Source: Atopobacter sp. AH10 (lineage in GTDB: Bacteria; Bacillota; Bacilli; Lactobacillales; Aerococcaceae). From it: a stretch of DNA of 64,000 nt. The position numbers were made by a program, and so were the translations under genes. Positions 1-64,000 of the stretch are shown here, one piece after another. The notes below the pieces were generated by a model. The model saw nothing but the letters and a program-made list of their open reading frames with translations. It was not told the origin of the DNA and did no database searches. The DNA lies in the NCBI RefSeq assembly GCF_003664595.1, contig NZ_QXPZ01000002.1, positions 1 through 64,000 on the forward strand, in the 5' to 3' direction. Every line of letters starts with the position of its first letter. The first letter of the stretch is position 1.

Positions 1-424
1 GATTGGTTACAAAAGAAGTATTCACTTTTGCGCCGTTTCCATAAGTTATTTGACTAGCTACTAGAACATAATTAACCGACTCGTGATCTTTAGAGCCAAA
101 CAAAGTTAATCCTGGGGCAAATAAAAAGAACGGGATGTCCCGCTCGACGTAAAAATCCTTGATCTTTTTCAAAATAGAAAATGGTGGGTTGTCCACAACT
201 ACCGCTCCATTGGAATAGTCATAGTTTTCATAATCCCCTCCAGGATAGAAGGGGCGGACGACCTTGTTCCGATCGATTCCATATTCTTCCACCACAAAAT
301 CGAATACAACCAGATAGACCTCATCAGGTGTGTAACAATCATCCGTTGTCTTCTTCGGCTTAAATTTTTCGACAAAGCCCTCATAATCGTGAAATTTCTT
401 CTTATTTTGGCTATTTACTCCCAT
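1..424 (-). CDS. phage-type adenine-specific DNA methyltransferase, partial
   Basis: The gene runs off the left edge, so only the first 141 codons are visible. The reading frame is open throughout and starts at an ATG (424) preceded by AGGAGG at 429-434. The translation contains YTPDEVY near residue 31 and VVVDNPPFS near residue 75. The NPPF tetrapeptide is the catalytic motif IV of amino-methyltransferases acting on adenine, so DNA N6-adenine methylation is the likely activity. Phage genomes often carry short proteins of this kind, sometimes labelled ParB-like. The neighbouring papain-like phage head-protein domain supports a prophage origin. What I see is the motif and the start; the exact family and target sequence are inference. 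The C-terminal half is not in the window. Confidence 0.6.
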   Translation of the reverse strand, partial: MGVNSQNKKKFHDYEGFVEKFKPKKTTDDCYTPDEVYLVVFDFVVEEYGIDRNKVVRPFYPGGDYENYDYSNGAVVVDNPPFSILKKIKDFYVERDIPFFLFAPGLTLFGSKDHESVNYVLVASQITYGNGAKVNTSFVTN

Positions 425-489
425 TGTTCCTCCTAATTTTTCCTATAAAAATAGGCATCGACCTATCGTCAACACCTGAAAATCTGCGC

Positions 490-520
490 AAAAATAGCAC
501 CCCTCGATTGAGTGAGTGCT
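490..520 (-). terminator. rho-independent terminator after the 71-residue protein
   Basis: On the minus strand AGCAC pairs with GTGCT and CTC with GAG around an AATC loop, followed by a run of five T. It lies 28 bases beyond the stop codon at 548, so it ends the two-gene toxin-like unit. Confidence 0.6.
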
Positions 521-547
521 ACAAATTATTTATCTTCTTATCACTGC

Positions 548-763
548 TTACTGCCTATCTTTGAAAAAATCTTTCCAGAAAGGATTTTCTTTATCAAAGA
601 TCTCCTTCTGTTCTAACGTCAACTTATATGGATAATCTCTAAACATATTAAATTTCTTTTTTTTATCAAAAGAGAAAACCCACTCACCTATTACTTCAGG
701 ATTATCTAACCACCAAATTTTATCACTAGGGTCTTTTTTATACCATTTACTTAATTGTTCCAT
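548..763 (-). CDS. small hypothetical protein, possible immunity partner
   Basis: This encodes a 71-residue soluble, charged protein without signal peptide or membrane segment. Visible features are an aromatic IWWLDNPEVIGEW stretch near residues 16-28, a FSFDKKKKFNMF stretch at 30-41, and a KENPFWKDFF tail. It overlaps the end of the upstream papain-like gene by 17 bases, so the two are co-transcribed and probably translationally coupled. Small proteins of this general appearance sit directly downstream of toxin-like domains in phages and polymorphic toxin loci, which suggests an immunity role. That is inference from position; I do not recognise a family with certainty. A rho-independent terminator follows. 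Confidence 0.5.
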   Translation of the reverse strand: MEQLSKWYKKDPSDKIWWLDNPEVIGEWVFSFDKKKKFNMFRDYPYKLTLEQKEIFDKENPFWKDFFKDRQ

Positions 764-1481
764 GTGTTCCCTTTCTTTGCTCTGAATTAGCCGTATTGAT
801 ATATCCCAATAGCGACTTAAAATCTTGTGTTTTAAAATCGCTTTCTGCTATATCAATCATAAAGTCAAAATACGATGACGCCCCACGATCCGATGTTGTA
901 GTACAACCGAACCTTTCATGCAATGTATATTTTGGATTCCCATCAAAGTCAATCCAGCCATTATGGCTTGATGATTGCAATTCTAGATATTGCAACTTCC
1001 CTGTATCTGTTTTTCTAACAATCGATGCATGTTTTCCTACGCATAGATAGTATTCTTTATCTGCTTCTATTTGTTTTAAAAGTCTATTCCCAACCGTCAT
1101 AGAACTTTTACCATCAGCCCTTAATGATCTAATGCCGTTAGTTTTTGACAACTTAAAGAGATTTGCGGAACAAGAAAAGAAAATTCTGCTTTGACCATCT
1201 CTGAAATCCAACACATCCCAACCTTGTTTTTGGCCAATATAAGCAAGTCCGACTGACGCACACGACCCTTTAGTCATATCACCACCGGCTAAGCGTTTAA
1301 TGATCTCTTCGCTACTTAGCTTTTTATCCAAATCTCTAACATAGTTGTATTCTACCCCATTAGCATTGAGATTTTTAAAGAAGTAGTTATATATTTCATC
1401 ATCAGATTTTCTAGGCTTTTCTGCTTTTCTGATTTCTTTACTTAATTCAATTCTTTCCTCTATCTTACCATCTTTATCCAC
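747..1481 (-). CDS. papain-like domain of a phage minor head protein (likely C-terminal fragment)
   Basis: The 244 residues start with GTG, with GGAG four bases upstream. The C-terminal two thirds show a papain-like catalytic arrangement: Cys in TKGSCASVGLAY (about residue 73), His in CVGKHASIVRK (about 151) and a YLELQSS strand carrying the acidic residue. The same order is seen in C-terminal domains attached to phage minor head (SPP1 gp7/MuF) proteins. The frame stays open upstream of the GTG, back to a TGA at 1527-1529, and reads like protein (QDAWSKIWSD), so the gene appears to be the tail of a longer protein that has lost its N-terminus. Deamidase, protease or toxin activity is possible but not shown. 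The 71-residue protein overlaps its end. Confidence 0.5.
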   Translation of the reverse strand: MDKDGKIEERIELSKEIRKAEKPRKSDDEIYNYFFKNLNANGVEYNYVRDLDKKLSSEEIIKRLAGGDMTKGSCASVGLAYIGQKQGWDVLDFRDGQSRIFFSCSANLFKLSKTNGIRSLRADGKSSMTVGNRLLKQIEADKEYYLCVGKHASIVRKTDTGKLQYLELQSSSHNGWIDFDGNPKYTLHERFGCTTTSDRGASSYFDFMIDIAESDFKTQDFKSLLGYINTANSEQRKGTHGTIK

Positions 1482-1698
1482 ATCACTCCATATTTTCGAC
1501 CATGCATCTTGCCTTTTCCCTAGGTCTCAGCCGTATCTAACTTCTCTTCCCTCTTCCCCAGCCAAAAAGCCTCCTCTTATCTGCTTCTTCCTATTTTATA
1601 CAGGAGGAGTCAGTAACAAGAGGAGGATCTTTTCTATAGGCTAGTTGAGTGAAGGGCCTACCAGTAAAAATCTAATGGAATCCCTTCTCAAGTGGTAT

Positions 1699-2997
1699 TT
1701 AGTCTAATAAACCTAAACGTTTAAAGATAACATCCACTCGGCGAATATGGTAACGATAGTCAAAAGCATCATCAATTTCTTCTTTTGACAAGAGTTGGCT
1801 AATTTGTGGGTCAGATTCAACTAATGGACGAAAGGCCTTTTGGTGATCCCATGCTTCTGCTGTTTTAGGTTGAACCAAATCATAGGCAGCTTCACGGCTT
1901 AAACCTTTATCAATTAATTTCAACATCAAACGTTGACTGTAAATTAAGCCAAATGTTGTATCCATATTTTTCTTCATTTTTTCAGGAAAGACTGTTAATT
2001 GATCCACAATACGACTGAAGCGGTTCAAGATATAGTCAATCAGAATAGTGGTGTCTGGAATGATAATCCGTTCAGCAGACGAATGGGAGATATCCCGTTC
2101 ATGCCATAAGGAGACATTTTCATAAGCTGTTAGCATATGTCCTCGAATTACCCGAGCTAAACCAGTCACATTTTCAGAACCAATTGGATTTCTCTTATGT
2201 GGCATAGCGGAAGAACCTTTTTGCCCTTTAGCAAAATATTCTTCTACTTCACGTTGTTCCGTCTTTTGTAAACCGCGAATTTCAGTAGCGAAACGTTCGA
2301 TAGAGGTCGCTATTAAAGCTAGACAAGCAAGGTATTCTGCATGTAAATCACGTGGAAGAACTTGAGTCGATATATTTTGTGGGCGAATACCTAAGTGCTC
2401 GCAGACATATTCTTCTACTTCAGGTGGGGTATTGGCAAAAGTTCCTACAGCCCCAGAGATTTTCCCAGCTTCTACTTGGGCTCTTGCATGCTCGAAACGT
2501 TCCTTATTCCTTAGCATTTCGGCATACCATGTGGCGATCTTTAAACCAAAAGTAGTCGGTTCGGCATGAACCCCATGTGTCCGTCCCATTTCAACCGTAT
2601 CTTTATATTTCAAAGCTTTTTCTTTTAAAACCTTTAAGAATCTATCTATATCGCTGGCGATAATATCATTGGCTTGTTTATAGAGATACCCATAAGCTGT
2701 ATCCACCACATCAGTAGAGGTTAAGCCATAGTGAACCCATTTTTTCTCTTCGCCTAAAGATTCACTCACGCACCTAGTAAAGGCTACCACGTCATGACGC
2801 GTTTCTTTTTCAAGTTCAAGAATACGGTCTACTTTAAACTGTGCATTTCTCCGCAAAGCTTTCGTATCTTCTTCTGGAATTTCTCCTAAAGAAGCCCATG
2901 CTTCAGCGGCTAAAATTTCTACTTCTAGCCATGCAGCGTACTTGTTCTGTTCGCTCCAAATGGCTTTCATTTCTGGTCTGGTATATCGATCAATCAT
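1699..2997 (-). CDS. purB: adenylosuccinate lyase
   Basis: This cytoplasmic enzyme of purine synthesis splits SAICAR to AICAR and adenylosuccinate to AMP, releasing fumarate each time. The 432-residue protein has the usual length. The fumarase/aspartase-superfamily signature [10 protein letters not shown] is at 262-271 with the catalytic Ser, and the acid His is in [10 protein letters not shown] near 141. The ATG is preceded by AAGGAGAGA, and a promoter (TTGAAA, 17 bases, TATGAT) lies just upstream. It stands alone, with no other pur gene in the window, so it is probably transcribed as a single gene. The identification is secure. Confidence 0.97.
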
Positions 2998-3031
2998 CTG
3001 TCTTCTCTCCTTATATTGTTACACTCTCACC

Positions 3032-3060
3032 ATCATACAAGGTCAATCCCTAAATTTCAA
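3032..3060 (-). promoter_or_regulatory. purB promoter
   Basis: On the minus strand TTGAAA (3055-3060) and TATGAT (3032-3037) are separated by exactly 17 bases. The predicted start gives a leader of about 30 bases before the purB ATG. This is inferred from consensus match only. Confidence 0.55.
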
Positions 3061-3211
3061 ACCTTGATAAAGCTGGCTGGATCTAAAAAACTGATATCTC
3101 TGCTTGATAAAGTCTCCTAAGCGAGCTATAGCGTGGCTTATCCAGATACACTTTTTACAGCCTTTACTAGCTAGACACCCTACACAAAGTTAAATGCCCT
3201 TCTAGATCAGC

Positions 3212-3676
3212 CTAAAGTCCATATTTTTCTTTGATAAAAGCTAAGAGTGCATCAGTTCCCTTGTCGATATCTTTGTATGTTTGGTCAAAATTATGGGTAT
3301 ACCAAGGGTCGGCGATATCTCTCTCCTCTTTGGTGTAGGACAATAGGCGCTGGCACTTTTTCTCTAGACCGGTTGGAGCCAGCTTTTGCATATCAGCCAA
3401 ATTTTGCTTATCCATTCCTAAAAGGTAATCATATAGAATAAAATCCTCTACTGTCAATGGCCTAGAAATCAATCCTTCTGAAGATAAGCCATGTTCTTGC
3501 AACTTGGCTACTGTTCCCTGATGAGCCCCCTTGCCTTCTTCCCAATTAGATGTTCCGGCAGAATCTACAAAGATCTTATCCCCTAAACCGGCTTTCTCCA
3601 CCTTATGACGAAAAACAGCTTCTGCCATTGGAGAGCGGCAAATATTTCCTAAACAGACAAATAATACCCTAATCAT
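3212..3676 (-). CDS. low-molecular-weight protein tyrosine phosphatase
   Basis: The 154-residue cytoplasmic enzyme hydrolyses phosphotyrosine. The N-terminal P-loop CLGNICRS places the nucleophile Cys at 8 and Arg at 14, and the general acid Asp is in the DPW motif near 123. Length and architecture match the LMW-PTP family, whose bacterial members often act on tyrosine kinases controlling capsule or on arginine phosphorylation; which applies here is unknown. The start has an AGGAG site. It follows the YjjG-type HAD gene by 34 bases, so the two probably form an operon. No kinase gene is near. Confidence 0.92.
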   Translation of the reverse strand: MIRVLFVCLGNICRSPMAEAVFRHKVEKAGLGDKIFVDSAGTSNWEEGKGAHQGTVAKLQEHGLSSEGLISRPLTVEDFILYDYLLGMDKQNLADMQKLAPTGLEKKCQRLLSYTKEERDIADPWYTHNFDQTYKDIDKGTDALLAFIKEKYGL

Positions 3677-3710
3677 GCAAACACTCCTTCTCCCCTGATG
3701 TTAAGATTTA

Positions 3711-4406
3711 TCATTTCTCTAGAAGACTTGGTAATTCCTTGATATCGTGGATAATATATGTCGTCTTTAAATCTGTCCCCTGTTTCTTCCAATCTATCCA
3801 ACAGGTATCTATCCCAGATTGCAAGCCACCCTTTATATCTGATGTCAAAGAATCTCCAACTAATAAAATGTTTTCCTTGCTAACTCCCTTGAATTGATCT
3901 AGAACATAGCTGAAAAAAGCAGGATCAGGTTTTGGAGTTCCAATCTTTTCAGATATAAATATTTTATCAAAATACTTTTCTAAGCCAGATAATTTAAGAC
4001 GGCTCTCCTGATTACGAGCGGTACCATTCGTCACCACTGCCAGTTGATAGCCCTTGTCTTTAAGCCATTGAAGGACTTCTTTTGCTCCTGGTATTAACTG
4101 GGTCTGTAGACAAATATGATCCATATAGGTCCTAGATACTTTTTCAGGATCAAGTGGCAATTTTAGCTCTTTCAAAAAATCGCGAAAACGATTGATGTAA
4201 ATAGCTTCTTTTTTTATTTCACCTCGTTCAAACCGTCTCCAATAAGATTCGTTAATTTCATGATAGCTATCCAAGTCTTTTGAAGTGATTTGATAGTGAT
4301 AGCAAGCTAAAGCTTCTTTCAAAGCTTCTTTTTCACCTGCATCAAAATCCAAAAGGGTCATATCTACATCCATCAATAATAATTTATAGTCCGACTTCTT
4401 TAGCAT
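3711..4406 (-). CDS. YjjG-type HAD nucleotidase
   Basis: This 231-residue HAD-superfamily phosphatase has motif I MDVDMTLLD (Asp13 and Asp15), motif II VVTNGT, the lysine of motif III in TPKPDPAFF and motif IV LLVGDSLTSD. The long helical cap after motif I and the SDIKGG ending match the YjjG/YfnB group, whose Escherichia coli member is a 5'-nucleotidase clearing non-canonical pyrimidine nucleotides. The substrate here is inferred from family only. It is the first gene of a likely pair with the tyrosine phosphatase downstream. Confidence 0.85.
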   Translation of the reverse strand: MLKKSDYKLLLMDVDMTLLDFDAGEKEALKEALACYHYQITSKDLDSYHEINESYWRRFERGEIKKEAIYINRFRDFLKELKLPLDPEKVSRTYMDHICLQTQLIPGAKEVLQWLKDKGYQLAVVTNGTARNQESRLKLSGLEKYFDKIFISEKIGTPKPDPAFFSYVLDQFKGVSKENILLVGDSLTSDIKGGLQSGIDTCWIDWKKQGTDLKTTYIIHDIKELPSLLEK

Positions 4407-4523
4407 GCTATTCCTTCCTCGTTATTATGTCTTTCATTGAGGTCAGTATATCAAAAAAATACGCTTCATTTCAAAAGCTACATAAAAAATGCCGACCTTC
4501 ATAAAAAGTCGACACTTTTTTGC

Positions 4524-4676
4524 TTAGTCTTCTTTACGTTTCTTAACGAGCTGCCAAACTAAAAAGCTGACGGGCAATAAGCCGATTGATAATTCCACTA
4601 CTTGGTGTTTTTGATTATGTTCGTCGTAATAAGCATGGTGGTTGAAATAACCAATGAGTAATTTTTTCCAATCCAT
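4524..4676 (-). CDS. small hypothetical protein with C-terminal hydrophobic segment
   Basis: The 50-residue protein starts at the ATG at 4676, which has a strong AAGGAGG site eight bases upstream; an in-frame start 14 codons earlier lacks such a site. It begins MDWKKLLIGYFNHHAYYDE and ends with a hydrophobic stretch (VELSIGLLPVSFLVWQLV) followed by KKRKED, which could be a single membrane-associated helix with a positive inside end. I recognise no family. It lies alone between the ADP-ribosylglycohydrolase terminator and the HAD gene. That a real product is made is supported mainly by the ribosome binding site. Confidence 0.55.
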   Translation of the reverse strand: MDWKKLLIGYFNHHAYYDEHNQKHQVVELSIGLLPVSFLVWQLVKKRKED

Positions 4677-4734
4677 CGTTATCGCCTCCTTTTTAATATA
4701 ATAGCAAAATTTAGCCACTATAGGGAATAGTTTC

Positions 4735-4789
4735 TAAAAAAACTTTCCCTTTAACTCTAAGGAAGAAAGCTTTTTGAGTTAAAGGGAAA
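4735..4789 (-). terminator. strong rho-independent terminator
   Basis: A perfect 14-bp inverted repeat (TTTCCCTTTAACTC at 4744-4757 with its complement at 4776-4789) encloses an 18-base loop. On the minus strand it is followed at once by GTTTTTTTAG. It lies 230 bases downstream of the ADP-ribosylglycohydrolase gene and upstream of the 50-residue gene. Confidence 0.75.
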
Positions 4790-4872
4790 TCGCTTTATAA
4801 AAATCCAACCCTACCCGTTCCAAATGCAATTTACTTTTTGACTTGAAGAGGAATCGCTTTATAAAAAAACTA
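4788..4872. repeat. direct repeat pair in the 4677-5018 gap
   Basis: ATCGCTTTATAAAAA occurs at 4789-4803 and again around 4853-4868, about 65 bases apart, directly after the terminator stem. The rest of this 342-base gap shows no gene. Confidence 0.5.
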
Positions 4873-5018
4873 GTGGCTTAGTTTGGATTCTAGCTCAGAA
4901 AAATAAAACTCAGCTATATCAACTGATGCATTGTCCCCTACTGGTCTCTAGAACAGATTCAGAATGCAGGCTCACATCATTTTTATACTAAAAAACTTTC
5001 CCCCAGAAAATTCTCCTG

Positions 5019-5831
5019 TCACTCTTTCTCAAGATTAGCTATAAATCTCTCAAAATTTTCTTGGATAGTCAAAAGATCATTGGGTAAGTAGCTATAAATT
5101 TTTTTTACTATATTTTCTGGGATAGTCCCATAATAAGCTTCAGCAATAGCTCCAGCTATAGAAGCTTGCGTATCTGTATCTCCTCCTAAGAGGACCGCTG
5201 AACGAATAGCACTTTCCACATGGTGACTTTCCAAAAAGGCAACAATAGCTTGTGGAATACTCCCTTGGCAAGTCGCATCGAACTGATAAATATCTTTAAT
5301 ATCTCTCAAGGTGAACGAAAGCTTGTAGCCAAAACGTTGAGTCATATAATAGCGAATTTCTGCCTTCGTAGCCCCTTTTCTGGCTAAATAAATAGCAGCA
5401 GCAACTGCTTGGGCACCCTTAATTCCTTCTGGATGGTTATGGCTGACTTCTGCCGTTGCTTTAGCATAGGCCTCTACCTCTTGTAAGTTATGGCAACAAT
5501 AGGCTACAGGAGACACTCTCATGGCTGAACCATTGCCACAACTGCCATATGGCCTTGAATCGTCACTTTCCAACCATTGATGAAATTGCTTGCCATATCC
5601 TACATCTGGATACTTTCTCCCTAATTTTTTCATGGAAGAAATCACTGCAGATTTACATGATTCAAGATCGCCGTAGCCTTGTATGAGACCTTCTGCTATC
5701 GCTAACGTCATGACTGTATCATCAGTAAAATGGGCATCATCTGAAAACATGTCAAAACGTGGCCTTAAGCCTTTTACTCCTTTCCGCTCAAATGCACTTC
5801 CTGCTATGTCTCCCCAGATTGCCCCTAACAT
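5019..5831 (-). CDS. ADP-ribosylglycohydrolase family protein
   Basis: The 270-residue protein belongs to the DraG/ARH fold, which hydrolyses ADP-ribose from proteins or related substrates using two metal ions. Visible metal-site motifs are GDIAGS near the N-terminus, FTDDTVMTLA around residue 33 and GGDTDTQASIAGAIAEAYYG near the C-terminus. I chose the ATG at 5831 because GGGAGG lies six bases before it; in-frame ATGs at 5837 and 5849 are in or before that site. No ADP-ribosyltransferase lies nearby, so the substrate is unknown. The gene is flanked by a terminator downstream and a 37-bp tandem repeat upstream, so it is probably monocistronic. Confidence 0.88.
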   Translation of the reverse strand: MLGAIWGDIAGSAFERKGVKGLRPRFDMFSDDAHFTDDTVMTLAIAEGLIQGYGDLESCKSAVISSMKKLGRKYPDVGYGKQFHQWLESDDSRPYGSCGNGSAMRVSPVAYCCHNLQEVEAYAKATAEVSHNHPEGIKGAQAVAAAIYLARKGATKAEIRYYMTQRFGYKLSFTLRDIKDIYQFDATCQGSIPQAIVAFLESHHVESAIRSAVLLGGDTDTQASIAGAIAEAYYGTIPENIVKKIYSYLPNDLLTIQENFERFIANLEKE

Positions 5832-5985
5832 CTTCATCCTCCCTTTCATCTTGCCGAATACAAGCCTAGTATAGAACCTTTACTTCAGCTTTGACTTATT
5901 TCTTATTTTCCCTCAGCCAAAAAGAAAAATATCAAGTCCTAGTCAAGCAACTTCTACGCTTTAACATTGAAGAGTTGCCCACATT

Positions 5986-6134
5986 CTAGTGTAAGCTCCA
6001 CTAGCTAGATGGTTGAAATAGACTTAGTGTAAGCTCTACTAGCTAGGCGGTTAATATATTCTAGTGTAAGCTCTACTTGCCAGACGGTGAAAATATTCTA
6101 GTGTAAGCTCCACTAGCTAGACGGTTGAAATAGC
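5986..6134. repeat. four tandem copies of a 37-bp unit
   Basis: Copies begin at about 5986, 6024, 6061 and 6098. Each resembles CTAGTGTAAGCTCCACTAGC followed by TAGACGGTTGAAATAT, with a few substitutions. The array fills most of the 318-base gap between the EamA transporter stop and the ADP-ribosylglycohydrolase start. No coding capacity is seen. Confidence 0.85.
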
Positions 6135-6149
6135 ATTTTAATCTCTTCA

Positions 6150-7079
6150 CTATGCTATTTTCTTTCCCTTCATCATGCTTACTTTTTTCTTATCAGGACG
6201 TTTGCGTGTCAACATAATCACTGACCCAACAACTAAAATGGTTCCAAGCATTTCAATCCATCCATAGGCTTCTTTAAAAATAAAAGCCGATAGTACTGTG
6301 ACTAAAAGTGGCTGAACCGCTGATAAAATAGACGTCATCGAAGGGTCAATATATTTTAAACTTGTTGTATAAGTAATAAAAGCCATGGCTGTCCCAACCA
6401 CAATCACAAAAGCCAACAAGATGAGACTTGTCATATTCGTTTGCATTTCTACTTTATAGATAGGATGAACCAATTGAAAGGCTAGTCCACCCAAAAACAT
6501 CCCCCATCCAATGACTGTAGAGGCACAATATTCCGCTAATAGATGACGGGGTTGAACCGTATAAAAAGCTACACATACACCTGTCATCAGAGAAAGAAAG
6601 ACCCCTATTAAGGACATGTTTAAATGGTGCAAATCCCCATTGGTTACAATTAGAGCCACACCCGCTACTGTAGATAAGACAAAAAATAATTCAGACAAGA
6701 GGAAATCTTTTTCTTTGGTCAGCACCAAATAGAGGTATACAAAAACAGGTGCCATAAATTGAACAATGGTCACTAAAGCTGCTCCAGAAACTTCAATCCC
6801 TTTAAAAAAGCAATATTGGGCACTAGCCATTCCTAAAATGCTATAAGCTAGCATTTGTAAGACATCTTTAGGACTCTTAAAGAAAACAAATATATTATCT
6901 CCTAAAAAAAGGGCGCTATAGACTAAAACGCAAAAACCTGAAATGAGTAAACGAATACTCACTAGCCATTCAGATCCTGCCTGATAGCTATCAAATAGCA
7001 CTTGCGCACACAAAGATGACAAACCGAACATTGCACTCCCCATAAGGGCTAAGATAATTCCCCAACGCCGACTATTCAT
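6150..7079 (-). CDS. EamA/DMT-family transporter
   Basis: The 309-residue membrane protein has about ten hydrophobic segments arranged as two homologous EamA halves (for example LMGSAMFGLSSLCAQVLF early and LSAVQPLLVTVLSAFIFKEA late). The second half carries the typical SLKYIDPSMTSILSAVQPL motif. Such drug/metabolite transporters export amino acids or other small metabolites; the substrate cannot be told from the sequence. I chose the ATG at 7079 because GAGGAGG lies five bases upstream; an alternative TTG start 16 codons earlier has no such site. It ends with a lysine-rich tail. A terminator of the upstream HAD gene separates the two. Confidence 0.88.
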   Translation of the reverse strand: MNSRRWGIILALMGSAMFGLSSLCAQVLFDSYQAGSEWLVSIRLLISGFCVLVYSALFLGDNIFVFFKSPKDVLQMLAYSILGMASAQYCFFKGIEVSGAALVTIVQFMAPVFVYLYLVLTKEKDFLLSELFFVLSTVAGVALIVTNGDLHHLNMSLIGVFLSLMTGVCVAFYTVQPRHLLAEYCASTVIGWGMFLGGLAFQLVHPIYKVEMQTNMTSLILLAFVIVVGTAMAFITYTTSLKYIDPSMTSILSAVQPLLVTVLSAFIFKEAYGWIEMLGTILVVGSVIMLTRKRPDKKKVSMMKGKKIA

Positions 7080-7154
7080 TTTTTCCTCCTCATCTACTGG
7101 CAAAGGTCCAGAGAATTTCCAATCCAAAAATAAAACGTTTACATTTCTCTTGAT

Positions 7155-7187
7155 AAAAGAAAGGTCAAGCCAGGTCGACCTTCTTTT
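7155..7187 (-). terminator. terminator after the second HAD gene
   Basis: AAAAGAAGGTC pairs with GACCTTTCTTTT with one bulge around a ten-base loop, giving a T-rich 3' side on the minus strand, 30 bases past the stop at 7217. Confidence 0.6.
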
Positions 7188-7216
7188 GTTTGACTGATCA
7201 ACTAATAGATCCCTAA

Positions 7217-7933
7217 TTAGTGAGATAAAAGCCCTTCTTTAAGCATCCATTTGGTTAATTCCTTGAAATCGTTAACTACTGGATAGTGATGGCATTCATC
7301 CGTTTGGTGACAATTAAAGTAAACTGGAGACCAATTTGCTCGAGCAGATGCTTCGATATCGTTTCCATAGTGATCACCAATGTAATATATTGGCTTTCCT
7401 GCCATCTGTAAATCATTCGCCACAAAATCAAAAATAGCTTGATCTGGTTTACTGTGCCCAATAGCATCTGAAACATAGACTCGCTCACTTGTCACATAGT
7501 CTTTTACCCCTAAAGCTAGACATTTCAGCTCTTGGTCTGGGCTAGGTCCATTGGTTAAAACAAAAAGGGTAATATGATCCTCTTTTTTTAACCGACTCAA
7601 TAATTCTTTAGCAGCTGGTCGTAAAACAATCATATTTTTATATTCTTGATAGAGTTGATTGAATCGATCTGCTTGGTCTCTAGTCGCTTCTTGGCCAAAA
7701 TAAGCATAAGTCCGAATTACCCGTCCTCGACGATAGTCCTCCTTGGATTTTTCGCCCCGCATAAAGGCTTGATACTCCTCAATGGAGAGTTCTTGATACT
7801 TTTCATTGAAGTCCTCAAATGATACCTCTAGTGGCAAGTCCTCGTTCATGCTTTCATACACCCTAGCATAAACCTCATTCCTATCATACAAGGTATCATC
7901 CAAATCAAATCCAATTGCTATTGATCTTGTCAT
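7217..7933 (-). CDS. HAD-family hydrolase
   Basis: The 238-residue soluble protein carries all four HAD motifs: GFDLDDTLYD (nucleophile Asp10, acid Asp12), FVLTNG, the lysine in GHSKPDQAIF and YYIGDHYGNDIEAS. The helical cap places it in subfamily I, with phosphoglycolate phosphatase and YjjG/PynA-like nucleotidases. The substrate is not predictable. The start has GGAGG ten bases upstream. A strong hairpin lies 30-50 bases before the ATG and might attenuate it. The gene is flanked by terminators, so it stands alone. Confidence 0.85.
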   Translation of the reverse strand: MTRSIAIGFDLDDTLYDRNEVYARVYESMNEDLPLEVSFEDFNEKYQELSIEEYQAFMRGEKSKEDYRRGRVIRTYAYFGQEATRDQADRFNQLYQEYKNMIVLRPAAKELLSRLKKEDHITLFVLTNGPSPDQELKCLALGVKDYVTSERVYVSDAIGHSKPDQAIFDFVANDLQMAGKPIYYIGDHYGNDIEASARANWSPVYFNCHQTDECHHYPVVNDFKELTKWMLKEGLLSH

Positions 7934-7962
7934 TCTATTCTTTCCTCCATGTTGACATGAAA

Positions 7963-7983
7963 AAGAAGGGGAGTCCCCCTCTT
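7963..7983 (-). terminator. hairpin with T-run in the leader of the HAD gene
   Basis: On the minus strand AAGAGGGG pairs with CCCCTTCTT around GAC, followed by TTTTT. It sits 30-50 bases upstream of the start at 7933, with no minus-strand gene upstream of it, so it may act as an attenuator or end a small RNA. Confidence 0.45.
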
Positions 7984-8097
7984 ATCCTTCATCTATCTTA
8001 TTTATAACGGATAGTCCTGTTAAATGCAATAAATCTTCCTAATTATCATGAAACTTTTAACAGGCTATGAGAATTCTTTCTTTTTCCCCTATTAGCC

Positions 8098-8280
8098 TTC
8101 TCTTTCTGTCTTACGCCTACTAGATAGTTTTTACTCCGATCCTTCTCTTTCTGTCTTATGTCTACTAGATAGTTTTTTCCTCCGTTCTTTCTCTTTCTGC
8201 CTTATGCCTAATAGATAGTTTTTTCCTCCGTTCTTTCTCTTTCTGCCTTATGCCTAATAGATATTTTTTACGAATATCTT
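8098..8280. repeat. tandem array of a ~46-bp unit
   Basis: TTCTCTTTCTG begins at 8098, 8143, 8189 and 8235. Each copy is followed by C/TTTATGCCTAMTAGATAGTT-like sequence and a pyrimidine-rich spacer. It occupies the divergent gap (7934-8538) between the HAD gene and the lipoprotein gene. Confidence 0.8.
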
Positions 8281-8371
8281 TCTCTTTTCAATCCTCTGCC
8301 TACTAGCCAGCTTTTTACTAGATATCTTTTTCAATACATTTACCGCTTCACTCGAACTTTTACTCGATTTT

Positions 8372-8380
8372 TGCTACAAT
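8372..8380 (+). promoter_or_regulatory. extended -10 promoter candidate for the lipoprotein gene
   Basis: TGCTACAAT fits an extended -10 element (TGn plus TACAAT). No good -35 is seen 17 bases upstream. The leader to the ATG at 8539 would be about 150 bases. Confidence 0.35.
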
Positions 8381-8538
8381 AAACAAGCCGATCTAGCTTG
8401 ACAACTTGACAACAGCCTGTTAGCTATGTATCTTTGTAACTATTGTCTTAGCTTTTCCCCTCGCTACATATTTTCTATGCTTCAGCTCTTTTACAACACT
8501 TATTAGCTATTTAAAACTTCCAAAGAAAGGATCCTTTT

Positions 8539-9345
8539 ATGTTTAAGCATCTTTATCCAAATCATCGTAGTCTTAGCAAATTAATCGTTTTGCCAGCACT
8601 CCTTTTCGTAACATCTTCTTGTCAATCCTTGCCTAACCTGCAAAAGAATGTGCAAGAAGCCCTTCACTCCCCTAAAAAGATTCTTCATCAAGTCATTAAT
8701 TCCAAAGAAGGCAAAAAGAGCCAGCACAAAGTAAAGGAAGAAAACAAAGCTTTCTATGAATACAATTACCGCATTGTAGATGTCTACGATATCAATGGCC
8801 ATTTGAGTGACGAGGCGAAAGAAAAATTTATTGGCAAATCTTTTAACCTGAGTCAAGCTTTTGAACGTGCTGTCAAATCTGGTAAGGTAGATCAAAAGAC
8901 AGGTCAGCTTAAAGTTCCTAAAGATAGCGACCAAGAAAGCAATCCTGCCATTCTTGTTAAAGGCTACGATGCTTTTAAATCTGCTGCAGTCGATGCCCTT
9001 AGCTACTCCGAAGAAACGATTAATAAGCATATCGAAGAAGAAGGCGCTAATAAAACTGAGGAAGAAAAAGCTGCTATGCGAAAATCTTATGAAGATGATC
9101 GTCAGAATGTCATGAATTATGTGGAGAACTCTTATTTATCACAAGACGATATTAAAAACCGCCTGTCTCAAGCAGATATCGATGTTGACGATCTTAATAA
9201 CGCCTATTTCTCAATGAATAGTCCTTTCCTACCAGATAGCTTCTGGTTGCCGATCAAAAAAGGAAATAAATTAATCGTTGCTACCTATTCTAAAGACAGC
9301 AGTCGGCCAGATTCTGGTTTGATCCTAGTCTTAAAGCGAAAATAG
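8539..9345 (+). CDS. predicted lipoprotein of unknown function
   Basis: The 268-residue protein has a positively charged start, a hydrophobic stretch (LIVLPALLFVT) and a SSCQ lipobox-like site, so Cys28 would be lipidated and the mature protein held on the outer face of the membrane. The lipobox is not canonical because the -3 residue is Thr. The mature part is charged and mostly helical in appearance (residues 30-200), ending in a beta-rich tail with FWLPIKKGNKLIVATY. I recognise no family. GAAAGGA is placed well before the ATG. The gene is monocistronic, and the downstream hairpin belongs to the riboswitch of the next gene. Confidence 0.75.
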   Translation: MFKHLYPNHRSLSKLIVLPALLFVTSSCQSLPNLQKNVQEALHSPKKILHQVINSKEGKKSQHKVKEENKAFYEYNYRIVDVYDINGHLSDEAKEKFIGKSFNLSQAFERAVKSGKVDQKTGQLKVPKDSDQESNPAILVKGYDAFKSAAVDALSYSEETINKHIEEEGANKTEEEKAAMRKSYEDDRQNVMNYVENSYLSQDDIKNRLSQADIDVDDLNNAYFSMNSPFLPDSFWLPIKKGNKLIVATYSKDSSRPDSGLILVLKRK

Positions 9346-9397
9346 TTCTTGACCTTCCTCGTAAAAAGTGAAAAAATAGGAAGCAAGTAAATCACTA

Positions 9398-9490
9398 TAA
9401 GGGAATGAATGTCTCCCTCAGTTTCAACTGAAACCGCATAAGAATGCTGATGACTTCTACAAGCTTATTTGGCTTGTAGAAGTTTTTTGT
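9398..9490 (+). promoter_or_regulatory. fluoride riboswitch (crcB motif) with terminator platform
   Basis: Three hallmarks of the fluoride aptamer are present in order. First is a GGGA...UCCC stem (9401-9417) whose loop GAAUGUC can pair with the later GACUUC to form the pseudoknot. Second is AAACCGCAU-AAGA-AUGC. Third is CUGAUGACUUCUAC (9447-9460). The last segment is also the first arm of a perfect 12-bp terminator hairpin (9453-9464 with 9472-9483) followed by TTTTTTG. Ligand binding would sequester that segment and let transcription proceed. An extra small hairpin (UCAGUU/AACUGA) is inserted between the first two parts. The downstream gene is a cation:proton antiporter. Confirmation would be a covariance-model hit to the Rfam fluoride family. 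Confidence 0.85.
9453..9490 (+). terminator. riboswitch-controlled terminator
   Basis: ACTTCTACAAGC and GCTTGTAGAAGT form a perfect stem around a seven-base loop, followed by a T-run. The left arm overlaps the conserved 3' end of the fluoride aptamer. Confidence 0.9.
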
Positions 9491-9496
9491 TTTAAC

Positions 9497-9668
9497 TTGG
9501 AAAAATTTTCTGAGTTAGCTTTTAAAGCTTGCGGATTTAGCTTGGAAAAGTTTTTGGATTTGACTTGGAAAGCTTGTTGCCTTAGTTTACCAAAGTATTC
9601 GGATTTAGCTTGGAAAGCTTGTTGCCTTAGTTTACCAAAGCTTGCGGATTTAGCTTGGAAAAGTTTTT
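9497..9668. repeat. nested tandem repeats between riboswitch and antiporter gene
   Basis: Units of roughly 22 and 45 bases built from GGATTTAGCTTGGAAAAG and GCTTGTTGCCTTAGTTTACC recur five or more times. The array lies after the riboswitch terminator and stops just before the TTAGGAGG ribosome binding site of the next gene, so it is part of its transcribed leader. Confidence 0.75.
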
Positions 9669-9685
9669 GTTAGGAGGAAAAATTT

Positions 9686-10861
9686 ATGTTAGTTTCTACA
9701 GCACTTATTCTATTGACCGGTTTAGTCGTGGGCCGATTTTTTCAGCAACTGACTCTACCAAGACTTCTCGGCTACCTCATCACCGGTATTATTCTTGGGC
9801 CTTATGTGCTTAATGCTTTATCTAGCGATTTCCTTTCCCTGTCTAAAGATATTCGCCAAATTGCCCTTATTGTTATTTTGACAAGAGCAGGATTAACACT
9901 TGATCTTAAATCCTTAAAAAAAGCTGGTCGAATATCCTTCTTGATGTGTTTCCTTCCAGCTAGTGTAGAAATCCTAGCTTGTCTTATCTTCGCCCCACTG
10001 CTCCTAGATTTCTCTCTTCCTCAATCTCTTCTTTTGGGAGCTATTTTAGGAGCCGTCTCTCCAGCTGTAGTCGTCCCTCGTATGATCCAATTAAATCAAG
10101 CTGGCTATGGTAAATTAAACCATATTCCTCAAATTATATTAGCGGGATCCTCTATAGATGACGTCTTTGTCCTAGTTGTATTTGCAGCTGCTGTCGGTTT
10201 AAACCAAGGGCAAGATTTTTCACTGATGACTTTAGGTCAAGTCCCACTGGCTATTGTGACTGGCGCTATTTTTGGTGCATTACTTGCCACTAGTCTCAGT
10301 TGGCTTTTTAATAACTTTCCAACTCGTCCACTGGTAAAAGTTTTAACACTCCTTAGCTTTTCTTTCTTATTAATGGCGTTAGAAAATGTCTTAAAGGCTT
10401 ATCTTCCTTTTTCTGGTATGTTAGCCGTTATGAGCATGGCCTTATTCATGGGAAGACAGGACGATAAAAATCTCCCTCAATTAACCCATCTATATGGCCA
10501 ATTATGGGTAGCTTGTGAACTCTTCTTATTTGCCTTTGTAGGAACAGAAACCAATATCCAATTTGCCCTCTCCAATGGCTTTAAACCTCTTCTTCTCATG
10601 ATCGTCGCATTAGCCTGTCGAATGATCGGCGTTTACCTTTGCCTCTTAGGAAGCCCTCTTCAATTGAAAGAAAAGTTATTTACTATGGTCGCCTACTGTC
10701 CAAAAGCAACTGTGCAAGCTGCCATAGGTTCTATCCCTCTTTCTTTAGGTTTAAAAGGCGGAGATATCATGCTTTCCATAGCGGTATTAGCTATCCTATT
10801 AACAGCTCCAATCGGGGCTTTTGCTATCGACCGTCTCGCTCCTATCTGCTTAGATAAATAA
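9686..10861 (+). CDS. cation:proton antiporter (CPA family), fluoride-responsive
   Basis: The 391-residue protein has about twelve hydrophobic segments of the Na+/H+ exchanger fold. It starts with LPRLLGYLITGIILGPYVL, typical of CPA2/NhaP-like proteins. A paired-aspartate element GSSIDDVFVLV (Asp158-Asp159) lies where the transport aspartates are expected. It moves ions across the cytoplasmic membrane in exchange for protons. The fluoride riboswitch upstream suggests induction by fluoride, and antiporter genes are among the known riboswitch targets, but whether it exports fluoride itself or offsets acidification is unknown. The start has TTAGGAGG. A bidirectional terminator follows, and the suf operon faces it. 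Confidence 0.82.
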   Translation: MLVSTALILLTGLVVGRFFQQLTLPRLLGYLITGIILGPYVLNALSSDFLSLSKDIRQIALIVILTRAGLTLDLKSLKKAGRISFLMCFLPASVEILACLIFAPLLLDFSLPQSLLLGAILGAVSPAVVVPRMIQLNQAGYGKLNHIPQIILAGSSIDDVFVLVVFAAAVGLNQGQDFSLMTLGQVPLAIVTGAIFGALLATSLSWLFNNFPTRPLVKVLTLLSFSFLLMALENVLKAYLPFSGMLAVMSMALFMGRQDDKNLPQLTHLYGQLWVACELFLFAFVGTETNIQFALSNGFKPLLLMIVALACRMIGVYLCLLGSPLQLKEKLFTMVAYCPKATVQAAIGSIPLSLGLKGGDIMLSIAVLAILLTAPIGAFAIDRLAPICLDK

Positions 10862-10961
10862 GCGTTATAGAAGACATTCAAAGCTAAATTTCCCCAAATT
10901 TGTCTACCATTTTCTATTGAGCATTGGATAAATTTTGGAAGAATTTAGGGTACCATTAAAC

Positions 10962-11004
10962 TGCCCCCCTAAAGTTGGATCAAAGATCTAGCTTTAGGGG
11001 GGCA
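10962..11004. terminator. bidirectional terminator between antiporter and sufB
   Basis: TGCCCCCCTAAAG and CTTTAGGGGGGCA form a perfect 13-bp stem between convergent genes. The T-tracts on both sides are modest. Confidence 0.75.
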
Positions 11005-11077
11005 ATTTATTCCACAAATTTTGTGTTGATATTATTTATAGAGAAAAATAGGCTCAATACTTAAGTGACGAGACTAA

Positions 11078-11094
11078 AAATTTGACAAAGTGCC
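11078..11094 (+). repeat. dispersed 17-bp motif, copy A
   Basis: AAATTTGACAAAGTGCC lies 16 bases beyond the sufB stop. Near-identical copies occur at 21854 and 39884, in the 3' flank of other minus-strand operons. Confidence 0.6.
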
Positions 11095-11110
11095 GAAAAT
11101 TACGACTTAC

Positions 11111-12532
11111 TTAGCCCACTGCACCTTCCATTTCGTAGGCAATCAGTCGGTTTAATTCTACCGCATACTCCATTGGCAATTCCTTTGTAAAAGGTTCGAC
11201 AAAGCCCATCACAATCATTTCAGTGGCTTGAGCCTCACTAATGCCACGTGACATCAGATAGAAAAGTTGTTCTTCTGAAATCTTTGATACTTTAGCTTCG
11301 TGCTCTAGAGTAGCCTTACTCGTGTGAATTTCGTTAAAAGGAATCGTATCAGAACTCGATTGCTCATCCATGATGATGGTATCACATTCAATATGAGAAC
11401 CAGAATATTCCGCTTTTTTAGAGAAAGTCACTTGCCCTCTATAGTCCACGGCTCCCCCATCTTTACAAATAGACTTGGATACGATGGATGAAGAGGTATG
11501 TGGGGCACGATGAATCATTTTAGCCCCTGTATCTTGATGTTGATTAGCTCCTGCGAAAGCAATGGATAACATAGTCCCTCTTGCTCCTGGGCCATCTAAA
11601 ATGACTGCTGGATACTTCATGGAAACTTTTGCACCTAAATTCCCATCTACCCATTCTACTGTAGCATCCTTAGCTGCTCGAGCCCTTTTGGTCACTAAAT
11701 TATAGACATTATCTGACCAGTTTTGTATAGAAGAATAGCGGCAATAACCCCCTTCTTCTACAAAAATTTCTACAATAGCGGCATGCAAACTATTTTCGCT
11801 ATAATTTGGTGCCGTACAGCCTTCGACATAACTAATGCTTGCCCCTTCATCAACGATAATCAAGGTTCTTTCAAATTGCCCCATGCCAGGATCGTTAATT
11901 CTAAAGTAGGTTTGCAAAGGTATATCACACTTGACTCCTTTTGGCACATAAATGAAGGAGCCACCAGACCAAGTTGCCCCATTTAAAGCAGCTAATTTGT
12001 TGTCCGATGGAGGCACTAATTTCCCAAAATATTTTTTAAAAAGATCAGGATATTTTCTCAAAGCAGTATCTGTATCTGTGAAAATAATACCTAGCTTATC
12101 AAATTCACTCTTCATATTATGGTAAACCACTTCAGATTCAAACTGAGCGGCCGCTCCCGCTAGATAAGCTCGTTCAGCCTGAGGAATCCCAATTCTTTCA
12201 AAAGTATTTTTTATTTTATCTGGTACATCATCCCAAGACCGAGCTGGTTTATCACTTGCTTTTCTATAATAGGTAATCTCATCAAAATCAATATCCGATA
12301 AATCTGGCCCCCAAGTCGGCAATTTCTTTTTCAAAAAAATTTCATAGGCCTTTAGTCGATAGTTTAACATCCAATAAGGTTCTTCTTTAATGGCTGAAAT
12401 TTGGCGAATTACTTTTTCTGATAAGCCTTTACCTGTACTATATAGGGACTCCACATCCTCGTGAAAGCCGAATTGGTAATCATTAATGACTGGAACATCA
12501 CTCATGCCCTTCACTCTCCTTATTTTCCCCAT
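11111..12532 (-). CDS. sufB: Fe-S cluster assembly scaffold subunit SufB
   Basis: SufB is the scaffold component of the cytosolic SufBCD complex, on which Fe-S clusters are built with sulfur from SufS/SufU. The 473-residue length is typical. Recognisable stretches include [19 protein letters not shown] near 200 and the beta-helix core with [11 protein letters not shown] conserved Cys in the VEGCTAPNY motif is present. It is the last gene of the sufC-D-S-U-B operon and starts 13 bases after sufU. The start codon ATG precedes SDVPVIND after a short GKIRRVKGM head; an internal Met10 start is possible. Termination is at the 10962 hairpin. Confidence 0.96.
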
Positions 12533-12545
12533 TTGCGTCGTTTAG

Positions 12546-13109
12546 CTACTTGTTCTTGGCAATTTTTCCTTTTATAGATTCTTCAGCAGTTTTTTTAGAT
12601 TCTTCTGTGGGTTTTATAGATTCTTCAGCAGTTTTTTTAGATTCTTCTGCAAGTTTTATAGAGTCTTCTGCGGGTCGATACTTTCCCTTTTCTAATTGCT
12701 CGATAGCTTTAAAGGCAAGGGTTGCGCATTTAATTCGTGCTGGAAAATTTCTCACGCCAGCAAGAACCTGAGCTTCTCCTAGAGCTTCATCCTTTTCAAT
12801 CTTTCCTTGAACCATGTCGCTAAAAGACTCAGCCAATGCCTTGGCTTCTGTAATGGTTTTTCCACGAAACAAATCAGTCACCATACTGGCTGAAGCTTGG
12901 CTAATAGAACAACCAATCCCGTCAAAATAAACAGCGGTAATTGTTTCACCATCTAAAGCCCACTCCATCGTTAATTCATCCCCACAAGAAGGATTCACTA
13001 TAACAGTTTGCACATTAGCTGATGCATTGGGTAAGCCATGATGATGGGGATGTTGATAATGATCCACAATCACCTGACGATATAATTGTTCTAATTTCGA
13101 TAATGCCAT
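12546..13109 (-). CDS. sufU: SufU sulfur-transfer protein with repeat tail
   Basis: SufU is a zinc protein that takes persulfide sulfur from SufS and passes it to SufBCD. The zinc ligands are visible: Cys42 and Asp44 in NPSCGDELT, Cys67 in GIGCSIS, Cys128 in RIKCATL. The usual family length is about 145-150 residues; this one has 187 because of a C-terminal tail (146-187) made of seven-residue units such as TAEESIK and PTEESKK. The tail is encoded by an in-frame 42-bp DNA repeat. It is charged and probably helical or disordered. The gene sits one base after sufS. Confidence 0.95.
   Translation of the reverse strand: MALSKLEQLYRQVIVDHYQHPHHHGLPNASANVQTVIVNPSCGDELTMEWALDGETITAVYFDGIGCSISQASASMVTDLFRGKTITEAKALAESFSDMVQGKIEKDEALGEAQVLAGVRNFPARIKCATLAFKAIEQLEKGKYRPAEDSIKLAEESKKTAEESIKPTEESKKTAEESIKGKIAKNK
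12577..12674. repeat. in-frame 42-bp repeat inside sufU
   Basis: Two near-identical 42-bp copies start at 12577 and 12619, with a partial third at 12661. Each has an internal 21-bp period, which translates into seven-residue repeats. Confidence 0.9.
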
Positions 13110-13110
13110 T

Positions 13111-14346
13111 CTAGAAAAACTCCTTCACCTTTTCCAAGGCCTGCAGCAAACGATCTGCATCCTCTCGTGTATTATAAAAATAAAAACTGGCTCGAGCAGT
13201 CGCTGGAACGCCCAATTGTCTCATGAGTGGCTGAGCACAGTGATGACCTGCTCGAATCGCCACTCCCTGAGCATCTAAAATACTCGCTATATCATGTGGA
13301 TGAACTCCCGCCATGCTAAAAGAAAAGATCGCATCTGTCTGGGCATTTTTATCCCCATATAGGGTGAGACCTGGAATTGCCTCTAATTTTGGTCTTAGAT
13401 AAGCAATCAAAGCTTTTTGATGCGTCATTATTCTCTTCATTCCAATTTTGGACAGATAATCTATCGCTGATCCAAAAGCTACCCCACCAGCTAAGTGACG
13501 CGTCCCACCTTCTAAGCGGAAAGGTAGTTCTGCCCATTCAGAGGAATAGTCGCCAACATGCGTAATCATTTCCCCTCCATAGAGCTGTGGCTCCATTTCT
13601 TCTAACCATTGTCTCTTACCATAGAGAGCTCCTAAACCAGTTGGTCCGAGCATTTTGTGAGCTGATAAACTATAGAAATCCACATCTAGAGCTTCAACAT
13701 CCACTTCATGATGGGGCGCTCCTTGGGCACCATCTACAGCTATAAAGCCCTTATTTCGGTGAACCATATCCGCTAATCGTTTGATATCAACTGACGTCCC
13801 CAAAACATTTGAAACATGGTGGATAGCAATCAAACGCACATTGTCGTCAAATTGCCCTTCTAAGGCTTGCCAATCCAATTCACCTTTTTCATCTAGAGGC
13901 ATAAAAGCTAATGTTGCACCAGTCCGTTTGGCCAATTCTTGAAAAGGGATTAAATTGGCATGATGTTCCACACGAGTAGTCAGGATCACATCCCCTTCGC
14001 TTAAGCGCCTGTCAAAAAATCCTCTTGCTATCCAATTAATCGATTCTGTCGTCCCTCCAGTAAAAATAACTGTAAAGGGATCACTAGCCCCAATAAAATG
14101 GGCTAGTTTACTTCTAGCTTCTTCGTAAGCTTCTGTCGCTTGATTGGCTAGTTGATATACCCCACGATAGGCATTCGCATTTTGTGTCGTGTAAAATTTC
14201 ATCAGGGCGTCTATCACACACTGTGGCTTTTGACTAGTTGCAGCATTATCCAGATAGGTTATTCTTTCCCCATTCATTTTTCTTTGTAATAGGGGGAAAT
14301 CATGACGATAGCCTTCAAATTCTTGTAAAATATTTTCTTTCACCAC
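13111..14346 (-). CDS. sufS: cysteine desulfurase SufS
   Basis: This PLP enzyme converts cysteine to alanine and forms a persulfide that supplies Fe-S assembly. The PLP lysine is Lys231 in SAHKMLGPTGLG, and the active-site Cys is at 370 in RAGHHCAQPLM, a position and context typical of group II (SufS) enzymes. The 411-residue length is normal. The upstream gap to sufD is 150 bases and contains a short tandem repeat, unusual inside a suf operon. SufU follows after one base. Fe-S supply is essential, so the operon is probably expressed constitutively. Confidence 0.96.
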   Translation of the reverse strand: MVKENILQEFEGYRHDFPLLQRKMNGERITYLDNAATSQKPQCVIDALMKFYTTQNANAYRGVYQLANQATEAYEEARSKLAHFIGASDPFTVIFTGGTTESINWIARGFFDRRLSEGDVILTTRVEHHANLIPFQELAKRTGATLAFMPLDEKGELDWQALEGQFDDNVRLIAIHHVSNVLGTSVDIKRLADMVHRNKGFIAVDGAQGAPHHEVDVEALDVDFYSLSAHKMLGPTGLGALYGKRQWLEEMEPQLYGGEMITHVGDYSSEWAELPFRLEGGTRHLAGGVAFGSAIDYLSKIGMKRIMTHQKALIAYLRPKLEAIPGLTLYGDKNAQTDAIFSFSMAGVHPHDIASILDAQGVAIRAGHHCAQPLMRQLGVPATARASFYFYNTREDADRLLQALEKVKEFF

Positions 14347-14396
14347 AAGACACCTTCTTTCTATTCCTTCAAGCCCTCTTTAGCTTAATGAGCAGG

Positions 14397-14490
14397 GCTA
14401 TTCTTAGAGCTTTTTCAGCCCTAGCCCTCCAGCTTTTTCAAAGCTATTCTTAGAGCTTTTCAGCACTAGACCTCCAGCTTTTTCAAGGCT
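14397..14490. repeat. tandem repeat in the sufD-sufS gap
   Basis: GCTATTCTTAGAGCTTTT begins at 14397 and 14443, with a degenerate third start at 14488, a period of about 46 bases. It lies inside the suf operon, between the sufD stop and the sufS start. Confidence 0.75.
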
Positions 14491-14496
14491 ATTTCT

Positions 14497-15795
14497 TCAC
14501 TTCTTATGTTTAGCGAGATCTTGAGCTAACTTTTGATCGATCAATTGGGCAAAAGCTTGTCGCCATTCTGGGCGTTTCACCCTTTGCAAAACAGCTCCTA
14601 AAAAACCTCTAATAACCAGTCGACGAGCGGTTTCTTCATCCAAACCTCGACTCTTCAAATAATACATTTGTTGGTCGTCAACTTGCCCGACACTAGCGGC
14701 ATGACCAGCCTGCACTTCAAATTCATCAATCAAGAGAATCGGATTAGCATCCCCCTGAGCTTGATCAGACAGCATGAGTACTCGACTTTCTTGTTGGGCA
14801 TCCGCATTCTTAGCGTTCTTCCAAATATGACCAATCCCATTAAAGGTAAGGGTCGATTGATCCATGATCACCCCATGCTGTTTAATATGGCCAACCGTTC
14901 TTTTAGCCATATTGGTCACACGTGTATCTATCCCTTTCACTTGTTTCCCATTTGTGGCAGCAATGACGTTTAAATAACTTTCTGACCCTTCCCCTGCTAA
15001 ATCGGCATTAAAATCTCCTATTAAATTGCCTTCTGACATCGCTCCAACCATCCAATCGATCCGAGCATTAGCGGACAAGCGGCCTCTTCTATTCATGTAA
15101 ATAGTCGATTGTTTATTGAGGTAGTCCAAGGTGCCATAGGTGATTTTAGAGTTATCTTTGGCGATTAATTCCACAACAATCGTCCCACTATTGTCAACAT
15201 CCCCATAACTCGTCCATTTTTCCATCAATTCCACTTCTGCTCCCTCGTCAGCTACTAAGAGGACATGTTGGTGAAAGGAAGCACGAATGGTATTATCTTG
15301 CCAAAAATCCAATTCAATTGGTTTGTTTATCTTGGTGTTCTTAGGAATATAGACAAAGGCTCCGCCCAGCAAATGCGCCATGTGAAAAGCAGTCAAACGA
15401 CTTTCTTCTACAGGTACAGCTTGGTTCAAATACTTTTTTATAAAGTCTGGGTATTCTTTCATAGCAGTCAATAAATCTGTTACGATAACCCCTTGCTCTA
15501 AAAGATCTTTGTCCATTCTTTCCAATAAAGTTTTTTGATCGACTCTAAGCAATTGCGCTGAGGTCATTGGATCTTCCTTCACTTCTTTATCTAGCTCAAA
15601 TGAAGAGACTTGATCCGTATAAATAGCTTCTTCTAAAGGCCAGTGATGATACTTTACTTTTTGAAAATCTGGCCAAGGGAGAGTAGGGTAGAGCTTTAAA
15701 GCCCTTTGGCGAATGTCTAAGGCATAGTCGGGAAAGCCATTTGCCTTGGCATAAGCCATTGACTCCGTGCTGGAAATGGATTCCTTACTTGACAT
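14497..15795 (-). CDS. sufD: Fe-S cluster assembly protein SufD
   Basis: SufD pairs with SufB in the SufBC2D scaffold and is needed for iron entry. The 432-residue protein has the SufB/D beta-helix region, with LLGGAFVYIPKNTKINKPIE near 140 and the C-terminal GHAASVGQVDDQQMYYLKSRGL motif shared by the family. Its ATG overlaps the sufC stop by one base (TAATG), a sign of translational coupling. The order C-D-S-U-B is the standard one for Gram-positive bacteria. Confidence 0.95.
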   Translation of the reverse strand: MSSKESISSTESMAYAKANGFPDYALDIRQRALKLYPTLPWPDFQKVKYHHWPLEEAIYTDQVSSFELDKEVKEDPMTSAQLLRVDQKTLLERMDKDLLEQGVIVTDLLTAMKEYPDFIKKYLNQAVPVEESRLTAFHMAHLLGGAFVYIPKNTKINKPIELDFWQDNTIRASFHQHVLLVADEGAEVELMEKWTSYGDVDNSGTIVVELIAKDNSKITYGTLDYLNKQSTIYMNRRGRLSANARIDWMVGAMSEGNLIGDFNADLAGEGSESYLNVIAATNGKQVKGIDTRVTNMAKRTVGHIKQHGVIMDQSTLTFNGIGHIWKNAKNADAQQESRVLMLSDQAQGDANPILLIDEFEVQAGHAASVGQVDDQQMYYLKSRGLDEETARRLVIRGFLGAVLQRVKRPEWRQAFAQLIDQKLAQDLAKHKK

Positions 15796-16574
15796 TACTT
15801 ATCCGCCTCCGTTGCTTCTAATTCGATGCCTAATTCTTCCATCAATCCTTTATAGCCATCAGCTTCCAAAACCTTAGCTAGTTCAGCATCCCCTGTTTTC
15901 ACTACTCGACCGTCCATCATAATATGCACCACATCAGGAACAATGTAATTCAACAAACGTTGATAGTGGGTGATGATCAAGGAGCCGAAATTTTCTCCCC
16001 GCATTTGATTAACCCCTTTTGCCACAATTTGCAAGGCATCAATATCCAAGCCCGAATCAATTTCATCTAGGATAGCAAAAGTTGGCTCAATCATCATTAA
16101 TTGCAATATTTCATTTCGCTTCTTCTCCCCACCAGAAAAACCTTCATTGAGGTAACGTTCACCCATTTCTTCTGGCATATCTAAAATCGCCATCTTTTCA
16201 TCCAATTTTTGGATAAAGTCCATCACAGAGATTTTATCCTCTTCTGAACGTCTGGCATTGATGGCTTGACGCAAGAATTCCGCATTGGTCACACCGGGAA
16301 TTTCACTCGGGTATTGCATGGCCAAAAAGAGTCCAGCTCGAGCCCTCTCATCAACAGTCATATCCAAAACATTTTGCCCATCTAATAAAATTTCTCCCTG
16401 TGTGACTTCATAGAGAGGATTGCCCATAATAGCCGCAGAAAGCGTTGACTTCCCTGTCCCATTCGGTCCCATAATGGCATGGATTTCTCCAGAATTAATG
16501 GTCAGATTAACTCCCTTTAAAATTTCCTTATCTTCAACTGAAACGTGTAAATCCTTTACTTCTAAGGTATGCAT
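15795..16574 (-). CDS. sufC: Fe-S assembly ATPase SufC
   Basis: SufC is the soluble ABC-type ATPase that drives SufB-SufD conformational change. It has Walker A GPNGTGKST (36-44), the signature FSGGEKKRNEI and Walker B FAILDEIDSGLD, all without membrane segments. The 259 residues match the family. It is the first gene of the operon; a promoter with TTGAGA and TACAAT lies about 30-57 bases upstream of the ATG. Confidence 0.97.
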   Translation of the reverse strand: MHTLEVKDLHVSVEDKEILKGVNLTINSGEIHAIMGPNGTGKSTLSAAIMGNPLYEVTQGEILLDGQNVLDMTVDERARAGLFLAMQYPSEIPGVTNAEFLRQAINARRSEEDKISVMDFIQKLDEKMAILDMPEEMGERYLNEGFSGGEKKRNEILQLMMIEPTFAILDEIDSGLDIDALQIVAKGVNQMRGENFGSLIITHYQRLLNYIVPDVVHIMMDGRVVKTGDAELAKVLEADGYKGLMEELGIELEATEADK

Positions 16575-16603
16575 CTATGTACTCCCCTTCCTTCTTCCCT
16601 TCT

Positions 16604-16631
16604 ATTGTAATCAATTGACTATCCTTCTCAA
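16604..16631 (-). promoter_or_regulatory. suf operon promoter
   Basis: TTGAGA (16626-16631) and TACAAT (16604-16609) on the minus strand are 16 bases apart, a short distance upstream of sufC. Confidence 0.5.
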
Positions 16632-16682
16632 TAGTTATTAGAGAACTTTCTTGGCTTTTCTTTTTATCGGCATAAAAAGGAG

Positions 16683-16832
16683 TCGAGTCATGTAACTAGC
16701 CTCCTTCGACTCTCTTCTTAGTGTCACTAGCAAAAGGAATCCTGTCATGTCAACTAGCCTCCTTCGACTCTCTTCTTAGTGTCACTAGCAAAAGGAATCC
16801 TGTCATGTCAACTAGCCTCGACTGACTCTCTT
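16683..16832. repeat. tandem array of a 58-bp unit
   Basis: ACTAGCCTCC begins at 16695 and 16753, with ACTAGCCTCG at 16811. Two full, almost identical 58-base units and a partial third are present in the divergent gap 16575-17082. Apart from this array and the suf promoter the gap holds no gene. Confidence 0.85.
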
Positions 16833-17082
16833 CACATATATAGGGCTTTCTATCATTTCAGTATAACAGATAGACTATTGTTTTTCATTTCATACGCTCC
16901 AAAGGCAGAAAAATTCTTGGCTAACTTTAGCCTTACTTCACCCATTTTTCTAGCCTATCCCCTTCTCTCCTTGAGATCTTACCCTCTTCTCTAAATTTTC
17001 TAAAGTATTTTTGAAAAGAAAGCGCTACAATGTTCTTGCATCTGTTAAAATAACATCATGTTATGAGAAAGGAAGGGATTAT

Positions 17083-17823
17083 ATGAAACCTGTTATTGGT
17101 ATTATTAGTAGCCGTTTGAACCACTTGAAAGAAATGGATTATCTTTCCATCTCCTACACAGCCGATGGATTTATAAACGCCATTCAAAAAGCTGGTGGAA
17201 TCCCCATGCTCATTCCCACCTCAGATCCTTCATTTGTAGAGCATTACATTGAACACATCGATGGCTTACTATTGGCAGGTGGGCAAGATGTTTCGCCTGT
17301 TTATTACGGTGAAGAACCTGATATCCTCATTCAAGAACTATTCCCTGAACGTGACGCCTTTGAAATTGCATTTCTCAAAAAAGCTTTAGAAAGAAAAATG
17401 GCTATCTTCTCTGTTTGTAGAGGGACTCAGTTAGTAAACGTTGCCCTTGGAGGAAGCCTCTATCAAGATTTATCTTACTATAAGGGTTTATCCGTCCAAC
17501 ACGTTCAAAAAGCAGAACTGCATTATCCTACACACCATATTTATATCGAAGAAGATTCTCACCTAGCCAGCATTTTAGGAGATAAGACTATGGTCAATTC
17601 TTACCATCACCAAGCTGTTAAAGTCTTGTCACCCCAATTAAGGGCTGTCGCTTATAGCAAGGACAAGATCATTGAAGCTTTTGAATCTCAAGATCCTGAA
17701 CAAAGCATTTTAGCTGTACAATGGCATCCTGAAATTCTTGCTCCTTACCATCCTAAGCAATTAGACCTCTTCAAAGACTTTGTCGACCGTGTTAAAAATC
17801 AAAGAGCCAAGCAGCAGCACTAA
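17083..17823 (+). CDS. gamma-glutamyl-gamma-aminobutyrate hydrolase-like class I amidotransferase
   Basis: The 246-residue protein belongs to peptidase family C26, which includes PuuD. The nucleophile Cys is in FSVCRGTQ, and the triad His and Glu are in QWHPEI near the C-terminus; LLLAGGQDVSP is the typical oxyanion-side motif. Family members hydrolyse gamma-glutamyl bonds, for example gamma-glutamyl-GABA; the real substrate is not known, and no putrescine genes are adjacent. I chose the ATG at 17083 because GGAAGGGA lies just before it; an earlier in-frame ATG (17011) has no site. It stands alone between a repeat array and a bidirectional terminator. Confidence 0.88.
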   Translation: MKPVIGIISSRLNHLKEMDYLSISYTADGFINAIQKAGGIPMLIPTSDPSFVEHYIEHIDGLLLAGGQDVSPVYYGEEPDILIQELFPERDAFEIAFLKKALERKMAIFSVCRGTQLVNVALGGSLYQDLSYYKGLSVQHVQKAELHYPTHHIYIEEDSHLASILGDKTMVNSYHHQAVKVLSPQLRAVAYSKDKIIEAFESQDPEQSILAVQWHPEILAPYHPKQLDLFKDFVDRVKNQRAKQQH

Positions 17824-17833
17824 GATGAAAAGA

Positions 17834-17888
17834 AAAGCTAGCTCATTCAAGTCCTAGGGAAATCTAGAAACTTGGATAAGCTAGCTTT
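17834..17888. terminator. bidirectional terminator between convergent genes
   Basis: AAAGCTAGC and GCTAGCTTT form the base of a hairpin with a long loop, with ATTTAT on the plus side and CTTTTCTTTT on the minus side. Confidence 0.55.
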
Positions 17889-17896
17889 ATTTATCG

Positions 17897-19081
17897 TCAT
17901 TTATCCTTTGAAAAAGCTGATGGACTATTGTAGTGATATTTCATGGAAAGAATTAAACCAATCCCCATCATATTACCTACTAAAGCTGATCCCCCTTGCG
18001 AAATAAAAGGCAATGGAATACCTGTTAATGGCAATAGACCAATACACATCCCGACATTTTCCAATACGTGGAATAGGATCATGGAAATAACCCCAGAAGC
18101 AATATAGGTATAAAACTCATTTTTTGTGTGGAAACAAACTCGGATCATTTGATAGATGAGGACAAAGTAGATTAGTAATAATATACAGCCACCCATAAAG
18201 CCAAAATTTTCGCCTATCGTAGCAAAAATCATATCCGATTCACGAACGGGTACATATACCTGAGAAACAGCGTAGCCCTTACCAAACAAGCCTCCAGACC
18301 CGATGGCTTTCATGGTTTGAAACAACTGAAATCCTCGTCCTGATTGGTCAGCGTATGGATTTAGCCAAGAATCAATCCGGGCAAACTGATAATTTTTAAA
18401 GCCGATGTTGAGGAGTAAAGAACGATTCCACACCACAAGGAAAATCAATCCTCCACCGACAATCACCAAACTAAGAAAAATAGGCACTAAAATTTTCCAA
18501 CTAATCCCACTCATCATCATCATTCCAGCAAGAATGGCCATGAACACTAAGGTAGTCCCCAAATCATTCTGCAAGATAACCAAGACAAGAGGCAGAGCAC
18601 TATAGATCAGCATGCGCCGAATCAATATCCAATCCGTTTTCAAGCTGCCATCATCAACCATGTTATTGTGTTCTGTAACCAGTCTGGCCAGCATCAGAAT
18701 ATAGGATAATTTAACGACCTCAGACGGTTGGAATGTCAAGGAACCGAACCGGAACCAACTTCTGGCCCCTGTTTCTAGGGCTGTCGCTCTGTCGTGAAAT
18801 AGCAAGACTAAAACCAATAAAGCTATCCCAATCCAGTAACAGAGAGGAGCTAATTTCCACATTTTTTCAGAATCAAATCCCATAATAACAATGATCATCA
18901 AAATACCAATGGAATACCACATTAAGTGGCGGATCGTTGGCATCAAAGACCCATTGGATACTTGTAAATAGGTTGTGGCTAACATCATCAATACGGATAT
19001 TACCGCTAAGAGAACGACACAAAGAATGATGCTGTAATCGATTCTCTGTTCTCGTTTATTCGTCCCTTGTATTCTTTGCAT
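17897..19081 (-). CDS. rodA: FtsW/RodA/SpoVE family cell-wall polymerase (RodA-like)
   Basis: This is a polytopic SEDS glycosyltransferase that polymerises lipid II into glycan strands with a partner class B PBP. The 394-residue protein has about ten membrane segments, the ARSWFRFGSLTFQPSEVVKLS motif near 105, KAIGSGGLFGKGY around 250 and the C-terminal GIPLPFISQGGSALVGNMMGIG. Length and sequence fit RodA better than FtsW. The ATG has AGAGGAG upstream, inside the end of the YihY gene, which it overlaps by 26 bases, so they are co-transcribed. A bidirectional terminator follows. Confidence 0.88.
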   Translation of the reverse strand: MQRIQGTNKREQRIDYSIILCVVLLAVISVLMMLATTYLQVSNGSLMPTIRHLMWYSIGILMIIVIMGFDSEKMWKLAPLCYWIGIALLVLVLLFHDRATALETGARSWFRFGSLTFQPSEVVKLSYILMLARLVTEHNNMVDDGSLKTDWILIRRMLIYSALPLVLVILQNDLGTTLVFMAILAGMMMMSGISWKILVPIFLSLVIVGGGLIFLVVWNRSLLLNIGFKNYQFARIDSWLNPYADQSGRGFQLFQTMKAIGSGGLFGKGYAVSQVYVPVRESDMIFATIGENFGFMGGCILLLIYFVLIYQMIRVCFHTKNEFYTYIASGVISMILFHVLENVGMCIGLLPLTGIPLPFISQGGSALVGNMMGIGLILSMKYHYNSPSAFSKDK

Positions 19082-20054
19082 TTTTGTACTCCTCTTGCAT
19101 TTTTTTATTCTTCAAATCTTGCTTCTTAAAGCCCTTGAATTTTATAGTGCGTGGTAAATGAATCTTGTCAACTATTCCGCTTTCTGATGGGCTATCTTGT
19201 TGCGCACCCGTTTGATTGACCATGGGGTGATACCAACGATACAAGAACACATTCAAGACCCCTCCTAGAATTAAAGCAATGCTAATCATATATAACCACA
19301 TCATGAGGACGACAAAAACGCTCAGCATCCCTGTTTCAATCGAGTGAGTAGTCACTTTGACATACCATGAAAACAATTGAGATATGGTCAGAAAAGCTAT
19401 CGTAAAGAAGGCGGCGCCTGGAATAGCATATTGTACAGGCCAAGACACATTAGGCATTAACCAATATAGGGCTAGGCTAATGCAAAAAATTACAATAAAG
19501 GCCACGCTCCACTTCAATTGGCCAAAAATAACCATCACGTGAAAGTCCGTCCCCATTAGATTTTCAATCAAACGAATCACTTGTTCGCCAAACACGAAAA
19601 TCATACTCACTGCAATGAAAATGGTCATAATCACTAAACCAATCATAAACGACAGCAAACGCCTTAAAATAAAATTGGCACGTGGTTTGGTGTGGTAGAC
19701 TTCATTCATAGCAATTTGTACCACACCCAAGCCCTTTGTCGCCGGCCAAATTGAAATGAGTAAGGATAAAGAAAGAGCTCCACCGGTAGATTCGTTCAAA
19801 TAACCCCTTATAATCGGAGCAATAATGCCATAGATATCCTCTGGCACCGCCGTTTTTAAGGTCATTAAAACTTCTTGGCTATTAATAGGCAAAAGAGGGA
19901 TGACATTAGCCGCAGCAATCAGTAAAGGAAACATGGCTAACAAGGTAAAATAAGCCATACTTGAAGCTTGCTGAGACAAGGTGACATTAGCCCAAACCTG
20001 TCGAAAAGTTTTCATCAAGGCTATGATTTGTTTTTTCGCCTTATGATTAGACAT
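19056..20054 (-). CDS. YihY/BrkB family membrane protein
   Basis: The 332-residue integral membrane protein has about six hydrophobic segments, with the characteristic SSMAYFTLLAMFPLLIA near residue 33 and GGALSLSLLISIWPATKGL near 92. The family was once called RNase BN or virulence factor BrkB; its true function is unknown, and the nuclease name is wrong. The C-terminus (290-332) is cytosolic and lysine-rich. It overlaps rodA by 26 bases and follows the DUF2179 gene by 44, so it is in the middle of a four-gene cluster. Confidence 0.9.
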   Translation of the reverse strand: MSNHKAKKQIIALMKTFRQVWANVTLSQQASSMAYFTLLAMFPLLIAAANVIPLLPINSQEVLMTLKTAVPEDIYGIIAPIIRGYLNESTGGALSLSLLISIWPATKGLGVVQIAMNEVYHTKPRANFILRRLLSFMIGLVIMTIFIAVSMIFVFGEQVIRLIENLMGTDFHVMVIFGQLKWSVAFIVIFCISLALYWLMPNVSWPVQYAIPGAAFFTIAFLTISQLFSWYVKVTTHSIETGMLSVFVVLMMWLYMISIALILGGVLNVFLYRWYHPMVNQTGAQQDSPSESGIVDKIHLPRTIKFKGFKKQDLKNKKMQEEYKNAKNTRDE

Positions 20055-20098
20055 CCCCTCACCTCTTTCCCTATGTTAGAGTAACTGTCTTATTTACA

Positions 20099-20650
20099 TT
20101 AACGTGATAGAAATTCCTCACGATTTTTACGCATACGTTTAGCCCAAAAGCCACCATGGATATATTTAGGTTCAGAAGAAACTATAAAAGCACTTGGGGC
20201 TTGAGAAAGGATGTAATCTCTCAATTCTTTCTCTTCTCGACGTTTGGATAAAACTTCCAAAATCAAGCGTTCACCATTGATCCCGTGCCCTAAATAAACT
20301 GTTACCCCATAACCTTTATCCCTTAAGCGACTAGCTAAATCTTGGTCTGCCTCTAAAGGTAGATGCACACGTTGCAAACTATAGCCAAGAGCTAAAATAT
20401 CTTCTAATAAGATACCAAAGCCAATCCCGATGGAATAACCTAAAGCATAGGCAATAATATTCATGGCATTATCTAAATTTTTCATGACCAAGTTTAAGCC
20501 AATAATATAGATTATAATCTCCACGAAGCTCACTAAAGGCGCTAAAAAGCGGTAGCCCTTCATGGTGAGCATAAAACGAATGGTGTTCAGTGTGATATAC
20601 GAAAAATTAATGGCAAATATTTGCAATGCCATCTGCCAAGTTACAGACAT
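20099..20650 (-). CDS. DUF2179/DUF5698 (UPF0316) membrane protein
   Basis: The 183-residue protein has three or four N-terminal membrane segments (to about residue 85) followed by a cytosolic ferredoxin-like DUF2179 domain with DKGYGVTVYLGHGINGE and a AFIVSSEPKYIHGGFW tail. The molecular function is unknown. I chose the ATG at 20650 because GGAGGGG lies five bases upstream; a longer frame starting 19 codons earlier lacks such a site. It is in a cluster with a lipoprotein, YihY and RodA, suggesting an envelope role by context. Confidence 0.85.
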   Translation of the reverse strand: MSVTWQMALQIFAINFSYITLNTIRFMLTMKGYRFLAPLVSFVEIIIYIIGLNLVMKNLDNAMNIIAYALGYSIGIGFGILLEDILALGYSLQRVHLPLEADQDLASRLRDKGYGVTVYLGHGINGERLILEVLSKRREEKELRDYILSQAPSAFIVSSEPKYIHGGFWAKRMRKNREEFLSR

Positions 20651-20754
20651 TATAGCCCCTCCATTTCTTTTATCTGCTATGTTCAAGGACGTATGTGATG
20701 AAGTCATTCTCCTGAAAATACTAGGCCCGCTATTTTAAAAACTCCTTGGATAAG

Positions 20755-21384
20755 CTATTCTAAAGAGCCATCATCTTTATTCTCATTCTGAGCGTTTCCA
20801 TCAGCATTATTGGTCTGCGTTTTGTCTTGCCCTTCTTTCTCCTCTTTAGCTTTCACAACTGTGTATTCTTTTTGACCTGGTTCTTTCCCTTCTAATTGAT
20901 CTAGGGTGATATCATATTTTAAAGCAATGACCGCTATTAACTTCTCTGAATTTTCATCCGAACGTTTAAATACTTGCAATCGAACAGATTCAGTTGTTTC
21001 CTCTGTCAACACGACAATAGTTTTTGAATCTTTCAAACGAAAATCGGTTAATTCTTGCATCTTATTCACCGCTTTTCTTAAATTATCGGACATCAAAGAC
21101 TTTTCGAATAGGCGGTTTCCTTCTACCTGACTCATCAAAACTTCTTCTGGATTATCATCCGCCTTGGTCGCTTGAGGTTCTTTTTCTCTTTCTTTATCTT
21201 TATTCTTCTTTTTGGCTTCCGCTTTCTTCTTATGCTCTTTTTGAATGGTTTTATCATTTGGATTTTCTTTCACAACAACAGTATTTTTAGTTTCTACCGT
21301 TTGCGATGGAGAAGCACACGCTAGCAAGGAGGCAAGCATCGCCATCCCTGTCACCAGCTTCATTAGTTTACGATTTATCCCCAT
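20755..21384 (-). CDS. predicted lipoprotein of unknown function
   Basis: The 209-residue protein has a signal peptide ending in SLLACASP, a canonical lipobox with Cys23. After it comes a low-complexity lysine/glutamate region (to about 70), then a compact domain with LLMSQVEG-like helices and beta strands (75-175, TIVVLTEETTESVRLQVFKR), and an acidic Asn/Asp-rich tail. I do not recognise the domain. It is the first gene of the cluster with DUF2179, yihY and rodA. The start is near a CCTCCC-type site. It would be anchored outside the membrane. Confidence 0.75.
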   Translation of the reverse strand: MGINRKLMKLVTGMAMLASLLACASPSQTVETKNTVVVKENPNDKTIQKEHKKKAEAKKKNKDKEREKEPQATKADDNPEEVLMSQVEGNRLFEKSLMSDNLRKAVNKMQELTDFRLKDSKTIVVLTEETTESVRLQVFKRSDENSEKLIAVIALKYDITLDQLEGKEPGQKEYTVVKAKEEKEGQDKTQTNNADGNAQNENKDDGSLE

Positions 21385-21714
21385 TATTCGTCTGCCCTCC
21401 CTAGGCTTAAGCCATCCATTCTATTCACTATATTTTTCTCTCTTGAAAATTTTGTTCGCTGAAATGTCAATTTTCCAGGTAATTATAAACACATTTTGTT
21501 TTGACGACTATCCGTCATTCTTTCCATTATTAGAAATTAATGCGTCAGTTCGAAAATAAGTCAAAGTCTATCTTCGCCCCTTATCTAGCTTTCCTGATAA
21601 AAAGGCGATCATCTCCATTTTACTGACTTTTTAGCAAAAAATCGAGTCCCTTAAAAAATTAAGCTGATTTTTTATCCTAGTTTTAACCAGCCCTAATCGG
21701 CTACCCCTTACTAG

Positions 21715-21816
21715 AGATTAATCCTCTATCCTTAAGTTAGGACACTAAAACTAGTGTAAAAGTCCTATTGCAAGAGCTAAAGATTAATCCTCTATCCTTC
21801 AGTTACGACACTAAAA
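21715..21816. repeat. 36-bp direct repeat, 66-bp period
   Basis: AGATTAATCCTCTATCCTT starts at 21715 and at 21781, and each is followed by MAGTTASGACACTAAAA. They lie in the 551-base gap 21385-21935, which also holds one dispersed 17-bp motif and the metY terminator and no clear gene. Confidence 0.85.
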
Positions 21817-21853
21817 GGGAGGAGTTTATATATGCCTTGTGCCAGCAAGGATA

Positions 21854-21870
21854 AAATTTGACAAAATGCC
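21854..21870 (+). repeat. dispersed 17-bp motif, copy B
   Basis: AAATTTGACAAAATGCC directly follows the metY terminator stem in the direction of metY transcription. It matches the copies at 11078 and 39884 except at two adjacent bases. Confidence 0.55.
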
Positions 21871-21871
21871 C

Positions 21872-21902
21872 ACAAAAAAAGCCCTAGTAGTCAACTAGGG
21901 CT
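21872..21902 (-). terminator. metY terminator
   Basis: AGCCCTAGT pairs with ACTAGGGCT around a short loop, followed by TTTTTTTG on the minus strand, 34 bases after the metY stop. Confidence 0.85.
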
Positions 21903-21935
21903 TCTTCTAACAAGCGTCGTTTAAAAAAGTTAGTC

Positions 21936-23222
21936 TTAGGCTTTGGCAGCTTTAAAACCTTTTTCTAGGTCATTGAGAATATCATCAATATGCTCTGTTC
22001 CAATAGAAAGTCGAATGGTGTTTTCTTTAATCCCTTGATCCGCCAATTCTTCTTCGGTCAATTGTGAGTGAGTAGTGGTCGCTGGGTGGATAACTAAACT
22101 CTTGACATCCGCAACATTAGCCAATAAGGAGAATATTTCTAAAGCATCAATAAATTTCCAAGCTTCTTCTTTTCCTCCCTTAATTTCAAAAGTAAAAATA
22201 CTTGCCCCACCATTAGGGAAATATTTCGTATATAAATCATGATCTGGGTGATCTTTTAAGCTAGGGTGGTTCACCGCTTCTACTTGAGGGTGATTAGCCA
22301 AAAATTCTACTACTTTCTTGGTATTTTCCGCATGTCGGTCTAAACGTAAGGATAATGTTTCAGTTCCTTGAAGGAGTAAGAAAGCATTGAATGGAGAAAT
22401 AGTCGCTCCAGTATCACGGAGAAGAATCGCCCGAACATAAGTGGCAAAAGCAGCAGGTCCTACAGCGTCAGCAAATGATATGCCATGATAAGATGGGTTA
22501 GCTTCAGCGATTGGGGCATATTTGCCAGAAGCTTTCCAATCAAATTTACCTGAATCAACAATCACACCACCTAGAGTCGTCCCGTGACCCCCAATAAATT
22601 TAGTAGCAGAATGCACCACGATATCAGCCCCATGTTCGATTGGGCGAATGAGATAAGGGGTTCCAAAGGTATTGTCAATGACTAATGGCAAGCCATGTTT
22701 ATGAGCTATTTTGGCAATGGCATCAATATCCGGAATATCTGAATTAGGATTCCCTAAAGTTTCCAAATAAACAGCTTTCGTGTTTTCTTGAATAGCTTCT
22801 TCTAACTCCTTGAGATTATGAGCATCTACAAAGGTTGTCTTGATACCATAATTAGGTAAAGTGTGCGCTAACAAGTTATATGAACCACCATAAATTGTCT
22901 TTTGAGCGACAATGTGGTCCCCTTCTTGAGCTAGAGCTTGAATGGTATAACTAATAGCAGCCGCACCTGAAGCAACAGCTAAAGCTGCAACCCCACCTTC
23001 TAATGCTGCAATACGTTTTTCAAAGACGTCTTGAGTAGAATTCGTCAAACGTCCATAGATATTCCCTGGATCAGCAAGACCAAAGCGAGCTGCTGCATGT
23101 TCAGAGTTGCGGAAGACATATGAAGTTGTTTGATAAATTGGCACCGCTCTGGCGTCAGAAGCTGGATCTGCTTGTTCTTGACCAACATGTAATTGCAATG
23201 TTTCAAATTTATATTCACTCAT
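21936..23222 (-). CDS. metY: O-acetylhomoserine sulfhydrylase (aminocarboxypropyltransferase)
   Basis: This PLP enzyme joins O-acetylhomoserine with sulfide (or methanethiol) to give homocysteine (or methionine). The 428-residue length and the long insertion around residues 220-280 are typical of the MetY branch of the Cys/Met metabolism family and longer than cystathionine synthases or lyases. The PLP lysine is Lys208 in VVHSATKFIGGHG; YGRLTNSTQ and GNPNSDIPD are family landmarks. The gene has a strong promoter and a 340-base leader containing a small Cys/Met-containing ORF and a terminator, so expression is probably attenuation-controlled by sulfur amino acid supply. It is monocistronic. 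Confidence 0.93.
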   Translation of the reverse strand: MSEYKFETLQLHVGQEQADPASDARAVPIYQTTSYVFRNSEHAAARFGLADPGNIYGRLTNSTQDVFEKRIAALEGGVAALAVASGAAAISYTIQALAQEGDHIVAQKTIYGGSYNLLAHTLPNYGIKTTFVDAHNLKELEEAIQENTKAVYLETLGNPNSDIPDIDAIAKIAHKHGLPLVIDNTFGTPYLIRPIEHGADIVVHSATKFIGGHGTTLGGVIVDSGKFDWKASGKYAPIAEANPSYHGISFADAVGPAAFATYVRAILLRDTGATISPFNAFLLLQGTETLSLRLDRHAENTKKVVEFLANHPQVEAVNHPSLKDHPDHDLYTKYFPNGGASIFTFEIKGGKEEAWKFIDALEIFSLLANVADVKSLVIHPATTTHSQLTEEELADQGIKENTIRLSIGTEHIDDILNDLEKGFKAAKA

Positions 23223-23297
23223 GATTCATTCTCCTTTTAGAGCGTTCACTCTATTTCTATTTTGATGTATCGATCTGCTAATATTCTTTTTATATGC

Positions 23298-23564
23298 AAA
23301 AAAACCGGCAGCTAACTTTTAGCTCCCGGGCAAATGACTTTAAACTATACTTATGCGATTTATTTTGTTACTCAAATAAACCTAATAAAGCATGGTCTCT
23401 AGGCGAACAGTCATGCTTCATCAGGTGCACGACTACAAGCCCAGTCATATTATATGCCCGGGAGCTACGCATTCGTTGACACATGACACATTGTACAGAA
23501 CGTGTTAGATCTAATGAAGTCATTCTTCTCGCCTCTCTTCTCTTTAATAATGTGTTCTAATTTA
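23298..23564 (-). promoter_or_regulatory. metY leader: candidate attenuator or riboswitch
   Basis: The leader ends in a terminator hairpin (CCGG..GCTAA at 23305-23315 with TTAGC..CCGG at 23319-23329, then seven T). The 5' arm of that hairpin overlaps a 13-base segment (23320-23332) perfectly complementary to 23455-23467 further upstream. The two foldings exclude each other, so the upstream pairing is an antiterminator. A second hairpin (AAGCATG/CATGCTT) lies between them. The upstream arm is inside a 51-codon ORF just after Cys12, Met14, Cys15 and Met18 codons. No S-box or T-box consensus is seen. Confidence 0.65.
23368..23523 (-). CDS. candidate Cys/Met-containing leader peptide of metY
   Basis: The ORF starts with ATG, with AGAGG about eight bases upstream, 40 bases after the predicted transcript start, and ends in TAA. 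The 51-residue product starts MTSLDLTRSVQCVMCQRMRS and has three Cys and five Met, clustered at positions 12-18. Serine-arginine-alanine codons 20-23 form one arm of the 13-bp antiterminator. A ribosome stalled on the Cys/Met cluster would leave that arm free and so favour metY expression. The ORF continues about 28 codons beyond, which is unusual for leader peptides, so the peptide may instead be incidental or functional in its own right. Confidence 0.4.
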   Translation of the reverse strand: MTSLDLTRSVQCVMCQRMRSSRAYNMTGLVVVHLMKHDCSPRDHALLGLFE

Positions 23565-23570
23565 AATATG

Positions 23571-23599
23571 ATGATAGCAAGTATCAGAACTATTGTCAA
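23571..23599 (-). promoter_or_regulatory. metY promoter
   Basis: TTGACA (23594-23599) and TATCAT (23571-23576) are 17 bases apart on the minus strand, a near-consensus sigma-A promoter starting transcription near 23564. Confidence 0.75.
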
Positions 23600-23696
23600 T
23601 AAAAAATTATTTTTTTGTGATATTATTTTTGGATAAGTCTATCACTATCTAGAAAGATAGTCTATAATTTCAGCAATTACTGCTACTTAGCCAAAG

Positions 23697-23738
23697 AAAA
23701 AAAGTTGCAAGCTGTCGATTAAACAACAACGTGCAACT
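23697..23738 (-). terminator. tmRNA terminator
   Basis: GTTGCAC and TTGCAAC arms with partly paired interior are followed by TTTTTTT on the minus strand, 24 bases after the tmRNA 3' end. Confidence 0.65.
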
Positions 23739-23760
23739 CATCAACTAGAAAATTTATATA

Positions 23761-24122
23761 TGGAGTCGGCGGGAGTCGAACCCGCGTCCAACTATAACGG
23801 TATACCCGAATCTACAATTATAGTTTCCAGATTAGTTTAGCTTGGAAATAGCTCTGGTAACCCGCATCGATCCAAGCGAGCCTGGTCGTCTCTTCTTGAT
23901 CTAACAGGCGGATAGATCAAGCGTAGCCCACTTATATAGGACCCGGTGACAACACATGGGCAATGCTGGCCGGATCTTAGCTACTACGTTGTTTACGCAG
24001 CGAATGCTAAAGTGTTTGTATTTTCTTTGTCAGTTATATTTAACTGTTAACGATTTTACGTTTTCGTCAAAACGAATTGCATCGAATCACCGACTTATAC
24101 CTGTCGAATCCGTAACGACCCC
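23761..24122 (-). ncRNA. ssrA: tmRNA
   Basis: The 362-base RNA starts GGGGTCGTTACGGATTCGAC and ends with a T-arm (GCGGGTTCGACTCCCGC) and an acceptor strand CGACTCC that pairs with the 5' end, which is the tRNA-like domain charged with alanine. The encoded tag reads DKENTNTLAFAA before TAA, so it would be (A)DKENTNTLAFAA. The 3' CCA is not encoded. Together with SmpB it rescues ribosomes stalled on broken messages. A strong promoter lies just upstream, and smpB, rnr and secG are neighbours, an arrangement common in Gram-positive bacteria. Confidence 0.97.
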
Positions 24123-24135
24123 TGTATGTTATCCT

Positions 24136-24164
24136 AGTTTATCATCTATCCTACTAACTGTCAA
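24136..24164 (-). promoter_or_regulatory. ssrA promoter
   Basis: TTGACA (24159-24164) and TAAACT (24136-24141) are 17 bases apart, starting transcription close to the tmRNA 5' region. Confidence 0.7.
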
Positions 24165-24212
24165 ACAAGGCAAACTACTGTATCTCTTCAAGGTAAAGTC
24201 TTATCACTAACC

Positions 24213-24983
24213 CTATTGCCTAGATGAATCATCCAATTGATCATCAAGAAACATCGGTAGAATAGGGAAAAAGTCATCTTTAACTAAACTTTCATCCGCA
24301 AAATGACTCGTTTGATTCAAGGCTTCCAAAATAAAATGGCCATCACGATAGCTCACCACAGTTATCGCCCCATTTTGGATGGGGGTTTTTAAAGAAAATT
24401 CAGGCACTAGTTCATGAATAATATTACGAATCGTCATGCCGTGACTGACGATCAGTATCTTTTGCCCCGTCCCCTTATGCCTTTTCATCAGCTTCATAAA
24501 GCCTTGTTCGACACGTGTCCAAAAACGCATAAAATCTTCGGCTGTATCAGAAGGATCTGCTTTTCGTAATGCGTTCATTTCATCTTGAACAAGAGATGGA
24601 CTATCTGGGTCAAACTTTTTCCCGCCATTCCCTTTTTCACGAATTTCATTCCATACATATTCTCCACTCAAACCTTCGAAAGCTCCAAAAGACACTTCCC
24701 TAAACTCAGGCATCATGCGCAAGCAGGAATCTTTGCCGATAAATTCATTATATTTCAAAGCCAGTTGCGCTGTTTCTACCGTCCGACGTAAATCACTCGT
24801 ATACAAGGCATCAAAATGGATATCTTTCAGTCCGTAGCCACTTCTAAGAATGCCTAATCGTCCTTCTGGTGTTAAAGGAGCATCTGACCAACCTTGCATT
24901 CGCCCAAACAAATTGAGATAGGTTTGCCCATGTCTCATGAAATAAAAGGTCACACTCTGACTAGCCTGCTCTTTTATCGTCAT
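24213..24983 (-). CDS. histidine phosphatase family protein
   Basis: The 256-residue protein is in the phosphoglycerate-mutase-like superfamily. The catalytic RHG motif is in FYFMRHGQTYLNLFGRMQGW near residue 17, and the second His is in IVSHGMTIRNI. Many relatives are phosphatases with unknown substrates, so I do not call it a mutase. I chose the ATG at 24983, with AAAGGA upstream. A longer reading frame exists, but its extra 32 codons (MEKQVARWKSK...) are just the 20-bp tandem repeat read through, so they are not protein-like. It lies between tmRNA and smpB. Confidence 0.85.
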   Translation of the reverse strand: MTIKEQASQSVTFYFMRHGQTYLNLFGRMQGWSDAPLTPEGRLGILRSGYGLKDIHFDALYTSDLRRTVETAQLALKYNEFIGKDSCLRMMPEFREVSFGAFEGLSGEYVWNEIREKGNGGKKFDPDSPSLVQDEMNALRKADPSDTAEDFMRFWTRVEQGFMKLMKRHKGTGQKILIVSHGMTIRNIIHELVPEFSLKTPIQNGAITVVSYRDGHFILEALNQTSHFADESLVKDDFFPILPMFLDDQLDDSSRQ

Positions 24984-25010
24984 ATTCTTTTCCTTTCTAT
25001 TGGCTGACTG

Positions 25011-25240
25011 TTCTTCCATCTGGTTGATTTTTCTTCCATCTAGCTTCTTGCTTTTCCATCTAGCCACTTGCTTTTCCATCTAGCCACTTATTCTTCCATC
25101 TAGCCACTTATTCTTCCATTTGGTCGCTTATTTTCCACCTAGCTGATTATTCTTCCATTTGGTCGCTTATTCTTCCACCTAGCTGATTATTCTTTCATCT
25201 GGATGAGTACTCTTTCGTATGTTTGCTTATTCTCCCATCG
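25011..25240. repeat. tandem array of a ~20-bp unit
   Basis: About eleven copies of a unit such as TTCCATCTAGCCACTTATTC run through the gap 24984-25342 between the histidine phosphatase and smpB. Copies differ by point changes (CATCTAGC, CATTTGGTC, CACCTAGCTG). Nothing else is seen in this gap. Confidence 0.85.
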
Positions 25241-25342
25241 TTTGATTTGACTTCTCTATAGGCTTATCCAGCTTTTTTAGATCTTGATCATCATCTAGCT
25301 TTCTAACTAGCGATAATATACTGAACAACTGGCGGTCTCTTC

Positions 25343-25804
25343 TTAATAGCCCTTCATGGCTCGATCGATGTCTCGTTTCATCGCTTTTTGTTTTAAGGCA
25401 TCTCGTTTATCGTAGAGTTTTTTCCCTTTAGCTAAACCAATTAATACTTTGGCGAAACCATCTTTAATATATACTTTCAATGGGACAACCGTTAATCCTG
25501 CTTGCTGGCTTTCTGCCTCCCACTGACGAATTTGCCGCTTGTGTAATAATAATTGTCGATCACGCAAAGGGTCATGGTTAAAGATATTCCCTTGTTCAAA
25601 AGGAGAAATATGCACATTTTTTAAAGTAGCCTGGCCATTACGAAGGCTCACAAAACCGTCTTTAAGATTTATACGCCCCTTACGAATAGATTTAATCTCT
25701 GTCCCCTTTAAAACCATTCCTGCCTCTAAGCTCTCCAAGATTTGATAATCATGGAAAGCTTTTTTATTTTGTGCCAGTGCCTTATCTTGTTTTCCTTTTG
25801 GCAT
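25343..25804 (-). CDS. smpB: tmRNA-binding protein SmpB
   Basis: SmpB binds the tRNA-like part of tmRNA and is needed for trans-translation. The 153-residue length is typical, with [27 protein letters not shown] at the start and the basic tail [25 protein letters not shown] that enters the mRNA channel. It follows rnr by about 90 bases in the secG-esterase-rnr-smpB cluster, close to ssrA. Confidence 0.98.
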
Positions 25805-25894
25805 CCTAGCCCTCCTTTCTATCTATTTTTTTCGCGTATTCTTCACTATACAGTTTGACTTAGCCCGCTGTAGACTCCCCTATTAGCTCACAGG

Positions 25895-28489
25895 CTATTG
25901 GGGTGTTCTTCTCGCATGAGGGGAAGCTTGACGCTTTTTCTCAGCTTTTCTTCCACGTTTTTTCTTCTTAGATTTATTGTCTTGGATAAATTCTAAATGT
26001 TTTTTTGACTTTTTCTTGGCTTTCTTATTTTGCCTTTTACGTTGGATAAAGCCCAAACCCTCGATCAATTGACTATCTGATTCGGGTGAATCCTTTGATG
26101 AGAAGTGGAACGAAGATGAAGCAGAAGCTATCCCTTTATTTTCAGTTGCAGTTTTAGAAGAGTTTATCCCTTTTCTTTTCCCTTTAGACCGGCCTTTCCT
26201 AAAGGAGTCTTGTGCTGGCTTATTTTCACCTTTGCCTCTAGTAGCTTTTTTCCCCTTATCTTTTCTTTTATCTTTCTTCGCCTTATTATGTGACGAACGG
26301 TCTACGACGGATCGCCTAGCTTGCAACTGATCATAATTGTCTATTAATTCAAAATCAATCTCTCTAGTCGCCTTATCCGCACGAGTCACTTCAATCCGTA
26401 CACGATCACCAATACGGAATTGTTGTCCAGTCCTTTCCCCGATCAACAACATGTGATTCTCGATAAAATGGTAATAATCTCCCGATAAACTAGCTAATCT
26501 AACCAAACCTTCAATCGTATTATCCAACTCGACAAAGAAGCCAAAACTCGTCACCGAAGAAATTACCCCATCGAAAGCCTCGCCTACATGATTTTGCATG
26601 AATTCCGCTTTCTTCATGGCATCACTTTCCCGTTCAGCCTCTACAGCACGGCGCTCATTTTTCGAACAGCTATCAGCCATTGCTTCTAACTGGTCACTGG
26701 TCTTTGTCATCATTTCTTCTGATAAATGTGGCTCTTCCATAAATCCATACTGACGGATTAAGCGATGCACCAACAAATCAGGGTAACGGCGAATCGGAGA
26801 AGTAAAATGCGTGTAATCTTTACTAGCCAAGCCAAAATGCCCCTTAGCTTCATTGGTATATCGTGCTTGCTTCATCGCTCTTAGCATCATGGAAGAAACC
26901 ATCGCTTCAAATGGCTCTCCTTCCGCCTTCTTCAAAATTTCCTGCAAATCTTTTGGAGAAATATTTTCATCATTCGCCTCTATGCTTAAACCAAAAGCTT
27001 GAATAAATTCCCTAAATTTCTCTATACGATCTGCTGCAGGCTTTTCATGGATACGATAGATAAATGGTAAGCCTTGCTTATTGAAATGATAAGCGACCGT
27101 CTCATTTGCTAAAAGCATAAACGATTCAATAAGCCGTTCAGCTTTATCCCGTTGTCGCTTGACAATTTCTATCGGGAAGCCCTTTTCATCCAACTTGATT
27201 TCTGCTTCCTCGGCATTAAAATCAATGGCTCCTCTTTTTTGCCGTTTATGAATCAACAGGCGACTCAATTCCTGCATATTTTCAAGCATTGGAACAATTT
27301 CATTGTAGTTATCACGAAGATCCTTGTCCCCAGATAAAATCTGATTAACAGCTGAATAAGTCATTCGATAGGATGAATTGATAACGGTCGGATATATACG
27401 ATAACTCAGCCGTTGCCCCTTTTCATTCAATCTCATTTCGCAAGCCATTACCAAGCGATCCACATGAGGATGAAGCGAACAAATCCCATTAGACAAACGT
27501 TGAGGGAGCATAGGCACGACCCGGTCAGTCACATAAACACTCGTTCCACGATTTAAGGCTTCCCTGTCTAAGGCCGTATGTTCACGGACATAATAAGAAA
27601 CATCCGCAATGTAAACTCTCAAGCAATAATCTCCATTGCCTAAGCGAGTTAAGCTCACTGCATCGTCCAAATCCTTTGCATCCGCTCCGTCAATCGTCAT
27701 CACTAATTGATCACGGTCATCTTCTCTTCCTTTAAGATCCTCTTCATTGATCTCATCAGGAACTTCTTGAGCTTCCCTTTTGACATCTTCTGGAAATTCA
27801 GTTGGAATCCCTTTTTCCACTAAAATTTCAAGGATATCTGTTCCAGGCGCATCCACATGTCCTAAAGTTTCAGAGATGATCCCCTTTAATTGACGTGGCT
27901 CAAGCTGGCTAGGATAGTCTGTAATTTCTAAACTAACCAACATTTGATCAGCTGCCTTTATCCCTCCAGGAAGAACGTAGCACTTGTAATCTTTCCAAAT
28001 CTTTTGACGTGGAACAACAAGTCCAATATAATTTTTCCCTTTTATCTTTTTATTGAGCGATTGATAGGTCCCGATAATGCGTCGATAATTGCGTTTGACG
28101 ATTTCAACGACCCTTCCTTCAGGCCCCTTTCCTAAAAAGGGATCCCCTTGAGAAGTCAATTCGACCCTTACCTCGTCCCCGTTCATCGCTAGTCCGGTAT
28201 CGTCACGAGAGATAAAGATATCTTCTTCCTCTCCTTCTACCGTCACAAAACCAAAACCTCGCTCATTTTGACGAAAAATCCCTTTGCTATCTCCCATAGA
28301 ACAAGTTTGAAAAAGCCCTTTTTTGGTTAGACGAATTTCGGCTTTTCTTTCTAATTCAGCTAAAATTTGTACTAAGTTCTTAAATGATAGGGAGTCTTGG
28401 GCATGAAATATCTCTGCTAATTGATTAACTGAATAAGCTTCTTGATGCTCTTTAAAAAATTGGCGTAATTTACCGCCTAGTTGCTTCAT
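25895..28489 (-). CDS. rnr: ribonuclease R
   Basis: RNase R is a 3'-to-5' exoribonuclease of the RNB family that degrades structured RNA and works with trans-translation. The 864-residue protein has an N-terminal winged-helix segment, cold-shock domains, an RNB core with TIDGADAKDLDDAVSL (metal-binding Asp residues near 270), an S1 domain (about 640-720) and a very lysine-rich 140-residue tail. The ATG at 28489 has AAGGTGG five bases upstream; an in-frame GTG three codons earlier lies inside that site. The tail is longer than usual and probably helps RNA binding. Confidence 0.96.
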   Translation of the reverse strand: MKQLGGKLRQFFKEHQEAYSVNQLAEIFHAQDSLSFKNLVQILAELERKAEIRLTKKGLFQTCSMGDSKGIFRQNERGFGFVTVEGEEEDIFISRDDTGLAMNGDEVRVELTSQGDPFLGKGPEGRVVEIVKRNYRRIIGTYQSLNKKIKGKNYIGLVVPRQKIWKDYKCYVLPGGIKAADQMLVSLEITDYPSQLEPRQLKGIISETLGHVDAPGTDILEILVEKGIPTEFPEDVKREAQEVPDEINEEDLKGREDDRDQLVMTIDGADAKDLDDAVSLTRLGNGDYCLRVYIADVSYYVREHTALDREALNRGTSVYVTDRVVPMLPQRLSNGICSLHPHVDRLVMACEMRLNEKGQRLSYRIYPTVINSSYRMTYSAVNQILSGDKDLRDNYNEIVPMLENMQELSRLLIHKRQKRGAIDFNAEEAEIKLDEKGFPIEIVKRQRDKAERLIESFMLLANETVAYHFNKQGLPFIYRIHEKPAADRIEKFREFIQAFGLSIEANDENISPKDLQEILKKAEGEPFEAMVSSMMLRAMKQARYTNEAKGHFGLASKDYTHFTSPIRRYPDLLVHRLIRQYGFMEEPHLSEEMMTKTSDQLEAMADSCSKNERRAVEAERESDAMKKAEFMQNHVGEAFDGVISSVTSFGFFVELDNTIEGLVRLASLSGDYYHFIENHMLLIGERTGQQFRIGDRVRIEVTRADKATREIDFELIDNYDQLQARRSVVDRSSHNKAKKDKRKDKGKKATRGKGENKPAQDSFRKGRSKGKRKGINSSKTATENKGIASASSSFHFSSKDSPESDSQLIEGLGFIQRKRQNKKAKKKSKKHLEFIQDNKSKKKKRGRKAEKKRQASPHARRTPQ

Positions 28490-28524
28490 TGTGTCCACCT
28501 TTCTTATTGTCTAAAAGGAATCTT

Positions 28525-29235
28525 TTAATGTCCCTTCTTATTATCTAAAAGGAATCTTTTAATATCCTCTCTCATTACCATACGATCAGGCCCCGCTGTC
28601 AGTATATGGGGACTGTTTGGATACCAGTGAAAATCTAACTCGTCATTAGGGAAAGTTTTGATCACTTCTCGTACTCTATCTGAACAAAGCAACTCATCTT
28701 TAGCCCCTTGAGCTATAAAAATAGGACGAGAGCTTAAGGTCAACCTTCTAACGAGTTCATTTTCATCTGGCATCAACTTTATCAAATACTCTTCTATTTC
28801 TTCATCTTGAATATCAAAACAAGCCATTTGATGGGCTAAATTTTGAAAATAATGGATTAAGCCATCCAACTTCAAACTTGCCTCTCCTAAAGGGGCTGCC
28901 ATTGAAAGGCAAGCATCCAAGTCTAAACGTGTAAGGGCATCTAAACTAAGCAAGCCTCCAAGTGACAAACCTCCAACAGCTATCCATTTCTTTCCAGAGT
29001 CTTTTAATAGCTGATAGGCTTGATCCACACATTTTTGATAATCCGAAAAAGAAGCTGATAAGAGGTCACGTACCTGTCTAGTGCCATGCCCTGGTAGGAG
29101 GGGTAAAAGGACATCCATTCCTAATCGATTGATCGCTCTCGCTAGAGCTGTTAAGTTATTGGGATTTCCTGTATAGGCATGGAGTAAGATCACTGCACTA
29201 TCTCCATTAGACCTCATCCACTTCCATTCCTTCAT
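28525..29235 (-). CDS. alpha/beta hydrolase, carboxylesterase type
   Basis: The 236-residue protein resembles Est30/YvaK. The nucleophile Ser91 is in GGLSLGG, a His is in NSPHILT near the C-terminus and an acidic residue is in QGAKDELL. An oxyanion-type start VILLHAYTGNPNN is visible. It would hydrolyse short acyl esters or monoacylglycerols; the physiological role is unknown. The gene sits between secG and rnr, the usual place for this esterase in Gram-positive genomes. A terminator separates it from secG. Confidence 0.88.
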   Translation of the reverse strand: MKEWKWMRSNGDSAVILLHAYTGNPNNLTALARAINRLGMDVLLPLLPGHGTRQVRDLLSASFSDYQKCVDQAYQLLKDSGKKWIAVGGLSLGGLLSLDALTRLDLDACLSMAAPLGEASLKLDGLIHYFQNLAHQMACFDIQDEEIEEYLIKLMPDENELVRRLTLSSRPIFIAQGAKDELLCSDRVREVIKTFPNDELDFHWYPNSPHILTAGPDRMVMREDIKRFLLDNKKGH

Positions 29236-29276
29236 ATCATCACTCTCCTCTCTTCATTCTAACTTACTTAAGGATT

Positions 29277-29309
29277 AAAAAAAAGCATGAACCTTAAGCC
29301 CATGCTTTT
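29277..29309 (-). terminator. terminator between secG and the esterase
   Basis: AAAAGCATG and CATGCTTTT form a perfect stem followed by eight T on the minus strand, just after secG and about 45 bases before the esterase start. It would partly isolate secG from the downstream operon. Confidence 0.75.
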
Positions 29310-29315
29310 CCTTCA

Positions 29316-29549
29316 TTAATGATTGATCAAATATTCTAACGCAAGTGTTAGCACTAGAAAAATGGTGCCTAAAACAACGGTTAAACGAATCAAGAAGGAT
29401 TCGAACCCCCGCGCTTTTTGTTTCCCAAAGAGTTGCTCTGCACCACCAGACAGCGAACTTGCCGCATTTGTCTTAGATGGCTGCATCGCCACGACAATGA
29501 TCAGCAAAACACTGAGGACGATGAGCACACTCAATAAAACTGAGTACAT
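29316..29549 (-). CDS. secG: preprotein translocase subunit SecG
   Basis: SecG is a small helper subunit of the SecYEG translocon. The 77-residue protein has two membrane segments (about 5-23 and 53-72) joined by the conserved loop with LSGGAEQLFGKQKARGFESFL, typical of the family. It heads the secG-esterase-rnr-smpB cluster and follows rplY by 47 bases. Confidence 0.95.
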   Translation of the reverse strand: MYSVLLSVLIVLSVLLIIVVAMQPSKTNAASSLSGGAEQLFGKQKARGFESFLIRLTVVLGTIFLVLTLALEYLINH

Positions 29550-29596
29550 GCTATTTAACCTCCTTTTGACCGTTAAGATTTAGACTAGCTTGAAGG

Positions 29597-30193
29597 CTAA
29601 GCTTCTGCTCCAGCTACTTCCGGAGCCCCTTCGCCATCTTCTCCCTCTTCACTTAGGATTTGAGGAGCAGACACACTGACAATCACATCAGATGGATCAG
29701 TTAGAATTTTTACTCCAGCAGGCGCTTTGATCACATCAACTTCTAAACTATCCCCAATCTTGAGGGCGGATGTATCAATGACAAAACTTTCTGGAATATT
29801 TGTAGGATCTGTTTCAACTTCTACCTCAGATAGATGCTGTTCAACAATCCCTAATGTCCGCTTATCTCCATCTTCCAATACAATTGGAATAGGCACGGCA
29901 ATTTTATCACCTTTTTTGACTCTTAGCAAGTCAAAAGACAAAAGATCACGCTTAATACTAGACCATTGTAGGTCTTGCACTAAAACTTGGTGGTCTTCTC
30001 CGTTGATGTCGATAGGAAAGATTGCGTTGTAGCCTTTGTCACGAAGCAGCAGCGTAAACTCTGTAGCATCTAAGGTAAGGTTAACAGGTTCTTGTCCATG
30101 GCCGTACAATACGCCTGGAACTCGCCCAGCTTGACGGTCACGTGTACTTTGCCCAGATCCTGTATGTGCTCTTAATTCAGCTTTTAAAGACAT
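29597..30193 (-). CDS. rplY: 50S ribosomal protein L25/Ctc
   Basis: The 198-residue protein binds 5S rRNA. The N-terminal L25 domain (to about 92) contains RVPGVLYGHG near 24-33. A C-terminal beta-rich TL5-type domain follows (93-180, with ALKIGDSLEVD), then an acidic, alanine-rich tail. This two-domain form is the general stress protein Ctc version. Upstream lies a 461-base gap whose only strong element is a shared terminator; no promoter is obvious. Confidence 0.95.
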   Translation of the reverse strand: MSLKAELRAHTGSGQSTRDRQAGRVPGVLYGHGQEPVNLTLDATEFTLLLRDKGYNAIFPIDINGEDHQVLVQDLQWSSIKRDLLSFDLLRVKKGDKIAVPIPIVLEDGDKRTLGIVEQHLSEVEVETDPTNIPESFVIDTSALKIGDSLEVDVIKAPAGVKILTDPSDVIVSVSAPQILSEEGEDGEGAPEVAGAEA

Positions 30194-30528
30194 ATTCCAT
30201 TCCTCCTATATACTTCATACCCTAAAAAAGGGTTGGATTAGATCTCACTTCTATATTATCACCCAGTTAAGAGAAAATAGCAATCATTAACCCGCTTTTA
30301 AGCCATAATCCTTAAGAAATCAGGCCTTTTTAAATCATTTATGCTATTCTTCCTGCATAAAATGATTAAAAATCCATCAAAGGCTCATCTTATAATTGAA
30401 GGATCGTCTTATAAAAGTAGCTAAAAGCATTGGAAGATTGACGCTATCGCCTTCATTAGCGGGCATCTGTCTCTTTCTTAGAACTGACCTAAGAGCAAAC
30501 CCCCACTTCACTAATAAGCAGCTCACAC

Positions 30529-30564
30529 AAAAAGGACTTTGATGGATTAATCAAAGTCCTTTTT
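30529..30564. terminator. terminator of the adhesin gene
   Basis: AAAAAGGACTTTGAT and its complement enclose a six-base loop, giving a perfect 15-bp stem with T-tracts usable on both strands. It lies 90 bases past the adhesin stop. The remainder of the gap 30194-30654 shows nothing recognisable. Confidence 0.85.
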
Positions 30565-30654
30565 GTTGTGCGCCCGATTGATAATGAAAGGGCACTCCTT
30601 TAACGCCTATAGCAAGTAGCTACACACATAATATATTTCTTATGTATTTATGGA

Positions 30655-33600
30655 TCAATCTTCTTTCTTACGCTTTCCACTCACCCATAAACCAGTTCCA
30701 GCTAATAGCAAACTAGCTATTGCAGCAGAGTGACTTTGTAGTGTTTCACCCGTTTGAGGAAGTGTATCAGTCTTAATGGATCCATTAGCTTGATGAGCTG
30801 CTTGGCCATTAGAATCGCCACTTTCATTTCTTCCTGCATCAGACCCTTTACCAACCCTTACAGTGACCGTTACTTTATCGGTCGTACCATCTGGGTATTC
30901 CACAATGACTGAAATGTCAATCTTGTCACCTGGTTGTTTATCCTTCGGTACTTCCACCGTGATGGCTCCCGTATTTGGATCGATCGTCACCCCTGGTTGG
31001 TCGCCGTCTGGTCTAAATTTCGTGCCTTCTGGCGCTCTAGTTGGCTTACCATCTTTATCTTTAAAGCTTGGCTTGTCAATCTCTACTTTATCGCCTGGCT
31101 TAGCTTCTTGATCCTTGTATTCAGGTTCGTAAAGATCTTTATCTGACACCTTGCCAACAGTCACCGTTACGGTCACTTTATCGGTCGTACCATCTGGGTA
31201 TTCCACAATGACTGGAACTTCAATCTTATCACCTGGTTGCTTATCCTTCGGTACTTCTACTATGATGGCTCCCGTATTCGGATCGATTGTCACCCCTGGT
31301 TGGTCACCGTCTGGTCTAAATTTCGTGCCTTCTGGCGCTGTAGTTGGATTGCCATCTTTATCTTTAAAGCTTGGCTTGTCAATCTCTACTTTATCGCCTG
31401 GCTTAGCTTCTTGATCCTTGTATTCAGGTTCGTAGAGGTCTTTATCTTCCAGCTTACCAACAGTCACCGTTACGGTTACTTTATCGGTAGTACCATCTGG
31501 GTATTCCACAATGACTGGAACTTCAATCTTATCACCTGGCTTTTTATCCTTCGGAACTTCCACCGTGATGGCTCCCGTATTTGGATCGATCGTCACCCCT
31601 GGTTGGCCGCCTTCTGGTCTAAACTTCGTGCCTCCTGGCGCTGTAGTTGGATTGCCATCTTTATCTTTAAAGCTTGGCTTGTCAATCTCTACTTTATCGC
31701 CTGGCTTAGCTTCTTGATCCTTGTATTCAGGTTCGTAGAGATCTTTATCTTCCAGCTTACCAACAGTCACCGTTACGGTTACTTTATCAGTCGTACCGTC
31801 TGGGTATTCCACAATGACTGGAACTTCAATCTTATCACCTGGTTGTTTATCCTTCGGCACTTCCACCGTGATGGCTCCCGTATTTGGATCGATCGTCACC
31901 CCTGGTTGATCGCCGTCCGGTCTAAACTTCGTGCCTTCTGGCGCTGTAGTAGGATTGCCATCTTTATCTTTAAAGCTTGGCTTGTCAATCTCTACTTTAT
32001 CGCCTGGCTTAGCTTCTTGATCCTTATATTCTGGTTCGTAAAGATCTTTATCAGCTGGTTTTTCTTTGACAATCTTTTCCGTTGGATCTGAAACAGCATT
32101 TGGGCCTTTAGTAGAATCTTGTACCTTGGCGATGATCTTATCGCCCTTCTTGATCTTCTTGCCATCGACTGGAATTTCTAACTTGCCATTGTTGTCAACG
32201 ACCTTGTCGCCCACTTTCCACTTACCATCGTCACCCTTCTTAACCACGATCGTTTGTGGCTTCTCAGGATCCTCTGAGTTTGGAAGTTCGACGATCAGAG
32301 TGTCGCCATCTTTTGGAACTTCTACCTTGATGGTATCGTCACCTTCTGTAATTTCATCCACCGTTGGGGCTTTTGGCCGAACAAGTTCCTTGACGGTTGT
32401 CTCTGTTGGATCAGAAATGGCATCTGGATTCTTCGTCGAATCTTGTACCTTGGCAATGATCTTGTCATTCTTCTTGATCTTGCTGCCATCGACTGGGATT
32501 TCTAGCTTGCCATTGTTGTCAACGACCTTGTCGCCCACTTTCCACTTACCATCGTCACCCTTCTTAACCACGATCGTTTGTGGCTTATCAAGATCCTCTG
32601 AGTTTGGAAGTTCGACGATCAGAGTGTCGCCATCTTCAGGGACTTTAACCTTAATACTTGTGTCACCTTCCGTGATCTCGTCAACTGTTGGGGCTTTTGG
32701 CCGAATAAGTTCTTTGACGATTGTCTCCGTTGGATCAGAAATAGCGTCTGGCGTCTTTGTTGAATCTTGTACCTTGGCAATGATCTTGTCATCCTTCTTA
32801 AGCTTCTTGCCTTCGACTGGAATTTCTAGCTTGCCATTACTTTCAACGACCTTATCGCCCACTTTCCACTTACCATCGTCACCCTTCTTAGCCACGATCG
32901 TTTGTGGCTTGTCAGGGGCATCTGGGTTAGGAAGTTCGACAATCAGAGTGTCGCCATCTTCAGGGACTTTCACCTTAATACTTGTGTCACCTTCCGTGAT
33001 CTCATCAACTGTTGGGGCTTTTGGCCTAGTGAGTTCATCGTATTGAGCGGTGATCTTAGTTTGATCCTTGAATGTGCCGATTAATTGACCATCCCATCCT
33101 TTAAAGAGATAACCATTGTTTGGCGTGACTTTTGGTGGGGTCAAGCTCACCTTCTCATTTGGATTCACCCAGAACTTACTGGTTTCGCCGTCGTTGATCT
33201 TACCATGGTCACCTGGATCAAATTCTACCAACACATAATCATCTGGCACATTATCTGGCTTGTCTTCACCCTTTTGCGGAATCACTAGCGCTGGATCATT
33301 ATAAGTTGCCGTGATCTCAGTTTTTTCTGCGTTAAATTGCCCTTCCGTCGCCTTATTCCAAGCCTTGAAGGTATAACCTTTGTTTGGTGTGACTTTAGGA
33401 GCATTCAAGGTCACCTTCTCATTTGGTTTCACCCAGAACTTGGTGGTTTCACCTTCATTGATCTTACCGTGTTCGCCGCCTTTGAATTCTACTAAGACAT
33501 AGTTGTCAGGAACGTTATCTGGCTTATCTTCGCCGTCTTGTGGAATCACTAGGGCAGGATCGTTATAAGTCGCTGTGATCGTGGTGGTTTTTTCACTAAA

Positions 33601-36600
33601 TTGTCCTGTCGTTGCCTTGTCCCAAGCCTTGAAAGTGTAGCCTTTGTCTGGAGTGACTTTAGGTGCGACTAAGGTCACGTCTTCATTCGGCTTCACCCAA
33701 AACTTAGTTGTTTCACCTTCGTTGATCTTGCCGTGGTCACCGTCCTTGAATTCGACTAAGACATAGTTGTCAGGCACGTTATCTGGCTTCTTATCTCCAG
33801 GCTGTGGAATCACTGAAGCCGGATCGTTATAAGTCGCTGTGATCTCTGTTTTTTCTGCACTAAATTGCCCTTTAACCGGCTTATCCCATTCTTTAAAAGT
33901 ATAGCCCTTGTCTGGCGTGACATTCGGTGCAACAAGCGTCACGTCTTCATTCGGCTTCACCCAGAACTTAGTGGTTTGACCGTCATTAATCTTGCCGTGG
34001 TCGCCGTCCTTGAATTCCACCAAAACATAGCCATCTGGCACATTATCTGGCTGATCTGCGCCGTCTTGCGGAATCACTAGTGCTGGATCGTTATAAGTTG
34101 CCGTGATGGTAGTTCCTTCTGCAAACTTACCTTCCGTTGGCTTATCCCACTCTTTAAAGGTATAGCCCTTTTCTGGTGTGACTTGCGGTGCAGTTAGTGT
34201 CACGTCTTTTTCAGGATTGACCCATAATTTAGTGGTTTCGCCGGCATTGATCTTGCCGTGATCACCTGGCTTGAATTCGACTAAGACATAGTTCTCAGGC
34301 ACATTATCCGGTCTTTCTTTTCCCGTTCCAGGAATCACATCATCTGGGGCATTGTATTGGGCCTTGATGGTTGTCGCCGTACTAAAGGTTCCTTTCAAAG
34401 CATGATCCCAATTAGTGAAGGTATAGCCTTTATTTGGTATCACTTGAGGAGCGGTTAGGGTCACTTCTTTTTCAGGGTTGACCCAGAACTTAGTCTTTTC
34501 ACCATAGTTGATCTTACCATTATCTCCTGCATCGAATTCCACCAAAACATAGTTATCTGGTACATTGCTTGGTTTACCTTCCCCAGTTTCAGGAATCACA
34601 TCAGCAGGCTCTTGATAGGTCGCCGTGATGGTCGTCGCTTGAGTGAATTTGCCAGTCGTTGCCTTATCCCAAGATTTAAAAGCATAACCTTTATTCGGCG
34701 TGATTTCTGGTGCCGTTAAGGTCACTTCTTTTTCAGGGTTGACCCAATATTTAGTGGTTTGACCTTCGTTGATTTGACCATGGTCACCAGCAGAGAAGTC
34801 AACTAAGACATAGTTATTTGGTACATCATCAGGTCTTTCTTCTCCCATTCCAGGAATCACATCAGCTGGATCTTGATAGGTCGCCTTGATGGTAGTATTA
34901 ACTTTAAAGGTATTTGTTAACTTCTGATCCCATGCTTTAAAGGCATAGCCTTTTTCTGGCGTGATTTCTGGTGCCGTTAAGGTCACTTCTTTTTCAGGGT
35001 TGACCCAATATTTGGTCGTTTGACCGTCATTGATCTTACCGTGGTCACCAGCAGAAAAGTCAACTAACACATAGTTATCTGGCACATCGTTTGGCTTCGT
35101 TTCGCCTGTTTGCGGAATAATATGATCTGGATCTTGATAGGTCGCCGTGATCTCAGTAGCTTTGCTGAACTTACCTTCCGTTGCCTTATCCCAAGCCTTG
35201 AAAGTATAGCCTTTTTCTGGAGTGACTTCTGGTGCCGTTAAGGTCACTTCTTCATTCGGCTTCACCCAGAACTTGGTGGTTTGACCCGCATTGATCTTGC
35301 CATGGTCGCCAGCTTTGAATTCCACCAAAACATAGCCATCTGGCACATTGTCAGGCTTCTTATCCCCTGGTTGTGGAATCACTAAAGCAGGATCGTTATA
35401 GGTCGCCGTGATCGTGGTGGTTTCTTCACTAAATTGTCCCTTAGTCGGCTTATCCCACTCTTTAAAAGTATAACCTTTTTCTGGCGTGACATTCGGTGCG
35501 ACAAGCGTCACGTCTTCATTCGGCTTCACCCAGAACTTAGTGGTTTGACCCGCATCGATCTTGCCGTGATCACCGTCCTTGAATTCGACTAAGACATAGT
35601 TGTCAGGCACGTTATCTGGCTTCTTATCTCCAGGCTGTGGAATCACTGAAGCCGGATCGTTATAAGTCGCTGTGATTGTGGTAGTCTCTTCTGTAAACTT
35701 ACCTGTCGTTGCCTTATCCCAAGACTTGAAAGTGTAGCCTTGATCTGGCGTGACATTCGGTGCAACAAGCGTCACGTCTTCATTCGGCTTCACCCAGAAC
35801 TTAGTGGTTTGACCGTCATTAATCTTGCCGTGGTCGCCGCCCTTGAATTCCACCAAAACATAGCCATCTGGCACATTATCTGGCTTCTTATCTCCAGGCT
35901 GTGGAATCACTAAAGCCGGATCGTTATAAGTCGCTGTGATCTCTGTTTTGTCTGCTCTAAATTGTCCCTTAATCGGCTTATCCCACTCTTTAAATGTATA
36001 GCCTTTTTCTGGCGTGACATTCGGTGCGACAAGCGTCACGTCTTCATTCGGCTTCACCCAGAACTTAGTGGTTTGACCCGCATCGATCTTGCCATGGTCG
36101 CCTGGCTTGAATTCCACCAAAACATAGCCATCAGGCACGTTATCTGGCTTATCTTCGCCGTCTTGTGGAATCACTGAAGCCGGATCGTTATAAGTCGCCG
36201 TGATCTCTGTTTTTTCTGCACTAAATTGCCCTTTAACCGGCTTATCCCACTCTTTAAAAGTATAGCCTTTGTCTGGTGTTACTTTCGGTGCGAGTAAGGT
36301 CACCTCTTCATTCGGCTTCACCCAGAACTTGCTGGTTTCGCCATCGTTGATCTTGCCGTGTTCTCCACCCTTGAATTCCACCAAGACATAATGATCAGGG
36401 ACATCTGGCTTATCATCACCCTTTTGCGGGATAATCGGATCCGCTTCTTTCACTTGGATAGTTAGGCTGTGCTCTGTCGTCAAGCCTTGGCTATCGGTGG
36501 CCTTATATTTGATCTCGTAAGTACCCTTTTTGCTTAAATCAATGGACTTAGCATCAGTCAATTCCACTTTCAATTTGCCGAAAGCAGTCTGACTGTCCAT

Positions 36601-39291
36601 TTCTTTTCCATTCAGTTCCCCATCTTCCTTATCGCTGACTTGAACAAGATTTAAGAGGGCATCTTCATCCAATTTCTTATCTGACACCCAATAGCTAAGC
36701 TTACTGTCTTGCTTTGGCGTAATCTTTGGCTTTTCATTGGTGACATCAATGGAAATCCACCATTGAGGGGCAGAATAATCCTTGTATTTGGCATTGGTGA
36801 TAATCTTGAATTGCTCCGTATTAGGGAAAATATTGACTGACGGCTTGATCACCACAGTATCTTGGAAGCCATCGGAATCCGTAGTTGCTGCTGTTCCTAA
36901 GACGGTGTAATTTTCTTCTTTATCGGAAAAGACCCAAACGGAATTCTTTCCATCCGCTTTCTTACGGATTAAATTATATTGCTTACCGCCATCTTGCTTG
37001 ATATAAACAATCCCCGCATCATGAGGCACTTTAATGGTGATTTCTTTTTGCCCTTGAACGAGAGAAGCTTGATTTGAATTAGCCACCCAGGAGGCTTGAT
37101 TGCTCTTGCCTTTGTCGGAAGATTGGATTTCAGAATCCCCTAAGCGTACATGGACTTCTTCTTCCGGACTGTCAATATCTTTCATCACTTGCTTAACGGT
37201 CACCTTAGCAATCCCCGTTGGATTAATGGTGGAGACGGCGCCACCTTGAGGAAGTTTACTTTGATTAATCGGATGACTGGCTAAGTCAATTTCCCATTTA
37301 CCATCGGCTCCGACTGTCGTTTCTAATGTGACTGGCGCTTCTGAACCATTGTCATATTTGGCTTCGTTCTCATCATAATAGCCCTTACCATCGTTATCAA
37401 TCGTTAAAATAACTTTGGCCCCTGCTTGACCAGTCCCCGAGATCTTACGGTCAGTCGACTTGATTCCTTCTCGTGTCGTACGGTTATAAGTTGGCTTAGC
37501 GACTTCTTTCACCTTGACTCGGATGGTCACATTCGCATCTCTAGAGTGACCACCCTGTTCATCCTTCTGACCACTCGCATTGTATTGGTCGTCAGCATAA
37601 ATGACGGTTACTGGAATATCATAAATCTTGCCACCTTCGAGTTTTTCTGGTAGCTTGCTCAAGTCATACTCTAACTTAGCCCCTTCTGGCAATTTAGAAT
37701 TATAAGTCATAGCTTCCGCCAGGTTATACCAATCACTATACTTCGCTTTGAAATCAAGTTGGTCTTTAAGCACATCATTTGTAATCTCGTCTTTGCTGGT
37801 GACTTCATAGACCTTATCTGTCTTAAGATCATACTTATCTTTTTGGGCATAGACGGTGACATAGTTATAGCCTTCGACATAGGTCTTTTTATCTTTAGAA
37901 TAGACCCGGTAAAGAATCTTATAGGCTTTGTTATTAGGGTCTTTCAATTCAGGATTCTTGAGTTGCAGATCTAACCCAAATTTTCCTTCAAAGCCATGAT
38001 TCCGGTGAACGGGTTGGGAAGTAAAATTAGAAAAATCAATCCCCTTTTCATCACCTTTGGACTTCAACCAGCCATCTTCTTCACCCACTTGATCGGATGG
38101 CTTCATCCCTTTAGGCAGGTCTTTCACATAAAGATAGGGATTGCTATGTTCATCATTATCCGTAATGGTAAAGCTTTCCCCAGCAACCGCTTTACCTGGT
38201 TCATAGTAGGATTCATTGACATTATTTTTACGATCTTTAAGGAAGCCCGCTTCAACCGCTTTTTTATTTTGCTCATTATTAGCAGCGACGTGCTTCTTCT
38301 CCACTTGAATACCAAAGCCATGGTTTGGATCACCTTTTTGAATAGAGTCCCCACGGAAGACGGTATGCCCAGCGTCTTTTAAAGCTGTCCCTTTTTGTTC
38401 ACTCGCTTGAACATCGCCGGTATCCCCCGATGTTCCCGTCAATTCTAGCCCTAAATATTTCAAAAGAGGTAAGCCTGGCTTGTTGACTAAGAAGTCACTA
38501 AGGTCGCGTTCTTCTGTTTTCTTATTGACATAAGTAACTTTGATCTTCTTATCAGCTGTTAGTTCAATATTTTGGACTTTTAATCTTGGACGAACGCCTT
38601 TATCCAATTCGCTCTTAATTTGTTCCACTAGTTGGTGGGCTTCCCAGACACTAATGTGCTCACTATTTAGGACTTCTTTTTTGATTTGAAGATTGCCCAA
38701 GCGACTAGCCGCTCGTTCAGTGGTACTCATCAGCATGGTAAGAGGAATGTCATCAAAGCTTCTATAAGCAGCTTTATCCTCTTTTTCCTTAGAGGAGGAA
38801 ACACTTTCCCCTTGATCAGGCTGAGTCTCAACTTTTCCATTTAGCCTTTCTTTAGCTTGCTTGTTTTCTGTCGACTTGTCAGGAGTCGATTTTTCAGCTA
38901 GGTCTTCCTTGCTGTCTTCGTCCTTTAGCCCGTCAGTCTCTTTTTTTATAGCTTCCGATTCCTCTTTAACAAGTTTAGGCTCTTCTTGTTGTTCTTTGGA
39001 CTCTTCGGCGGGTGTAGTTTTCACCTCATCTTGATCGCTTGTATCAGGAGATGCATCCGTATTAACTAAACCCTCCTGATCAGGTTTTTCTGCTGAGAGA
39101 TCAGCCTCCACTGCCGTCCCAGCATGTTCGTCAACTAGTGGATCCGACAGTTCAGAAGCGGATACAAAACCCGATGCCCCAAAAAACATCATCAAGGTCA
39201 AAATGCCCGCACTAACTACACCAAACTTATATTTTCGAATGGCATAGCGGATCACTTTTTCTCCCTGTTTATTCAGTAATTTTTTCTTCAT
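30655..39291 (-). CDS. giant LPXTG cell-wall-anchored repeat adhesin
   Basis: The 2878-residue surface protein starts with a YSIRK-type signal (YAIRKYKFGVVSAGI near 17-31, cleavage likely after FVSA) and ends with LPQTGE (2844-2849), a hydrophobic helix and KRKKED, so sortase would link it to peptidoglycan. In order: an acidic Glu/Lys/Asp low-complexity region (about 45-190); a non-repetitive region with Ig-like folds (about 195-960); thirteen modules of about 88 residues (GYVLVEF..GDHGKI..TTKFWVKPN); three Ig-like modules of about 105 residues starting RPKAPTVDEITEGD; and four Rib/alpha-type repeats of about 98 residues starting LYEPEYKDQEA. The architecture implies a long stalk presenting the N-terminal region. 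The ligand is unknown. No sortase is in the window. Confidence 0.93.
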   Translation of the reverse strand: MKKKLLNKQGEKVIRYAIRKYKFGVVSAGILTLMMFFGASGFVSASELSDPLVDEHAGTAVEADLSAEKPDQEGLVNTDASPDTSDQDEVKTTPAEESKEQQEEPKLVKEESEAIKKETDGLKDEDSKEDLAEKSTPDKSTENKQAKERLNGKVETQPDQGESVSSSKEKEDKAAYRSFDDIPLTMLMSTTERAASRLGNLQIKKEVLNSEHISVWEAHQLVEQIKSELDKGVRPRLKVQNIELTADKKIKVTYVNKKTEERDLSDFLVNKPGLPLLKYLGLELTGTSGDTGDVQASEQKGTALKDAGHTVFRGDSIQKGDPNHGFGIQVEKKHVAANNEQNKKAVEAGFLKDRKNNVNESYYEPGKAVAGESFTITDNDEHSNPYLYVKDLPKGMKPSDQVGEEDGWLKSKGDEKGIDFSNFTSQPVHRNHGFEGKFGLDLQLKNPELKDPNNKAYKILYRVYSKDKKTYVEGYNYVTVYAQKDKYDLKTDKVYEVTSKDEITNDVLKDQLDFKAKYSDWYNLAEAMTYNSKLPEGAKLEYDLSKLPEKLEGGKIYDIPVTVIYADDQYNASGQKDEQGGHSRDANVTIRVKVKEVAKPTYNRTTREGIKSTDRKISGTGQAGAKVILTIDNDGKGYYDENEAKYDNGSEAPVTLETTVGADGKWEIDLASHPINQSKLPQGGAVSTINPTGIAKVTVKQVMKDIDSPEEEVHVRLGDSEIQSSDKGKSNQASWVANSNQASLVQGQKEITIKVPHDAGIVYIKQDGGKQYNLIRKKADGKNSVWVFSDKEENYTVLGTAATTDSDGFQDTVVIKPSVNIFPNTEQFKIITNAKYKDYSAPQWWISIDVTNEKPKITPKQDSKLSYWVSDKKLDEDALLNLVQVSDKEDGELNGKEMDSQTAFGKLKVELTDAKSIDLSKKGTYEIKYKATDSQGLTTEHSLTIQVKEADPIIPQKGDDKPDVPDHYVLVEFKGGEHGKINDGETSKFWVKPNEEVTLLAPKVTPDKGYTFKEWDKPVKGQFSAEKTEITATYNDPASVIPQDGEDKPDNVPDGYVLVEFKPGDHGKIDAGQTTKFWVKPNEDVTLVAPNVTPEKGYTFKEWDKPIKGQFRADKTEITATYNDPALVIPQPGDKKPDNVPDGYVLVEFKGGDHGKINDGQTTKFWVKPNEDVTLVAPNVTPDQGYTFKSWDKATTGKFTEETTTITATYNDPASVIPQPGDKKPDNVPDNYVLVEFKDGDHGKIDAGQTTKFWVKPNEDVTLVAPNVTPEKGYTFKEWDKPTKGQFSEETTTITATYNDPALVIPQPGDKKPDNVPDGYVLVEFKAGDHGKINAGQTTKFWVKPNEEVTLTAPEVTPEKGYTFKAWDKATEGKFSKATEITATYQDPDHIIPQTGETKPNDVPDNYVLVDFSAGDHGKINDGQTTKYWVNPEKEVTLTAPEITPEKGYAFKAWDQKLTNTFKVNTTIKATYQDPADVIPGMGEERPDDVPNNYVLVDFSAGDHGQINEGQTTKYWVNPEKEVTLTAPEITPNKGYAFKSWDKATTGKFTQATTITATYQEPADVIPETGEGKPSNVPDNYVLVEFDAGDNGKINYGEKTKFWVNPEKEVTLTAPQVIPNKGYTFTNWDHALKGTFSTATTIKAQYNAPDDVIPGTGKERPDNVPENYVLVEFKPGDHGKINAGETTKLWVNPEKDVTLTAPQVTPEKGYTFKEWDKPTEGKFAEGTTITATYNDPALVIPQDGADQPDNVPDGYVLVEFKDGDHGKINDGQTTKFWVKPNEDVTLVAPNVTPDKGYTFKEWDKPVKGQFSAEKTEITATYNDPASVIPQPGDKKPDNVPDNYVLVEFKDGDHGKINEGETTKFWVKPNEDVTLVAPKVTPDKGYTFKAWDKATTGQFSEKTTTITATYNDPALVIPQDGEDKPDNVPDNYVLVEFKGGEHGKINEGETTKFWVKPNEKVTLNAPKVTPNKGYTFKAWNKATEGQFNAEKTEITATYNDPALVIPQKGEDKPDNVPDDYVLVEFDPGDHGKINDGETSKFWVNPNEKVSLTPPKVTPNNGYLFKGWDGQLIGTFKDQTKITAQYDELTRPKAPTVDEITEGDTSIKVKVPEDGDTLIVELPNPDAPDKPQTIVAKKGDDGKWKVGDKVVESNGKLEIPVEGKKLKKDDKIIAKVQDSTKTPDAISDPTETIVKELIRPKAPTVDEITEGDTSIKVKVPEDGDTLIVELPNSEDLDKPQTIVVKKGDDGKWKVGDKVVDNNGKLEIPVDGSKIKKNDKIIAKVQDSTKNPDAISDPTETTVKELVRPKAPTVDEITEGDDTIKVEVPKDGDTLIVELPNSEDPEKPQTIVVKKGDDGKWKVGDKVVDNNGKLEIPVDGKKIKKGDKIIAKVQDSTKGPNAVSDPTEKIVKEKPADKDLYEPEYKDQEAKPGDKVEIDKPSFKDKDGNPTTAPEGTKFRPDGDQPGVTIDPNTGAITVEVPKDKQPGDKIEVPVIVEYPDGTTDKVTVTVTVGKLEDKDLYEPEYKDQEAKPGDKVEIDKPSFKDKDGNPTTAPGGTKFRPEGGQPGVTIDPNTGAITVEVPKDKKPGDKIEVPVIVEYPDGTTDKVTVTVTVGKLEDKDLYEPEYKDQEAKPGDKVEIDKPSFKDKDGNPTTAPEGTKFRPDGDQPGVTIDPNTGAIIVEVPKDKQPGDKIEVPVIVEYPDGTTDKVTVTVTVGKVSDKDLYEPEYKDQEAKPGDKVEIDKPSFKDKDGKPTRAPEGTKFRPDGDQPGVTIDPNTGAITVEVPKDKQPGDKIDISVIVEYPDGTTDKVTVTVRVGKGSDAGRNESGDSNGQAAHQANGSIKTDTLPQTGETLQSHSAAIASLLLAGTGLWVSGKRKKED
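30860..32060 (-). repeat. four Rib/alpha-type repeats in the adhesin
   Basis: Four near-identical units of about 295 bases encode LYEPEYKDQEAKPGDKVEID-type modules, each ending in TTDKVTVTVTVGK or a variant. Very high identity implies recent duplication or gene conversion. Confidence 0.9.
32065..33040 (-). repeat. three Ig-like repeats in the adhesin
   Basis: Three units of about 315 bases encode modules with RPKAPTVDEITEGD, GDTLIVELPN and KKGDDGKWKVGDKVV. Confidence 0.9.
33041..36408 (-). repeat. thirteen tandem 88-residue modules in the adhesin
   Basis: Thirteen units of about 264 bases encode YVLVEF-GDHGKI-GQTTKFWV-VTP-GYTFK-WD-ITATYNDP modules joined by VIPQ-G-KPDNVPD linkers. Modules 6-9 form a separate subtype (WVNPEKEVTLTAPE) within the more uniform others. 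Confidence 0.92.
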
Positions 39292-39488
39292 ATAAAATCT
39301 TCTTTCTCTTTTTAACCAATGCTATGAAAAAATTCTAGGTCTAAGGAAGCTTATATTCCTTGTCTTGACCATCCCTATTCCCTATCACTAACTAAAGGCA
39401 GTTCGGCAAAGATCATCCTATACTTTTTTGTCTAATAACACGCCCTCCTTTATGAGGCTTTGTGAAGATTATTTCTACGGCCAAGATA

Positions 39489-39517
39489 AGTATAGCAATA
39501 ATCTTCATCTTTTTGAA
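39489..39517 (-). promoter_or_regulatory. adhesin promoter candidate
   Basis: TTCAAA (39512-39517) and TATACT (39489-39494) are 17 bases apart, with TGC before the -10 (extended -10). The leader would be about 190 bases. Confidence 0.5.
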
Positions 39518-39576
39518 CTTACTTTTTCATTTTAACGAATATTTTCATCGTATTCTTCTGTTTTGTGATTGTTTTG

Positions 39577-39590
39577 TTTTTTTTTTTTTT
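39577..39590. repeat. homopolymer T14 upstream of the adhesin promoter
   Basis: Fourteen consecutive T on the plus strand (A on the coding strand) lie about 60 bases upstream of the predicted -35. The rest of the gap 39292-40092 holds terminators of the eno operon and one dispersed 17-bp motif. Confidence 0.9.
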
Positions 39591-39832
39591 ATTTTTAGCT
39601 ATAGCCAACGAATTATGCTTTATCTTTATGAAATAAGCAGGCTGTTCGGCTATCTGAATAGGATGAAAAGAAATTTTATGATAAAGAGCAAGAAGGATAT
39701 GAGATCCTTCCAAATGGTCGAATCCCCTAAGTCATAAGAAGGACAGCTTTTTGATCAAAATACGATAAACTGAGTCAACAGATCTTGAGATCTGACAGCC
39801 CATGAAGGCACAATATCCTCTCTAATATAAAA

Positions 39833-39860
39833 AAACACTCCCCCGAAGAAGAGTGATTTT
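39833..39860 (-). terminator. second terminator after eno
   Basis: CACTC and GAGTG arms enclose a loop and are followed by TTTTTTT on the minus strand, about 235 bases after the eno stop, as a backup to the nearer hairpin. Confidence 0.6.
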
Positions 39861-39883
39861 CTATAAAAAATTTACCAAGAAGG

Positions 39884-39900
39884 AAATTTGACAAAGAGCC
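39884..39900 (+). repeat. dispersed 17-bp motif, copy C
   Basis: AAATTTGACAAAGAGCC lies between the two eno terminators. The following bases (GTAATTCAGG) resemble those after copy A (GAAAATTACG). Confidence 0.6.
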
Positions 39901-39954
39901 GTAATTCAGGCGTTATTGATTGGAACATTCAGGCTCCAATCGCCTCCATAAAAG

Positions 39955-39997
39955 CAAAAAACTACCCAGCTAAGCTTTTAAACTTAGCCAGGTAGTT
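39955..39997 (-). terminator. glycolytic operon terminator
   Basis: AACTACCTGGCTAAG and CTTAGCTGGGTAGTT form a 15-bp stem with one or two mismatches, followed by TTTT on the minus strand, 95 bases after eno. Confidence 0.85.
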
Positions 39998-40092
39998 CAC
40001 GTCTGGACATATGAATAAATAATTAATACTGATTAGCGATAAATGAGTCGTTAGGCTCTACGCCTGATTCAAGTTCTACAATAAACTCGAAA

Positions 40093-41436
<1,344 letters not shown>

Positions 41437-41552
41437 CTACCTATCTAGCCTAGTCAGCTCCTATTAGCCGACTAGAACTTTTGACATCAGGCAAATGCTC
41501 CATCATTAGAAGCCTATGCCCTTTAAATAGTATGAATGGCTACTTCTAAAGG

Positions 41553-42341
<789 letters not shown>

Positions 42342-42387
42342 CTAATAGGAGAGAACTCAAGTCTTCCCCTATTAGAACTCATTGACA

Positions 42388-43578
42388 TTATTTTTCAGAA
42401 ATACTTGCAATCCCTGGAAGTTCTTTACCTTCCAAGTATTCCATGGAAGCACCACCACCAGTAGAAATGTGGCTAACTTTGTCTTCGAAGCCTAAGGAAA
42501 TAGCAGCAGCTGCTGAATCGCCACCACCGATAATAGTCGTAGCATCTTCTAATTCAGCTAAAGCTTTGCAGACACCTAAAGTCCCTTGAGCGAATTTTTC
42601 CATTTCGAATACGCCCATTGGCCCGTTCCAAACAACAGTTTTAGCATCTTTAAGAATTTCCTTAAAGTTTTCGATTGTTTGAGGACCGCAATCCAAACCT
42701 TCCCATTCAGCTGGAATATCGTCAACTGAAACAGTTTGAGTGTTAGCATCTTCAGAGAAAGCATCAGCGATAACAACATCTACTGGCAAGACAAGTTTAT
42801 CCCCAGCTTTAGCCATTAAATCTTTAGCTAAGTCCACTTTATCCAATTCTAGCAAAGAGTTCCCTACTTCTTTACCTTGTGCTTTCAAGAAGGTATAAGC
42901 CATACCGCCACCGATAAGAACTTTATCAGCTTTCTTCAATAAGCTTTCAATAACGTTGATCTTATCAGAAACTTTAGCCCCACCTAAAATGGCAACGAAT
43001 GGACGTTTTGGATTGTCAACAGCTTCACCCAAGAACTTGATTTCTTTTTCCATTAAGAAACCAGCAGCAGATTCCAAGTGGCTAGCAATCCCAATATTGG
43101 AAGCATGAGCACGGTGAGCTGTACCGAAAGCATCGTTAACGAACAAGTCACCTAAGCTTGCCCAATATTTACCTAATTCAGGATCATTCTTAGATTCTTT
43201 CTTCCCATCAAGGTCTTCATAACGTGTGTTTTCTACTAAAACAACATCGCCAGATTTCATGTTCTTGATCGTATCTTCTAATAATTGACCACGAGTTTCA
43301 GGAACAAAAGTCACATCTTGTCCCAATAATTCAGCTAAACGTTTAGCAACTGGTTTCAAAGTCAAGCCAGCTTTATCTTCTTCTTTTTTCACTTTACCTA
43401 AGTGAGAGAAGAGAACAAGTTTAGCCCCATTGTCTAATAACCATTTGATAGTTGGTAAAGCAGCTGTGATCCGGTTGTCGTTGGTGATTTCCCCATTTTT
43501 CAATGGAACGTTGAAATCGGCACGTTCTAGAACCACTTTATCTTTGACATTTAAGTCAGTGACAATTTTCTTTGCCAT
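42388..43578 (-). CDS. pgk: phosphoglycerate kinase
   Basis: Pgk transfers phosphate from 1,3-bisphosphoglycerate to ADP. The 396-residue two-domain protein shows the signature [20 protein letters not shown] near 18-37, [20 protein letters not shown] and [15 protein letters not shown] near the end. AGGAGG lies before the ATG. A hairpin in the 113-base gap after gap may protect or process the upstream message. Confidence 0.98.
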
Positions 43579-43641
43579 GTGCGATCCTCCTAAATATTGA
43601 TCATGACTTTCTTATTTAAAAAAGGCTTTTTCAAGAGGAAA

Positions 43642-43664
43642 GCGAGAAGCGCGAAGCTTCCCGC
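43642..43664 (-). other. hairpin between gap and pgk
   Basis: GCGGGAAGC and GCTTCTCGC pair around TTCGC (one G-U pair), followed by TTTCC on the minus strand. It may be an mRNA stabiliser or weak terminator that keeps gap expression higher than downstream genes. Confidence 0.55.
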
Positions 43665-43691
43665 CTTCTTAAAGGTCTAGTTTATATCGGC

Positions 43692-44687
43692 TTATAATTT
43701 GGAGAAGTAGTCCAAAGTACGAACCATGTTACCAGTGAAGCCGTATTCGTTATCGTACCAAGCAACAGTCTTAACTAATTGGCCACCGTTAGCGTCCATG
43801 ATCTTAGTTTGAGTTGCATCGAAGATAGAACCGGAAGGAACACCGATGATGTCAGAAGATACAACTTCGTCTTCAGTGTACAAGAAAGCAGGGTTCTTTT
43901 CAGAAGCTTCTTTCATAGCCTTGTTGATTTCTTCAACAGTAACTTCTTTAGATAATACAGAGTAAAGTTCAACTTCAGAACCAGTGATAACAGGTACACG
44001 TTGAGCAGTACCGTCAATCTTACCGTTCAATTCAGGAATTACTTTACCTACAGCTTTAGCAGCACCTGTAGATGCAGGGATAATGTTAGCTGCACCAGCA
44101 CGGTTCTTACGGCCACCAGGAGCATCTTGAGTCTTTTGAGTTGCTGTGTAACCGTGGATTGTAGACATCAAAGCACGTTCAACACCGAATACTTGGTGTA
44201 AAGTGTTGACCATTGGAGACAAGCAGTTAGTTGTGCAAGAAGCAGCAGAAACGATCTTGTCGTCAGAAGTTAATGTTTCGTGGTTAACACCGTAAACGAT
44301 AGTCTTCAAATCACCTTTAGCAGGAGCAGAAATCAAGACACGTTTAGCCCCAGCGTTGATGTGAGCTTGTGCTTTTTCTACAGAAGTGTAGAAACCAGTA
44401 CATTCAAGAACGATGTCGATGTCTAATTCGCCCCATGGCAAGTTGTTAGCATCTTTTTCAGCGTAAGATTTGATTTCTTTACCGTCTACATAGATAGATT
44501 CGCCTTTTAATTCTACAGAATAAGGGAAACGTCCTTGAGCAGTGTCATATTTTAGCAAGTAAACTAAGTCTGCATTGTCCGTTAAGTCGTTGATTGCTAC
44601 TACTTCTAAATCGTTTTCTGTTTCAAGAATACGGCGTAATGCCAAACGACCAATACGTCCAAACCCGTTAATTGCAACTTTTGTCAT
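43692..44687 (-). CDS. gap: NAD-dependent glyceraldehyde-3-phosphate dehydrogenase
   Basis: This glycolytic enzyme oxidises and phosphorylates glyceraldehyde 3-phosphate. The 331-residue protein has the nucleotide fold start [16 protein letters not shown], an Asp (AINDLTD, residue 34) that favours NAD, and the catalytic Cys151 in [16 protein letters not shown] precedes the ATG. It directly follows cggR by 41 bases, the usual arrangement in Gram-positive bacteria. Confidence 0.98.
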
Positions 44688-44728
44688 GATATCATTTCCT
44701 CCTTAAGGAAAAAAATTTATTTAAAAGG

Positions 44729-45742
44729 TTACCCTTTTAAAATCGAATGTGAAATTTCCTCATCTATTATTAAAACGACGTGGTGATGAGGGACCATCTT
44801 CATAAAGGCTTTCAAGGCCCTTACTTTTTGTTTGCCAGATACAACAGCTATCGGGAATCGAATACGCTCGACATCCGATAAATGCAAGCCGATACGTGGC
44901 AATTTTAAAACAACCTTTCCATCAGGGTTAAAGAAGACCCCAAAAGCTTCACCGACTGCATCATGTTGGTCGAGTTCCTCCATTAATGCTTGACTCATCA
45001 TGCGTCTTTGTGCCATTGTCTTAGCATCTCCGACACTAAAGACAACCACATCGACATGCTCTAACTTGTTCAAGACAAGGTGAACAGATGGTTCTTCGAT
45101 TAAAGCGTGGTAAGTTTCTGTGGAAACTTGCTCTGGGACAAATAAGGATTGGTAATCTGCATTAATTTTTGTGGCCATTGCTTCTGCAATTGTATTCGCC
45201 TGTATATGGTGAGTTTTACCAATGCCCCCACGTGCAGGAACAAATTCAATCTCACGATCGACATTCAATCGAGAAGATAAACCGGAAACTAAACTTGCTA
45301 AGGTCGTCCCTCCTGTTACAGCAATCATATCTTTCCCATGCGGTAACAAGTCATTCAAAACCAGTTCAAGTTGTTCCCCTAATGCGAATCCTTTTTCCTC
45401 AACACTGGAACGAGCAATTTTGACAATTCTCGCTCCTAAAAGGCTTGCAATCTCTTCTTCCTCTTCGTCCATATTGGAAAAAAGTGGTGATTGCTTTTCA
45501 CAAGCCTTTAGAACTTCTATTCCCTTGGATGATAGACTAATACCTTGCTTAGCGATTTCCACTAAGCCAAGCTGGCGTAATACCTCTATATCTGATCGAA
45601 GGGTTCGCTCTGAATAGGCTAATTCTTTAGCAAGCATTCTTCGTCCAATCGGTTGACGTTGATTTATAGCTGATAGTAAGTGGACACGATGAAGCATTTG
45701 ACGATAATATTCTGGAACAAGCTGTTGAAACAAGTTTTTCAT
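44729..45742 (-). CDS. cggR: central glycolytic genes regulator CggR
   Basis: CggR is a repressor of the gap operon that releases DNA when fructose-1,6-bisphosphate binds. The 337-residue protein has an N-terminal helix-turn-helix (about 25-70, MLAKELAYSERTLRSDIEVLRQLG) and a C-terminal SorC-type sugar-phosphate domain with TGGTTLASLVSGLSS near 143 and ARGGIGKTHHIQANTIAEAMA. The ATG at 45742 is preferred; a TTG one codon earlier is the alternative. Three palindromes matching the CggR operator lie upstream, which supports autoregulation of the operon. Confidence 0.95.
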   Translation of the reverse strand: MKNLFQQLVPEYYRQMLHRVHLLSAINQRQPIGRRMLAKELAYSERTLRSDIEVLRQLGLVEIAKQGISLSSKGIEVLKACEKQSPLFSNMDEEEEEIASLLGARIVKIARSSVEEKGFALGEQLELVLNDLLPHGKDMIAVTGGTTLASLVSGLSSRLNVDREIEFVPARGGIGKTHHIQANTIAEAMATKINADYQSLFVPEQVSTETYHALIEEPSVHLVLNKLEHVDVVVFSVGDAKTMAQRRMMSQALMEELDQHDAVGEAFGVFFNPDGKVVLKLPRIGLHLSDVERIRFPIAVVSGKQKVRALKAFMKMVPHHHVVLIIDEEISHSILKG

Positions 45743-45769
45743 CAACTGGTCCCACCTCCTGATAAACGA

Positions 45770-45786
45770 GGGACATTATTCGTCCC
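45770..45786. promoter_or_regulatory. CggR operator 1
   Basis: The perfect arms GGGAC and GTCCC are separated by seven bases. On the minus strand it reads CGGGAC-N6-TGTC, the Bacillus half-operator pattern. It is downstream of the promoter, in the leader. Confidence 0.75.
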
Positions 45787-45839
45787 GTTTTTCCCTTTCA
45801 ATTCTCGACTGAAAGGTCATCTCTTTCACTTACATAGGT

Positions 45840-45868
45840 ATTTTACCAAGTTCCGATTAAAAACACAA
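45840..45868 (-). promoter_or_regulatory. glycolytic operon promoter
   Basis: TTGTGT (45863-45868) and TAAAAT (45840-45845) are 17 bases apart, with TGG in front of the -10 as an extended element. The predicted start is near 45833. Confidence 0.55.
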
Positions 45869-45887
45869 GAAAAAGCCCTAAGATTTT

Positions 45888-45904
45888 GGGACTTTTTTCG
45901 TCCC
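45888..45904. promoter_or_regulatory. CggR operator 2
   Basis: GGGAC-TTTTTTC-GTCCC, upstream of the -35, with the same arms and spacing as operator 1. Confidence 0.7.
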
Positions 45905-45929
45905 TAAATGGAGAATGCATTTTTATCGT

Positions 45930-45946
45930 GGGACATATTTCATCCC
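45930..45946. promoter_or_regulatory. CggR operator 3
   Basis: GGGAC-ATATTTC-ATCCC, one base off a perfect palindrome, exactly 42 bases (four helical turns) from operator 2. Confidence 0.65.
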
Positions 45947-46048
45947 TTTATGTAAAGACTAGCACTATTCATAAGAATAATGCCTATTTAAAGGATTTTC
46001 TCCTCTAAAACTCTTCCTTGTATAGAGGTTTGCAAAACTTTTTTATCT

Positions 46049-46097
46049 AAAAAAGTCGTCCAAGTTTTCCTAGCTAAGAAGTGACCTGAACGACTTT
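46049..46097 (-). terminator. lactate oxidase terminator
   Basis: AAAGTCGT and ACGACTTT arms enclose a long loop and end in TTTTTT on the minus strand, 55 bases after the lctO stop. Confidence 0.6.
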
Positions 46098-46151
46098 CTA
46101 CTATAATAATGACTTATTTCAAAAACAATCCCTATCCTCTAAACGAAGTGA

Positions 46152-47261
46152 CTATTTCAAATCCTTTAGTCGAGTGTGCTTGATATCTTCAATGGTTTGT
46201 GTACCAGCTAGTTGCATGACACGTTTCAAATCCTTTTCAAAATATTCAAAGACTGATCGAACGCCCTTCCAGCCACCTAAAGCCAGTCCAAACAAAGCAG
46301 GACGACCAATCGCTACAATATCTGCTCCAGAAGCCAAAGCCTTAAATATATGTTCCCCACGACGAATACCAGAATCAAATACGATTGGCACCCGACCTGC
46401 TACAGCAAGAGCTATTTCTTCCAATACTTCAAAAGAAGCCGGTGCACCATCTAACTGACGTCCTCCATGGTTAGACACCCATATACCATCAGCGCCTGCT
46501 CCTAAACCAGCTAATGCATCTTCAGGGGTTTGAACTCCTTTTAAGAAAACTGGCAGTTCAGAATGTTCTTTAATAAAGCCTATATCCTCTAGAGATATTT
46601 TTTGCTTCGATTGGGCGTAGATATTATTGAGCGACATATTTTTCCCACTACCTGTGAGATAGCGTGAAACAATCGGCATACCAAATGGGTAAACAAAATG
46701 ATTCTTATCGTCACGATCCCGGTTACCCGAGATGGTAGCATCTGCTGTCAGAATAATTGCAGAAGCCCCATCAGCCTTAGCTTCATCCAAGATATGCTTA
46801 TTCAGTTCATCATCTTTAGACATATAAATTTGGAACCAACGAGGCGTATCTTTTAAGCCAGCAGAAATTTCTTGAAACGAGGCTCCAGAATAAGCAGAAA
46901 TGGACATAAGAGAACCGCCAAATTCATGAATACCTCTAGCTGTGCCTGCTTCTTTGCTTTGATGGGCTAAGCCATGAGCAGCAATTGGCGCCATGATAAA
47001 GGGAACTTTCAATTCGTGCTCAAAAATTTTCGTTTGTGTGTCTGGGAATTCCACATTAGCCGCCACACGAGGTAGAATCCCTTTAAAATTAAAAGCTTCC
47101 ACATTACGTCTTAAAGTAAATTCATCACCTGACCCACCTGCTAAGTAGTCAAATCCCCCTTTTGGCATAACTAAACGAGCAAAGTCTTCCAGTTCAATCG
47201 TATTAAAAATTTCCAAATCCTTTACTTCCTTTGGTGCATTATAAGATAATTCAGCCATCAT
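46152..47261 (-). CDS. lctO: L-lactate oxidase (FMN)
   Basis: This FMN enzyme oxidises L-lactate with O2 to pyruvate and H2O2. The 369-residue protein has the alpha-hydroxyacid oxidase signature NHGGRQL, with catalytic His265 and Arg268. Tyr39, Ala95, Asp174, Arg181, Tyr215 and Lys241 match the Aerococcus viridans lactate oxidase with almost the same numbering. The FMN-binding stretch [32 protein letters not shown] is intact. GGGAG lies before two tandem ATGs. It is monocistronic, flanked by a terminator and a long non-coding gap. H2O2 made this way can inhibit competing bacteria. Confidence 0.93.
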
Positions 47262-48007
47262 TTACACTCCCTTATCTTCAATATTTATCCATAGTTTAAT
47301 GACACATCTAACGAGAACATTCCAGATCATTATAGAGCAGGCCATCCTAAAAGGAAGATTTAGCTCCAGCCAAAATCACCCTAAAAAAGGTCAACTAGCC
47401 TAAAGTCCAATTTCTAATAAGAGTGATCCAGACATTTTTATCAGCAAGCCTATTGAGAATTTTTCTCAGTTAAGTTTTTTAAAGAAGCCGTCCACTTTTC
47501 CTACATGAGGACGACAGCAAACACTCTCATTCCATACTCTAATAGCCTTCTGTTCTCCTAGCCATTAAGAACCCTATCAATTCTTGACTAGTCCTGAACT
47601 ATTCCATCCTTAACCCTTTCCATAAGGCTACTAGCACATGACACTTGAATGAACCCCTTTATACACAATAAATTTTTCTTTGTCCAATGACTTTTATATT
47701 TATAACTTTCTCTTCTTTTAAAATATGGCATCCCTCCTAGAGCTTATCTCGAATACTTTTCGGCCGGTAAAGTATTCTTTTGACCCCTTTACTCTTTAGA
47801 CAGGATCAAGTCTCCTACTAACTAAAATTATAAGCGGTTACACAAAGCCATACAAATTATATGCTCATCTATATTTTTACTCTCTTGGCTAGATGTTTCG
47901 TCAGGATTATTAATCACAAATCTTGAAATCCCCCAGTCTAGAAAATCTTCAGATCTTCAGGATAGAAGCTGTTTAAGTACAAAGCATAGGTCTTTTATTG
48001 TAAAAAA

Positions 48008-48040
48008 AAAGACAAGTCTTCTAATCTAAGACTTGTCTTT
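48008..48040 (-). terminator. tRNA-Arg terminator
   Basis: AAAGACAAGTCTT and its complement form a 13-bp stem followed by nine T on the minus strand. Confidence 0.85.
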
Positions 48041-48071
48041 TGAATGAGATCCCCTTAATAAAAAAAGGGGC

Positions 48072-48087
48072 GCTTGATCGATCAAGC
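48072..48087. repeat. 16-bp perfect palindrome next to the tRNA
   Basis: GCTTGATCGATCAAGC lies eight bases beyond the tRNA 3' end. Confidence 0.6.
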
Positions 48088-48094
48088 TTTCCGA

Positions 48095-48166
48095 CGTCGC
48101 CTGAGGGAATCGAACCCCCATCGCAAGAACCGGAATCTTGCGTGATATCCATTACACTAAGGCGAC
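48095..48166 (-). tRNA. tRNA-Arg(CCG)
   Basis: The 72-base RNA has acceptor arms GTCGCCT and AGGCGAC, discriminator G, an anticodon stem GCAAGA/TCTTGC with loop TTCCGGT (anticodon CCG) and a T-loop GGTTCGATTCC. CCA is not encoded. A strong terminator follows. Confidence 0.95.
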
Positions 48167-48276
48167 TCAACAGTGATCATTATACCTAAATGCGTTAAAA
48201 CTTTCAAGACATTTCACTTATTTTTTCAAAGCCCTCTCCTTAATCAGCTATAGCTTAGAATGTAAAATTTCAAAGC

Positions 48277-48324
48277 AAAAAGAAGGTCAATCATTTTCAT
48301 AAAGTTGATTTGACCTTCTTTTTT
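48277..48324. terminator. bidirectional terminator after the DsbA-like gene
   Basis: AAAAAGAAGGTCAA and its complement enclose a loop of about 20 bases with T-rich ends on both strands, 66 bases past the stop at 48390. Confidence 0.75.
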
Positions 48325-48389
48325 AAACCGGATTAGGCCTTTCACCCTATCCTATATTTTTTATTCTATTCATTCGGCTTATATCAAAG

Positions 48390-48935
48390 TTACTTACGCA
48401 TTTCAAATAAACGGCATTGTACTTGAGGTGTGGTCACATCTTCTGTCCAATAGTCATCGTCTGATAAAACAATGGTTGGAATGTTGTGAAGACCTAGCCG
48501 TTCAGCTTCTTCAGCCACTTTGTCTAAAATGTCTTGGTGGTCATAAGCTTGACCCAAGTGTTCTTCCAAATAATCGGTTAATTTTTTCCCACCTAACGCC
48601 CGCCATTCAGCTTGGTTAGCGTATAGGAAATCCAATTGTTCAGAAAGATGGTTAGGATCATATAAGTCTAGATACTTATGGGCCACACGCCCCGCTCTCA
48701 AACCTGGTTTATCTTTGTTCAAAAACTTGATCAAACGACCCAAGTCCCCATGTCTGGTTAAGCGAGTCAGGTAAGGTCTGTGCGTTTCCCACCAATTTTT
48801 ACAATCTGGGCAAGCCACATTGTGATATTCAACAATAATTTGGTGGGCATCTTGACTACCTTTTAGTGTCCCTGTAGTCGGGTCAATCTTATGCCCGTTG
48901 TAATTGAGCTGATTAATATCGTTAAAGACTGACAT
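48390..48935 (-). CDS. thioredoxin-fold DsbA-like thiol oxidoreductase
   Basis: The 181-residue protein has no signal peptide, so it is cytosolic. The active-site pair is in VACPDCKNWW (Cys42 and Cys45), preceded by a beta strand IIVEYHN, and the cis-proline loop is in NIPTIVLS near 155. The helical insert between them resembles DsbA/FrnE-like proteins. It could reduce or isomerise protein thiols under oxidative stress, a reasonable need beside an H2O2-producing lactate oxidase, but that link is inference. It follows clpP by 12 bases, so they probably share a transcript. Confidence 0.75.
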   Translation of the reverse strand: MSVFNDINQLNYNGHKIDPTTGTLKGSQDAHQIIVEYHNVACPDCKNWWETHRPYLTRLTRHGDLGRLIKFLNKDKPGLRAGRVAHKYLDLYDPNHLSEQLDFLYANQAEWRALGGKKLTDYLEEHLGQAYDHQDILDKVAEEAERLGLHNIPTIVLSDDDYWTEDVTTPQVQCRLFEMRK

Positions 48936-48947
48936 AGTGCCCTCCTT

Positions 48948-49541
48948 TTATTTTTGGCTAGCTGCGCTTGTCATAATATCGTCAATTAACCCATAGGCTT
49001 TTGCTTCTTCAGCAGTCATGTAGTTATCACGATCAGTATCTTTTTGAATAACTTCGAGCGGTTGCCCTGTACGCTCAGATAAAATTCGATTTAAGCGTTC
49101 ACGAGTTTTTAAAATTTGACGTGCGGCAATTTCAATTTCTGTTGCTTGACCTTGAGCGCCACCTAATGGTTGGTGAATCAAAATTTCGGCGTTTGGCAAA
49201 GCATAACGTTTGCCCTTTGCACCGGCCGTCAGTAAGAAAGCCCCCATAGATGCTGCCAAACCCATGGCAATGGTTTGAACATCTGCCTTAATAAATTGCA
49301 TGGTGTCATAAATAGCCAAACCCGCCGTGACAGATCCACCTGGTGAGTTAATATACATGTAAATATCTTTCTCAGGATCCTGAGCTTCCAAGAATAATAA
49401 TTGTGCAATAATGGCATTAGCCATATCGTCTTCAATCGGGCCTGAAACCATGATGATCCGATCTTTTAACAGACGAGAATAAATATCGTAAGCTCTTTCA
49501 CCACGAGATGATTGTTCAATTACTGTAGGAATTAAATTCAT
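48948..49541 (-). CDS. clpP: ATP-dependent Clp protease proteolytic subunit
   Basis: ClpP forms the 14-subunit chamber that degrades proteins fed by ClpX, ClpC or ClpE. The 197-residue protein has the triad Ser98 (GLAASMGA), His123 (LIHQPLGG) and Asp172. The N-terminal IGF-type loop start [16 protein letters not shown] is typical. No clear CtsR box (tandem GGTCAAA) is visible upstream. The DsbA-like gene follows after 12 bases. Confidence 0.97.
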
Positions 49542-49769
49542 GCATCTTCCTCCTTTTGGTATAGTATATCATAAATTGATCCTTTAGGTAAAAAAACAGC
49601 ATGATCTAGTTTTTCTTACTATTTCAGCCAATACAGGCTTTTTGGACATTATTTGTCAAAATTTTTTTGCTAAATATCTAAAATCGTCCTAGATGAAGTA
49701 CTTATGTATCTTTATTCTCTTCGATTTCAGTAGAACTTAACTTGACACAAGTCCTTTTTTCTTGCCAGT

Positions 49770-49979
49770 TTACTTGAAATAAGTCATTAGATTCGCCCAT
49801 GTTTCTTGCTTTAGAATAGCAAAAGGTTCTCCTGAACCTATAAAGCCATAGCCTATCACAAGTCCCACGATAAATAAAAACAGCCCAGCTAGACAGAATA
49901 AAAGGAAAGAAACTAGACTTTTCATTAGTGTTTGTCGACTATTGCGCCATTGGTTCACCTTTAACCACCTTGCTTTCAT
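49770..49979 (-). CDS. EpuA-like small membrane protein
   Basis: The 69-residue protein has one membrane segment (about 20-45, LVSFLLFCLAGLFLFIVGLVIGYG) and a short outer tail with GFIGSGEPFAILKQETWANLMTYF. This tail matches the EpuA family, often mislabelled as RNA polymerase beta subunit; the gene lies near murA in streptococci too. The function is unknown. It is downstream of murA, after a terminator. Confidence 0.7.
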   Translation of the reverse strand: MKARWLKVNQWRNSRQTLMKSLVSFLLFCLAGLFLFIVGLVIGYGFIGSGEPFAILKQETWANLMTYFK

Positions 49980-50152
49980 TAAGAATCTCCATCATCTACT
50001 CATTAGCTATCCGTAATTATTCCCTATAAACAGTCCATTCAAGATCAAAATTTGTCCCAAGAAAAAATCTAGAAATAGTCTGACTATCAGTCTAAGATAG
50101 CTTTTCTTTTGCCCTCCTATTAAAGGAAGAAGCTTTCGTTTTTATTTCAAAA

Positions 50153-50181
50153 AAGCTGGTCGAGTATCCTCAACCAGCCTT
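50153..50181 (-). terminator. murA terminator
   Basis: GCTGGTTGAG and CTCGACCAGC form a stem with one mismatch and are followed by TTTTTT on the minus strand, ten bases past the murA stop. Confidence 0.75.
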
Positions 50182-50190
50182 AAAGTCACT

Positions 50191-51471
50191 CTAAGCGTCA
50201 ATTAATTCTCCTGCTAGGCGTTTCACATCTGCTCCTAAGGCCTGCAATTTTTCAGTAAAGTGGTAATATCCTCTATCAAGATATTGTAATTGGCTAACCG
50301 TAGTTTCACCTTCTGCACATAGACCTGCTAAAACTAGAGCAGCAGCCGCACGCAAGTCTGTCGCCTCAACATAGGCTCCATTCAGTTCAGCTGGTCCATC
50401 AAATACGGCGGTCCGTCCTTGGACATTGAAATCCAAGTTCATTCGCCGTAATTCCTCTAAATGACGAAAACGATTTTCAAATACCGTTTCTGTCATAGAG
50501 GATTTACCATGGCTCAACAGTTGAGCTATAGTAAATGGCGCTTGAATATCAGTTGGGAAACCAGGATAAGGCAAAGTTTTAGCATCTGTCGCCATTAATT
50601 TATCTGGTCCGATTACTCTGACCCCATCAGTTGTTTCTTCAATGATACATCTCATTTCAGTCAATTTAGCCACTAAAGAGCGGTTATGGTCTACTATAGC
50701 ATCTTCGATGAAAATATCTCCACCAGTAACCGCGGCAGCGATCATGAAAGTTCCAGTTTCGATTCTATCTGGTATGATCGAATGTTCGACACCATGAAGA
50801 ACTTTGACACCTTCTATACGAATTGTTTCAGTACCAGCTCCTACAATCTTACTCCCCATCTTGTTTAAGTAGTTGGCTAAATCAACAATTTCTGGCTCAC
50901 GTGCCACATTTTCTAGGACTGTTACACCTTCAGCCATTGTCGCAGCCATCATCAAGTTTTGTGTAGCCCCGACACTAGGGAAGTCAAGGTAGATCTTTGC
51001 CCCATGCAAGCCACAAGATGTCGCATAGACATAACCACCCTTGATCTCAATGTTGGCCCCCATAGCTTCAAAGCCTTTTAAATGTAAATCAATTGGCCTT
51101 GATCCAATGGTACAACCACCTGGAAGGGCGACTTTACAATGACCTATACGTGCCAAAAGTGGCCCCATCACCACGATAGAAGCCCGCATTTTGCTGACAT
51201 ATTCAAAAGGAGCTACTGAAGAAACATCCTCAGTTGCATCTAGTTTGATCGTTTGATTTTCTGGATCATAAAAACTGTTCACATTAACGGATTTCAATAC
51301 ATTTAACATCATATGAACATCTGATAAATTTGGTACATTAGTCAGTACTGAGGGAGTCCCTTGACCCAAAATACTTGCCGCTAAAATAGGTAAAACGGCA
51401 TTCTTTGCCCCTTCTACACGAACACGTCCATGCAGGCGATTTCCTCCAACTACCTTGATGACATCTTTCAT
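50191..51471 (-). CDS. murA: UDP-N-acetylglucosamine 1-carboxyvinyltransferase
   Basis: MurA transfers enolpyruvate from PEP to UDP-GlcNAc, the first committed step of peptidoglycan synthesis. The 426-residue protein has Lys23-Asn24 ([13 protein letters not shown]) and the fosfomycin-target Cys120 in [18 protein letters not shown]. Firmicutes often carry two paralogues; position after a DUF1146 gene and after the ATP synthase operon matches the MurA1/MurAA type. It follows the DUF1146 gene by 13 bases and a terminator separates it from the EpuA-like gene. Confidence 0.96.
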
Positions 51472-51484
51472 GAAACAAACTCCT

Positions 51485-51724
51485 TTACTTCAACAAATTG
51501 ATGGAAAATTGTGTCGTCAAATCAATTAATATCATAAAAAATTGGCTCACCATGAAGCTAAGACTCAACCCAATAAATACGCCACACAATTTTCGATCCT
51601 TTTCAGGCAAGCCTATTAACCAACGTTCTAAGGGCAGTCGATTCATCCAGCCCAAGACTATGCCTGTTACCGTTAATAAAATGAATAATTTGCATAGAGC
51701 AATTATCCCGTAAAAATGAGCCAT
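51485..51724 (-). CDS. DUF1146 (YwzB-like) small membrane protein
   Basis: The 79-residue protein has two hydrophobic segments joined by a loop with [15 protein letters not shown] and fits the DUF1146/YwzB family of unknown function, often found between atpC and murA in Gram-positive bacteria, as here. I chose the ATG at 51724, which has GAAAGGA seven bases upstream, over a frame start eight codons earlier. It is probably transcribed with murA. Confidence 0.8.
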
Positions 51725-51867
51725 TTTCCCATCCTTTCTTAGCAACATTTTCAGTTTAACACACTCCGTCCTTAAATTTAAGTAAAACTTGCGTCTTTCT
51801 TCACGAATCGCCCTTCTTTTTCTCTTGTTAAGTCTTAGCTTAAATTTTCATCCACAGGGTCAGAAGA

Positions 51868-51957
51868 TGAATTTCCCTTCTTTTACAGATGGCCTTGCCA
51901 CGGAGGAAAGGAAAACTTAATTAGTAGTGAATTTCCCATTTTTTTACAGAAGCCCTT
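51868..51957. repeat. 60-bp-period direct repeat upstream of DUF1146-murA
   Basis: TGAATTTCCC followed by a T-rich block and TTTACAGA-GCC occurs at 51868 and again at 51928. It sits in the 329-base gap 51725-52053, which also holds the ATP synthase terminator. Confidence 0.7.
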
Positions 51958-52012
51958 AGACTTTCCCTTAAAAGTTGTAAAAGTTTAACTGCCCTTTTGC
52001 TCTTCTCCCCAT

Positions 52013-52044
52013 AAAAAAACGCCTCACTTAAAAGTGAGACGTCC
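52013..52044 (-). terminator. ATP synthase operon terminator
   Basis: ACGTCTCACTT and AAGTGAGGCGT form a stem with one mismatch around TT and are followed by TTTTTTT on the minus strand, ten bases past atpC. Confidence 0.85.
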
Positions 52045-52053
52045 TCCATTTCA

Positions 52054-52487
52054 TTAACGACGATATTTTTCAGCAATCCCTATACGGTTGATGGCTTTAT
52101 TTAAAGAAATACGTACACGAGCTATTTCGTTTGGCGTATGTTCTTCTTTCAAGTAGGCTTCAGCATTTGCCTTTGCCTTTTCTGCTCGAGTTAAATCAAT
52201 ATCACGTGCACGTTCAGCTGTATTAACGACCACATTCACTTCGTTATCTCGCACTTCGACTATTCCATCCGATATAGCAATGCTATTTTCCAAATGCCCA
52301 CGATCAGGTCTTTCCACACGAACAACATTTACAGGGCCAATGACTAAAGGCATAATAATTGGCGTGTGATTAGCTAAAAAGGTATAAGGTCCCATAGTGG
52401 TTGGTACGGTTATCGCAGTTGCATGGTGGTCAAATCGAACCCCTTCTGGAGTAGTGACGATTAAGTGCATCACACTTTCGTTTGCCA

Positions 52488-52488
<1 letters not shown>
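52054..52488 (-). CDS. atpC: F1Fo ATP synthase epsilon subunit
   Basis: The 144-residue central-stalk subunit couples rotation and can inhibit hydrolysis. It has the N-terminal beta-sandwich (VTTPEGVRFDHHATAITVPT near 12, GPYTFLANHTPIIMPL) and the C-terminal helical hairpin. It overlaps the atpD stop by one base and ends the operon, before a strong terminator. Confidence 0.96.
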
Positions 52489-54005
<1,517 letters not shown>

Positions 54006-54045
54006 CTAGCTGTCTTATCTCTAGTTCAAAACTAGGGAGAAAGAA

Positions 54046-54996
54046 CTAGTCATTTTCTTCTAAAGCGGAGGCTCCACCAACAATTTCCGTAATTTCTTGC
54101 GTAATTTGTGCTTGACGTCTCCGATTCAATTGAATGGTTAAATCATCAACTAACTGATGAGCATTATCCGTTGCCATCCGCATCGCTGTCATCCGACTGG
54201 CATGTTCCGCCGTTTTAGCATCTAGGATGGCTCCATAGATTAAGCTTTCTGCATACTGAGGCAATAGTTGTTCAAGAATTTCTTCTTGAGACGGTTCTAA
54301 GATATAGTCCACTTCTTTCATCGAATGGTTATCCTCTGGCTCATCAATATCTACTAAAGGTAGCATCTTCTCTACTCGAAAGTTGGATACCAAAGCATTC
54401 ACATGATGGTTATAGCAAACATATAGTTCATCAAATTCACCAGAACGATATAGACTTACTGCTTTTACAATAATCGATCGCACTTCTGTAAAAGATGGTT
54501 GATCCGATAAACCTGATATATCATAAGCCACTTCATAGCCTAAGCGTTTAAAGAAAGCAGATCCAGACTGCCCTATTGTCATCAATAAAAAGCTGGCTGG
54601 ATCATTCTGATGATCTCTTTCCAACATTTCCAAGGTGGAAGAAAAGATGGAAGAATTGTAAGAGCCAGCCAAGCCTTGATCAGAAGAAATGATCAAATAG
54701 GCGGTACGACGGACTGGTCTGGTAATCAACAAATCATGATAATCCAAGAAATCATCGGAATCTTTCTGCTTGACTTCAACAGGATCGTTGGAAGTCATCA
54801 AGAGTTTGTCTCGATTGGCATAAACCAAATGCAAGACCATTTCCCGAATATGTTTGGCATAATTTTCATACTTACGGACTAGCCCTTCAGATTTCATCAA
54901 CTTAGAGGCCGACACCATCTGCATAGCCGCAGTAATTTGGCTCGTTTTCTTCGTGGAGGCGATACGTGTTTTCGTTTCAGTTAATGAAGCTCCCAT
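54046..54996 (-). CDS. atpG: F1Fo ATP synthase gamma subunit
   Basis: Gamma is the rotor shaft of F1. The 316-residue protein has the conserved N-terminal helix TETKTRIASTKKTSQITAAMQMVSASK and the C-terminal helix with ASRMTAMRMATDNAHQLVDDLTIQLNRRRQAQITQE. Its middle part is longer than in Escherichia coli, as in many Firmicutes. It is between atpA and atpD. Confidence 0.97.
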   Translation of the reverse strand: MGASLTETKTRIASTKKTSQITAAMQMVSASKLMKSEGLVRKYENYAKHIREMVLHLVYANRDKLLMTSNDPVEVKQKDSDDFLDYHDLLITRPVRRTAYLIISSDQGLAGSYNSSIFSSTLEMLERDHQNDPASFLLMTIGQSGSAFFKRLGYEVAYDISGLSDQPSFTEVRSIIVKAVSLYRSGEFDELYVCYNHHVNALVSNFRVEKMLPLVDIDEPEDNHSMKEVDYILEPSQEEILEQLLPQYAESLIYGAILDAKTAEHASRMTAMRMATDNAHQLVDDLTIQLNRRRQAQITQEITEIVGGASALEEND

Positions 54997-55051
54997 CGTC
55001 TTAGCCCTCCTTTTGCCAATGATTCATATTTTTCAGTCTTACTTGTCATTC

Positions 55052-56590
55052 TTAAACAAATTGTTCATTAAAGTCATAGATGGCATTAAAGAAGGTTTCC
55101 TCATCTGGTAAATCACCTGTTTGCCGAATTTCCGTCAATAACTCTGGATGTTGCGCATCTAGGAAATCAAACAATCGCCGTTCATAGTCAGCGATTCGAT
55201 CAATTGGGATATCATCCAAAGCCCCATGTGATAAAGCAAAGAGAATTGCCACCTGATATTCAACCGCAAGTGGTTGGTGTACTCCTTGTTTTAGGATATC
55301 CACCGTCCTCTTCCCACGATTCAATTTTTGTTGAGTGGCTTCATCCAAATCTGATCCAAATTGCGCAAAGCTTTCCAACTCTCTAAAGCTAGCTAAGTCA
55401 ATCCGCAAAGTTCCTGAAACCTTCTTCATGGCCTTAATTTGAGCTGCCCCACCAACACGGGAAACAGATAGACCTGCTGATATAGCTGGCCGAACCCCTG
55501 CAAAGAAAAGATCGCTTTGAAGGAAGATTTGCCCATCTGTAATAGAAATAACATTTGTTGGAATATAGGCTGAGATATCCCCTGCTTGCGTTTCAACAAT
55601 CGGCAGAGCAGTTAAAGATCCACCACCTAAAGCATCACTCAATTTGGCAGAACGCTCTAATAAACGAGAATGTAAATAGAATACATCCCCTGGATAAGCT
55701 TCCCGTCCAGGTGGCCTTCTCAAGAGCAAGGATATTTCACGATAAGCCGCTGCTTGTTTGGATAGATCATCATAAACAATTAGCACATCTCGGCCAGAAT
55801 GCATAAATTCTTCACCGATAGCCGTCGCAGCATAAGGAGCAATATAGAGCATAGGTGAAGGTTCACTAGCTCCGGCTGATACCACTAAGGTATAATCTAG
55901 TGCGCCATGTTGACGGAAAACCTCGATTAAGGATCGAACAGACGACTCTTTTTGACCAATTGCGACATAGATACAAATAACATCTTTGCCTTTTTGGTTC
56001 AAGATGGTATCAACAGCAATGCTGGTCTTACCAGTTTTACGGTCTCCAATAATCAATTCCCGTTGTCCCTTACCAATTGGAACTAAGCTATCAATGGCTT
56101 TTTGACCAGTTGCAAGGGATTCACAAACAGATTGCCTGTCCATAATCCCAGGAGCCGCATGTTCTACTGGTCTTGTTCGATCACTTTTGATTTGCCCTAA
56201 ACCATCAATGGGTTCACCTAAAGCATTAACTACTCGGCCAATCATGCCATCTCCAACGGGAACTTCGAGAATACGTCCTGTTTGTCTAACTAAATCTCCT
56301 ACATGAATGTCATCATACTTCCCAAAGATGATAACCCCTACCTGCTCTGTTTCAAGGTTTTGAGCCATCCCTTTTGTTCCATTGTTAAAGATGACCAATT
56401 CACCACTCATGACATCCGTCAAGCCGACTACTTTGGCAATCCCATCGCCAATATAGGTAACTTCCCCTACTTGTTCTACCGCATAACGTTTCTCAAAGGC
56501 GGAGACTTTTTTTGAAATATCAGAAATGACATCTGTTGTCAAAGTAGCTTCCGGCTTATTTTGCCGTGTTTCTGAATCTTGTTGATGCAA
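55052..56590 (-). CDS. atpA: F1Fo ATP synthase alpha subunit
   Basis: The regulatory nucleotide-binding subunit of F1. The 512-residue protein has Walker [10 protein letters not shown] (182-190) and [20 protein letters not shown] before it. The start appears to be TTG at 56590, with GAGGTG seven bases upstream, giving an N-terminus ([15 protein letters not shown]) unlike the usual family start; the conserved part begins near residue 30. No nearer ATG in frame gives a plausible N-terminus. It is between atpH and atpG. Confidence 0.95.
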
Positions 56591-56604
56591 CTCTCATCAC
56601 CTCT

Positions 56605-57132
56605 CTACCTTTGATGCATTTCACGTCTTAGGTCAACCAATTGACGTTTGATCGACCCATCCATGAGATACTCTCTGGAACGAACCACTAGCCCACCAAT
56701 TAGACTAGGATTCAATTCAGTCGTTACATGATGGAAGCGAACCAGCAATTTCTTTTGAATTGCTTCTTTGATCCGATTCACTTCACTTTCTTTTAAGGGC
56801 ACCACCGATTCAATAACTAATTGGTGGCGTTCATAGTAATCGCAAAAGCTTTGTAGAACCAAGCCAAGATAATGAAAGCGATATTCATAAGCCATTTCTA
56901 GGTAAAAATCCTTCCATTCCTTGGTCATACCCTCTGTTAAACTCAAGATAAATTGGGCTTTATCTTCTTCAGCAATATGTTCCATCTGCATGGTTTGTTC
57001 GAATTTATAAATACTGCCGATCCCTTCGCGCAAGGCTAGAACGTTTTGGTAAACTTCTTCTACCCGACCGGAGTCGACCATGCGATGATAAAAGTCATTA
57101 ACCTCTTTTTTGACAGACCGAATCTTCTTCAT
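56605..57132 (-). CDS. atpH: F1Fo ATP synthase delta subunit
   Basis: Delta joins the peripheral stalk to F1. The 175-residue protein shows the weakly conserved family layout: an N-terminal helical bundle and a C-terminal VESVVPLKESEVNRIKEAIQKK-L region, ending with NPSLIGGLVVRSREYLMDGSIKRQL, the strongest family signature. It overlaps the atpF stop by four bases. Confidence 0.95.
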   Translation of the reverse strand: MKKIRSVKKEVNDFYHRMVDSGRVEEVYQNVLALREGIGSIYKFEQTMQMEHIAEEDKAQFILSLTEGMTKEWKDFYLEMAYEYRFHYLGLVLQSFCDYYERHQLVIESVVPLKESEVNRIKEAIQKKLLVRFHHVTTELNPSLIGGLVVRSREYLMDGSIKRQLVDLRREMHQR

Positions 57133-57629
57133 GCCTTTTCCAGTCCTTCAATAAAGCGATCAATTAACTCTTTATGGTCTTCGGCAGAAAGACCTTTTTG
57201 TAAAATCTTTTGTGCCAGATCTACAGATAAGTCGCCAATCTTTCCTTCTAAATCTTGCATCGATTTTTCTTTATGATATTCAATTTCTTTTTGGGCATCA
57301 CGTTTCATTTGAGCGATCTTTTCATGAGCTTGTTGAAGAGCTTGTTTTTCCATGTCCTCACTCGCTACTCGAGCTCTATTATAAATGTCCTGTGCTTCCT
57401 TACGAGCTTCTTCAATAGATGCTTCGGCTTTTTCCCTAAGAAGAGCAGCTTCTTCATTGGCCTGTTTAGCTTCATCCATATCTTTTTGAATACGGCTAGC
57501 TCGTTCATCGGTTGCCTTGGTTAAGGGTTTCCATACAAATTTTCCCAATAATACCATCAGCAAGACGAAAGACAAGGCAATTACTAACAAATCGCCAACT
57601 GCAATGCCTGCAGCGATTCCTTCAGTCAT
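57129..57629 (-). CDS. atpF: F1Fo ATP synthase b subunit
   Basis: The b subunit forms the peripheral stalk. The 166-residue protein has one N-terminal membrane helix (about 9-30, VGDLLVIALSFVLLMVLLGKFVW) with the conserved KPLTKATDERASRIQKD start of a long charged coiled coil. It sits between atpE and atpH in the usual order. Confidence 0.96.
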   Translation of the reverse strand: MTEGIAAGIAVGDLLVIALSFVLLMVLLGKFVWKPLTKATDERASRIQKDMDEAKQANEEAALLREKAEASIEEARKEAQDIYNRARVASEDMEKQALQQAHEKIAQMKRDAQKEIEYHKEKSMQDLEGKIGDLSVDLAQKILQKGLSAEDHKELIDRFIEGLEKA

Positions 57630-57718
57630 CTTTGTCCCCCTTTTCTAAAAGAGCTATGACCCTTAAATAGTCTACTAGCTCACAGTTTAGTCATGGATAG
57701 TTTCTCCTATAGCCTTTC

Positions 57719-57940
57719 TTATTTGGCAAATAGGAAAACTAAAACGAAGCCAAAAACAACAGCGATGATTGGCACAGCTTCGATCAAACCAACCGCAATA
57801 AACATGTTTGTTCTAAAATAATCTTTTAATTCAGGTTGTCTTGTCATAGCTTCAATTGTTTTTCTCATAACAGCTTGGTTCCCAAAAGAAGCCGCAAGGG
57901 CAGCCATCCCAACAGCAAGAGCAGCAGCAAAATAAATCAT
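57719..57940 (-). CDS. atpE: F1Fo ATP synthase c subunit
   Basis: The c subunits form the rotor ring. The 73-residue protein has two membrane helices joined by the RQPE loop (34-37). Glu54 in VGLIEAVPI is the ion carrier; it is followed by Ala, and the Gln and Ser/Thr residues typical of sodium rings are not seen, so protons are the likely ion. It follows atpB by 98 bases. Confidence 0.96.
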
Positions 57941-58038
57941 TTTTTAGTCTCCTTTTTCATTAGTCTTATCTAGCTGACTAACTTTTCATTATATTTTTAT
58001 ATCAGTCAAGAAAAACTTAGTCTCTTCACACTGGCTAT

Positions 58039-58755
58039 TCAATCATCTTCTACTTCTAGTTTGTGAGAAATATAGACATTGGATAGAGTAGAAAAAACGA
58101 AAGCCTGTATAAAGCCAATAAAGGTTGAAAAGCCCATCCAAATCATGGCGAGTGGTACAGCTAAAATCCCACGAGTTAGGCCAGAACTTGTCGCAAACAT
58201 GGCAATTAAAGAGAGAAGAATTTCCCCCGCATAAATATTCCCATACAAACGTAGGCCAAGGGTTAGCGTATTGGTAAACTCTTCAATCAGCTTAATAGGA
58301 AACATCCCTGGCATTGGAGAGAGAAAAGTGTTTTTGAAATAGGCTCTGAAGCCAAACTTTTCTACCGCCTTATAATGAGATAAGAGAATCACCATGGCTG
58401 ATAGCCCTAGACAAACAATAGCATTGGCAGTCGGACTTCCCCAAAAAGAAAAACCCTTATATACAATAATCATAGATAGACCAATAATATTATTAACTGC
58501 AATGTAAATAAATAAGACAAAAGTGAAAAAGCGGTAGGGCAATCCAAGCTTTTCATCCATTGCGCTTCCGACAATCTTATTTGTAAAATCAACAATCATT
58601 TCCAATAAGGCTTGACGCCTTCCTGGGACGAGACTTATGCGCCGTGATAAGAAAAACATCACGAAAAAAGCGATCGCCACAGATCCTAAACTGGCTAGCA
58701 CAACATTAGCGGAAGCAGATAGGTGCATCAAATGAAATGTATAGATTTTTTCCAA
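58039..58755 (-). CDS. atpB: F1Fo ATP synthase a subunit
   Basis: Subunit a provides the proton half-channels. The 238-residue membrane protein has the conserved Arg in TLGLRLYGNIYAGE (about 177) and GILAVPLAMIWMGFSTFIGFIQAFVF near the end. The start is taken as TTG at 58755, with GGGAGGTG five bases upstream; an earlier in-frame TTG lies inside that site. It is the first gene of the operon (no atpI). The operon order B-E-F-H-A-G-D-C is complete. Confidence 0.94.
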   Translation of the reverse strand: MEKIYTFHLMHLSASANVVLASLGSVAIAFFVMFFLSRRISLVPGRRQALLEMIVDFTNKIVGSAMDEKLGLPYRFFTFVLFIYIAVNNIIGLSMIIVYKGFSFWGSPTANAIVCLGLSAMVILLSHYKAVEKFGFRAYFKNTFLSPMPGMFPIKLIEEFTNTLTLGLRLYGNIYAGEILLSLIAMFATSSGLTRGILAVPLAMIWMGFSTFIGFIQAFVFSTLSNVYISHKLEVEDD

Positions 58756-58944
58756 AAAATCACCTCCCAAAATAGCATTTCAGCTTAACAACAATAGATC
58801 AATAGACTCTTTCTTACCTACTTCTAAGGGCCATTTATCCTAGCCCTGAGCAAATGGACGGCAGTGGCATTTATATTTCATTAAGTTTTCACCCTTAGCC
58901 TCTTCCTAAAAAAGAGAAAGTTAATCTTTCCTTTATCTATCAAT

Positions 58945-58980
58945 CAGAAAAAGCCCTAGAATGGACTTCTAAGGCTTTTT
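58945..58980 (-). terminator. upp terminator
   Basis: AAAAAGCCTTAGAA and TTCTAGGGCTTTTT form a stem with one wobble around a five-base loop, then CTG, 45 bases after the upp stop. It separates upp from atpB. Confidence 0.8.
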
Positions 58981-59025
58981 ATTGTCATCAATGAATGGCA
59001 ATAGCCCCATGAACATCCAGGAAAT

Positions 59026-59679
59026 CTATTTGGTACCAAATAGGCGATCTCCTGCATCTCCAAGTCCTGGAACTATATAGGAAGCTTCGTTTAAGTGTTC
59101 ATCAAGTGCAGCGGCAATAATTTTCACATTAGGATGAGCTTCATGTAATTTTCTTACACCTTCTGGAGCAGATACCAAGCAGCAGAAGCGAATAGAATGT
59201 TCATCCGCGCCCCGTTTAATCAAAGCATCAATCGCCGCAATAGCAGAGCCACCAGTTGCTAACATAGGGTCAACAACAAACAAGGTTCTCTCAGAAATAT
59301 CACTTGGCATTTTAACAAAGTATTCTACTGGCTCTAAGGTTTCATGGTCACGATACATCCCAATGTGCCCCACTTTAGCTGCCGGAATCAAGGAAAGAAT
59401 CCCATCAACCATCCCTAAACCTGCACGTAAGATAGGAATAATAGCTACTTTCTTACCAGAAAGTTGATGTTGAACTGTCTTACAGATAGGCGTTTCAATC
59501 TCAACTTCTTCTAAAGGTAAATCCCGGCTTACTTCATAAGCCATCAACATAGAAATTTCATTAACAACTTCTCGAAATTCCTTAGTTCCACATTCTTTCC
59601 GACGAATCATCGTCAACTTGTGTTGAATCAACGGGTGGTCCATCACAACAAAATTATCGATATTCAAATTTTGACTCAT
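59026..59679 (-). CDS. upp: uracil phosphoribosyltransferase
   Basis: This salvage enzyme makes UMP from uracil and PRPP. The 217-residue protein has the PRPP motif [24 protein letters not shown] near 130-153 and the uracil-binding end [20 protein letters not shown] with AGGAGGA upstream. It is followed by a terminator and the ATP synthase operon, a common Gram-positive arrangement. Confidence 0.97.
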
Positions 59680-59837
59680 GTGATCCTCCTTTATTTCGCC
59701 TAGAACAGGTTTTTATCCTGTTCCTCCACTAATGGCTTACTTACGCCATAGGTTATTGTACTCAAGATTAAGGGTAAAATCTAGATTAAGGGTAAAAATT
59801 GTCACTATTTTTTGAACATACGTGTAAAATTTGCTAT

Positions 59838-60884
59838 TTATAGGCCATCTTCGAAGGAAGAACTAGCCTTTAAGGCCCTATTCAGATAGCCAGCTGTCTC
59901 ATCACTTTCTAGAGGAACATAGAGAATAAGTTCTTTTGCTGGTGTTTCATCCACATCACGAAGGATACCATATAAACGATGTTGGAAGTCTTTAACATCT
60001 TCACCTAAATCATATAAAACTAATTCTCTATCCATATTCATATGGTCTGCTATATCGTCTTCTAGGGCTCTATAAATAGTCGATGGTACTGCTATAGCTA
60101 ATGGATAATCTACTTCTAAATAAGGGAGAAAGTCTTCTACCCCTCCATTTTTAGCTACTACTGGAACTAGAGGGGCATAATGGCGATACTTCATCCCTGG
60201 AGCTTTAGGCTTTTCTGTATCCACTGGCCCGTGACTTAAAGGTCCTACCACTTGAGCGATTTGTTCTTCTCTAATGTCACCTGGTCGCAAAACGGTAATA
60301 TTGTCCTCGTCAGAAACATCAACAATTGTCGACTCAATCCCAACTGGAGTTGTCCCATCATCAATGACCCCAGCAATGCGATAACGAAAATCCGACTCTA
60401 CGTGTTCAGCCTTTGTCGGACTTGGTCGTCCAGAAATATTGGCACTTGGCCCAACTATCGGCTGACCTACCAATTCAATCAATTTTCGTGTTACGGCATT
60501 ATCAGGCATACGCACAGCAACTGTTTTAAGTCCTGCTGATACAACATTAGGCAAACAGGAGGTAGCAATAGGCAAAATCAAGGTCAATGACCCCGGCCAA
60601 AAAGCATCCATTAAAGCTTTCCCACTCGAGTTAATTGGTCCGACAAACTTTTCTACCATCTCAACAGAAGAAACTGTCACAATTAAAGGATTATCGCTAG
60701 GCCTCCCCTTGGCTTCAAACACCTTCAAGACAGCTCGCTCATCTGTTGCAAGAGCCCCTAAGCCATACACCGTTTCTGTAGGAAAAGCAACCAACTCCCC
60801 ACTTTTTAACAATTTCGCCGCTTTATTTAAACTAGCGTCGTCAGTCCCAAAAATTTGGATTTGTGATCCAACCACAGTTATCAC
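59838..60884 (-). CDS. L-threonylcarbamoyladenylate synthase (Sua5/YwlC)
   Basis: This enzyme makes the TC-AMP intermediate for the t6A37 tRNA modification from threonine, bicarbonate and ATP. The 348-residue protein has the YrdC fold (about 15-210) with GELVAFPTETVYGLGA near 27 and GPSANISGRPSPT, plus the C-terminal Sua5 domain (240-340). The long form is typical of Gram-positive bacteria. It follows prmC by seven bases, so prfA-prmC-sua5 form an operon. Confidence 0.95.
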   Translation of the reverse strand: MITVVGSQIQIFGTDDASLNKAAKLLKSGELVAFPTETVYGLGALATDERAVLKVFEAKGRPSDNPLIVTVSSVEMVEKFVGPINSSGKALMDAFWPGSLTLILPIATSCLPNVVSAGLKTVAVRMPDNAVTRKLIELVGQPIVGPSANISGRPSPTKAEHVESDFRYRIAGVIDDGTTPVGIESTIVDVSDEDNITVLRPGDIREEQIAQVVGPLSHGPVDTEKPKAPGMKYRHYAPLVPVVAKNGGVEDFLPYLEVDYPLAIAVPSTIYRALEDDIADHMNMDRELVLYDLGEDVKDFQHRLYGILRDVDETPAKELILYVPLESDETAGYLNRALKASSSFEDGL

Positions 60885-60891
60885 CTCTTTC

Positions 60892-61722
60892 TTAACGTTT
60901 TAACTCTATCCACCGATCTAACTTTTCATAATCTTTTCCAATTTGCGCATCTACTGAAGGAAACATTTCATGGGCAAGTTGCTTTAAAGCAGGTCCTTGA
61001 CGAAAGCCACATTCCATCATGCCATATTTCCAATCTTCTCGTTTAGCCATTTGCTGAAAGATTTCCTTATAGGCAGCTAAACCATTTTCTTCTGCAAACA
61101 AGGCCAAATGTGGCTCATACTGAATGACTGAATCATCCATAAAGCCTACTTCATCCCGACTGATATATGGCGGATTACTCACAATCGCACTGACGGAAAG
61201 ATCACCGATCGCTTCTAGCCAAGATCCTAAATGAAAATGAACTGGAGCTTTTAAGGCTTTAGCGTTCGCCTGTGCTACTTTTAAAGCAGACCCTGAAATA
61301 TCCACCGCATGAACAGTCCAATTAGGGCACTCTTTCGCTAGAGTAATGGCTAAACAACCACTTCCAGTCCCTAAATCCACTAGGGTTAATTTTTCATCTC
61401 TTGGCCAGGTCTTCAATAGATGATCTACTAACAATTCTGTTTCTGGTCTTGGAATTAAGACATCTCCTGTGACAAGAAATCTTCGTCCATAAAAATCCAC
61501 TCGCCCACTAATGTAGGCTAATGGTTCACCAGACAAATAACGGCAAGTCGCCTCTTCCAAGGCTCTCAATGATACATCATCAAGAACTTCATCCTGTCTT
61601 GTCAGCCAATCCGTCAAAGACCAATCTAAAATTTCAGAAGCAATCAGTCGATAGTCTTGAATGGACAAGCCTCTTTTTTTCAGCAAATCTTGACCGAATT
61701 CCCGGCAAGTTCTATTCCCCAT
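60892..61722 (-). CDS. prmC: peptide chain release factor N5-glutamine methyltransferase
   Basis: PrmC methylates the Gln of the GGQ motif in release factors. The 276-residue protein has the SAM motif DLGTGSG (116-122), the catalytic NPPY motif (183-186, [11 protein letters not shown]) and the N-terminal helical substrate-binding domain. It overlaps the end of prfA by 11 bases, placing enzyme and substrate in one message. Confidence 0.97.
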
Positions 61723-62788
61723 TGTTTAAGGCTTCCAATTTTTTCGCTTGATCACTTAAAATTAATTGGTCAATAATATCGTCCAACTTACCCGCCAAAA
61801 TTTGATCTAGTTGTTGAATAGTTAAATTAATTCGGTGGTCAGTCACACGGTTTTGAGGAAAATTGTAGGTTCTAATGCGTTCAGAACGATCCCCAGTCCC
61901 GACTTTAGACTTACGTGCTTCGTCATATTTCGATTGCTCTTCTTGTTGAATCTGATCATACACACGAGCCCTCAAAACTTTCATAGCCTTTTCACGGTTT
62001 TTCAACTGAGACCGTTCATCTTGCATAGCTACTACAATCCCTGTTGGAATGTGAGTTAAACGAACAGCGGATGCCGTCTTATTAACGTGCTGTCCACCTG
62101 CACCAGAAGCATGATAAATATCTGTTCGGATATCATTTTCATTTAAGTCGATTTCGACTTCTTCAGCTTCCGGCATAACCACAACAGTAGCCGTCGACGT
62201 ATGGACACGCCCTTGACTTTCCGTTGCAGGAACCCGTTGAACACGATGGGCACCAGACTCATATTTTAATTTGGAATATACCTTATCCCCTGTAATCATC
62301 AAGATGATTTCTTTATAACCACCAATACCCGTCACATTAGCATCCAAGACTTCAACTTTCCAACCTTGAGATTCTGCATATTTTTGATACATGTTGTAGA
62401 GGTCGCCCGCAAACAATTGCGCTTCATCCCCACCAGCAGCGCCACGAATTTCCATAATGATATTTTTCCCATCATTAGGATCTTCTGGTAAAAGCATCAA
62501 TTTGATACTTTCTTCCATGCTAGCAATTTCCTCTTTTAACTCAGCCAATTCACTCTTGGCTAATTCGATCAATTCAGGATCCGACGACTCTTGTAAAACT
62601 TCTTCTGTTTCTTCCAAATCTTTCGTTAGAGATCTATAGCGTCTTACCGCTTCTGCTTTTGGCCTTAAGTCGGCTTCTTCTTTTGACAAAGCCATAAAGC
62701 GCTTAGTATCCGCAATCACTGACGGATCACTCATTAATTCTGTCAATTCGTTCTGCCGAATGACAAAGGCGTCTAATTGGTCAAACAT
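61712..62788 (-). CDS. prfA: peptide chain release factor 1
   Basis: RF1 ends translation at UAA and UAG. The 358-residue protein has the stop-codon reading motif PAT (187-189, [10 protein letters not shown]) and the catalytic GGQ (231-233, GAGGQHVNK). It is the first gene of the prfA-prmC-sua5 unit, 114 bases after tdk, which may belong to the same transcript. Confidence 0.98.
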
Positions 62789-62902
62789 CCTATTCCTCCT
62801 TGTTCTCCCCTATTGTACCAAACCCAAGAGAAATGGGGAAATGATCTTATTTCTCCTAGTATCTTTCTTCTTATCTTTTAAGATGTCATCTTTTTTAAAG
62901 CC

Positions 62903-63544
62903 TTACAGCTCATCTGCTTCATCTGACCCCACATGTGAACGATCTAAACTAGGCGCTAAGACCTTCCCTCTTTCATCCAATGGAGGATTCAAATAATGTT
63001 TCCGGCAAACAGGCCAATAAGACTCATTGCCACCAATTTGAATTTGTTCACCTGTATAGACTGGACGACCATCAGCCATCCGCAAATTCATCGTTGCTTT
63101 TTTAGGGCAAAACCAGCATATAGTCTTAATTTCTTCTATTTTATCGGCAAACAAAAGCAACTCCCTAGAGCCTTCAAATAAATTATTTTGAAAATCATTT
63201 TTCAGGCCATATGCCATCACTGGAATTCTTAGTTCATCTACCACTTGTGCTAACTGATGCACGTGTTTTTTAGATAAGAACTGTGCTTCGTCCAAAATTA
63301 GGCAGTAGATTTTATGGGGAAGATCTTTGACTATCTGAACAATATCCGTCTCTTCATCAATGACTACCGCATCACGTTCAATCCCTATTCGACTGGCTAT
63401 TTTCCCTCTACCTGTCCGTGTATCGACGTGACTAGTCATCAATAAGACTGGCTTGGCTTGTTCTTCATAATTGTGGGCTACCTTTAAAATATCAATAGAC
63501 TTCCCACTATTCATGGCTCCATATTTAAAATACAACTGTGCCAA
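62903..63544 (-). CDS. tdk: thymidine kinase
   Basis: Tdk phosphorylates thymidine with ATP in dTMP salvage. The 213-residue protein has the P-loop YGAMNSGKS near residues 8-16, [11 protein letters not shown], the Asp-Glu-Ala-Gln motif DEAQFLS, and a zinc site with CWFCPKKA and CRKHYL. The start is set at TTG (63544) because AGGGGG lies eight bases before it and a promoter (TTGACG, TAATAT) sits inside the longer reading frame. The 63 extra upstream codons are hydrophobic and unrelated to the family. Confidence 0.95.
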
Positions 63545-63581
63545 AAATAATCCCCCTATCTTTTTTGTGTCTATCCCCTTT

Positions 63582-63610
63582 ATATTAGGCGGAAAAAGCG
63601 TTATCGTCAA
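63582..63610 (-). promoter_or_regulatory. tdk promoter
   Basis: TTGACG (63605-63610) and TAATAT (63582-63587) are 17 bases apart, about 38 bases upstream of the tdk start. Confidence 0.7.
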
Positions 63611-63861
63611 TACTTTAGCCAACAATTTGAAAGTAGCTAAACTCCCCCAAAAATCGATAACTATCTCGTCATCTTTCCCTATCCCTAAGAAATTTACCCA
63701 CACCAGCAAGCTAAGCCAGAGCCTAAGAGCCATCTTCCCCTATCCATAAGAAACTTACCTCCTTTATCCTTCTTATTGCATTGCTAAATTCCTTCAACAA
63801 ATCAAGTCTTAAATTTAGCTTTTTAAACTAGCACTTCTCTTTCGAGGATTCGTTTTTTTAT

Positions 63862-63869
63862 GTTATGAT
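63862..63869 (+). promoter_or_regulatory. murT promoter -10 candidate (extended)
   Basis: GTTATGAT with TG before it fits an extended -10, about 35 bases upstream of the murT ATG. No good -35 is visible. Together with the tdk promoter it makes the 359-base gap a divergent promoter region. Confidence 0.4.
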
Positions 63870-63903
63870 AAGAAATGAAATTTTCATTGAAGGAGGAAGT
63901 GGC

Positions 63904-64000
63904 ATGACCCTTCGTCAACAACTTGCAATCCATTGCGGTCGTCTGACCCAAACTCTCTTAAAAAAATTAACCAATGGTGGATCGAGTCTGCCAGGAAAAA
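63904..64000 (+). CDS. murT: lipid II isoglutaminyl synthase subunit MurT, partial
   Basis: Only the first 32 codons are present. They read MTLRQQLAIHCGRLTQTLLK followed by KLTNGGSSLPGK, which matches the N-terminus of MurT, the Mur-ligase-like subunit that with GatD amidates the glutamate of lipid II. GGAGG lies before the ATG. In Gram-positive bacteria gatD is usually next. The identification rests on the GGSSLPGK segment and position, so it is good but not certain. Confidence 0.75.
   Translation, partial: MTLRQQLAIHCGRLTQTLLKKLTNGGSSLPGK

Follow-up and report, generated by a model that had tools for sequence, protein, structure and literature searches.

The only fluoride riboswitch in the genome of Atopobacter sp. 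AH10 stands ahead of a gene for an SLC9B/NHA2-type cation/proton antiporter, and genomes that carry main-group antiporters of this type lack the fluoride exporter Fluc (CrcB): with three samples pooled, Fluc was above cut-off in 0 of 169 distinct main-group antiporter genomes (one genome, G081, being present in two of the samples). The locus lies in a stretch of 64,000 nucleotides, the whole of which is referred to here as the window. On balance the sequence comparisons lean towards an account in which the antiporter, induced through the riboswitch, would be the main fluoride defence of its host, would replace an exporter and would act by lowering ΔpH; the ΔpH mechanism is the less certain part of this explanation.

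Table 1. Features of the riboswitch-antiporter locus, numbered from the first base of the window
Feature	Positions	Strand	Basis
Fluoride riboswitch aptamer (RF01734)	9392-9466	+	cmscan, 38.9 bits against a gathering threshold of 34
Small hairpin between the aptamer halves	9418-9431	+	predicted stem
Intrinsic terminator with T-rich tail	9452-9484	+	14-pair stem: 12 Watson-Crick pairs and a G-U pair at either end
Leader tandem repeat of 45-base units (3.8 copies), downstream of the terminator	9491-9661	+	TRF
Ribosome-binding-like AGGAGG	9672-9677	+	read from sequence
SLC9B/NHA2-type CPA2 cation/proton antiporter, 391 aa, ATG start	9686-10861	+	PF00999; human NHA2 match

The match to the Rfam model is full length (model positions 1-64; E 2.9e-7 over the whole window by cmscan), and a covariance scan of the whole host genome returned it as the sole RF01734 match. 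A fluoride riboswitch with an overlapping terminator had been proposed in the initial annotation, which named the Rfam model and a survey of the genome for other fluoride riboswitches as checks; both elements stand, and the survey gave no riboswitch beyond that in Table 1. The 5' arm of the terminator coincides with the aptamer's conserved 3' segment, forming an overlapping expression platform, and the folding energy of 9440-9495 is -21.4 kcal/mol (z -6.3), a stability equalled by 0 of 200 shuffled sequences. The aptamer folded on its own is of unremarkable stability (z -0.48), and its identity is taken from the covariance score and conservation and not from fold stability. The element is laid out in the usual manner of a transcriptional ON switch. 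The small hairpin that separates the aptamer halves, at first read as a variation, proves to be the norm: it is predicted in all 45 of the riboswitches of the window's family that could be parsed, one of 46 being unparsable. A promoter-like site at 9349-9377 was considered and set aside, being at chance level (one found, 0.8 expected).

The element resembles the RF01734 class in its score above gathering, its conserved core and the overlap of the terminator with the 3' segment, but its leader is long and contains the 45-base tandem repeat ahead of the start codon; the element is otherwise ordinary. The distance from aptamer to start is 219-220 nucleotides, whereas the 45 other loci of the family span 43-134 (a range that omits the second fragment of a broken antiporter copy in G054). 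This is the longest leader among the family loci compared, and the tandem repeat accounts for the extra length. A stop-free frame of 90 codons (9401-9673) spans the repeat. Downstream of the antiporter the next long ORF is on the opposite strand, and the riboswitch therefore seems to serve the antiporter gene alone.

The call of a CPA-type antiporter downstream of the riboswitch was confirmed, with 138.6 bits to PF00999 (Na_H_Exchanger, CPA superfamily) against a curated cut-off of 26.2 (E 3.2e-40). The protein fell below the cut-offs of the NCBIfam models TIGR00932 (CPA2; 39.8 against 238.3 bits) and NF003716 (potassium/proton antiporter; 74.7 against 355 bits). Its nearest solved relatives by sequence are human NHA2 (SLC9B2, 7b4l; E 7.6e-38) and bison NHA2 (E 2e-34), followed by archaeal NhaP1 (E 1.1e-10). 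The predicted model (pLDDT 85.4) has the NhaA-type fold and superposes both on MjNhaP1 (Z 44.5, rmsd 2.7, 382 aligned) and on bison NHA2 (Z 37.4, rmsd 3.8, 380 aligned). The accessible text of PMC8850199 describes NHA2 as an electroneutral exchanger whose site is made up of Asp277/Asp278, a Glu214-Arg431 salt bridge, Lys459 and Thr461. These residues of the bison protein (D277, D278, E214, R431, K459 and T461) align with D158, D159, E95, R312, K340 and T342 of the antiporter, and all are kept in 169-171 of 171 main-group antiporter sequences (K340 in 170 and T342 in 169). These comparisons place the antiporter among the SLC9B/NHA2-type CPA2 proteins, and the conserved ion site points to electroneutral cation/H+ exchange. 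For all its closeness to human and bison SLC9B2, in overall sequence as in the Asp pair, the Glu-Arg pair, the Lys and the Thr, the bacterial protein lacks about 110 N-terminal residues, and with them the extra N-terminal helix of mammalian NHA2 (14 TM); its first residue pairs with NHA2 residue 113-114 in the alignment. It also differs in standing under a fluoride riboswitch.

The pairing of riboswitch and antiporter recurs in each sample of genomes. In that of the window's family (76 genomes, 49 with a riboswitch match and 58 with the antiporter) the two are paired in 46 of the 58 antiporter genomes, and the antiporter lies downstream at 46 of the 51 riboswitch loci examined, three weak matches at 22.3-23.6 bits (G061, G065 and G062 contig 11) having been left out of the classification. 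The remaining five loci are made up of one enolase gene, two CLC genes (~400 residues) and two weak matches. Upstream of 12 of the 58 family antiporters a riboswitch was not found even at a lax threshold. Among named genomes the riboswitch is present at 64 of 80 antiporter loci, 62 of these within 222 nt; the pairings come from Clostridia, Enterococcus, Megasphaera, Anaerococcus and one Bacteroidales MAG, and three Brachyspira antiporter loci in the same scan are without it. A third sample, 393 genomes of a Clostridia-type class chosen around the genome that holds a Terrisporobacter locus, has the riboswitch at 30 of the 39 antiporter loci scanned, which are not every match in its 68 antiporter genomes; one miss (L329) is uninformative since the locus ends ~45 bases upstream of the gene. 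No relative was found on viral contigs. The antiporter is mostly monocistronic, with no co-directional ORF starting within 80 nt downstream at 53 of the 73 loci with enough flank. On the antiporter tree riboswitch presence requires 29 changes, whereas 100 shuffles averaged 34 and never went below 30; parsimony thus implies frequent gain or loss.

The proposal of the initial annotation that the antiporter takes part in fluoride defence appears well supported by this pairing, conserved as it is across distant lineages. As a target, on the other hand, the antiporter does not stand out as unusual, since Na+/H+ antiporters are, according to the accessible text of PMC11139923, the next most common class associated with fluoride riboswitches after the exporters; targets of the crcB motif also include genes for K+ or Cl- transport (PMC2864571, accessible text). 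Several loci depart from the simple arrangement. At L177 (720-4179) the riboswitch heads an apparent operon of NifU-like, GGGtGRT and universal stress protein genes and then the antiporter. In the broken copy of G054 (L020) the riboswitch is followed by an antiporter split into two separate reading frames and a stop. Further riboswitch matches (G062 contig 6, L006 and L048) head an enolase gene and a GREGV-motif CLC.

Fluc was not found in the host genome. In the window's family it is present in 0 of the 58 antiporter genomes and 9 of the 18 others (Fisher p 3.4e-7), the total thus being 9 of 76 genomes, eight of them over the cut-off. The main group in the class sample consists of the 68 matching genomes less six, of which four belong to a distant clade and two have weak or fragmentary matches; Fluc over cut-off was seen in none of these 62 genomes, compared to Fluc in 85 of the 331 others (84 of the 85 matches over cut-off; Fisher p 1.1e-7). 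When all 68 genomes are retained two have Fluc, both from the distant clade (p 6e-6). The named-locus search, which covered the genomes of the first 50 of the 80 loci, gave no Fluc over cut-off and one match below it (21.4 bits), and a tblastn search of the sequence flanking all 80 loci, using CLC-F and Fluc queries from the family, revealed neither exporter. Repetition of the Fluc absence in three separate samples argues against a phylogenetic accident, by which the lineages that inherited the antiporter would be without Fluc by chance and nothing would have taken over its function, as does genus g13, where each of seven genomes holds exactly one system with no overlap (antiporter in two, Fluc in three, CLC-F in two). 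However, antiporter and Fluc each cluster by genus in the window's family, and when labels were shuffled within genera neither the exclusion of Fluc (p 0.058) nor that of any known exporter (p 0.12) fell below 0.05. Shared ancestry may therefore carry part of the Fluc exclusion; that it should be the entire explanation is considered very improbable.

CLC-F occurs together with the antiporter in 14 of the 58 family antiporter genomes, nine of them in a single genus, and the exclusion therefore applies to Fluc and not to CLC-F. Neither exporter is present in 44 of the 58, the window's genome included, while 14 of the 18 antiporter-less genomes have a known exporter and four have neither antiporter, Fluc nor CLC-F. 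The signatures of CLC-F given in the accessible text of PMC11139923 are GREGT/V, GNNLI/GMGLI and GEVTP. The possibility that the host has a CLC-F was ruled out, as its only CLC carries the chloride-type motifs GSGIP and GREGP.

Substitution of the antiporter for an exporter is proposed because the host has neither Fluc nor CLC-F and main-group genomes are without Fluc. In the presence of fluoride the aptamer would fold, the overlapping terminator would be blocked and the antiporter would be made; in this host it would be the main fluoride-inducible defence and a functional stand-in for the exporter. Fluoride crosses as HF and is trapped in proportion to ΔpH. Electroneutral exchange, with cation moving out and H+ in, would lower ΔpH, and its collapse would allow fluoride to exit as HF. 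F_in/F_out would settle at cation_out/cation_in at equilibrium, a relation that would favour K+ as the exchanged cation. Protection would then come from acidification of the Kef kind rather than from alkalinisation. Kef-type K+/H+ antiport protects through K+ moving out and H+ in; the likeness to it lies in this K+ exit and H+ entry, and is one of analogy alone. Fluc and CLC-F are both typical targets of fluoride riboswitches, whereas the antiporter, which seems to replace Fluc, belongs to an unrelated protein family.

Alternatively, the antiporter could have an accessory role in pH homeostasis: HF lowers the cytoplasmic pH on entry, and a riboswitch-run Na+/H+ antiporter would help to restore it beside a true exporter. 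This is the view published in PMC11139923 (accessible text), and in C. difficile a CLC gene and an NhaP-type gene are paired in an operon under a fluoride riboswitch (PMC11477304, accessible text). The distant antiporter clade (clade support 1.0) agrees with it too: the riboswitch is present in all four cases, and in three of the four genomes there is also Fluc (two) or a neighbouring CLC-F (one). The explanation fits this clade and C. difficile but fits poorly where an exporter is absent, as in the 44 family genomes with neither Fluc nor CLC-F; from weak-acid chemistry, a higher internal pH would there be expected to trap more fluoride. A purely accessory role is for these reasons considered rather unlikely. 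In two of the distant-clade genomes (L278 and L302) a purine riboswitch is found ~1.4 kb from the fluoride riboswitch.

A protein that carries fluoride itself, whether as an F-/H+ antiporter or as a cation-fluoride carrier, would form a further class of exporter, and the replacement pattern with Fluc would suit it. In other antiporters an acidic residue neutralises the positive half-helix dipoles, but the NHA2-type site is without it, having T461 in NHA2 (PMC8850199, accessible text); T342 and K340 are conserved in the bacterial group, and a site left uncompensated in this way could hold an anion. However, the cation/H+ residues D158, D159, E95 and R312 are likewise conserved and match those of NHA2, a Na+/H+ or Li+/H+ exchanger, and the accessible part of the literature searched shows no anion transport for the SLC9B-type group. 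Such carriage is thus improbable compared to the preferred reading of the antiporter as a stand-in that lowers ΔpH. More broadly, it is conceivable, if somewhat doubtful, that the SLC9B-type group would make up a third kind of bacterial transporter for clearing fluoride, next to Fluc and CLC-F, acting directly at the helix dipoles or by way of HF. If so, a bacterial protein of fluoride defence would have the same fold and ion site as human NHA2.

The fluoride riboswitch and its pairing with antiporters as a class are already known. In the accessible part of the literature searched, neither the SLC9B/NHA2 assignment of the riboswitch-linked group nor the near-complete exclusion of Fluc was found, and the same holds for fluoride transport by this antiporter group and for a test of function of the riboswitch-controlled antiporters, which are explained there as pH helpers. 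If the antiporters do replace Fluc in whole lineages, genomes counted as exporter-less would not be undefended, and the bacterial relatives of human NHA2 would have a physiological role.

In the class sample a CLC was matched by the CLC-F profile in 18 of the 62 main-group genomes, and most of those typed carry GREGA and are without a CLC-F signature. Not all clostridial matches to this profile are taken as CLC-F: among the CLC loci retrieved, the readable ones at or below 318.7 bits are GREGA-like or other and lack the signature, two loci being unreadable. Fifteen genomes are counted as CLC-F by a score of at least 318, with sequence motifs seen for six of them only. A clostridial CLC subtype common in the class sample (L267-L300) has GREGA, often with GTN or GTD, and no GEVTP. 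Another CLC (L153, 369-1355, in G025) carries the CLC-F signature GEVTP, yet has GRVGV at the usual position of the gating glutamate.

Follow-up and report, generated by a model that had tools for sequence, protein, structure and literature searches.

A probable ribosome-mediated attenuator with Cys/Met control codons in the metY leader of Atopobacter sp. AH10 and in distant Bacillota

The metY locus and the parts of its leader

The window (the whole analysed stretch of 64,000 nucleotides) carries metY, encoding an O-acetylhomoserine/O-acetylserine sulfhydrylase, on the minus strand at 21936..23222 (TIGR01326, 633 bits vs. a cut-off of 495), and all parts of the leader of this putatively regulated gene lie on the same strand. 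A sigma-70 type promoter was located by consensus scan at 23571..23599 (TTGACA-N17-TATCAT with TG before the −10, 11 of 12 matches), which agrees with the near-consensus promoter of the first-pass annotation of this DNA. The Shine-Dalgarno (SD) region AGGCGAGAAG at 23525..23534 is complementary to an anti-SD segment (CTGTTCGCCT, 23401..23410) and precedes a leader peptide ORF of 51 codons (MTSLDLTRSVQCVMCQRMRSSRAYNMTG..., 23368..23523). Cys12, Met14, Cys15 and Met18 of this ORF were found as previously described, and belong to the putative control codons Cys12 Val13 Met14 Cys15 Gln16 Arg17 (CGA) Met18 at 23470..23490.

Still within the ORF lies the 5′ arm of a helix termed P1 (TAGCTCCCGGGCA, 23455..23467), the candidate antiterminator, which pairs over 13 bp with the 3′ arm TGCCCGGGAGCTA at 23320..23332; this perfect complementarity had been given correctly before, as had every coordinate of the earlier description. 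The adjoining helix P1b is formed by ATGAC (23444..23448) and GTCAT (23334..23338). The P1 3′ arm is common to P1 and to an intrinsic terminator (CCGGGAGCTAAAAGTTAGCTGCCGG followed by 7 T, 23298..23329), and antiterminator and terminator were mutually exclusive in the pairing and folding analysis because of this one arm. A terminator reusing 23320–23332, as proposed earlier, is thus real, with the correction that its stem (CCGG-G-AGCTAA/TTAGCT-G-CCGG + 7 T, −14.6 kcal/mol) carries one G.G mismatch; it was absent from the output of a simple consensus terminator scan. Folding of the whole leader was stronger than that of dinucleotide shuffles (z = −3.85, none of 200 shuffles as good).

The leader region was searched for known RNA families with covariance models. 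At gathering thresholds no Rfam family was found in it, SAM classes included, and a relaxed scan (E ≤ 10) gave one irrelevant match (E = 7.7). Neither a Stem I specifier loop nor an antiterminator of the T-box (RF00230) was detected in the leader at gathering thresholds or at E ≤ 10, and the same T-box search returned 21 matches elsewhere in the window's genome. The reported absence of S-box and T-box elements was hence borne out at both thresholds, and the proposed search for riboswitch families left nothing relevant.

Several other features were recorded in the window and genome. A tmRNA gene (23758–24122, minus strand, Rfam scan) immediately precedes the metY promoter, and an imperfect direct repeat, ATTAATCCTCTATCCTT[A/C]AGTTA[G/C]GACACTAAAA, lies downstream of metY at 21710–21820. 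A fluoride riboswitch (RF01734, 38.9 bits vs. a cut-off of 34) is located at 9392–9466 on the plus strand, and a 20-bp unit, TTCTTCCATCTAGCCGCTTA, is tandemly repeated about ten times around the 5′ end of a phosphoglycerate-mutase-like ORF (25011–25200). The recurring sequence ATGTGTCAACTCATT was seen on five contigs of the same genome (e.g., C11:120537, C18:9950, C37:245) and is possibly part of a mobile element.

Relatives of the leader and their conserved features

A DNA search (60 relatives) retrieved a diverged second copy in the window's own genome. A covariance model built from these two sequences found nothing beyond them in 76 genomes of the family, 395 of the order and 399 of the class, and identified clear copies in the distant Bacillota genomes G1083, G1103 and G995. 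A five-sequence model matched nine genomes (G1083 included) among 291 from the class that contains G1083, and ten further copies were recovered in eight further genomes, while the 35 genomes searched in the order of G1103 yielded G1103 and G995 only. Weak matches in G098 and G934 were rejected, their alignments being without P1. When 84,980 species were scanned for the exact pattern of an inner segment, five matches were obtained, none fitting the model; in hindsight, the scan was unproductive because that segment is not conserved. Searches of plasmids and viral contigs gave no copies of the leader, and no leader-peptide family for it was found in NCBIfam. The analysed set thus comprised 15 copies, of which the window's genome contributed two and 12 distant Bacillota genomes the other 13. 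The leader comparison in relatives suggested in the first-pass annotation did reveal codon conservation, albeit in distant Bacillota and not in the leader's own family. With 14 relatives bearing the conserved leader, 13 of them in distant genomes, a chance origin is ruled out.

Although the covariance models contain zero gene information, each of the 13 distant copies is followed by a sulfur amino-acid gene or a corresponding transporter gene. Downstream of the leader are metY in L092, L093, L097, L103 and L105, a metQ-like lipoprotein gene in L098 and L100 as well as, assigned by visible similarity, in L099, L101 and L102, a PLP enzyme of the cystathionine gamma-synthase/lyase (CGS/CGL) type in L104, and in L096 only the C-terminal part of cysK (L096 1535–1876, profile positions 192–298 of 298), which may be a partial or broken gene. 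The second copy of the window's genome precedes an operon that encodes a pair of polar amino-acid permeases together with an ATPase and a binding protein, to which 2yjp and 1xt8 were nearest (232 bits; next best 125 bits). Both entries are L-cysteine-binding proteins, from Neisseria gonorrhoeae and Campylobacter jejuni. The leader of L091 precedes a cysteine-type ABC permease that is 65% identical to the permease of this operon.

Judged by conservation, an ORF with SD and ATG is present in 15/15 copies. The three codons before CGA-AUG specify Cys or Met at 42 of 45 positions (Cys 27, Met 15), compared with 5 of 134 residues in the preceding peptide parts, and Cys occurs in the core of every copy. 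Core peptides read C-V-M-C-Q-R-M in the window, C-M-C-Q-R-M in the second copy, and CCCRM, CCCCRM, MMCCRM, MMCRM, MCMRM and similar in the distant copies. Core codons show Cys/Met swaps (TGT to ATG) as well as synonymous TGT/TGC changes; as the interchange needs several base changes and both Cys codons are used, selection appears to act on the residues. The codon before CGA in the window copy is Gln instead of Cys, which counts against the model. In 15/15 copies, 5 nt separate CGA-AUG from the P1 arm. Of the six Arg codons, CGA alone is used for the Arg that precedes the final core Met in all 15 copies. This count is partly selected for, as copies were anchored on CGAATG, and CGA, at 20 of 147 Arg codons in seven window ORFs, is no particularly rare codon there. 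Continuation of the ORF far beyond the control point, noted earlier for the window copy, was true of 14/15 copies (arm-to-stop distance 27–84 nt) and is hence a family property. The leader ORF of L097 has a stop codon immediately after CCRMR, and the RNA beyond still encodes the conserved distal peptide. The leader ORFs of L098–L102 and L105 (one distant family) end in Arg-Cys-stop, a possible second Cys checkpoint.

The 10-bp core of P1 is fully paired in 14 copies and at 9/10 positions in one. In alignment A4, which was fitted to the same structure and is hence favourable to it, P1/P1b were 98.2% paired, two-sided changes were present at four pairs (seven such cells; 0/500 shuffles), and the covariation score exceeded that of all 500 shuffles. 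Slid versions of P1/P1b dropped to a paired fraction of 21–49%. Compensatory changes in the stems, which had been named as a check, are therefore found in both P1 and the adjoining P1b. The region enclosed by P1 spans 62–122 nt and is not conserved among distant copies, with no shared core.

Furthermore, the SD of each leader is complementary to the leader's own segment downstream of P1b. The summed score over the 15 copies was 308, whereas SD swaps between copies gave 251 ± 13 (0/1000 reaching 308, which is not a formal probability as the copies are related) and shuffled anti-SD targets 224 ± 10 (0/1000). Examples are GAGGCGAATAGC:GCTGTTCGCCTC in the second own-genome copy and GAGGTACGGACA:TGTCCGCACCTC, with one mismatch, in L105. 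The segment probably limits re-initiation on the leader; a comparable self-inhibition was reported for the E. coli trp leader.

Proposed switch and rival readings

The metY leader is interpreted as a ribosome-mediated transcription attenuator that would sense cysteine, and perhaps secondarily methionine, via decoding of its leader peptide (rough probability 0.87); the peptide-attenuation reading of the first-pass annotation is backed by codon-level conservation together with compensatory changes. Provided that the ORF is translated, as we infer, a shortage of Cys-tRNA, the presumed signal, would cause the ribosome to stall on the Cys/Met codons that immediately precede P1. The front of the ribosome would then halt at the P1 5′ arm, leaving this arm to pair with the 3′ arm, and the P1 so formed would block the terminator, such that metY is transcribed. 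With ample Cys-tRNA, the ribosome would advance onto the 5′ arm, the 3′ arm would pair with the downstream strand instead, and the resulting terminator would end transcription at about 23298, given a timing that holds P1 open after the ribosome has passed.

The switch point was simulated by folding each leader with a 31-nt ribosome footprint at every codon. With the A site on Cys codons, P1 formed in 11/15 copies, including both of the window's genome, and in the same copies the terminator formed from codon 0 or +1 to about +11. For L092, L097, L104 and L105, the equilibrium model gave no P1 preference with the ribosome on Cys codons. Past about codon +13, P1 re-formed at equilibrium in most copies; hence, a fed cell would need timing, following ribosomes or slow formation of P1, and this kinetic step, by which the modelled terminator would hold, is the model's weakest point. 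An arm5:J2 anti-antiterminator taken from minimum-energy folds was discarded, having no statistical backing (124/1000 shuffles).

The main alternative of the first-pass annotation had been a ligand-sensing RNA with the 13-bp helix as its closing stem, and a new riboswitch, in which the P1-enclosed domain binds a sulfur metabolite and thereby stabilises P1, would fit the strong folding of the leader, the covariation of P1, and the segments conserved in the P1 loop of the two own-genome copies. An aptamer was considered on the basis of these two copies and dropped after the distant copies had been found: an enclosed domain of 62–122 nt without a conserved core makes an aptamer unlikely, and it is the Cys/Met codons and the SD upstream that are conserved instead. 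Moreover, a ligand-stabilised P1 would switch the gene on in the presence of the ligand, which would be unexpected of genes that supply cysteine/methionine, except if a precursor were the ligand. We therefore regard a riboswitch as very improbable. Still less credence is given to a degenerate or novel T-box-like leader that binds tRNA and is not translated. The leader does occupy the position of the T-box of its relatives, but no match at any threshold and no T-box sequence were found, and the conserved SD and ATG as well as the codon-level conservation indicate translation.

A closer competitor is a leader-peptide attenuator that responds to methionyl-tRNA instead of cysteinyl-tRNA, or to the two alike. 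In the core, Met ranks second to Cys in frequency (15/45) and is interchangeable with it, several targets of the leader are metY or metQ-like, and orthologs in the window's family carry T-boxes that are apparently Met-specific. Set against this, Cys is found in 15/15 cores, L092 and L093 (CCC/CCCC) have no Met just upstream of CGA, and T-boxes whose specifier reads, by eye, as ATG are retained in the own genome before metA and metN/metQ-like genes, next to which a second Met sensor would be redundant. This reading is consequently considered rather unlikely. The ubiquity of Cys in the cores, the two Cys-only copies and the own-genome T-boxes favour cysteine as the main signal of the proposed attenuator, with Met as a possible co-signal.

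Origin of the leader, comparison with known systems and significance

In the window's family, a T-box scoring above the Rfam cut-off was present at 15 of the 20 metY loci scanned, with an apparent ATG specifier where read by eye, and at 2 of 13 ABC loci. As family orthologs of metY are mostly under T-box control, the leader device replaces a starvation sensor. The Met-type T-box (RF00230) shares with the metY leader the gene, the position and starvation-induced antitermination; it differs in being a tRNA-binding RNA without a leader peptide and is not homologous. The window's metY is 77–85% identical to leader-bearing metYs of distant families, compared with 52–63% to metYs of its own family, and all leader-bearing metYs, the window's included, fall on one side of a 100/100 branch in the tree. 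Horizontal transfer of metY together with its leader, probably with acquisition here, is the simplest reading. tmRNA genes are common integration sites, and the one adjoining the metY promoter fits such an acquisition.

Control of sulfur amino-acid genes in Bacillota is generally attributed to T-boxes, SAM riboswitches and transcription factors. For Leu/Ile, leader peptides have been described or predicted in this phylum (Leu-rich in S. aureus ilv; predicted for ilv of L. lactis/Streptococcus; PMC5794164), and so have His leaders in Bacilli, Eubacteriales and Erysipelotrichales (PMC2965389, PMC9413887). The metY leader resembles these in that control codons (there translated) adjoin alternative antiterminator/terminator helices and in that a T-box is replaced at some genes, and differs from them in its Cys/Met codons, the long ORF past the control point, its own anti-SD and an unrelated peptide. 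Outside Bacillota, the uORFC-8-2 motif upstream of cysS in Rhodobacterales is likewise a predicted Cys-codon leader peptide (tandem Cys near codons 14–15) with an intrinsic terminator (PMC8632094); by its published description it is set apart by its occurrence in Alphaproteobacteria, its restriction to cysS, and Cys codons inside the first stem, whereas those of the metY leader lie upstream of P1. The cys operons of mycobacteria and further Actinobacteria also have leader peptides with Cys codons before Cys genes (PMC1262725), but these codons are near the stop codon and a conserved intrinsic terminator is absent. A literature search that covered few subscription journals found no Cys/Met leader peptide for Bacillota, so a prior description is possible. 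That the leader represents an undescribed Bacillota family, which would read Cys and Met codons jointly, be kept at about one ribosome per transcript by its anti-SD, and move between classes with metY in replacement of a T-box, is considered somewhat probable.

A Cys/Met leader-peptide attenuator conserved across several families would be an additional RNA strategy in Bacillota and a direct handle on cysteine sensing. How translation of the leader is restricted can be tested through its covarying anti-SD segment, and the metY leader would document a transfer in which a gene brought along the RNA sensor that controls it, the recipient family being one in which this gene mostly has a T-box.
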